A stretch of 37,445 nucleotides of DNA, from contig JAACJW010000009.1 in assembly GCA_021378525.1 (NCBI GenBank), positions 1 through 37,445 on the forward strand. Reading direction: 5' to 3'. Source of the stretch: Ureaplasma sp. Hg2. GTDB taxonomy: Bacteria; Bacillota_I; Bacilli_A; Mycoplasmatales; Mycoplasmoidaceae. The position numbers and the translations under genes were made by a program. Shown here piece after piece: positions 1-37,445 of the stretch. Numbering within the stretch: the first letter of the stretch is position 1; every line of letters begins with the position of its first letter. Below the pieces are notes generated by a model. It was not told the DNA's origin, did not search any database, and worked only from the letters and a program-made list of their open reading frames with translations.

Positions 1-14
1 ATTATAAAAAAAGA

Positions 15-40
15 CAACTTTAAATTAGTCGTCTTTTTTT
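15..40 (-). terminator. Hairpin terminator after the 35-aa ORF
   Basis: On the minus strand AAAGACGACT pairs with AGTTGTCTTT (one mismatch) across a short AT loop, followed by a run of T. The stem overlaps the stop codon of the small ORF, as in several other units of this window. Confidence 0.6.
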
Positions 41-132
41 GCTTTATTTGATTTAGGATGTTTGTATCAAGGATGAGTTTTTTTTACTTTATCAATTCGC
101 TCTTGAATTTCATCAGGTGTTCGATTACCCAT
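25..132 (-). CDS. Possible 35-aa basic protein, unknown
   Basis: A short reading frame beginning MGNRTPDEIQERIDK, with one TGA read as Trp in a HPWYKHP stretch, and ending in a Lys/Asp-rich tail. It is very hydrophilic, with no membrane segment. Support for its being real: an AGAGGT ribosome-binding site about 6 bases before the ATG, a TATAAT -10 box at 181-186 (minus strand) about 50 bases upstream, and a hairpin terminator on its stop codon. The in-frame ATG lies inside a second out-of-frame ATG, so the start is chosen by RBS spacing. I do not recognise a family. It could also be a small RNA with a chance ORF. Confidence 0.5.
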
Positions 133-243
133 TTCATTACCTCTTATTTTATAGTTAATCATGTTAACTTCTACCATTAGATTATACCATTAAAATATTT
201 TAGTCATTTATCTTCAAGCTTCATTTTGGTATTATAAGCGACT

Positions 244-280
244 AAAAAACGGACCACTCCAAAAGGAGTTGCCCGTTTTT
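244..280. terminator. Terminator downstream of the MATE gene
   Basis: AAAACGGACCACTCC and GGAGTTGCCCGTTTT form a stem with two imperfect positions and an AAAA loop, with A/T tracts on both sides, so it can act in either direction. It lies 44 bases past the MATE stop codon. Confidence 0.7.
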
Positions 281-323
281 AATAATGTAGTTTAAAGTGC
301 TACTTTGTTTATCTAATATTGAA

Positions 324-2054
324 TTAGTATCATTTTGCATTTTTAACTGCAGCTTTTTTAGTAATGTTAGCCATCAATCAATTATTCAATTTAGAGTAAT
401 GCATTCCTGGACCAACTTTTTTAACAACATATCAGCTACTAAAACTGAAGACGATAATTCCGGTTATTAAAGAGTTAATCGCATTTGCTGCTAGGAAGAT
501 TTGGATGTTATTTGATTGCATTGAGATATCACGCATAATATATAACATCGGTAATCCAATTCAAATCCCTTGGGCTCCTGAAACCAGGATTGAAGGGGTT
601 ACTTTACCAGCTGCTTGGAATATCGTCATACTGGCTGATTGCAACGCAAATAAAGGAATTTGTAGCATTGTCATCATTAAGAAGAAATGGGCATCCTGCA
701 TTTGATCGCCGGCCTTGATATCAAAGATATTAAGAAGCGGAACGGCGAGACCGAAGCCAATCACGAAATAAATGACGATTCCATAAATCGCAGTATATAA
801 GGTGGTGACTCAGAAAGTGGTTTTGATCCGGTTATATTGTTTTGCTCCAACATTATAACTCATGATCATCCGGGACCCCCGGACAATTCCAATCGTGGCC
901 GTAAAGACGACATTGTAAATCGGGAGGATTGCTCCATTTAAGGTTTGATAATAATTGTTACCTTTAGCGGGCTCCAAATCATGGGTCAGTTCAACCAAGA
1001 ACGTTTGTTGCAAGGAGGAACTAATTGAGTTTGAGAAATTTCTCAAGAACGATGGTAGTCCAATCAAAATTACCCCACCAATAATTAGTAAGTTAAAGTT
1101 TAGGGTTTTAAATGCATTCAATGTCAAATGCGTCGTGGCGGTTCGATTCAACCAGACGATAATCAAGAGGATTGCGAAAGCATTAATAACATAAGCCATA
1201 ACGGTTGCTGAGGCTGCCCCAACAACACCTTGTTTAGCATATTCCATTAAAACATAATCAAGTACGATATTACAAACGTTGGCAACAATCGCCGCAAACA
1301 TGACGTTTACTTGACGACCTTCAGAGTTAATTAAGTTGGAACCAACTTGGACGAATCCTAAGAACATTGTTCCACTGGCGACAATCCTAATAATATAACT
1401 CGCATAAGTAACCGCTGTGGCGGTATAAGTGGAGTAATAGGAGTTTAATAAGTCCTGCTGGCTTTTACTTAAATCAAAGCCATCTAAATTGATACTAGAA
1501 CTAAGACCGGCATACGCTTGGCCGTGAACTCAAATTGGACCAATGAAAATCATCATAATTGTAATCACAAAAGTAAATGTTAAAGTTGATTGTAATCCAG
1601 CAGATCAAATTTGACTTGCTTTGTTAGATTCCTTTCGACCGATTGCTAAACTATAGTGAACGGCTGTCCCCATTCCAAACAATAATGAAATCGCAATGAT
1701 TACCATTAATAATGGCGCAACTAAGGCGTTGGCCATTCGCACGATATCAGTAACATCATAGATTTGCAAGGATGCAGCGGCTGTTGCCGTTCCCGGACTT
1801 TCCTTTAATTGATTAATTAAAGCGGCGGCTTGATCATATAATGAACCGCCGTTATATTGGCCAAAGACATTTTCGTTAGTATGAACACCATCGCTCGGGA
1901 TGATGTTCACTTGCATAATTTGGTCAATGAAGGTATACAACCCATTCATAAAAGCAATAATAACTGAGGGAATCCCCACTTTTAATAGTGCCTTTCAAAC
2001 TGGTGTATGTCGGAATAAAATTTCGGCTTTCGTAGCTTTTTTCGTCTCGAACAT
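324..2054 (-). CDS. MATE family multidrug/Na+ exporter
   Basis: A 576-aa polytopic membrane protein of the MATE (DinF/NorM-like) family, which exports cationic drugs or metabolites in exchange for Na+ or H+. The frame is continuous when TGA is Trp. Many hydrophobic segments are spread along the whole length, and a MATE-like stretch around SRMIMSYNVGAKQYNRIK is visible. After the first helix (GIPSVIIAFMNGLYTFIDQIMQ) there is an extra hydrophilic loop of about 55 residues, which helps explain a length above the usual 440-480. The start follows AAGGAGG and gives MFETKKATKAEI, a short cytosolic N-terminus. It stands alone between two terminators. The substrate cannot be told from sequence. Confidence 0.85.
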
Positions 2055-2060
2055 CCCTGT

Positions 2061-2096
2061 CCTCCTTTATATAATTTTTATAAGATATCTTATCAA
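2061..2096 (-). promoter_or_regulatory. Candidate promoter with a 14-bp palindrome, MATE gene
   Basis: On the minus strand TTGATA (2096-2091), a 17-base spacer and TATATA (2073-2068) precede the AAGGAGG ribosome-binding site. A perfect palindrome ATAAGATATCTTAT occupies 2080-2093, covering half of the -35 and most of the spacer, a common operator position. Caveat: the predicted transcription start falls at the ribosome-binding site itself, so the real -10 may lie elsewhere. Confidence 0.4.
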
Positions 2097-2099
2097 CTA

Positions 2100-2149
2100 A
2101 AAATTATAGCACTTTTCATTTTAAAAGCAATGAAAAGTGCTATAATTTT
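2100..2149. terminator. Strong terminator after scpB
   Basis: A perfect 21-bp inverted repeat (AAAATTATAGCACTTTTCATT and its complement) around an 8-base loop. It ends the thyA-folA-scpA-scpB unit and insulates the MATE gene. It resembles a CIRCE element only through the GCACTT core and is not one. Confidence 0.85.
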
Positions 2150-2182
2150 GTGAATTTAAATTGTCCAAGTTGTATTAATAAG

Positions 2183-2992
2183 TTACTCCTCAATTGCTGC
2201 TTCATCGTTAAAACGAGTCGTATCAAAGAAGTTAATATCCTCAGCGATTTCTGATTGTTGAAATTCAATTTTAGGTAATTCATTAATTGATTCAATCCCA
2301 AAGATATCATAAAATTTTTGACTAACAGCATATAGGAAAGGGCGCCCCGGAGTATCAGCTCGGCCCACTCCAATAATCAATCCTAATTCAACTAATTTTT
2401 GAATTGTCCCGGTCGGATCTTTTTCACGGATACTTTCAATTTTACTTTTAGCACATGGTTGATTATAAGCAATGATGGCAAGTGTCTCCATTACCTTGGC
2501 GGTTAAAGGATTTTTTAATTTAACATTAACAAGATTCCCTAACGCTTCCTTATTACATGGTTTAGTAAAAAATTTAAAACGATCACCAAAATTACGGATC
2601 ACAATCCCACGACCATGTTCGTTGTCATAGTATTTCATCATTTCTTTTAATACCTTACGAACTATTTCAGCAGGTAAACCAGTGATTCGTTTCATGTCTG
2701 GCACACTAATACCTTCGTTACCCGAAACATATAAAGCTGATTCAATGATTGACATAATTGCATCTTTATCAAAATCGATCACTATTTTTGGAGCTTCTTT
2801 TGAACCATTATCAATTGTATCAAATTCAGTTAAATCACGATTGATGGCATCACTAGCATTATGTGGCCGATCATTTTTTTCAATGTGGATAATATCATCG
2901 GTGTTGTTATTAACAACGGTGATGTCAGCATCTTCAATATTTAAAAGTTCGTTTATTTCACTTCGCTCTTCGTTGTTATCTTGGTTGTTCAT
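2183..2992 (-). CDS. scpB: ScpB, segregation and condensation protein B
   Basis: ScpB is the winged-helix partner that, with ScpA, regulates the SMC ATPase in chromosome compaction and segregation. The 269-aa product has an acidic, low-complexity N-terminus (about residues 1-75) and then the ScpB core: an IIESALYVSGNEGISVPDM helix-turn start, a first winged helix, and a second one with the diagnostic TAKVMETLAIIAYNQP and a GVGRADTPGRPFLY wing. I start at MNNQDNNEE because AAGGAG is about 9 bases upstream; the upstream in-frame ATG sits directly on that site. It overlaps the end of scpA by 17 bases, so translation is coupled. The acidic N-terminal extension is longer than in Bacillus. Confidence 0.93.
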   Translation of the reverse strand: MNNQDNNEERSEINELLNIEDADITVVNNNTDDIIHIEKNDRPHNASDAINRDLTEFDTIDNGSKEAPKIVIDFDKDAIMSIIESALYVSGNEGISVPDMKRITGLPAEIVRKVLKEMMKYYDNEHGRGIVIRNFGDRFKFFTKPCNKEALGNLVNVKLKNPLTAKVMETLAIIAYNQPCAKSKIESIREKDPTGTIQKLVELGLIIGVGRADTPGRPFLYAVSQKFYDIFGIESINELPKIEFQQSEIAEDINFFDTTRFNDEAAIEE

Positions 2993-3935
2993 GTTCAACA
3001 TTCTCCTTTGTTTCAGTTTCTTCTTTGTCGTCAACTGCTTCTTGCGGTTTTTTAATATGCTCCATTGCGATTTCGTTATTTAACAACATTGCACTACGGA
3101 TGTCATCAACATCATCTTCTTCAATAACTTCATCATTTTTAATAATATAAATTTCGTCATTTTGATTTTCTTGAATTAATTTTATTTTACGATATCGGAC
3201 TAATACTAGTAGTGCAACAAAAGTGGCACAAAAATATTCGGGCGATAATTTTAACGGATCTAATGATTCGATATATTCTGTTAATGACATTTTTTCAAAG
3301 CCCTGGTTAGTTTCAAGGAACTCCATAAACTCATCTTGAATATCTCCAACATTAATTTCCTTAACAACAACTTTCCGTTGTACAAAAGTAGTTTCAACAT
3401 ATTTATTCATTAATCCCATCATTGCTAAACGTAAGTGTTCAACATCAACGTGTTCTGGCAATGGCGCTTCTGGAATTGCTTCTGGAATGTAAATATCAAA
3501 GTCATCCCTTAACTTACTCATTAGTTTCATTCGTTCAGCTTGCTTTTCACGAAATAACGGAATCGCCTCTTTATATTTTTTATATTCTAATAACCGTTGA
3601 ATGAAACGATCGCGCTCATAATCGCCTTCATAACCATTGGTACCATCGATTTCAACTGGGATTAAGTAACGGGCTTTTAATTCAATCAAATATGAAGCCA
3701 TAACTAAATAATCTGAAGTTGTATCGATTTCTAAAGTATCAATATTCTCACTAATGTATTTTAAATATTGGTCTGTTAGGGCAGCGATATCTAAATTTAA
3801 AATATCCATTTTCTTATTTTTTATTAAACCCAATAAAACATCTAATGGTCCATCAAAGTCATTTAGCTTAAATTTAATAAGACTGGGGTTGTCTTCTATT
3901 TCTAATAGTTCTGATTCACTTACTTCAATTGCCAT
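2976..3935 (-). CDS. scpA: ScpA, segregation and condensation protein A (kleisin)
   Basis: ScpA is the kleisin that bridges the SMC heads. The 319-aa product carries the family's N-terminal signature FDGPLDVLLGLIKNKKMDI (about residues 28-46), then LTDQYLKY and the DYLVMASYLIELKARYL helix. The C-terminal winged-helix part is seen in YFCATFVALLVLVRYRKIKLIQ. The C-terminal 50 residues (EEDDVDD to HEQPR) are charged and probably disordered. The ATG comes 2 bases after the folA stop, so this is an operon gene, and its 3' end overlaps scpB. Confidence 0.93.
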   Translation of the reverse strand: MAIEVSESELLEIEDNPSLIKFKLNDFDGPLDVLLGLIKNKKMDILNLDIAALTDQYLKYISENIDTLEIDTTSDYLVMASYLIELKARYLIPVEIDGTNGYEGDYERDRFIQRLLEYKKYKEAIPLFREKQAERMKLMSKLRDDFDIYIPEAIPEAPLPEHVDVEHLRLAMMGLMNKYVETTFVQRKVVVKEINVGDIQDEFMEFLETNQGFEKMSLTEYIESLDPLKLSPEYFCATFVALLVLVRYRKIKLIQENQNDEIYIIKNDEVIEEDDVDDIRSAMLLNNEIAMEHIKKPQEAVDDKEETETKENVEHEQPR

Positions 3936-3937
3936 AA

Positions 3938-4408
3938 TTAAATTTTTCTTTCAGCGATTCGTTTGTAAAAATTAACATCAAACTCATCGTGACGTTCGGT
4001 TTTAATTAACGCAAAATCTTCTAAACTAAAATTTAGAACCTTGTTACAGTGATAATCTTTACGTAATGACGAAATAATTAATTCATCTGCATGACATAAA
4101 AATTGTTCATAAATTGATTTGCCACCGATGACAAAACTATCACGGTGTCCATAATCATAAATGTAAGAATCAATTGAATGATAAACCTTTACATCTTCAG
4201 CGGTGAATTCAGGATCTAAACTTAAAATAACATTTTCTCGGTTTGGTAAATTTTTACCAATCGATTTATAAGTTGCCTCACCCATCACAACTACGCTATT
4301 AGCTGTAGTAGTTTTAAAGTGATCCATTTCATCTTTGATATTTCATGGTAAAGTGTTATCAATTCCGATTCCACCTTTAATATCTTGGCATCATATCATT
4401 GTAAGCAT
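3938..4408 (-). CDS. folA: Dihydrofolate reductase
   Basis: Reduces dihydrofolate to tetrahydrofolate with NADPH, regenerating the cofactor consumed by the thymidylate synthase encoded just upstream. The 156-aa length fits. Visible motifs: MIWCQDIKGGIGIDNTLPWNIKDEMDHFK (split here as GGIGIDNTLPW then the DEMDHFK helix), VVMGEATYKSIG with the MG-x-x-T-Y/F-x-S core, LPNRENVILS and FVIGGKSIYEQF with the nucleotide-binding GG. Two tryptophans, including the one in the LPW motif, are TGA. The start overlaps the thyA stop as TAATG. An ATG three codons further in is possible but has no better signal. Confidence 0.93.
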
Positions 4409-5277
4409 TATACTGCCACCTTTCCTTTAATAGCTGGATGATGTTGATAATTTTCAAATTCAAAATCATCAATTTTAAAATCCTCTATATTTTTTACTTT
4501 TCGTTTTATTTTTAAATTACATAACGGATATGGTTCTCGGGTTAATTGTAATTTTACTTGTTCTAAATGATTGACATAAATATGAGCATCACCTAATGTA
4601 TGAATAAAATCTTTTACTCCTAAACCACAAACATGAGCAATCATGTGAGTGAACAAAGCATATGATGCAATGTTAAACGGAACTCCTAAAAAAATGTCAG
4701 CGCTCCGTTGGTAAAGTTGACACGATAAACGATTTTCATCATCAACATAAAACTGAACCAAACTATGACATGGCGGTAGCGCCATATCTTTAACCTCGGC
4801 TGGGTTTCAAGCCGAAATGATTAAGCGGCGACTTTTTGGATTAACTTTAATTTCATTAATTAAATTTGTTAATTGATCAACTCCATTAAAGTCACGTCAT
4901 TGTTTGCCATAAACCGGACCTAATTCACCATGTTTTTTTGCAAAGTTAGCATCGTTCTTAATTTTATCAACAAATGTATCTAAAGTTTCGTTTTGATAAT
5001 CATCTGATTTTTTAAATTTCTCATATGGTCATTCATTTCAAATTCGCACATTGTTATCAACTAAATATTTAATATTAGTATCACCTTTGATAAATCATAA
5101 TAGTTCATGAATAATTGCTCGAACCGCAACTTTTTTTGTTGTTAATAACGGGAAACCAGTTTCCAAATCATAACGAGTTTGATAACCGAATGTTGAAATG
5201 GTATCAATCGCAGTCCGATTTTGAGTTAGGTGCCCTTTATCTAAAACATGTTGCAATAAATCTAAATATTGTTTCAT
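4408..5277 (-). CDS. thyA: Thymidylate synthase
   Basis: Methylates dUMP to dTMP using methylene-tetrahydrofolate and yields dihydrofolate. The 289-aa ThyA-type enzyme shows [39 protein letters not shown], the catalytic [14 protein letters not shown] (nucleophile Cys about residue 170), [19 protein letters not shown] and the C-terminal IKGKVAV. Several Trp codons in conserved positions are TGA. The start follows AAAGGAG. It is the first gene of thyA-folA-scpA-scpB, and its upstream region at 5278-5330 contains TATAAT-like boxes. Confidence 0.95.
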
Positions 5278-5368
5278 TTAAACTCCTTTAAATTTCATTT
5301 AATAGTATCTATAATATTATATAAGAAATTAATTTTATATGTTTGCTTATCACTAAATTAGTATTTAT

Positions 5369-5414
5369 AAATAAAATATCATCCAGCTAATTTTAGCGTG
5401 AATGATATTTTATG
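5369..5414. terminator. Terminator after plsC
   Basis: ATAAAATATCAT and ATGATATTTTAT form a 12-bp stem, with an inner GCTAA/TTAGC helix in the loop and T/A tracts outside. It ends the plsC unit 6 bases beyond its stop and separates it from the thyA operon. Confidence 0.75.
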
Positions 5415-5419
5415 TTTTA

Positions 5420-6211
5420 TTATTTGTTGGCAGATCGGATATCACTTTTGGATAACTTATCGTATGTCTCAATCATTTGTGTACGAATTGTTTGAGCAAA
5501 GATTTCACGATCAATATTAATAAACTTACTCGCTTGAATTGGTTCGCAAATTTCCACTCTTAAATCATTTGAAGTTCGTTTAGCATAAGTGTTACCATGT
5601 GAATCTTCCTTTTCTAGAAAGCCACCACTATTAAATAATACGACTGGTTGAATTGCGATTAAGTTAGTGTAAGCTGCATATAAACTTCCGCTTTTAAATT
5701 CTCCAAATTCGTCTTTTGCCGTTCGTGTTCCCTCGGGGAAAATTACGATTGAACGACCTTCTTTAATATATTTATTTTGTAGTTCAACTGTGGAATGGAT
5801 TTGACGTAAGTTATCACGGTCAATAAAAATTGTATCAATTAGTTTCATCGGCGCTGCATACTTACTATCTTGTAATTCTATTTTACTAATGAAGATTGGA
5901 TAAGTTCCACCTGAATCAATAATTATTTTTAGCATTACTAATGGATCGATATTGCCCTTATGATTCACCAAATACAACATTGGTTTAGTTGCAAATTTCT
6001 CTTTTCCAAAACTAACAATATTAGCTCCTTTAATAAACATCGCTACACTACAAAAACTACGAACTTTTTTATATCGTTCCTCAACTGTATAAGCTTCACT
6101 ATCTTTTTTATATTTCTTTAATCATAGATTACATGACAATAATTTAAACACCAAATAAACTGACGCAAATGGCGCCGCTATTCCGTGTAATATATTTCTT
6201 AAAATTTTCAT
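5420..6211 (-). CDS. plsC: 1-acyl-glycerol-3-phosphate acyltransferase
   Basis: Transfers an acyl chain to lysophosphatidate at the inner membrane face, making phosphatidate for membrane lipids. The 263-aa product has an N-terminal hydrophobic stretch (about residues 5-28) and the acyltransferase blocks: NHKGNID with the catalytic H84-x4-D89, then IFIDRDNLRQ, then IVIFPEGTRT, then a proline-containing IQPVVLFN block. The start (MKILRNILHG) is set by GGTGAT just upstream and by a good promoter 18 bases before it. The N-terminal 57 residues appear only when a TGA is read as Trp. PlsC rather than another acyltransferase is likely but not certain. Confidence 0.85.
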
Positions 6212-6228
6212 TCAATCACCTTAAAAGT

Positions 6229-6258
6229 ATTATACACTATTCACACGCTATTTGACAA
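6229..6258 (-). promoter_or_regulatory. Promoter of plsC
   Basis: On the minus strand TTGTCA (6258-6253), an 18-base spacer and TATAAT (6234-6229). The expected start near 6222 leaves a leader of only about 11 bases that just holds the GGTGAT ribosome-binding site. It lies directly downstream of the OB-fold gene's stop codon. Confidence 0.7.
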
Positions 6259-6259
6259 A

Positions 6260-6523
6260 CTAAAAAAAATGGATATATTCGCCAATAATTTCGTTCCCTT
6301 GTTTAAGGTTGGATTGCAATCTTCCCTTGACCGCTAACTTAACGCCAACCTCCATAATATCACATTGTTCCTTAAAAACAACGTCATTAAAAAAAACTGT
6401 CAAAGGGAGATTGTTTTGGGACTTTACTTTCTCAAAATCATCAATTGCTCTAATGTCAATTAGATATCCTCCACGAACTATTTGTTTTTCAACAACGCTC
6501 CCATATAATGCTATTAAATTCAT
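6260..6523 (-). CDS. Small OB-fold, single-strand-binding-like protein (MPN554/MG376 type)
   Basis: An 87-aa all-beta-looking protein starting MNLIALYGSVVEKQIVRGGY. The pattern of alternating strands ending in VKLAVKGRLQSN and IIGEYIHFF resembles the short SSB-like OB-fold protein described from Mycoplasma pneumoniae (MPN554). It would bind single-stranded DNA or partner with replication factors; this is family inference from overall pattern, not from a decisive motif. The ATG at 6523 is chosen because AGAGGTG lies 6 bases before it; a GTG three codons upstream sits on that same site. It has its own 276-base upstream region with unusual symmetry. Confidence 0.6.
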   Translation of the reverse strand: MNLIALYGSVVEKQIVRGGYLIDIRAIDDFEKVKSQNNLPLTVFFNDVVFKEQCDIMEVGVKLAVKGRLQSNLKQGNEIIGEYIHFF

Positions 6524-6629
6524 TTTTATCACCTCTATTTAATTATCTTATTAATTAAATAAAAGGGATACTAACTTTTCGCCATTTTCATTGTTAAAAA
6601 TTATCTCTATTTTGCTAATTTATTATTAT

Positions 6630-6709
6630 CTAAGAGCATAGAAAAATATTTACCTCTCGGCAATTAAATATTTTATTTTAGAATTATTAAATCTAAAAGT
6701 GTCTCTTAG
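6630..6709 (-). ncRNA. Candidate folded leader or small RNA upstream of the OB-fold gene
   Basis: Read on the minus strand, CTAAGAG...CTCTTAG (7 bp) encloses two further hairpins: TTTTAGA/TCTAAAA with a 9-base loop, and AAAATATTT/AAATATTTT whose interior can add GCC-GAGA-GGT, a GNRA-type loop. The result is a three-helix junction. AT-rich sequence gives chance pairings, no clear promoter is visible upstream, and no known riboswitch motif is recognised. Confidence 0.3.
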
Positions 6710-6722
6710 TATTTCGTTCCAA

Positions 6723-6740
6723 TGTTAATTTAAATTAACA
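6723..6740. repeat. 18-bp perfect palindrome TGTTAATTTAAATTAACA
   Basis: A self-complementary 18-mer between the cmk terminator and the candidate folded region upstream of the OB-fold gene. The even dyad without a loop suits a dimeric DNA-binding protein better than an RNA hairpin. No regulator is known. Confidence 0.45.
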
Positions 6741-6757
6741 TGTATTGAATGAATAAA

Positions 6758-6804
6758 AATAGGCTTATCTTTTAGTGATAAAATTTCTAAAAGATAAACC
6801 TATT
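6758..6804 (-). terminator. Terminator of the cmk unit
   Basis: An 18-bp stem with one mismatch (AATAGGCTTATCTTTTAG against its complement) and an 11-base loop. On the minus strand it is followed by TTTTT. It overlaps the cmk stop codon. Confidence 0.8.
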
Positions 6805-7462
6805 TTGTTATTTTATTATTGTATAACTTTTCAATTGCTTGCACAACTTCAGTGACGCTTAGATTTGATGTATCTAAAGCAATGGCATCATCAGCCTGTT
6901 TTAAAGGGGCAATCAAACGATTACTATCATTTAAATCGCGCGTTTTAATTTCTTCTAGAATTTTTTTAAATTGATATTCTTGATTATCATTGCCCTCTTG
7001 TAACTCTTCTAGGCGACGTTGGGCACGCACTTCAGGTGAAGCGATTAGAAATATTTTTAAATCAGCTTGGGGTAAAACAACTGTCCCAATATCACGACCA
7101 TCCATAATAACATCCTGGTTACTTGCTATTTGTTGTTGATCAAATAAGCATTTGGCACGTACTTCGGGAATGGTTGCTATCTCACTGGTTAAAGCTGCAA
7201 CTTTGGGGCTGCATATTAAACTTGCAACATTAACTTGATTTAAAAAAACTTTATCGCCTTCAAGCACAACATTCACATACGATAACATTTTCTTTAAAAT
7301 ATCCATATTTTGATAATCTAGTTCCTTTTGAATAATATACAACGCATAAGCACGAAACATCGAACCAGTATTAACATAAAGTAAATTTAGGTTTTTTGCT
7401 AAAATTTTCGCCACCGTAGATTTACCAGATCCAGCTGGTCCATCAATTGCTATTTGTCTCAT
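6800..7462 (-). CDS. cmk: Cytidylate kinase
   Basis: Phosphorylates CMP and dCMP to the diphosphates using ATP in pyrimidine salvage. The 220-aa product begins MRQIAIDGPAGSGKSTVAK with the P-loop at residues 8-15, followed by LLYVNTGSMFRAYAL, the DVIMDGRDIGTVVLPQADLKIFL block, ASPEVRAQRR (lid/CMP contacts) and DLNDSNRLIAPL near the C-terminus, all diagnostic for Cmk. Start by AGGAG 10 bases upstream. It sits 18 bases after the upstream coiled membrane-protein gene and is probably cotranscribed with it. Confidence 0.95.
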   Translation of the reverse strand: MRQIAIDGPAGSGKSTVAKILAKNLNLLYVNTGSMFRAYALYIIQKELDYQNMDILKKMLSYVNVVLEGDKVFLNQVNVASLICSPKVAALTSEIATIPEVRAKCLFDQQQIASNQDVIMDGRDIGTVVLPQADLKIFLIASPEVRAQRRLEELQEGNDNQEYQFKKILEEIKTRDLNDSNRLIAPLKQADDAIALDTSNLSVTEVVQAIEKLYNNKITK

Positions 7463-7480
7463 TTAAATATCTCCTATTAT

Positions 7481-8128
7481 TTATATAACTAATAATGTTA
7501 AAACTGTTATCGCAACTGCAAAACCAATAATTAATAAAATAATTAAAAGTGCGACAAGCGTACGATAAAAGTAATTATAGTCTTTGGTATCGCTGATTAC
7601 ATCATTTTGAACTTTTGGCAAATCAACATTTGATGTTTGATTAACGTTAATAACTAATTGGTTAAGCTTAGCTAAGTTGTGTTTACTTTCAACTGGGAAA
7701 GCATTAATTTTTTCATAAAGACTAGCGATTTCACGGCGGAGTGAGATTACCTTTTTATATTGGCCCTGACCTTCAAGAATGTTTTCATGCACCTTCGCTG
7801 AATCCTTTTGGTAGGTATATTCAATTTCACTTCAATTTAAAACATCTTCACTTTTATCAATGATGAATTTTAAATCTAATTGTTCCATGATATTTCAAAG
7901 GCTTTGAATTTCTTGATGTTTTTGTAAATCAGTCTTATCAATATAAATAACCTCCAACAAATATTGATTTGTTGGTTTAAAAGATTTTTTAATGGTTGGA
8001 TCAATCTTATCGATCCGCTTAATGTATTGAGCAATTTTTTTGTTACGGACGGTTAGTTGATTAAAAACCATCCCTTTCTTTTTAATTTGTTCTCGATAAT
8101 CTTTATATTTTTCGTATCTTGTTTGCAT
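7481..8128 (-). CDS. Tail-anchored coiled protein upstream of cmk, unknown
   Basis: A 215-aa protein seen whole only with TGA as Trp (at about 7893 and 7830). It is mostly charged helix with coiled-coil character (NLAKLNQLVINVNQ and similar) and ends in one strong hydrophobic segment (TLVALLIILLIIGFAVAITV) followed by only a few residues, so it should be anchored in the membrane by its C-terminus with the bulk in the cytosol. The start follows AAGGGTG. Gene position next to cmk recalls an uncharacterised M. genitalium protein beside its cmk gene, but I cannot confirm homology by eye. Confidence 0.75.
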
Positions 8129-8209
8129 TTTTTCACCCTTTTAATTATAAACGTCTATAATAATAGCACTATAAACATTATATATCATAAATCAAGAAAG
8201 GAAACAAAA

Positions 8210-8443
8210 ATGGATACGATAGCAGTTGTCGATAAATCAAAATGCATTGGATGTGCTTCTTGCGAAATGGTTTGTCCGACCGAAGCCATACATATTGGCG
8301 GAGATTTTAAAGCTTGAACCGATGAAAATTGTATTGCCTGTGGCGCTTGTTGTGCGGTCTGCCCGACCCAATGCATCACCATCGAGTCAATCGCGGTTTG
8401 AAAAGCTAAGGTTGCTGAGGAATTAGCAAAGCAAAAAAAATAA
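8210..8443 (+). CDS. 2[4Fe-4S] ferredoxin, bacterial type
   Basis: A 77-aa low-potential electron carrier. The two cluster motifs are complete: CIGCASCEMVCP (about residues 12-23) and CIACGACCAVCP (about residues 43-54), eight ligand cysteines in the Clostridium-type arrangement, linked by a short segment with one TGA Trp. The C-terminus is a short basic helix ending AEELAKQKK. Start by GAAAGG about 8 bases upstream. It is monocistronic between a divergent start region and a shared terminator. Possible partners are a pyruvate:ferredoxin oxidoreductase or Fe-S enzymes, none of which is in this window. Ferredoxins of this kind are uncommon in mycoplasmas. Confidence 0.93.
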
Positions 8444-8464
8444 CACAATCCGTTGTGTTATTTT
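8437..8464. terminator. Bidirectional terminator between ferredoxin and acpS
   Basis: AAAATAACACAA / TTGTGTTATTTT, a 12-bp perfect stem with a TCCG loop, shared by the converging ferredoxin and acpS genes. Confidence 0.85.
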
Positions 8465-8479
8465 TTGTTGTCATTTGAA

Positions 8480-8830
8480 TTATTGAACTGCTACAACCAC
8501 CAATGCCGTTGCTACGACATAATCATTTTCATGACTAATGCTCAAACTAATTTGATAGTTTCCAAGATTACAACCAGGCCGGCCATATTCGTGAAAAATT
8601 TCCAATTGATGCATTAATACTTTTTTTTCAAGGGCTTTAATGATGGCCTCTTTGGCAGCTCAATGACCAGCCACAAACTCTTTTTTTAGTTTAGGATTAA
8701 CAATCAATTGATAATCATTGTATTCCTTTGACGTTAAAAATCGTTGCAATAGTTTCTCATTTTTAAATTCAACACGATCCATACTAATTATATCAACCCC
8801 TTGGCTGATGTAAAAACCATAGAAGTACAT
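8480..8830 (-). CDS. acpS: Holo-[acyl-carrier-protein] synthase
   Basis: Transfers the 4'-phosphopantetheine arm from coenzyme A to the serine of apo-ACP. The 116-aa product shows the two family signatures: GVDIISMDRVE near the N-terminus with the Mg-binding Asp, and AGHWAAKEAIIKAL with the W-A-A-K-E-A core, where Trp is TGA. The C-terminal ISLSISHENDYVVATALV contains the conserved SISH. The ATG immediately follows the stop of the DivIVA-like gene (TAAATG), so translation is probably coupled. The nine residues before GVDII are slightly longer than usual and the RBS is weak. Confidence 0.92.
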
Positions 8831-9184
8831 TTATTGATTACCTTGGTTTTTTTCTTGTTTGATAATATCAAGATCACGTTTTAAATTTTCCATTTGCTTA
8901 ACCATATGGTTATTTTGAAAACCTGTTTTATTCATTTCAGCAACATGCTGATTCAATGATTTAACATTGTTTTTTAAGTTCATGTTTTCGTTTTTTAAGC
9001 GTTCATTTTCTTTGATAATGTCTTCCCGTAATTCTTCTAGATTATGATTTTCAGCACTAATAGAATCCATTTTTTTTAGGATTTCATCTAATGTAATATC
9101 AACTTGACTTGCATCATAACCATTCAATTGCGTTTCAAATTTAATCGCTACAATTTTATCTATAAAAGTTTGAATATCTTTCAT
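8831..9184 (-). CDS. DivIVA/GpsB-like coiled-coil protein
   Basis: A 117-aa protein whose first 35 residues (IVAIKFETQLNGYDASQVDITLDEI) match the N-terminal membrane-curvature domain of DivIVA and GpsB: a hydrophobic helix, then GYD-x2-x-VD and L-D-x-I. The rest is a regular coiled coil with many Glu/Asn/Lys, ending in Gln/Asn. DivIVA proteins mark poles or division sites. In a wall-less cell this would act in division or cell polarity; that is inference. The start MKDIQTFIDKI follows AAGTGGGTAAT; frames open 19 codons further upstream but have no start signal. Confidence 0.75.
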   Translation of the reverse strand: MKDIQTFIDKIVAIKFETQLNGYDASQVDITLDEILKKMDSISAENHNLEELREDIIKENERLKNENMNLKNNVKSLNQHVAEMNKTGFQNNHMVKQMENLKRDLDIIKQEKNQGNQ

Positions 9185-9257
9185 TTTATTACCCACTTGT
9201 CTTATTTCTTTAATATTAATATATAATAAATTAAAACACAAGAAAGGTAATGATGGC

Positions 9258-10175
9258 GTGAAAAATCTTGTTTATCGTTTAAATCAAACCGAAATAAGCA
9301 ACTTGATGGTGAAACTAAAAAGTTATTTAGTTATCAACAAAGTTAACTATGTGCAAGCAACCTATCATGTTTTAGATACTAAAATTTATATTTATGAAAG
9401 CAATAAAATTGTTTTACAAGGTAATGATGTAGCCGTTGTTGCAAAGCAATTTTTTAGTAATTTCACGCCAATAAATAAACCAGATAGTGAAAAAACCGAG
9501 ATTGTCTATTACAATTTAAAAAACTTCGATACGATTGGCAGCGATGAAGTTGGGGTTGGTGATTTTTTTGGTGGTTTAATCGTTTGTGCAGCTTATTTAA
9601 AAAAGGAAAATTTAGCAGCTGTTAGAGATTTAGGAGTCAAGGATTCTAAGAAATTAACTGATGCTAAAATGTTATCTATCTATCCAGAATTAATTAAATT
9701 GGTAGATTATGAAATATGTCATTTAAGCCCTAATCGCTATAACTTAATGTATGATCAATATCAAAATAGTCATATTTTAAAAACCTATTTACATCATCAA
9801 GCAATCAGCGCTTTAATCAAACGCGTTAATCCCCCGTACAAAGTAATAATGGATCAATATGCTAGTAAACAAAATTACATGAAATATCTTAAGGTTTTAA
9901 ATTTACCAGAAACCCCAATTGATTTTTTTGCACCAAAAGCTGAAAGCCACTATGATGTTGTTGCTTGTGCTTCAATTATTGCTCGGGTTGAGTGAATTAA
10001 CCAAATGACTAAGCTAAGTAAAAAAATTGAGATTACCTTACCATATGGGGCGAGTGATCAAAAAGTAGCAATTGCAGCTCATGCAATCCTTGATAAATTT
10101 GGGGTTACCTTTTTAAAAAAAATTGCCAAGCATCACTTTAAAACGATGGATGAAATTATTAAAGATAAAAATTAG
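9258..10175 (+). CDS. rnhC: Ribonuclease HIII
   Basis: Cuts the RNA strand of RNA-DNA hybrids, removing primers and misincorporated ribonucleotides. The 305-aa length is right for HIII rather than HII. An N-terminal TBP-like substrate-binding domain (about residues 1-85) precedes the catalytic domain with GSDEVGVGDFFGG (active D-E pair), LGVKDSKKLTD, KVIMDQYAS and ESHYDVVACASIIARVEW. The only in-frame start with a fitting signal is GTG at 9258; nearby ATGs are in other frames. Two tryptophans are TGA. It is divergent from the DivIVA-like gene and ends in a hairpin overlapping the stop. Confidence 0.93.
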
Positions 10176-10197
10176 TTACCTGGATAACTAATTTTTT
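10171..10197. terminator. Bidirectional terminator between rnhC and the LRR surface gene
   Basis: ATTAGTTA / TAACTAAT stem with a CCTGGA loop, T6 on the plus side and T5 on the minus side. It overlaps the stop codons of both converging genes. Confidence 0.8.
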
Positions 10198-12799
10198 AAT
10201 AACCCTCATCACTGTCGACCACAGTTTCATTTTTCTTTGCTAATCGTTCCCGCTTTTTAGCGATTCGTCATAAACTAACACAAACTAATGCCACAACTAA
10301 TAAGGAAACTAAAATTGACAAAACAATGATGGTGATATGGGTATAACGATTTGAAGCATCAGAGTTATCCTTGTTACCACTAAAATTTCAATTTTGTTTA
10401 GGATTAAGTTGATAATCGCCAAGTTTTCCACCAAGAAAATTATTGCTAACATCAATCACTAAATTATCACTCAAATGATTAATTGAATCAATTGGTAATG
10501 ATTTTAATTTGTTATTATTTAATTTTAAACTTACTAATTTATGATTATTATTAAAAACATCATCTGGTAAATTGGGAAGTTGATTAAAGCTCATGTTTAA
10601 AGTTTTTAGTTCTTTTAAATGATCAAATTGTCGGGGCGAAACTTCTTTAATAACATTATTGCTTAAATCTAAATTTACAATATTAATGTTGTTTTGGAAA
10701 GCGTTAGCATCGATATCGGCAATATGATTATTAGCTAAATTAACGTTCTTTAAATCAACATTATTAATAAAAAGTAAATCTGGAATTGTGCCAACAAGAT
10801 AATTATTGCTCAAATTGATATCAGTTAGTTTTTTTGTATTTTTTAAAAGCTTCACTTCATCGGTAATTGAAATGTAATTATATGATAAATCAAGGGTTTG
10901 AAGTGCACTATCGTTAGCAAACATGATGTTGTTTGCTATATTAATTTCATTATGACTTAAATCTAAATTAACGATGTTGTTGGCATTTAAAATAACCTGA
11001 GGAACTTTTAAAATTAGATCATTATCAAGTAGTAAAGTAATTGGTTTAGGATTGTTACTGTATGTCCAGCTATTATCAAACTTGATGCCATTAACAAGCT
11101 TATCAAGGGTTAAAGTTGTTAAATTTTTAGCCTTACTGAAATTATTAAAGTCAACCTCTAGCAGACTATTATTAGTCTGCATGCTTAAATTTTCTAAACT
11201 TGCAATGTTAACTGCTTTAGGGATATTATTAAAATTATTATTACTTAAATCAATTGTTGTTAGTGTGACGTTGTCAACGAAGCAATCATCCGGAAGCGAT
11301 TTTAGATTTCCATCTAATTTAATATTTGTAAGCTTATCTAGCGAACTAAAAGCATCTTGAGCGATTTTCATTTCATTTTCTGTGCTAATCGTAAGATTAG
11401 TTAAGGTGTCTAATTTTTGAAAAATATTAAGTGATTCTTTAGTTGCGTTAGCAGGATCATACATTGTATCAAAATTTTTCGTTGATAATGTTAACGACGT
11501 TAATTTTGCCATGTCGTCAAAAGCATAAGGAACGGGTGTTGTTGAAGTTTCAAATCCTTTAAATGTTGTTTCAATAGAATGGGTTGATTTGCCTTCGAAG
11601 ATTACATTTACTTTGAAGTTAATTGTGACAATAATTGTTCCTTTTTTATCATCAGTTACTGTTGAAACGCTTGGATCACCAGTTGTAAAAGGATATTTAG
11701 TGTCAATATGAACTCAATTATTAAGGATGTATGAATCTGTAAAACCACTATAATCAGGTAATTGCATTTTATCTTTTGTGCTCGGAAACAATCAATTAAC
11801 AGTATCTGTTGTTGGCGGTGGTGGTGTTGGCGTCTTAAAACCAGACATTAATAAATTAACGTTTTTCACATAACTACTTTGCGATTTGGTTTCATTGTAG
11901 GTTGCTGTTAAAATATGAGTTTTAGCCTTATAAGTTAATGTTGTAATATTTTCTTCATTTGTGAAATCAACATATTTTTTTGTTTTTAGTTCTTGAATTA
12001 CGGCAGCTAATGACGCGGGATTAGTAAGGATAGCGTTAAAATCAGCTTCACTGATTTGATTTATGTTTGTTCCAATGACAAGTGTTGGCGCAGAATTATA
12101 TCCCGGCGGTCGCAAGAATTCATCTAAATTTGTTACATTTAAGGTGAGGGACGTTAAATTTTGAAATGGTTTGTCTAAAAAACTTTCAGGGTAGGAAACA
12201 GCCGGACTTGGGGGCGCATATTCAAAAGATGTTGAATCTAAATTTAATGTTAAAGTTTGAAGGTTAGTATTAGTTATTAAAAAGGACGGATCAATCTTAA
12301 TATCATCACCATTAGTACTTGTGATTGATAAAGTTGTCAACTTTTTATTACTAGCTAAAAAGACATCGGTTTTTATTTTTTGGCCTTCAATGTCGGTAAC
12401 ATTACCACTGATAGTTAATGTATCTAAATTAATTAAATCCTTTAAAATATCGGTTGTTAAATCAATTATACTATCGCTATCAACATCTAATTTTGTAACC
12501 AACTTTAAATCAGCTGAATTAACAATCGAATCTAATGTAACATCAGCTTGTGAAGCTTTTTGTTGATTATTAATACTATTAATAATTGCTGTTCCAAATG
12601 CGACACCATAGATATCTCGATAGCTATTGGTAATTACTTGTAATGTAGAAACTTCCTGGTTTATAACTTTTTGATGCGACGACACCGTTAAAATTGCTTG
12701 ATTATCACTTTTTAAAGTGGCACTCACAACAATTGTGGTTGTGGTTAAAATCAAACTAAAACTTAATAAATAACTAATGACTTTTCTTTTACAATTCAT
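10196..12799 (-). CDS. Surface leucine-rich-repeat type-I membrane protein
   Basis: An 867-aa protein laid out as follows. A signal peptide (KVISYLLSFSLILTTTTIVV, no lipobox Cys). An N-terminal block with irregular LRR-like lines (LTTLSITS, LTSLTLNVT). A Lipoprotein_17-like domain at about 244-321, a proline linker (KTPTPPPPTT), and a second such domain at about 336-425 ending TTFKGF. Classical extracellular LRRs at about 430-795 (LxxLDLSxNxI, LPDDVFNNNHKLVSLKLNNNKL). One transmembrane helix at 822-844, and a basic cytosolic tail ending SDEGY. The body would face outside and could bind a host or partner protein. TGA codons at 336, 804 and 844 are Trp. The start has no ribosome-binding site and lies 6 bases after a TATAAT box, so the mRNA may be leaderless. 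The ligand is unknown. Confidence 0.85.
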
Positions 12800-12805
12800 A
12801 AGTTA

Positions 12806-12811
12806 ATTATA
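12806..12811 (-). promoter_or_regulatory. -10 box implying a leaderless start of the LRR surface gene
   Basis: TATAAT on the minus strand ends 6 bases before the ATG at 12799, so transcription would begin at or next to the start codon. No recognisable -35 is present; a T-rich tract lies upstream. Confidence 0.5.
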
Positions 12812-13017
12812 CAAAAAAGATTTTGAATATATTAAAAAAATAGATACGAACGCACCAAATATAAGTTTCCTAGATTTAAATATTTATTATCACACAATGA
12901 AAACTCTATCTCGATAATTTATATTTATAATAAGATTGATAAATTATTTTAGATAAAATATATCTCTATAAATAATGGCTTCAAATGCTTAGTGCTTAAA
13001 ATAAAGTAATAATTAAA

Positions 13018-14391
13018 CTAATCAATAACTTCTTCTAATCTAATTAAAATATTAATTTCATCAAGGGCATTTTGTGCTATTTCGGTTCCCCGGTGTTTTT
13101 CTTCAATTACTCTTAAACTAGTGATTTTTTGAGAAAGCTTATTTAATTGATTGGTATCTATGGTTAACCTTGTTAAGTTTATTAAATTTTCGATCTCCAA
13201 TGGGAACTCCTTTAGAAGGTTTTCAGATAAAGATAATTCTGTTAAATTTAATAAATTTTCAATTCCTTGGGGCAACACAGTTAATTGGTTTTGATCCAAA
13301 GCTAGAATTCTCAAATTTATTAAGTCACCAATTTCCTCGGGGATGGAGCTTAATTGGTTCTGCTGCAAGAATAGTTTTGCTAGCTTTATTAACTTTCCGA
13401 TTTCCTTAGGAATCGTTATCAATTGGTTCTCATTTAACACAAGATCCGTTAGATTTATTAAGTTTTCGATTTCTTTAGGGATTGTAGTTAATTGGTTTTG
13501 ATGCGAAGATAGAATTCTTAAATTTACTAGCTTTCCAATTTCCTGGGGAATCGTAATTAATTGGTTTTGATGTAAAAACAGATGTGTTAGATTTATTAAA
13601 TTTCCGATTTCTTTAGGGATGTTAGTTAATTGGTTTTCAGCTAAAAATAGAGTATTTAAATTTATTAAATTCTCAATTTCCTTAGGAATGGAGCTAATTT
13701 GATTTTCAGATAAAGATAATTCTGTTAAATTTATTAAGTTAAAAAATTCCTTAGGAATGGTCGTTAATTTGTTTTTGGTCAAACCCAAAATTGTTAAATT
13801 TACTAAATTTCCAATTTCCTTAGGGATTGAGCTGATTTGGTTTTGTTCGAATGATAGGGCTGTTAAATTTATTAAATTACCGATTTCTTTTGGAATGACT
13901 GTCAATTGGTTTTGTTCTAAAACTAGGGTCGTTAAATTTATTAAATTTCCAACTTCTTCAGGAATGATGGTTAATTGGTTCTCATACAATGTTAAATCGT
14001 TTAAGTTTACTAAATTTCCGATTTCTTTGGGGATGGATGTTAATTCGTTTTGATGCAAAGCCAGTTTTGTCAAATTCATTAAATTAGCAATCCCTTTGGG
14101 AATCGTAGTTAATTGGTTTTCTTGCAATAATAGACCTGTTAGATTTACTAGATTTTCGATTTCTTTTGGGATTGATGTTAATTGATTTTTAGCTAAGGAT
14201 AAAACTATTAAATTGGTTAACTTTCCAATCTCTTTAGGAATTTCAGTCAAACCATTATTATCAAGCGATAAAACAATAATTTGATTTGATTTCGCTCATT
14301 TTTTTAATAATTTACGTAACGCTTTAAACGAATCATCAATTTTAATTTCTTCGTTTTCTTTACTATCATTTAATCGATATATTATTTTCAT
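13018..14391 (-). CDS. Cytosolic leucine-rich-repeat protein with 23-residue repeats
   Basis: A 457-aa protein made almost wholly of LRRs. After about 60 residues of charged leader (MKIIYRLNDSKENEEIKIDD, then QIIVLSLDNNGL) come sixteen consecutive repeats of exactly 23 residues with consensus LTxIPKEIGNLINLTxLxLxxNQ, then a helical C-terminal cap (about 42 residues ending RLEEVID). There is no signal peptide or membrane segment, so it should be cytosolic unless exported in another way. The pattern is the IP-x-EIG-x-L class seen in Leptospira and in Ras-group LRR proteins. Start by AGGGTG. A TGA Trp at about 14299 joins the leader to the repeats. It is separated from the surface LRR gene by 218 AT-rich bases. 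Partner unknown. Confidence 0.85.
13142..14257 (-). repeat. 69-bp tandem repeat array encoding the LRRs
   Basis: Sixteen 69-bp units with no length variation. Many share AATTTCC(G/T)ATTTC(C/T)TTAGG and TTAATTGGTTTT blocks in plus orientation. Near-identity of neighbouring units suggests expansion by recombination and possible copy-number variation between strains. Confidence 0.8.
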
Positions 14392-14554
14392 GTGCACCCT
14401 CGCTTCTATTTAGCTAGTTGAATATATTATAACTTAAATTAGAAATTCACAAAAATTCTAATTCATTAATTAGATAAAAAAAGTAACTCCCTCAGGATGT
14501 TCGTTTAACAATATTATAATTCACTGTTATTGCCAGTTATCTAAAATTAAAAAA

Positions 14555-14580
14555 TATGACTCCATTTATCTGGAGTCATA
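14555..14580 (-). terminator. Terminator of the obg-nadE-pheST operon
   Basis: TATGACTCCA / TGGAGTCATA, a 10-bp perfect stem with a 6-base loop. On the minus strand it is followed by TTTTTT. It lies 38 bases beyond the pheT stop. Confidence 0.85.
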
Positions 14581-14617
14581 ACTATTTTAATATCTTGAAT
14601 AAGTTGTTAATTAATCC

Positions 14618-16954
14618 CTATTCTGAATAGTTTTTAATGATCTTAGCAACCTTGCTAGAATAATTATCGATTTCATTAACATTGAATGTTTTTTGATAAG
14701 ATTGAATATTATAACTTATTGTGTAGGTTATATCGTCAACGTTAGCATAACTATCCTTCACAACAACATCTTCAATGTTTGGAAGTAACTGTAATTCATT
14801 TAACACTTTAATAATTTTTGTTTCACGTTTTAAGGTGATGTTAACATCACGACTAATTGCTGAAACATTAGCTATTTTTTGATATTGAATCGCTTCTTTT
14901 TTAGCGCCTGCAAACAATAAATCTAAATTAAGCGTAATCCCAAAAACAGGTGTTTCTAGATCATATTTTTTTAATTGAGTACGACGAATTTGACCGACAT
15001 AACCAATTGTTTCTTTTTTATCATTAACAATTATTAACGCATTTTCAGGATAATAATTAGGGCATGTTTTAAAAGTTCGATAGTTATATTTAACATTAAA
15101 CTTAGCTAGCAAACTCGTTGTTAAAGCTTTGGCTGTCATTAAATCTAATGGAACATTAGTTTGATTTAAAGGTGATTGATAAAGCGGCACACTCAATAAG
15201 ATTGTTAAATTTTTAAAGCTTTGGGTCTTATCACTCAACTGTTGCATTTCAAAAATATTATGAAGCGGACGTTTCCGTGCTCTGTTATATTTTAAAACAT
15301 CTAATAAACTCGTAAATAAATTAGTTCTTAAATATTCGCGTTGTTTACTAATCGCATTGATTACTTGAAATGACGAATCTAATTTAAAGAAGTTAAATAA
15401 ATCATTATTAGCTTTTGAAGTTAGATTATAAGTCTTTGTTTCATAACAACCATAATCAACTAAAAAGTTTCTAATTGTTTTTAGATCATTGTAACGTTGA
15501 TAATTATTATTGATAATCACGTTAGCAGTGATGGGTTGCACGATTAATTTATTAACATCTTCTAGTTTCATAATTTCTTCATAAACATCTTGGGCATTAA
15601 TAATGTCCAAACGCATTGGATGAGCAGTTGCTGAGGTGGTATTAAAGTCTAAGTGTAAAAGCTTGCTTTTATGTTTAAGGCTCGCTAAATGCTTCTTAAT
15701 CCCTAAAAAATTATTTAGTTCATTAATCGAAACACTAATTGGTTTCATTTGAGGGATTTTAATGTCATTTAAAACTTTAATGCTTTTCACATAAGGTTGC
15801 ATTGTTTCCAACAATTGGTTAATCGCTAACTTAGTAACTCATAAACTTAATGGTTTACTAAATCTAACCCCAGCTGTGGTATTTAATTTTAACCGTTCGA
15901 CAGTGGCCGCGATCCGACGTGGTTTGAAGTTAGCGACTTCAGCATAAATTGCTTTTGTGCTCGCATCAACCATCGTATTGGCAGCGCCGATAACGCCTGC
16001 TAAAGCGATTGTTTTTTGATTATCACAAATAATTAAATCATCAGTTTTAATTTGATATTGATGATTATCTAAACCGACCATTATTTCATCTTTTGTAGCG
16101 TTCTTAACAGTGATGTTTCCTACCACTTTAGCCTGGTCAAAAAAATGTAATGGGTTAGCTGTTAATAATGTAACGTAGTTTGCTAAATCAACAACATTGT
16201 CTTGTGGTTTAATATTACAATTCATTAATTCACCTTTTAATACTCAAGGTGTATCTTGATAATTGATTTGGTCTAGTTTAACAATGCTATAGGCATTAAC
16301 ATCATCACTTTTAAGATTAACTTTGAAACTATTGCTTTTTGAGATTTTAAAATCAAAGTCGCGGGGCAAATTAAATTCCCATCCAAAATGAATCGCGATT
16401 TCATTAGCAAATTCAATCAAACCATTTAGTTCGTTCCGATTACTTGGGATTGCAACATCATATACTTTATCTTCTAAACCTAAATGTTTTAAAGGATTGT
16501 TATCATCAATTTTAGCATCATCAAGAAAAATAATCTGATTCTTGTCTCATTCACTAATAACCGCTTGGTTATGTGGCGTCAGTTCATGGTAAGCACACAT
16601 CATCCCGTGGCTTGTAACCCCACGCATGTCACGGTTAGCAATAACCATATCATTAATCATTTTAACGCCCTCACGCGCCACAATGACGTTGTGGTTCGGA
16701 CTTAATTGATCAGCACTACAAATAATTTCGGTTGTTTTGTTGTTAACAAGCACCTGACAAATATTTAAGGTATCAGCGTTGGGATGTTTTTTAACTTCAA
16801 CAAGGCGACCGACAACTAAATCTGGTGTATATGGATGTTCAATGATTTGTTCAACTTCCATTCCGACAGCGTTACACGCTTCAATAAAGCGAGCATCATT
16901 AATATTAATAAATTTTGGTAATAATTTAACGATTAAACTTTTAGTAATTAACAT
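14618..16954 (-). CDS. pheT: Phenylalanine-tRNA ligase beta subunit
   Basis: With PheS forms the alpha2-beta2 enzyme that charges tRNA-Phe. The 778-aa product has the N-terminal tRNA-binding OB domain (GVMEVEQII-type region, LVVGRLVEVKKHPNADTLNICQV), then IICSADQLSPNHNVIVAREG, the B3/B4 editing region, a B5 domain (MKPISVSINELNNFLGI), the catalytic-like fold (AISKQREYLRTNLFTSLLDVLKYN) and the C-terminal anticodon-binding FDX-ACB domain (ISRDVNITLKRETKIIKV). Four or more TGA Trp codons interrupt it under the standard code. The start follows TAGGAG, 9 bases after the pheS stop; pheS and pheT are one transcript. Confidence 0.96.
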
Positions 16955-16963
16955 AATATACTC

Positions 16964-17974
16964 CTATCTAAATTGTTTGTTGAATTTGAAATCATTACTA
17001 TATAAATCACGAATGTCGTTGATTCCGTGTTTTAGCATGACAAGCCGTTCGATTCCAATCCCGGCGGCAATTCCATTTTGGGTTTTTTTAATGTTGGCTG
17101 ATTTAATAACGTTAGGGTGTAACATTCCCGCGCCAAGGATTTCGATTCAACCAGAGTGTTTACAAATGTTACAACCTTTAGCGTTACATTTAAAACAAGT
17201 AACGTCGACTTCAAAACTAGGTTCGGTAAAGGGAAAATAACTTAAGCGATAACGGGTTTTAGTATTGCTACCAAAAATATGAATCATTAAATTATCGATT
17301 AATCATTTCAGGTTGGCTAAACTAATATCTTCCTTTAATCACACAAAATCAATTTGGGTGAATTGGTGGCTGTGCGTCGCATCATCTTCATCCTTACGAT
17401 AAACATTTCCATAACTTAAAATTCGAATATCATTATCTTTATTGTTAAATAACTTTTCAGCTGTCGTAACTGTACAATGCGTTCTTAACATTGACTCCTT
17501 AGAAAAAAATAAGGAATCATGCATGTTACGCGCTGGATGATCAAGTGGAATGTTTAGGTGTTCGAAATTAAATTTATCTAAAACAACTTCCGCCCCATCA
17601 ATCACATCAAAATTTAAGCGCATAAAGAAATCGATTACATCATCAATCATTTGATTGATTAGATGGTGGCGCCCGTTCTCTAAAAATGTCGCTGGTAAAG
17701 AATTATCAACTAATAATTTTTGATCAAGTTCATCACTCGCTTGTTCAAAAATTTCTTTTCTTTGATTTAACGCTAGTTCAATCTTAGTTTTGAATTCATT
17801 TAATTCTTTTCCTAAAATTTTCTTTTGATCAACGTCACATGATTTAAGTTTGCCATACAACGGCATTAAGTGCTCTTTATTAAAAATATTTCTAATTTCA
17901 ATCGCATGTTTAATATCACGAGCGTCTGCTAATTTTTTAATTAAATCAGCAATTAAAACATCATAATTATTCAT
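16964..17974 (-). CDS. pheS: Phenylalanine-tRNA ligase alpha subunit
   Basis: The 336-aa catalytic subunit. It has an N-terminal coiled-coil for tRNA binding (residues 1-85) and then class II synthetase motifs: [20 protein letters not shown]-type motif ([15 protein letters not shown]), motif 2 [22 protein letters not shown], and motif 3 [26 protein letters not shown] zinc-like cysteine set [16 protein letters not shown] is visible near residue 265, as in many bacterial PheS. The start codon overlaps the end of nadE by 8 bases, giving translational coupling. Confidence 0.96.
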
Positions 17975-19172
17975 GTTTTTTGCCCTCTTCTTTATAATTC
18001 TTTATTTTTAAATTTTCTTTGTTTTTAAGATTTTCTTTGTTTTTAAGATTTTCTTCATTTGTTTTATTTCTAAATTTACGGAACAATAATTTATCTTGTA
18101 ACTCCAACCTAAATTGAAGGTTGTTACTCATATAAATTGTGACATAAATTGAAGTCGCTAAAATGACAAAAAGCATGGAAGCTGTTAAGCCAATCCCCAT
18201 TGCTCCTAAGTTGAAATCATTACTAAAGATTTTAGAATCAAAATGATAATAGTTAACGGTGTAAGTAATCCCAACAGCCAAGGTTGCAATTGTTAAGATC
18301 GTTCATATTAAAGCAAACCAAATTAAAACTGGTACATTAAAACGACTTTTAATTCCGGTGTTTAAATAATTCATAAAAAAATTAGGGTTAATTGTTTCGT
18401 GTTCCTTGTGCTTATTAGCGTGGTGCATTTTTTCAATTTTAACTTTTTCAGCTGTTGAAATTGTTTTGTTCAATAAATAATCATCTAATGTTTTATAACT
18501 AAAACCTAAATCAGCTTCGTCAGTTTGGTCTTCATAAAGACTAGCGCTTGGGGGGCGGTTAATGATTATATCGGGAATTTCAAGGTATTTAGCAATCATG
18601 TAAACGTGCTTTTTAATTAATCCAATTAATAAAGCAAGATCACTAGCGCCATCACCGTGTTTTGTGTAATAACCAACGTAATATTCATTATAGTTAGTTG
18701 TTCCTAAAACAATTTGCCCTTTTGCTTGCGCCATTGTATAAAGGGCAGTCATCCGGATTCGTGGTTTAATATTAGCAACAACATCATTATAATTACTAAG
18801 TGTTTGATCAAGTTTTAAAAGTTTAATATATTCGCCACTAATTTGGTCAAATTTAAAATCAACGATTTCAAGATCGAATTTTTTTTGCATGGCATCAATA
18901 CATTCGTAATCCAATTTGCTATTGCCAATATCCAAGGAATAACAAGATACCTTTTTAGCGCCTAGACTTCTGATTGCAATCGCTGCCACAACTGCTGAAT
19001 CAATCCCACCACTTAAACCAATTGATACGCCATTCAAATTTTGTGATTTAACATATTGATTTAATCAAGCTTCTAAGTATTTAACATAAGCAGCAATATC
19101 ATTGTTTGATACTTCGTGATGCCACCCTAACGTTTGAAAATTATTGGGGTTTAAAGTTAAATTATGTTTCAT
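17967..19172 (-). CDS. nadE: NAD synthetase fused to a two-helix membrane extension
   Basis: Residues 1 to about 265 are an ammonia-dependent NAD synthetase that converts deamido-NAD to NAD: P-loop GLSGGIDS (52-59), LGTTNYNEYYVGYYTKHGDG, then PPSASLYEDQTDEADLGFSY and a final HHANKHKEHE. The frame does not stop there. A TGA Trp at residue 290 leads into a hydrophobic helix (about 279-303), a short loop, a second helix (about 322-348) and a Lys/Glu-rich tail with ENLKNK repeats, total 401 aa against about 250 for other NadE. The ATG lies 2 bases after the obg stop; the end overlaps pheS. The extension should tether NAD synthesis to the membrane. A missing stop by sequencing error is the alternative. 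Confidence 0.88.
18013..18060 (-). repeat. 18-bp tandem repeat in the nadE tail
   Basis: TTTTCTTTGTTTTTAAGA occurs twice exactly and once partly, in frame, coding for ENLKNK-type hexapeptides. Units are 18 bases, so slippage would change tail length without breaking the frame. Confidence 0.75.
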
Positions 19173-19174
19173 TA

Positions 19175-20470
19175 TTAATCCTCGAACTTAAATTCAATAT
19201 TGTATATTTTAATGTTGTCCTTAGCGACAGCGCCAGCTAATTTTAATTTCTTTTCACATTCAACGGTGCTCATTTTTTGATTAAAACGAATCAAATTATC
19301 TTGGGTTGTTAAAGGAATTTTATGACATCAATATTTCAAGAAATCACATTCAACATTTCAACCACCTTCATATAACTTGGTTATAACAACTTCTTTATTA
19401 TACTTTGTTTCAGGTTCGATATACTTAATCGTTTTTGGCTGATTTTTTGCTAGTTCCAATAATTCTTCTTCAATTTTCTTTTTTTCATTATAGAACATTG
19501 CGATTGATTCTGCTTTAAATTCTTCCACACCAATTTCATTTAAAGCTGAAATTTTTAAAACATCATGTTTCAAATATTTCTTTAATTTTTTATATTGTGC
19601 TTCTGAACCTTCAGCGTCTGTTTTATTAGCGACCACTAGAATTGGTTTGTTTGCTAACTGTTTACTATATTTTTTTAATTCGTCAACAATAACTTGATAA
19701 GATTTAACGATATCTTCACTATCAGTTTGATCAAGTGAAACTAAATGAATTAAAACCTTACATCGTTCGATGTGTTTTAGAAATTCATGGCCTAAACCAT
19801 GACCTTCTGAAGCGCCCTCGATTAATCCCGGAATATCGGCATAAACAATTCGTTGATTTTTATCATAAATTGTTCCTAAGATTGGGGTTAAAGTTGTGAA
19901 TTGATAAGCTGCTGTTTTAGGTTTAGCATTGCTTATTTTACTGATAAGCGTTGATTTACCTGCATTTGGCAAACCAACTAAACCGATGTCAGCTAGATAT
20001 TTAAGATCTAAACGAATAAATTTGTGTTCCCCTAAATCGCCTAACTCAAACATTTTTGGAGCGGTGTTATTACGACTCATGAAATGAGCGTTACCCCGAC
20101 CGCCACGGCCGCCGTTACAAATAATATATTCTTGTTGGTGCTTGGTAATATCAATGATTTCTTCATTGGTTTCATCATCAAAAACAATTGTTCCAATCGG
20201 AACTCTTAAATATTTGTTATCACTGGCATGACCATTACATTTTTTAATGCCGCCACGTTCGCCTTGTTTAACTTTAATATTTTTAGTGTATTGTAAATAT
20301 TGAAGTGATGTTTCGTTGTGATCGCCAACGATGATAATATCACCACCGCGTCCCCCGTTACCACCAGATGGGCCGCCTAGGGGCACATGGGTTTCACGTC
20401 TTCAAGAAACGATTCCGTCTCCGCCATCTCCGGCTTTTAATTCTAATGTGCATGTATCTATTAATTTCAT
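19175..20470 (-). CDS. obgE: Obg GTPase (ribosome-associated)
   Basis: The 431-aa GTPase acts in late 50S assembly and stress response. It has an N-terminal glycine-rich Obg fold (residues 1-158, with GGPSGGNGGRGGD and NGGRGGRGNAHF), then the G domain with G1 GLPNAGKST (about 166-174), DIPGLIEGASEGHGLGHEFL (G3) and VANKTDAE (G4), and a C-terminal OCT domain (TKLYEGGWNVECDFLKYW). TGA is Trp in VSWRRE at the N-terminus and twice in the OCT domain. The start overlaps the upstream membrane-gene stop as TAATG. Confidence 0.96.
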
Positions 20471-21156
20471 TATTCTTGTTCCTCTTCAATTTCAATATAT
20501 TCTATGTCGTCGACATATTTAGCTTTAATTTCTTTCACTTCATCTTTAATCTTTTTCACTTCAGCATCATCTTTTCGAATCGCTTCAAACAAAGCGTAAG
20601 AATTACTTGATCGTACTAGTCAACGGTTGGTTATTCAGTTGAAGGTCGCAAATCCCACTAAAAAGGAGATTGAGATTAACATCAAGCGAATGATAATCAC
20701 GAGTCACATTAAATTAGCGATATAAATTAATCCACTAACAACCAAGATAAAGAAACCAAACCAGGTTGACATAATAAACGGGAAGGTATCACCCTTAATT
20801 CAAGGGGTGATATAAGTAAATAAAATAAATACTAATAAACTTCCACCAAGCACCGCTAACATCGCAACATAAATAATTCACGATGTTTGGATAGAACCAG
20901 TATTGTTGTAACCAAATCCATCATTATCTTGTCCGTTGACATTTCCCCAACGCTTGCCATTGATAGGCACCAACATATTATCAGTGCTTAGATTAATTTC
21001 ACCGAGAAACAATCAGATTAAAAGCATTGGTAATAAGATAAAAAGGACGACAAAAAGAAACTTCGCGAAACCGTTCGATCGTGCGACAGTCGGAGATTTT
21101 TGCTGCTTGCTAAATTTACTGCTTGTAATAGATTTAGCGCTATGAAATTGACTCAT
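20470..21156 (-). CDS. Four-helix membrane protein at the head of the obg operon
   Basis: A 228-aa protein I do not recognise. A Ser/Lys-rich cytosolic N-terminus (about 30 residues) is followed by a first helix (FVVLFILLPMLLIWLFL), an outside loop with WGNVNGQDNDGFGYNN, then three more hydrophobic helices (IIYVAMLAVLGGSLLVFILF, WFGFFILVVSGLIYIANL, IIRLMLISISFLVGFATF) and a charged, acidic C-terminal tail (KKIKDEVKEIKAK to EEEQE) with coiled character. Six Trp are TGA. It starts just upstream of obg and overlaps it by TAATG, so it is the first gene of the operon. The RBS is weak (GGGCG). Confidence 0.75.
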
Positions 21157-21238
21157 AATATCACGCCCTTTTTTTAACTATATATTATTATAATATATTT
21201 TAGATAAATAATATGTTTTTATTTATTAACAAATAAAA

Positions 21239-21260
21239 AAATCAAGCAAGTGCCTGATTT
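21239..21260 (-). terminator. Terminator of the tRNA cluster
   Basis: AAATCAGGCA / TGCTTGATTT stem with one G-U type pair and a 2-base loop on the minus strand, followed by TTTTTTT. It lies 17 bases after tRNA-Gly. Confidence 0.7.
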
Positions 21261-21276
21261 AATTTAAGTTTTACAA

Positions 21277-21350
21277 TGGAGCGGGTGATGGGAATCGAAC
21301 CCACATAAATAGCTTGGAAGGCTATAATTCTACCACTGAACTACACCCGC
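21277..21350 (-). tRNA. tRNA-Gly (TCC)
   Basis: A cloverleaf of 74 bases with encoded CCA. The anticodon loop CTTCCAA gives TCC, the T arm is GGGTTCGATTC, and the acceptor is GCGGGTG paired with CACCCGC. Confidence 0.95.
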
Positions 21351-21353
21351 ACC

Positions 21354-21440
21354 TGGTGCTGGAAAAGGGACTTGAACCCTCACATTGTTGCCAATACAGG
21401 ATTTTAAGTCCTGTGCGTCTACCATTCCGCCATTCCAGCA
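21354..21440 (-). tRNA. tRNA-Leu (TAA)
   Basis: A class II tRNA of 87 bases with a long variable arm. Anticodon loop ACTTAAAA gives TAA, the T arm is GGGTTCAAGTC, and CCA is encoded. Confidence 0.95.
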
Positions 21441-21474
21441 TAAATATACAGTTATTACTGTATTTGATTTAAAT

Positions 21475-21550
21475 TGGTGCCCCATGAAGGATTCGAACCT
21501 TCGACCCCTTCATTAAAAGTGAAATGCTCTACCACTGAGCTAATGGAGCA
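21475..21550 (-). tRNA. tRNA-Lys (TTT)
   Basis: A cloverleaf of 76 bases. Anticodon loop CTTTTAA gives TTT, the T arm is GGTTCGAATCC, the acceptor is TGCTCCA/TGGGGCA, and CCA is encoded. Confidence 0.93.
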
Positions 21551-21595
21551 GAATAGACATATATTATGTCTTGTCTAATTATATTGTTTTTAAAA

Positions 21596-21670
21596 TGGCT
21601 GGCCTGGCAGGAATCGAACCTGCGCGTGGAAGAATCAAAATCTTCTGCCTTACCGCTTGGCTACAGGCCA
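21596..21670 (-). tRNA. tRNA-Gln (TTG)
   Basis: A cloverleaf of 75 bases. Anticodon loop ATTTTGAT gives TTG, acceptor TGGCCTG pairs with CAGGCCA, discriminator G, CCA encoded. Confidence 0.95.
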
Positions 21671-21675
21671 TCAAA

Positions 21676-21759
21676 TGGTGGACAGGGACGGATTCGAACC
21701 GCCGAAACTCTCGTGGCTGAGTTACAGTCAGCTGCGTTTGGCCACTTCGCTACCTGTCC
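21676..21759 (-). tRNA. tRNA-Tyr (GTA)
   Basis: A class II tRNA of 84 bases with a long variable arm. Anticodon loop CTGTAAC gives GTA, acceptor GGACAGG pairs with CCTGTCC, and CCA is encoded. First gene of the five-tRNA transcript. Confidence 0.95.
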
Positions 21760-21795
21760 GCAGCACTTATTAATAATAAAAATAAATGCTTAATA

Positions 21796-21824
21796 AGTAT
21801 ATATATATTACTAATGTTTGTCAA
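21796..21824 (-). promoter_or_regulatory. Promoter of the tRNA cluster
   Basis: Perfect -35 TTGACA (21824-21819), a 17-base spacer and -10 TATACT (21801-21796). The start would fall about 30 bases before tRNA-Tyr. This is the closest-to-consensus promoter in the window, in keeping with stable RNA synthesis. Confidence 0.85.
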
Positions 21825-21851
21825 TTTATTTTTTTATTTTTTTGTTAAAAA

Positions 21852-22331
21852 TTAATTATTAATTTCTAAAATCTTAATTTTATAAGGATTTTCAATTCCT
21901 TTTACTTCAATTTCTTCGCCAACGCTCTTATAAAGTAACGCTCGCGCTAACGGAGATACATTTGAAATTCGGTTTTCTTTAGGGTTGGTATCATTTGATC
22001 CAACGATTTCATATTCATATGTTTTTTTATCAGAAAAATCTTTAAATTTAACTTTATTACCAATTGATACTTGGTTTTCAATATTATCTTCTTTACTAAT
22101 GATTCGACATTTGTTTAAAATGTTATCAATTTCATTGATACGTGCTTCTAATTCACCTTGAGCTGCTTTAGCAGCATCATAGTCAGCGTTTTCAGACAAG
22201 TCGCCTTGTTCTCGCGCTTCTTGAATTTGAATAATAATTCCCGGTCGCTTTTCATCAATTAAAAAACGAATTTCTTTTTCTAATTTTTCTTTACCCTCTA
22301 CGGTAAGTAAAAAACTGTCTTGTTGTTTCAT
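21852..22331 (-). CDS. greA: Transcription elongation factor GreA
   Basis: Binds RNA polymerase and stimulates cleavage of backtracked RNA. The 159-aa product has the typical two domains. The N-terminal coiled coil (residues 1-75, TVEGKEKLEKEIRFL to ARINEIDNIL) carries the tip sequence REQGDLSENADYDAAKAAQGELE with the conserved acidic residues. The C-terminal FKBP-like domain has VSIGNKVKF, YEYEIVGSNDTNP, ISNVSPLARALLYKSVGEEIEV. Start by AGGTG 6 bases upstream. Monocistronic; divergent from the flavoprotein gene. Confidence 0.96.
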   Translation of the reverse strand: MKQQDSFLLTVEGKEKLEKEIRFLIDEKRPGIIIQIQEAREQGDLSENADYDAAKAAQGELEARINEIDNILNKCRIISKEDNIENQVSIGNKVKFKDFSDKKTYEYEIVGSNDTNPKENRISNVSPLARALLYKSVGEEIEVKGIENPYKIKILEINN

Positions 22332-22470
22332 GGATTCACCTTTTCCTATTATTTAACTTGTTTATTATATAGAAAAAAACAAGTTTTTTCATATAATTAG
22401 TAAAAAAAGTAAAAAAAAACGTTTTTCTTGCTTTAATCAATAGACTACTAAAATAAGGAGATGCAATATT

Positions 22471-23664
22471 ATGATCTATGATTTATTAATAATCGGAGCT
22501 GGCGCAAGCGGAGTTTATGCTGGAATCCAAAGTGAACAATTAAATGTTTTGATGTTGGATAGCAATCGTGAAATTCTACGGAAGTTTATGTTATCAGGTA
22601 ATGGTAAAGCTAATATTACAAATGATTTGGAAATCAAGGAAATGGTGACCAACTTTTTAGGTAACTATAAATTTTTGTATGGTGCCTTAAAACAATTTGG
22701 GCCAACCCAGATTATGGCCTTTTTAAAATCACATCGGATTGATTTCCATCATCAAGGAACACGGGTTCACCTTGATTGTACGAATGTTAACTTCGCAAAG
22801 AAGATGATGGATCTTTTAGCCTTAAACAAAAATTTAGTAATGCAGTTTGAAGAGCGTGTCCTTGATGTTAAAAAAACTGGCGATGTTTTTGACGTCCATA
22901 CTAATCAAGGCGACTATCAAGCACGACGGGTGATTCTAGCAGCGGGTGCTGTCAGTCATCCTGAAGTGGGCGCTTGTAATGATGGTTATGAAATTGCTAA
23001 AAGTCTTAATCATACAATTAGTCGAACGTTCCCAATGGGTTTAAGTTTAATGTTGCCACGAAGCAGCACTTTAACAACCTTGACAGGTATTAGCTTCAAA
23101 CAAGTTCGAGCGCAATTATATGACAATAAGAAAGTTGTCTATGATGAAACTAATGATTTATTGATTACGCACTATGGTTTAAGTGGGCCGTTGATGAAAC
23201 GACTTACAAGTTACATGAGTTATTATGGACCCCAAACAACAGCTGCAATTACGTTTATGCCAGAGGCTAAAGTAATTGAAGAATTAAAAAAATTTAAACA
23301 ACTTAAATATTGTTTTAAAGCATTGCCTAATAACTTCATCGCTTATATGTATCGTTGCTTAACGCTAAACGAAAATCAAGAAACGGCTAATCTAAAAAAA
23401 GAAGAACGTCAAAAGATCATTCATTTTTTATCACATTATGAAATTAATAAATATAAATTAATGGCAGCTAAAACTGCTATCAACACCGGTGGTGGCGTTA
23501 ACTTACGAGAAATTAATCCTAGTACAATGGAATCTAAAATAGTTAGCAACCTTTACATTATTGGAGAAGTAGCTGGGACTAGCGCTTTATCTGGTGGTTT
23601 TAATTTAACAGTTTGTTATTGTACCGCTTCAATCGCAATGCAAGCAATTTTATTAGCTCAATAA
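22471..23664 (+). CDS. BaiN/HI0933-family FAD-dependent oxidoreductase
   Basis: A 397-aa flavoprotein of the HI0933/YhiN/BaiN family, whose cellular substrates are poorly known. The N-terminal Rossmann motif is DLLIIGAGASGVYAGI, followed by LRKFMLSGNGKANITND, the family's K-x3-SG-x-G-KCN-type segment with Ala in place of Cys. RRVILAAGAVSHPEVGACNDGYEIAKSLNH and a C-terminal FAD-contact block (LYIIGEVAGTSALSGGFNLTVCYCTA) complete the fold. KTAINTGGGVNLREINPSTMES is the usual TAGGV region. Start by AAGGAG 11 bases upstream. It has no TGA codon. Monocistronic. Confidence 0.88.
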   Translation: MIYDLLIIGAGASGVYAGIQSEQLNVLMLDSNREILRKFMLSGNGKANITNDLEIKEMVTNFLGNYKFLYGALKQFGPTQIMAFLKSHRIDFHHQGTRVHLDCTNVNFAKKMMDLLALNKNLVMQFEERVLDVKKTGDVFDVHTNQGDYQARRVILAAGAVSHPEVGACNDGYEIAKSLNHTISRTFPMGLSLMLPRSSTLTTLTGISFKQVRAQLYDNKKVVYDETNDLLITHYGLSGPLMKRLTSYMSYYGPQTTAAITFMPEAKVIEELKKFKQLKYCFKALPNNFIAYMYRCLTLNENQETANLKKEERQKIIHFLSHYEINKYKLMAAKTAINTGGGVNLREINPSTMESKIVSNLYIIGEVAGTSALSGGFNLTVCYCTASIAMQAILLAQ

Positions 23665-23681
23665 ATATCATTAAGGTAATA

Positions 23682-23714
23682 AAAATATGACGCTTTAAAA
23701 AGTGTCATATTTTA
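23682..23714. terminator. Bidirectional terminator after the flavoprotein gene
   Basis: AAATATGACGCTTT / AAAGTGTCATATTT stem with an A-rich loop and flanking A/T tracts, shared with the converging hydrolase gene. Confidence 0.8.
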
Positions 23715-23716
23715 TT

Positions 23717-24781
23717 TTATAATTTTTTAAATTTTAACGGTGGTCGAACTTGATTTGAAACCATCGGTTTGTTCGGTTGGCGAACTTGATTTGAAACCAT
23801 TGGTCTGTTCGGTTGTCGCATTTGATTTGAACCCATTGGTTTATTAAGTGGCCGCTTATTCAAGCTAGGTCGAGCATTAGCTTTATTACCTCTTAACTCG
23901 TTTGTTGGTTTCATACTTGCTGGTATATTATTACGTAATTTTTCACTATATTCATTATAGCGATTTAAGTACATATTAATTTTGTGAGTGTAGTTAAAAA
24001 CATTTTCAACGTTAGGACTATGCCCTGCTAAGGGGACGATGCAAGATTCTGCACCTGGAATTTTATTAGTTAAATTTGTTTTTACATCATTAACTTTTAA
24101 TAAACCATCTGAATCACCAAAAATAAGTAATGTTGGTTTAGTAATTGCGTGATATGCATTTTCAAATAAATTAACTATTTCGCTATTGCTTAAGAAACTT
24201 AACGTTAAATCTAAAGCATCGTGACTTTTAATGTATCTTGACAAACCTAATCTTGCTGCAATTTTTCCATTAACTGTTTTTGCAAGCTTGTCATAGCCAT
24301 TAATTTTTAAACGTTGTAATTGCGCATAATTTTCATCTGAACCAGGAATGATGATTTGATGGATCTGATTTGCATCTTTAATAAAAGATTGATCAATCGG
24401 ACTAATAAAAATGTTGCAGCCAACTACTTCGGGAATTAATTGATTCACAAGAGCGGCAACTGCTGCGCCCATTCCGTGGCCCATTAAAATAACGTCTTTT
24501 AGTTCACGTCGGGTGATGAAGTTGGCAACGATATTTGCATAATGGACAATCGTTAGTTCATTCGGGTTATATCAAGGTGACCCAGCAACACCAGGATAGT
24601 TTAAGGTAAAATAATCGTACGAAAGACATTTCTCTGCAAAATTATCATGTTGGTGATAGTCTTCACCGAAATCTGGAAAGTAAAAAATTGGACCTTTGGG
24701 GTAGATTAAAGTATTAAAACGTCGTTCAGCGTATTGTGAATAAAATTCAATCCCTGAAATATCTATATCTAAGAAATTCAT
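23717..24781 (-). CDS. Alpha/beta-hydrolase-fold protein lacking the nucleophile serine
   Basis: A 354-aa protein. The fold is recognisable: IYFPDFGEDYHQHDNFAEK and LNYPGVAGSPW (oxyanion and NYPG-type loop), the nucleophile elbow VILMGHGMGAAVA (about residues 97-109), TLLIFGDSDGLL (Asp223/225) and IVPLAGHSPNVEN (His254). The elbow reads G-H-G-M-G, so the usual G-H-S-M-G serine is glycine at residue 103, while Asp and His remain. A basic, low-complexity tail from about residue 290 has three 12-residue repeats of PM-x-SNQ-x-RQPNK type. Start (MNFLDIDISG) by AAGGAG 7 bases upstream; an ATG eight codons earlier has none. One TGA Trp joins the two halves. It may be non-catalytic or use another nucleophile. 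Confidence 0.8.
23745..23846 (-). repeat. 36-bp tandem repeat in the hydrolase-like gene
   Basis: Units CGAACTTGATTTGAAACCAT... at 23745, 23781 and 23817 (the last diverged and partial), encoding 12-residue Pro/Asn/Gln/Arg repeats at the protein's C-terminus. Confidence 0.8.
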
Positions 24782-24946
24782 ATGTTGCTCCTTTATAAAA
24801 AACATCTTTATATTAATTATACATTAGTTAAGATTAAATAACGCGAGAAACCCACATAACTTTCATATCGCCTAATAATATTGCTTGAAATAAATTGTTA
24901 TGTTGTTCGATCGTCAATAAAACATTCTTACAACGACTTATTTGAT

Positions 24947-24985
24947 GTCATTCTTATCTAAATTTTTAAATTAGATAAGAATGAC
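24947..24985. repeat. Perfect 15-bp inverted repeat upstream of hrcA
   Basis: GTCATTCTTATCTAA, a 9-base loop, then TTAGATAAGAATGAC. No T-run follows on either strand, so it is not a usual terminator. It lies about 80 bases before the hrcA start, in the divergent region with the hydrolase gene, and is not a CIRCE sequence. Confidence 0.6.
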
Positions 24986-25066
24986 TATTTACTTTTAAAA
25001 AAGAAATAACTAACATTATAGCAATTATATTATATTATATATGTATAGACATAATAGGTGGTAGCA

Positions 25067-26068
25067 ATGGAAATTACAGATCGACAAAAAAAATTATTAA
25101 AAGTAATTATTGATGAATACACAATCTCAGCAATTCCGGTTGGTAGCAAGGTAATTAATGATAAATATTTTGAAGACCTTTCAAGCGCCACCATTCGAAA
25201 TGAAATGGCAACACTTGAAAAGGATGGTTTTTTAATTAAAACCCACACTTCAAGTGGCCGGGTACCAAGCACTACGGGTTATCAATATTATGAAAAAAAC
25301 ATCATGAAACCATACATTGATAAAAACATTAAAATGCAATTGACTGATATTTTAAGTAAACGCAATAATTCAATTGATGATGTTTTAAGCCAATCTGTTT
25401 CAATCATTAATGAACTAACAAATTTGCCAAGTGTCATCACCAGTGTTGTTGCTGATGATACTTTAAAGAAAATTGATTTAATTCAAATTGATGATGCTAC
25501 TGCTCTAGTTATTTTAATAACAAGTTCTGGGAATGTTAATAAAAATATCATCAAGATTAACAGCTGTAAACAAATTGATGATATTGCTATTTGCATCAAT
25601 ATTTTTAACGATCGTTTAATCGATACTCCGATTTCTGAAATCAAAGAAAAAGTTGATTCAATTAAAAACATCATTCATAGTAAGGTTAAAGAATACGAAT
25701 TTATTATTCATGAATTAGTAAATAAAATTTTTGATATTAACACAAAGGCAAAAACAAACGTTTCTGGCACTTCTAAAATAGTTGATTTACCAGAATTCTA
25801 TGATCATAAAAAATTAAAAAAAGTTTTAACACTTTTAGAAAGTACAACCATTTGACAGCAAATCGCCTACAACCGCGAAAAAACCGGTAAAACATTAATT
25901 ACTTTTGGAGAAGATATCGGGGTTGAAGACGTGGCCGTAGCAAGCACGACAATCAACCTAAAAAATAGCAAACACCAAGTGGCAATTGTTGGACCGACGC
26001 GAATGAATTATAGTCAAGTAAAGGGTTTACTAGATTTTCTAAAAGAAGAATTGGAAAAAGGTTTTTAA
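25067..26068 (+). CDS. hrcA: Heat-inducible transcription repressor HrcA
   Basis: HrcA represses chaperone genes by binding CIRCE operators. The 333-aa product has an N-terminal winged helix (ITDRQKKLLKVIIDEYTISAIPVGSKVI, LSSATIRNEMATLEKDGFLIKTHTSSGRVPSTTGYQYY), a middle GAF-like domain, and the C-terminal signature FGEDIGVEDVAVASTT and AIVGPTRMNYSQVKGLL. A TGA Trp at about residue 264 joins the parts. Start by AGGTGG 7 bases upstream, three codons inside a longer GTG frame. No CIRCE is visible upstream, so it is probably not autoregulated that way. First gene of hrcA-unknown-dxs. Confidence 0.95.
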
Positions 26069-26788
26069 ATGCAATGAAAAAAATTTAAGGCCTCTTTACG
26101 TTATATGCGCGCACCGATGGGAAAACAATATCGTTTAATAATGAATGAATTTAAAAAAGAAAATTATTATGTTTCTAAAAATCGTAAATTTAAAAACATT
26201 TACATTCACAACACGATTTATTTTTTCTTAATGTTAATTTCTGTTATCAACAATGAAATTCCTTTAGAACAGGATGAAAAGCCAAAGGAATTATTTAAAA
26301 ATTATAACAACACCGCTATACGCAACATTCTTATTGGTAGTATTATTTATTGTGATGTGAATGTTAATGGTAAAATTAGCCATCCTTATTTAAGAGAATT
26401 ATTACAGGAGTACGACTGTAACGAATATGATTTTATGTATTCTGATGACGCTGAAATAAATAGCATCCTAGATATCGATGCGAAATTAGCCAATTTTTAT
26501 TTTGAAACAATCGTTACCTTAATTCACTGTGACCTTGAAGATAAAAAAATATACTTGAAAAAATCGATTTTAGCATTTTTACAATTCAACACAATTAATC
26601 AAAGAACAAATAAAATTAAAGTAATCAATAAATATGATGATGTTGAAAAATATGAAAAAAATATTAAATTGATTGAATTACAAGTTTCGTATATGAAAAT
26701 CTTTACAAAGAGTTTAAAATCGTTATTGGGTAGCGACTTTAGTTATCTGATTGATTTTATCAATTATAAGAGTAGGAAGTTATATTAA
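26069..26788 (+). CDS. Unknown 239-aa protein between hrcA and dxs
   Basis: Starts with the ATG directly after the hrcA stop (TAAATG) and ends overlapping the dxs ATG (TAATG), so it is a coupled middle gene. The product is soluble-looking and rich in Lys, Asn, Tyr and Ile. The basic N-terminus reads MQWKKFKASLRYMRAPMGKQ, one stretch is moderately hydrophobic (YFFLMLISVI, about residues 51-60), and several Cys occur singly (CDVN, YDCNE, HCDLE), with no metal-site spacing. No domain is recognised. The neighbour genes suggest only cotranscription, not a function. Confidence 0.8.
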
Positions 26789-28653
26789 TGAAAGAAAAAA
26801 GTAGATACGAAAATGTTTTAGATACGGTTGATGGACCCAATGATTTAAAAGCTTTAAATTATGCCGAATTAAAACAACTATCAAATGAAGTACGAGATTT
26901 AATTAAAGCAACCGCTAAAACAAAAGCAATCCATTTATCAAGTAATCTTGGGATTGCAGATTTATCAATTGCTTTATTAAGAACCTTTGATTTAGAAAAC
27001 GATAAATTATTATATGATACCGGCCATCAAACATATGTTCATAAAATTTTAACCGGGCGTAAAGATCGCATTGGCACAATTCGTGAAACTGGTGGTTTAG
27101 CGGGTTTTCAAGACATGGATGAATCCTCATATGATCATTATAGTCCGGGCCACTCGGGCAATATCCTATCAGTCCTTCAAGGGTTATATGCTAAGGATAG
27201 TCTAACTAATAAAGTTGCCAATAAACAACAATTTATTAATGATCATTACCATGTCGCTGTGATTGGCGATGGTGCTCTAGCGAACGGGATGGCTTTTGAG
27301 GCACTTAATGATATTTCCTACAAGAAGGATCCATTAATCATTGTCATCAATGACAATAAAATGAGCATCATCGAATCAGTTGGGGTGATTTCAAAAATTA
27401 TTAGTGACATTAAAATGGGCTCATTATTTTATCGAACTGAAAAATTTGTTCGAAAAGCTTTCCATTTTAATGATGATTATTATCGAATCTACCGTTTCTT
27501 CAATCGCTTCGAACGTATCTTTACTGGTGAGAATATTTTTAAGAATTTAGGCTTTCAATATGTCGGTCCAATTGATGGCCACAATATTGAGAAATTAGAG
27601 AAAGCATTGTCAAAGGCAAAGTGATATAGCAAACAAGGGCCGGTTATCGTTCATGTAAAAACAGTTAAAGGCAAAGGCCACCAAAATGCTGAAAACGATC
27701 GTTTAGGTGCTTACCATTCAAGTGGGCCTAGTAAAAAATCTAACGTTAATTTTAGTGAAACAAGTGCAAAGACACTGCTAAAATTAGTTGAAAATAACAC
27801 TGCTATTCGAATTCTTAACCCCGCGATGACAGCCGGTACTTTTTGTAGTACTCTATTAAATGAACACCCAGACATTTATCAGGATACCGGTATTAGTGAA
27901 GAACACACATTAAGCAAAGCCAGCGGTATGGCGTTAGCTAAATTAAAACCTTATACGATTTATTACTCAACCTTTTTACAACGTTGTTATGATCAAATAT
28001 TGCACGATGTTGCGCGGTTTAAATTAAACCTTACCATCTTGATTGATCGGGCTGATTTAAGTGGCGGTGACGGACCAAGCCATCACGGCATTTATGATGT
28101 TGGCTTTTTGAAATCAATTCCTAATATCACAATCACCACGCCGCGGACTAAATGACAGCTAGAACAATTAATTAATATTAGTGAAGACTTCCAAGGCATA
28201 ATGGCAATTCGTTATCCAAAAGCGAGTTTCACTGAAGCGATTGAACAAATTGGAAAATATCATATTGATGATAGCAATCGTCAATGAGAACATTTATTAA
28301 GTGACAAATCTAATAAACGAGTCATCATTAGTTACGGACCTTATTGTGACGTCATTTATCAAGCCTTAGTAAATAAGGAAAAATGTGATTTAATTAATGC
28401 GATTTATATCACAAATTATGATCTTATCCAATTACATGATATTTTCAAACAGTATGATACGATTATTATTTATGAAAGAATTCATGGTGGGTTAGGTTTG
28501 GCACACGACTTATATCGTTTTGCACAACGCAATAAATATCACGGCAACATCTTAGAATGCCACTATGATGGCTTTGTCGGCAATGGGGCAACCAAAGACT
28601 TAGACATTGAAAATCAAATGGATGTAAGCGATCTAATTAAACTAATAAAATAA
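26788..28653 (+). CDS. dxs: 1-deoxy-D-xylulose-5-phosphate synthase
   Basis: Condenses pyruvate and glyceraldehyde-3-phosphate to DXP, using thiamine diphosphate, for the MEP isoprenoid route (DXP also feeds thiamine and pyridoxal). The 621-aa length matches DXS. Visible: AIHLSSNLG (His49), YDTGHQTYVHKILTGRKDR, GDGALANGMAFEALN with INDNKMSI (thiamine-phosphate site), GPIDGHNIEKLEKAL, KGKGHQNAEND, the catalytic-Glu motif TGISEEH (Glu371), STFLQRCYDQILHDV, and DRADLSGGDGPSHHGIYD. These separate DXS from transketolase. Several Trp are TGA. No other MEP gene lies in the window. Confidence 0.92.
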
Positions 28654-28688
28654 CTCCATCATCATTAACTGATGCGGAGTTATTTTTT
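28649..28688. terminator. Bidirectional terminator between dxs and the ezrA-like gene
   Basis: AATAACTCC / GGAGTTATT stem with an 18-base loop containing ATCA/TGAT, then T6 on the plus side. It overlaps both stop codons. Confidence 0.8.
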
Positions 28689-30350
28689 AACTATTTTTTT
28701 CATTTTTGTAAGAAAATCAATGTAAGCTTCGATCGCTCTTTCATAATCACCTTGTTCATACATTTTTTTAATGTTGAGGATAATTACTTCGAATTGTTCA
28801 AAATCAAACCGGTTACAATAAATTTGAAGTTTCTTAGCAATTTCTTCTAATATCATTTTGTCTGAAATACTACTGATTAATTTATTTACTTCCTTGGAAA
28901 TGTTATTAATGTCAACAAGCATACTCTTTCAATTCGAATTATAATTATCAGAAAGTTTTAATTCATAACTATTAAGTTTCTTAATGTCGTCATCAATTGC
29001 GCCTACTTCGTCCATCCCGCGCGTTTGTTTATCACTTATAAGTGAACGCATTTGAATTAATTTTAATTTATTGTCGCTAATTTTATTAATTAGATTAATG
29101 AAATTTTGGGTCTTTTCTTTGATTTCGTTAATCAAGTTTTTAAATTGAACTTCAAGTTCTTGATACAGCGATATTAAACTAATAATTTTATCTAGCTCTT
29201 CAACCGGGGTGTAATTGTGTTTGTTTTTATCTTGGTTAAATCCGTCGTATGAAACCTTCATACTTTTAAGGTTATTGCTGATTTCATTAACAAGCTTATT
29301 AATCAATTCATCCTTAGCGAAAATGTCGTGACAATTCGAAAGCGCGTTCGTTAAAGTATTAAAGCGTTCTTCAAATAAAACAAAAGCATGATCAAAGGCA
29401 TCACTATATTGATTAATCATTTCAATTGATTTTTCATACTTTGTTAAATTAATTTTCGCTTTTTCTAAATTAGTTATTTTTTCAAAAAGAATTTTTTCTG
29501 CTTTTTCTAATTCAAGGTTACCTAATAATTTTTTAATTTCAATGATTGACTCAGAAGCGCTTTGGAGTTGTTTCAGTAACATAATAATATTGCGCTTATG
29601 AATTTGCGTTCCTTTTTGTTCAACAAAATTTTGTCTTAACTCAGTAATAATTACTTCTAAACGAACAACTAACACATCACAAATATAAAGTTTTCTAATA
29701 ATGTTAAACATATCTCTAATTGTCTTTAATTGCTTCTTAATCAATTGATTAAATTTTTCATTATTAACATGCAATGTTTCATGAGTAATCTCTTCGTTGG
29801 TTTTACTAATAATTGTAGCTAAGTTTTTAAAGACAGGATTATCATAATTCATAACTAAATTTTGATGAAAGAATTCTAACATTGAACTAGTGACGTTCAT
29901 GATTTGAACAGCTAATTGATTAGCGGTTTTTTTATACTCACCACTATTAACGCTAAAATAATAAAAGGTATCTTCTAATTGTTTAAGCGCAACAAAATTA
30001 CTTTCCAATTCTTTTAGTTGATGATTAACAAAACCTAATTGCATGCTTTTTTGACGTTTTGATAAACCCATTAATTTCTTTTTAGTTAATTCTACTTGAC
30101 CGTCAAAATGGACGCTAAACATTTTCAAATATTCTAGGATCGGCAATAAATCTTCGTTATGGTTAACAAGTGATTCAATCGCTTTTAAATTAGATCCAAT
30201 CTTATTAGAAATATAGAAATTCATTTTCTGTTTATATTTATAATCAGCATTTAAATTCTTGCGATGGCGGACAAAAATAATTGTGTAGATTAAAAAGATA
30301 ACGACAACTAATGCTGTCAATCCGATTAAAGTGTATGTTAATGGATCCAT
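28680..30350 (-). CDS. ezrA: EzrA-like septation ring regulator
   Basis: A 556-aa protein, close to the 562 aa of Bacillus EzrA, which restrains FtsZ ring formation from the membrane. It has one N-terminal helix (LIGLTALVVVIFLIYTIIFV, about residues 8-27) followed by basic residues, then a long spectrin-like coiled coil to the end. The final segment CNRFDFEQFEVIILNIKKMYEQGDYERAIEAYIDFL resembles the conserved EzrA C-terminus (NRYR... then an acidic F/Y-x3-x-Y-x-A-L helix). A TGA Trp at residue 474 joins what look like two genes. In Bacillus, ezrA lies near rpsD, as here. Start by AAGGAG 8 bases upstream. Identity rests on architecture, length and this end motif. Confidence 0.72.
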
Positions 30351-30775
30351 GTAAATCTCCTTAAACCTATTATAAATATTATAATCATAAAGTATTAATA
30401 AATCTTAATTAATCATTAAATTATTATTAAAGGGAGATTTTTATTAGTCTTAATTTGTCTACTATACTTAAAAAGTAATTAACTCTTTGGTGGTAATAAA
30501 TTTCTAATATTTCTTATTTATAAATAGATTCGCGATCTATATAAATCAGTAACCTTAAAATAACACTCGTTTATTAATAAAATTAACTTGAAATTTATTA
30601 ATAAATTTTGTATAATACTTAAGCATTCATCAGCTGATATATATTTTGATATAAATTTTAATAGCTTAAGTGTTGCGAGTAAATTTGCTGATAAATCGAA
30701 AGCATCAATATTAAAACCTATCAAAGGGATATGTCTCCTTAAAATAAGATGGTTGCATTTTAGAAAGGAAATACT
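30351..30775. promoter_or_regulatory. 425-base divergent region: rpsD promoter and long leader
   Basis: No gene is seen. For rpsD: TTGAAA (30588-30593), a 17-base spacer and TATAAT (30611-30616), a strong promoter, leaving a leader of about 150 bases. Within it ACTTAAGC (from about 30617) can pair with GCTTAAGT (about 30664-30671), and an AAGGG/TCCTT hairpin lies near 30725-30742. Ribosomal protein S4 autoregulates through its leader in other bacteria; here that is only a possibility. For the ezrA-like gene, TATAAT boxes lie near 30370-30385. A small dyad ATAGAT-TCGCG-ATCTAT occurs near 30525. Confidence 0.6.
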
Positions 30776-31384
30776 ATGAGTAGATATACAGGAAGTATTT
30801 ATAAAAAATCACGTCGTTTGGGTTTCTCTTTGTTAGAAAACAATAAAGAATTTACAACAGGGAAAAAACGAACATACGCACCAGGACAACACGGTCAAGG
30901 CCGTCGTCGTAAATTGTCAGGATATGGTGAACAATTACAAGAAAAACAAAAATTAATGTTTTTATATGGTCTTAACGACCGTCAAATGAGAAGAACTTTT
31001 GCTTTAGCTAAAAAACACGGGGGAGTTTTATCATTAGATTTAATGCGAACTTTAGAATCGCGTTTAGATAGTTTAGTATTCCGTATGGGCTTTGCTCCTA
31101 CTAGAAGAGGCGCTCGTCAATTAGTAAACCATGGACACATCTTACTAGATGGTAAGAAATGTGATATTCCATCAGCAATCGTTAATTTAAACTCAACAGT
31201 TGAAGTTAAAGCTAAATCTAAAAAAATTGAATTAGTTAGTTTGGCTCAAATCAAACCTTTACCTTTTGTTGAAGTTGATGACAAAGCTAAAATCGGTAAA
31301 TTCGTAAGATACCCAGAACGTAACGAATTACCAACAGACATCAACGAATCATACGTTGTTGAATGATATAAACGATTAGTATAA
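30776..31384 (+). CDS. rpsD: 30S ribosomal protein S4
   Basis: Primary 16S rRNA binder that nucleates 30S assembly. The 202-aa product starts MSRYTGSIYKKSRRLGFSLLEN and has KKRTYAPGQHGQGRRRKLSGYGEQLQEKQKL, YGLNDRQMRRTF, LESRLDSLVFRMGFAPTRRGARQLVNHGHILLDGKKCDIPS (the S4 RNA-binding domain) and FVRYPERNELPTDINES near the end. The last Trp is TGA, so the true end is WYKRLV. GAAAGGA is 8 bases before the ATG. Codon use is that of a highly expressed gene. Confidence 0.97.
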
Positions 31385-31413
31385 AAGTTTTATAACTTTA
31401 TATTAGTCAATCC

Positions 31414-31454
31414 AAAAAGAAACCTTTTGCTATTTAGCGAGGGTTTCTTTTTAT
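31414..31454. terminator. Terminator after rpsD
   Basis: AAAAAGAAACC / GGTTTCTTTTT, an 11-bp stem with a 17-base loop that can form an inner GCT/AGC pairing. Shared with the converging surface-protein gene. Confidence 0.8.
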
Positions 31455-31466
31455 TTTTATAATAAA

Positions 31467-32561
31467 CTATAACTTACTAGTTTTTGGATGTTCAGGAACA
31501 TCTTCATGAGCTTCATACTTTGAAGTCAATCGTTTAGTTGGATCTATTTCAGTTCGTCGAGTTGGGGTTGAATTAGGAGTGGCACGATAAATTCTCGATT
31601 TATTATAACTAGCTCTCTTCATAATTTCCTCAATCTCGCGATCTTCACCCTTTCTAATCTTAATCGAACTAATGTCCCGATCGTTCCGATTGATTCTTCT
31701 CCTTTTTAAAATCAAGCAAATAGCAACGATTAAAAAAATAAGCAAGACAGCACCAGCACTAGCGACGGAGGCGATAAGGACTATATTGGGACCGGTTTTT
31801 TTAACCGGCGGAGTAATACCAAAACCTTTAAAACTAAACGAGCAAGCAGTTGTGCTTGCTCCCTCGCCGTGAAAACTTGTGTTGTAATAAGAACCGTTAA
31901 TGATTAAGCTACCATCAATATCATCCCCGAGGAATTCAAGGTCTTCAGTAATTAAGGAAGAGCTTCGATCTATAACCTCTAAATAATCACCATAATTAGA
32001 ACCATCAATTTTAGATGGTAATATTTTATTAATATTAGTTTTAACTTTAAATGTTGGTCGATTGCTAGCGTAGGCAAAACCTCCGATGGTTTGAGTGACA
32101 CTAAGAATTGGTTTAACTTGACTTGAATTTAGATGATAATATACTTTAAAAACACCGCTATTAAACGTTATATTAGTAATGTCGGTTACGATAACTCCTC
32201 TCACCGTCACGTAATCTTTTAAAGCCGTCAGTGTTTTAGCTGGGTCATTTAGAATAATCTTTGATGCAAAATCTGTTTCGGTGATTTTTCCAATGTTTGT
32301 TGTATTAACAATAATCGTTGGCACGATAGTTGGTGTAACAAAACCGTTAATGTTATCTAACGTTTTTTGAGAGTCTTGGATATTATATTTTGTTTTGGAA
32401 TTAACTTCTTTAATGCGAAATGAATTTTTAGGATTTATTGGAATAAGAGGTTTGGTTTTAATATAGGTGCTTACAGAAAAACCAAACATCAAACATAAAA
32501 CGATTATTAAAGGCGATAATATCAAAAGCACTAAATGATATTTATTTTTTATTCTGCGCAT
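31467..32561 (-). CDS. Small type-I surface protein with paired Lipoprotein_17-like domains
   Basis: A 364-aa protein: an N-terminal signal/anchor (YHLVLLILSPLIIVLCLMFGF, about residues 8-28; the single Cys is not in a good lipobox), two extracellular domains at about 84-162 and 172-247, one transmembrane helix (about 258-285) and a basic cytosolic tail of about 79 residues ending KTSKL. Domain 1 (GKITETDFASKIILNDPAKT... ending IGGF) aligns in pattern with domain 1 of the LRR surface protein; domain 2 ends FSFKGF as there. These resemble the Lipoprotein_17 fold (DUF in mycoplasma surface proteins) by pattern. AAGGGG precedes the start. No TGA codons. Function unknown. Confidence 0.8.
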   Translation of the reverse strand: MRRIKNKYHLVLLILSPLIIVLCLMFGFSVSTYIKTKPLIPINPKNSFRIKEVNSKTKYNIQDSQKTLDNINGFVTPTIVPTIIVNTTNIGKITETDFASKIILNDPAKTLTALKDYVTVRGVIVTDITNITFNSGVFKVYYHLNSSQVKPILSVTQTIGGFAYASNRPTFKVKTNINKILPSKIDGSNYGDYLEVIDRSSSLITEDLEFLGDDIDGSLIINGSYYNTSFHGEGASTTACSFSFKGFGITPPVKKTGPNIVLIASVASAGAVLLIFLIVAICLILKRRRINRNDRDISSIKIRKGEDREIEEIMKRASYNKSRIYRATPNSTPTRRTEIDPTKRLTSKYEAHEDVPEHPKTSKL

Positions 32562-32989
32562 AATCGTTACCCCTTAATATACAGCTAAAGCCATATCAAT
32601 ATTCAGCGAGCATTAAATTTAATTGCTGCATTTAAATGTTTTTAAGATAAATATTTAAATAATAATTCCCTTACCTATTAACTTAATAATATCATTATAA
32701 AACAACGCATATTACTATGGCGCGTACAAACGTCACATAAAATTAAAATTGATAAACTTTAATTATTTTAAATCATTTGTAGTTAGTAATATATCTTTTA
32801 GAAATTACTGGTTTTAAGGAGAATAATTAATTAATTTGATTCAATTAATTAACAGCAACTTTTTAATTGTTATGATCGTTACATTAACTTTGAATTTACA
32901 ACACTTGATTGATAGCTTTATTTTATTTTTTTATAACAAAAAAACATCATCGTAACGATTGTTAAGATGATGTTTAGTATTGGATTGTT
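32562..32989. other. 428-base gene-poor spacer
   Basis: AT-rich region with no credible ORF. It holds the terminator of the permease at 32942-32975, an A/T-only perfect inverted repeat TTAATTAATT (32827-32836 and 32843-32852), and a weak TATATT -10 candidate for the surface gene near 32575. No RNA gene is seen. Confidence 0.6.
32942..32975 (-). terminator. Terminator of the large permease gene
   Basis: AAACATCATC and GATGATGTTT plus inner TAAC/GTTA around a GATT loop, 14-15 bp with one mismatch, followed by T7 on the minus strand. Confidence 0.85.
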
Positions 32990-35900
32990 CTAGTTATTTG
33001 CTAAGGCTTTAGGGATATCTAATTTCTTTAAACTAATAAAGGTTGATATAAAAGTTACCGAGAAAATTAACATCGTAATTCCAGTTGTGGCAAAGTATGA
33101 CCATCACGGAATTTGTGGTGCAATGATGACACTCATGAAATCAAAGACACCAGCCGAATAAAGACTCATAATACCCAAACTCAATGGGAGTGTGATTATC
33201 AATGAAGTTATTAATATCAAGAAGTAGATAAACAAGAACGATAAGGTGTTACTTCCGTCTGGTACTCCCAGTATTTTCATCATCGACAACAATCGTCTTG
33301 ATTCAATAATTAACATTGATGACAAGAGAATGATGATAATTAAAATTGTTGGCAAGAGAATAGCCATCGCAGTCGTTCCCATAATCAATACCGTATCATC
33401 TAATGTCCCATATAGCATTTGCGATGATAACTCTTGGTCCATCCCACTGAAGGCCGGTACGACAGCTTGTGAGCCGAAGGTGCTAATAAAGGTACTTAAA
33501 AATTCTTCAATTAATTTATCATTAATATTATGGGGCACATTCCCATCGTTTATGACAGGCTTTAACTTTGTATCCCACCCAATCGTTTTATTGATATCAG
33601 ATCAATAATTTTCAATCATATAATAGGTGTCTGTTGTGTAATCAATCCCTTCTTTAAATTGGCTATCCATCGGATACAATCCCGAAGGACTATATAATAT
33701 GGCAGTATTGCTTAGGAATTTAGCCTTTGAGGTTTTTGAGAAAAACCCATTAAACGAAGTTTGTGATTCGTTGTTATTAACAGGGAAGCCAAGTTCGTTA
33801 TTAGCGTTTGCTTGACTAATATAAAATTGATATTCTGATTTACTAGAAGTAATTCCAACAACTTCATATTTTTGAACGTTATTTTCTTCTTCATTATTAA
33901 TTTCTTTAAGTTTTCGATCATAACTATTATTAACTTTAAAAGTTAATGTATCACCTTTTTTTAAACCGTAATATTTAGCAACAACTTCATTAATAATAAG
34001 CGGGGTGTTACCTGATGGTAATGTCTTATCTAATAGTGGTTTTAAATCCTTGTTATGTTCATCATATAAGGTCACTAGTTTAGAATTTGGTTTAATTCCG
34101 GTAATCATATAGTTTTTATTGTTTGAATCATTTCCGTTTTGTTTAATCATATCGGCGTCCAAATAGGTGTATGTTTCATCGACCTTGTCTACTGGAATGG
34201 AATTTGTTGTCAATTTATAATCATAATCAGCAATTTCAGGATCACTATATAAGGTAGTAATTAACTTTATATATTGGGTGTTATAATGGATATCAGCCAC
34301 GCTTATATCTAAAGCGTATTTTTCATTAAGCGTTCACTTTTTAGTAGCTTCATCCATTGTATAAAAAGGTTCTTGTTTTAGTGCCCCATCTTTATATCAA
34401 ATAGGTTTATCATGATATTTTTCATATGCGTAATTTAAAAACGACTCGTAAAATTGATCGGTTTTTTGGACGATGCTGGTCGGTAAAAATGTTGTTGCAT
34501 AGTCTCACGGGTTAACCGATATTTCACCAAGAATTGATTTGTACTTCACATTAACATTAGCAAATACTTGCGACAAAACTTTATTCTTAAAGAAATAAGG
34601 TTCTTTAGTTATTTTTTGGATGGAATTTTTATCGGTGAAGTATAAACCGCCTCAATAATCTTCAGTACCGTCTGGTTTTGTAAAGGTCAAATCACTTCGA
34701 CTATATGTTTTGCTACCTTTATATAAATCTTTGTCAGACCCCGGGGTAACCTTTCCGATATCATCAAATGATGTTTCATCATATAAACCACCTTGGGTGG
34801 TTGGACTATATAAATTAATTCCATATTCATAGCCTTTGTTGCGTTCGGTCATTCCTAAAGCATCAGAGAAATTATTCACCGTCCCAAGAATTGTACTCGT
34901 TAAAGTCATAAAAATTGTAATCATTGCGACCAATGTAACAAACCGCGTTATATTACCAAAGGCATATGTAATTTTGAACGTTGTCATTGGATCGAAGACT
35001 CCCATAAATTTATGAGTCTTAATGATTAGTAAATTCATTCTAAATGAGCTATTGCTACTCATCAGTTCAGAAGTTGTATGACGTAATGTTCAATAAACAC
35101 AAATAATTGTTAAGATTGAAAAAACAGCAGCCACACCTAACGGCAAGCCAAAGAACCAGCCTGGCGAGAACACCATTAACGGCGTTGGAATAACTCAATA
35201 ATTTGTAAGCAATGATAATGATGCGGATTGGAGCCCGAAAGCTAGAATATAAGCAAGCACACTACCAATTACACCGGGAATTAAAACATATGGTAACATC
35301 GAAAGTGCAATTTCAATTTTTCTTGATCCGTTGGCCATACTTAAACCAATAATTTTTTTATTGTTTTTAATATGGCTACGAATCATCGTTAAACTGAATA
35401 TGATTGCTAAAACGGCAACGACGCCACCTAAAACTAATGTCGATACAAAAACAATTAATAATAATTGTGGCACAAAATTTAATCTTATTGGAGAGTCGTT
35501 TAATTTATTAGACATATCTGCATTTAAATAAGCAGATTTAATCCCTTCAGTGTAATTCATTTTCTTAGCAGCATCTTCGTTGATTTTATTAATGATTTGT
35601 TGTTTATTAGATTGGCTTAAATTTGCATCTTTAAATTTAGCTACAATATACGATTGAGATGAATTACTAGGATAACTATCCGCAATTTTTTGATATCCAT
35701 TACTATTTAAGTAGATAATAGCAGAATGTTCATTGTCCAATAAAATATCGGTTGAAGAAACCATTGGATGAGCAAAATCAGGGGTAACTCCTGAACCCAT
35801 GATTAAATAATTAATTCCATTGATATTGATTTTATTTTGATCGGGCAAATTAGCCAATCATGTAACAAAATCGGTTTCATCCGCTGGAACATCTTTGGGA

Positions 35901-37445
35901 TTTCTAATATCAAGTTGCAAATCGTAAGGTAGTGCTAGCCCTCTTTGTAATTCATCATTGGCGATCGGTGTTTTATGATTGTCTTTATCGTTCATATAAT
36001 TAATTGAAATGACTGCCTCATTTGCCGTTTTATTGGCAACGGTCATATTCATAGGTGTTCATTGACCATTTTTAATTGTATTTTTAGTAGGCGTATATGT
36101 ACCACCGGCTGAATATTTATATGATTGAATAACATTATATTCAGAATTGTTACTTGTCACTAATTTATTGCGAGTTCAATATTCTTCCAATCAAGTGTTG
36201 TATTTGCTAGCATCAAACGCGGGGTTTGTTTTACCGTTTATTGTTCTTGGAGTAGAAAGATTTTCTAATAACCCATAAAGTTGATCAACATTACCATCTG
36301 CACCACCTGTTGCAGTTCAAGAACTTTCTAAGAGTACCTGAAAATAGTTTGCGTAATCACGATACGTGCCTGTTGAATCTTTATATATCTTGCTTTTATC
36401 TAGCCCTCTTCCCTTAGTTTCGTCACGAGATTTATCTGGTATATTATGATTCGTCGCATCAGAAATAAACATTGAATATCATCAGCTATCAGCTTCATAA
36501 ATAAATTTACCAACTTCTACCTTATTTAATGTTTGAGTTCCTTGTAAATCGTTAAAGGTGTCTTTAACATCGTTTGATTGAGATAAATTTTGTCCATCAT
36601 ATAAAACCAAATCGTTTACATGCTGATTATCTGCAACATTGGGATTTGATTCAACAATTTTATATTTGTTGTTATTGTTGGCATCGTTTAGTTGCAGTGA
36701 ATTAAATTGACGGTAATCAATTGGGAGTTTATTTAAATCGCCGCTAATTTTATAATCATTATCAAATTTTTGGCTATTTTGATTAATCTCCAAATATGCT
36801 TTAACCTCGTTGTTAATATTAGTTGTAATATCATCTTTTGTTGCATTCAAGATTGAAGTTGTGGTTATTCCAGTCGTTGGATCGTCAACGATAAAAGATG
36901 GTATTGTAACAATCTCATCATAATATTTTGCTTTCCCATTTTTTTCATCATTATAGAATTTGTATTCACCTGCTAATTTAGCTTCGTCAACTTTTATTTC
37001 ATATTGGTAAGCTTTAACTTTTTTTGGTTTGGTTTTAGTTAATCAATTAGCAATCAAGTCTTTATACGTACCAGCCAAAGCATAGTTTTGACCTTTTTTA
37101 TCACCCTGATCAACCACTAGTGAACCATCAATGATATTAAAAGCATCGGATTCTCAATTTTTTTTGCTATCAATTTTACCTCCACTATTATTACCAGCAG
37201 CTAAATATGTTGATGTTAAATAATTCATACCGTCATAAGAGGCACCTAAAGCCGTTGAAATCCCTAATAGATTTCCCGTTTTTTCATCAAATACCAAGTT
37301 ATTTGGATTTAAAATTTCTGTTCCTTCAATTGGGGCGGTAATATCGCTGATGTTAATTCCATAAGTTTCAGCTTTCCCACTATTTCTTGATTTTCTTTTC
37401 TTTGGAACTTTCGTTGTTTTATAATAACTATTAATATCAAGGTTT
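32990..37445 (-). CDS. Large FtsX-family ABC transporter permease (5' end off window)
   Basis: At least 1,485 residues, one open frame with TGA as Trp, still open at the right edge, so the start and N-terminus are missing. Visible in N-to-C order: a long extracellular region (37.4-35.6 kb), helices with VFVSTLVLGGVVAVLAIIFSLTMIRSHIKN, IGLSMANGSRKIEIALSMLPYVLIPGVIG and VYWTLRHTTS; a further part with FKITYAFGNITRFVTLVAMITIFM; another large extracellular region (about 34.9-33.6 kb); and a final FtsX core, LLPTILIIIILLSSMLIIESRRLLSMMKILGVPDG, ending KKLDIPKALANN. This is the MacB/lipoprotein-export permease type, duplicated. The cognate ATPase is not seen here. The substrate is unknown. Confidence 0.85.

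What the first reader, a model, noticed from the sequence alone, without database searches (positions are those of the whole stretch)
13018..14391. Cytosolic protein with sixteen LRRs of exactly 23 residues
All sixteen repeats keep 23 residues with a tight consensus LTxIPKEIGNLINLTxL. Such regularity suggests recent expansion of a 69-bp unit. There is no export signal, so an intracellular or non-classically released role is possible. The type is close to that of Leptospira LRR proteins.
Basis: partly seen in the sequence, partly recalled or inferred. Interest (0 to 1): 0.52.

Follow-up and report, generated by a model that had tools for sequence, protein, structure and literature searches.

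The report
Cytosolic 23-residue LRR protein, mollicute genus
A mollicute gene encodes an ordinary bacterial leucine-rich-repeat protein, probably kept inside the cell to bind another protein; its even 23-residue repeats are real but old and held even by selection on the fold, not a recent burst of copying.

Summary
On the minus strand (14391..13018, code 4) lies a 457-aa ORF with 17 consecutive units of exactly 23 residues (16 keep the proline), a non-hydrophobic N-terminus and no TM segment. The "recent expansion" reading fails its own test. Units are 65% identical in DNA on average (maximum 81%), neighbours are no closer than distant units, and fourfold sites are nearly as diverged as between this species and its congener. 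Two cyanobacterial/chlamydial genes with the same repeat type, taken as yardsticks, do show near-identical adjacent units. The repeats are still gene-specific (16 of 17 units have their nearest DNA neighbour in the same gene), so amplification or homogenisation happened, but long ago. The gene is absent from the same pheT-LRR2 interval of the only congener, whose homologue sits beside rpsO. Type and predicted fold match Leptospira LRR proteins best (Z 37-39), but the same type occurs in Nostoc, Vibrio and Neochlamydia. Most likely it is an intracellular, concave-face protein binder from a small, genus-restricted LRR set. It is a new member of a known kind, of low interest.

The parts
13018..14391 (-). 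LRR protein ORF (P0001), 457 aa, code 4 (one TGA=W)
   Evidence: a weak RBS-like GAGGGTG at 14401-14395 (minus strand) was seen by eye
14281..14391 (-). N-terminal cap, residues 1-37: predicted beta-hairpin (2-7, 14-17) and helix (22-33)
   Evidence: AF2 model; profile; leave-one-out support for three of five rows
13108..14280 (-). 17 LRR units of exactly 23 residues (residues 38-428)
13021..13155 (-). C-terminal helical cap, residues 413-457 (predicted helices 413-432 and 437-455); overlaps the last LRR unit
   Evidence: AF2 model; no Pfam match for residues 428-457
14555..14580 (-). intrinsic-terminator-like hairpin between pheT and the LRR gene, suggesting a separate transcript
   Evidence: 10-pair stem with T-run
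10196..12799 (-). neighbouring LRR protein (LRR2), 867 aa, hydrophobic N-terminus (7-29) and C-terminal TM (818-849); flanks the variable site
14618..16954 (-). pheT, other flank of the variable site
   Evidence: TIGR00472 541 bits against cut-off 403

Best explanation
It is an intracellular LRR binding protein of a genus-restricted mollicute LRR set. The conserved 23-residue scaffold stacks into a curved solenoid, closed by a small beta-hairpin/helix N-cap and a helical C-cap (predicted). The exposed residues of the concave beta-strands (unit positions 3, 5, 7), free to vary, form a long binding face for a partner protein in the cytoplasm (inferred). Constant unit length is kept by purifying selection on the solenoid; sequence uniformity within the gene comes from an old amplification or homogenisation. 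The gene set gains, loses or relocates members between species.
For: LRR families and fold. No signal or TM. Scaffold positions are 85% identical between units, while positions 3/5/7 are at random level (0.096 against 0.102; 0.125 against 0.112 in the congener's gene). Old age: fourfold identity 0.443 (random 0.308); adjacent units against reshuffled unit order, p=0.57; pheT, pheS and rnhC between the two species d 1.0-1.4, against about 1.13 within the gene (by hand numbers, same formula). Gene-specific repeats: 16 of 17 (window) and 16 of 16 (L009) units have their nearest DNA neighbour in their own gene, and same-index units are no closer (0.465 against 0.454). Variable siting. Genus restriction of a P0001-like match: 2 of 320 order genomes at E<=1e-15.
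Against: No partner, expression or localisation is known. Leptospira LIC11051 lacks a signal peptide yet is reported extracellular (PMC11629876, passages), so absence of a signal does not prove an intracellular place. Lipoprotein-type LRR proteins in the same genomes suggest that LRRs are also used outside. The AF2 model is single-sequence; only the best of five models is confident (82.4; the others 61.3 to 46.6).
Confidence: 0.6

Rival explanations
1. A non-classically released, host-facing LRR adhesin or effector of a host-associated mollicute, comparable to Leptospira LIC11051.
For: Top NCBIfam profile is LIC_11051 fibronectin-binding protein (191.9 bits). LIC11051 has no signal peptide and is discussed as non-classically secreted (PMC11629876, passages). 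Best folds are Leptospira LRR proteins.
Against: The match is far below the family cut-off of 1000 bits and covers only the LRR part. Host association of this organism is not shown here, and the genome encodes other LRR proteins with lipobox-like signals for the outside.
Confidence: 0.25
2. Recent tandem expansion of a 69-bp unit, with repeat number varying among strains.
For: Units are gene-specific in type. There is residual codon identity above permutation (0.564 against 0.462, 0 of 1000 permutations reach it). Homologues differ in unit number (17, 16 and about 11).
Against: DNA identity mean 0.65 and maximum 0.81, adjacent equal to the mean. In Nostoc and Neochlamydia genes of the same type, units reach 0.97-1.00 and adjacent units are closer than the mean.
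Confidence: 0.07
3. Defence or non-self recognition: a diversified LRR sensor of phage or rival proteins.
For: Concave positions vary freely; the homologous genes sit at different places in the two species.
Against: No PADLOC match at E<=0.01, no effector or NTPase domain among the Pfam matches, and no defence genes recognised next to it (by eye).
Confidence: 0.04

Closest known systems
Leptospira LRR proteins LIC11098, LIC10831, LIC12759 (PDB 4u08, 4u06, 4u09)
   Same: 23-residue LRR with xxIPKEIGxLxNL type consensus; best structural matches, Z 38.8, 37.3 and 37.0 with 41-47% identity
   Different: In the sequence alignments of residues 1-60 to LIC11098, the match starts at about residue 35, and the N-cap with the first strand (residues 1-46) finds no PDB relative at E<1. 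Of the Leptospira set, some are reported with lipoprotein or Sec signals (PMC11674859, passages).
LRR proteins on Nostoc, Vibrio and Neochlamydia plasmids
   Same: Same 23-residue type, 44-49% identity over residues 37-433
   Different: No match to residues 1-36 in the 15 rows listed; the Nostoc and Neochlamydia genes show recent unit duplication
BspA-like TpLRR families of mollicutes such as Ca. Mycoplasma girerdii
   Same: An expanded LRR set in a mollicute (PMC4206474, passages)
   Different: That is the TpLRR class (LRR_5), mostly with C-terminal TM; P0001 gives LRR_8/LRR_14 and no LRR_5 at E<=0.001
SHOC2
   Same: Cytosolic scaffold (recalled) with a similar LRR type; Foldseek rank 5
   Different: Eukaryotic RAS-phosphatase scaffold; 30-37% identity in the rows; no sign of common function

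Membership tests
LRR superfamily (Pfam LRR_8, PF13855) | LxxLxLxxNxL repeats above the Pfam gathering score | tested here: met
   148.6 bits against 27
Leptospira 23-residue LRR proteins (LIC11098 group) | 23-residue units and solenoid fold | tested here: met
   the model is a prediction
Leptospira 23-residue LRR proteins (LIC11098 group) | shared non-LRR N-terminal sequence | tested here: inconclusive
   Sequence match to LIC11098 begins at about residue 35; structural alignment begins at model residue 4-6
LIC_11051 fibronectin-binding protein (NF047464) | score above the curated cut-off of 1000 bits | tested here: not met
   191.9 bits
Type III effectors XopAE, XopAC, XopL | curated cut-offs of 600, 450 and 500 bits | tested here: not met
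   167.7, 163.4 and 126.7 bits
BspA-like TpLRR proteins (LRR_5, PF13306) | LRR_5 match | tested here: not met
   not among the five Pfam matches at E<=0.001
Recently expanded tandem-repeat genes | near-identical neighbouring units | tested here: not met
   maximum 0.81, adjacent 0.65; yardsticks
Recently expanded tandem-repeat genes | repeat number differs among strains | not testable with these tools
   one genome per species is held; no second strain
LRR/PknD kinase genes of Mollicutes-related endobacteria | LRR genes beside multi-copy PknD-type kinases | tested here: inconclusive
   one Pkinase match in each of the 2 genus genomes, on another contig than this gene; genomes 79% and 85% complete

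The most novel reading that the evidence does not exclude
A genus-specific set of cytosolic LRR binders with its own N-terminal cap, whose genes move between housekeeping loci (pheT, rpsO) and are re-homogenised gene by gene while the concave binding face diversifies freely: a small evolving repertoire of intracellular recognition proteins in a genome-reduced bacterium.
Probability: 0.12. Interest if true: 0.5.

Novelty: new member of a known kind. Interest (0 to 1): 0.2.

Why it matters
It corrects a common inference: exact unit length and a tight consensus do not by themselves mean recent repeat expansion. In LRRs the solenoid enforces both, and synonymous sites and adjacency are the test. 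It also adds 23-residue LRR proteins without export signal to a mollicute genus, where the LRR sets met in the passages read (PMC4206474, PMC10507103) were TpLRR or kinase-linked.

Tried and rejected
Rejected: recent expansion. A 138-bp double unit, suggested by TRF: even and odd lags do not differ in a clear way. Mobile-element insertion: no direct or inverted repeats of 12 bp or more within either 256-base flank and no transposase recognised next to the gene; target-site duplications were not tested across the gene. Phage origin: 16 of 50,697 phage records match, all under 60% identity and mostly Listeria and Leptospira. Defence: no PADLOC match. N-cap relatives: none in Pfam for the window's N-cap, PDB (best E 0.092 for the profile; E 1.5 for the window N-cap) or plasmids.

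Weak points: the N-cap profile A5 was built from the five proteins it finds. Leave-one-out recovers the window (E 1e-7), L009 (4e-14) and L003 (3e-9), but L002 only at decoy level (1e-3) and L004 not at all. Common N-cap descent is therefore supported for three of the five. The decoys in that test include loci picked up by the profile itself. The loose search (E<=0.5) gave matches in 31 of 95 family genomes; all those outside the genus were at E>=0.002, and I treat them as chance. L031 (G001:C1) was judged N-cap-like by eye only. A 39-position profile has little power, so 'genus-restricted' applies to these searches. A metagenome-like assembly can lose genes with identical repeats (L003 breaks off at a contig end inside its repeats), so recent expansions may be under-represented. 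Fourfold distances are near saturation and give only a rough age.

One search read L003 from the wrong base and gave stops; it was not used. Papers: PMC10507103, PMC11674859, PMC4206474, PMC12633904, PMC2946307 and PMC11629876 were seen as passages; Miras et al. 2015 only as cited in them. Searches for mollicute LRR proteins in print; the other paper searches were (listings).

Full report
What is there. The window is contig 46 of a 1.18-Mb assembly in 46 contigs, about 79% complete. The gene needs TGA read as Trp, so the organism is a code-4 mollicute (inference). The minus strand from 14391 to 13018 encodes 457 aa. Residues 38-428 are 17 units of exactly 23 residues without any indel; L4, N9 and L21 are invariant and 16 of 17 units have P15. 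Pfam gives LRR_14, LRR_8, LRR_4 and LRR_1. There is no hydrophobic N-terminus or TM-like stretch. A terminator-like hairpin separates the gene from pheT, so it is probably its own transcript.

Is the regularity recent? No. Units average 65% DNA identity, with a maximum of 81%, and lag 1 (0.655) is no higher than longer lags. Where two units keep the same amino acid, the codon is the same in 56% of cases, against 46% when codons are shuffled within the gene. That is a real residue of common origin, but adjacent units are no more alike than units in shuffled order (0.560 against 0.564, p=0.57). Fourfold sites are identical in 44% of pairs against 31% at random. With the formula this is about 1.13 changes per site (worked by hand), similar to pheT 1.01, pheS 1.32 and rnhC 1.39 between this species and its congener G001; these values are near saturation and rough. 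As yardsticks, a Nostoc gene (23 exact units, adjacent DNA identity 0.87 against mean 0.79, maximum 1.00) and a Neochlamydia gene (9 units, 0.75 against 0.69, maximum 0.97) show what recent unit duplication looks like; a Sulfurovum gene does not. These are two chosen from the 128 plasmid records plus the single locus.

The repeats are nevertheless gene-specific. By DNA, 16 of 17 window units and 16 of 16 units of the G001 homologue L009 have their nearest relative in their own gene. Units of the same index in the two genes are no closer (0.465) than units of different index (0.454). Amplification or homogenisation thus happened separately in each gene, at a time comparable with the split of the two species. 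Constant unit length needs no recent event, since the solenoid demands it.

Family and surroundings. In its own genome P0001 matches seven LRR genes, itself included (8 matches); with the neighbour LRR2 this makes eight. Three of the others show an N-terminal hydrophobic segment followed by a lipobox-like Cys (L028, L029, L025), and LRR2 has N- and C-terminal hydrophobic segments. P0001-like matches at E<=1e-15 occur in 2 of 320 genomes of the order, both in this genus. LRR_8 as a family appears in 6 of 59 relatives, in 3 of 25 genera. In G001, pheT (75% identical) and LRR2 lie side by side with about 100 bp between them and no LRR gene, whereas here the gene fills that interval. The G001 homologue (46% identical) lies beside rpsO, where this genome has a peptide-deformylase-like ORF (named by eye) directly after rpsO. 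The two genes are therefore not at the same locus, and gain, loss or relocation has occurred; which of these is not resolved.

Structure and mechanism. The AF2 model (single sequence; best of five, pLDDT 82.4; others 61.3, 51.9, 46.6, 46.6) shows a beta-hairpin and helix, then the LRR solenoid, then two C-terminal helices. Best matches are Leptospira LIC11098, LIC10831 and LIC12759 (Z 38.8, 37.3, 37.0), ahead of Roco, LGR4 and SHOC2 at about 30-31. Buried scaffold positions are 85% identical between units, while strand-exposed concave positions 3/5/7 are at random level (0.096 against 0.102), and the same holds in L009. This is what a concave binding face under a conserved scaffold looks like (inference from LRR biology). 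Shown: anatomy, class, lack of signal, age pattern, variable siting. Inferred: cytosolic place, protein partner, concave binding. Unknown: the partner.

N-cap. A 39-position profile finds the cap only in this genus at E<=1e-4 (2 of 320 order genomes; 1 of 392 phylum genomes). It was built from those five proteins, and leave-one-out testing supports common descent for three of the five (window, L009, L003), not for L002 or L004. Leptospira, Nostoc, Vibrio and Neochlamydia plasmid hits align only from residue 37 on in the 15 rows listed, and the cap alone finds nothing among plasmids at E<=10.

Against known systems. It is a member of the LRR superfamily and of the 23-residue type solved in Leptospira. 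It is not a member of the LIC_11051, XopAE, XopAC or XopL families by their curated cut-offs, nor of the BspA/TpLRR class known from Ca. M. girerdii (PMC4206474, passages). LRR genes reported in Mollicutes-related endobacteria are linked to PknD kinases (PMC10507103, passages); here each genus genome has one Pkinase match. Leptospira LIC11051 shows that an LRR protein without signal can be found outside the cell (PMC11629876, passages), which keeps the release rival alive at about 0.25.

Verdict. A real, well-described, ordinary LRR gene; the one non-trivial inference, recent expansion, is contradicted by synonymous sites and adjacency.

Noticed in passing
window 10196-12799 (-): Second LRR protein (867 aa, LRR_8 and LRR_5) with hydrophobic N-terminus and C-terminal TM; conserved in place in G001 (57% over residues 424-867).
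   Followed up: partly
L047 (Nostoc sp. ATCC 53789 plasmid pNsp_j): LRR protein with 23 consecutive exact 23-residue units, some identical in DNA, beside an integrase: a real recent expansion of this repeat type.
   Followed up: partly
LR756500.1 (uncultured phage, 462 kb): 28 separate places match this LRR protein: a large phage genome rich in LRR genes.
   Followed up: no
window 17967-19172 (-): NAD-synthetase-like ORF (by eye) continuing into TM-like segments and a NLKNKE repeat (TRF 17998-18055, period 18).
   Followed up: no
window 23717-24805 (-): Alpha/beta hydrolase-like protein with C-terminal 12-residue repeats (TRF 23738-23842, period 36).
   Followed up: no
window 32990-37444 (-): Very large FtsX/MacB-like permease (by eye), open at the window end; a similar one lies near the LRR gene in L024.
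   Followed up: no
L031 2435-3166 (G001:C1): LRR protein with N-terminal TM helices followed by an N-cap-like segment (by eye): possible membrane-anchored version.
   Followed up: no
L022 961-2697 (G000:C39): Signal-bearing protein with long internal repeats on the same contig as an LRR gene.
   Followed up: no
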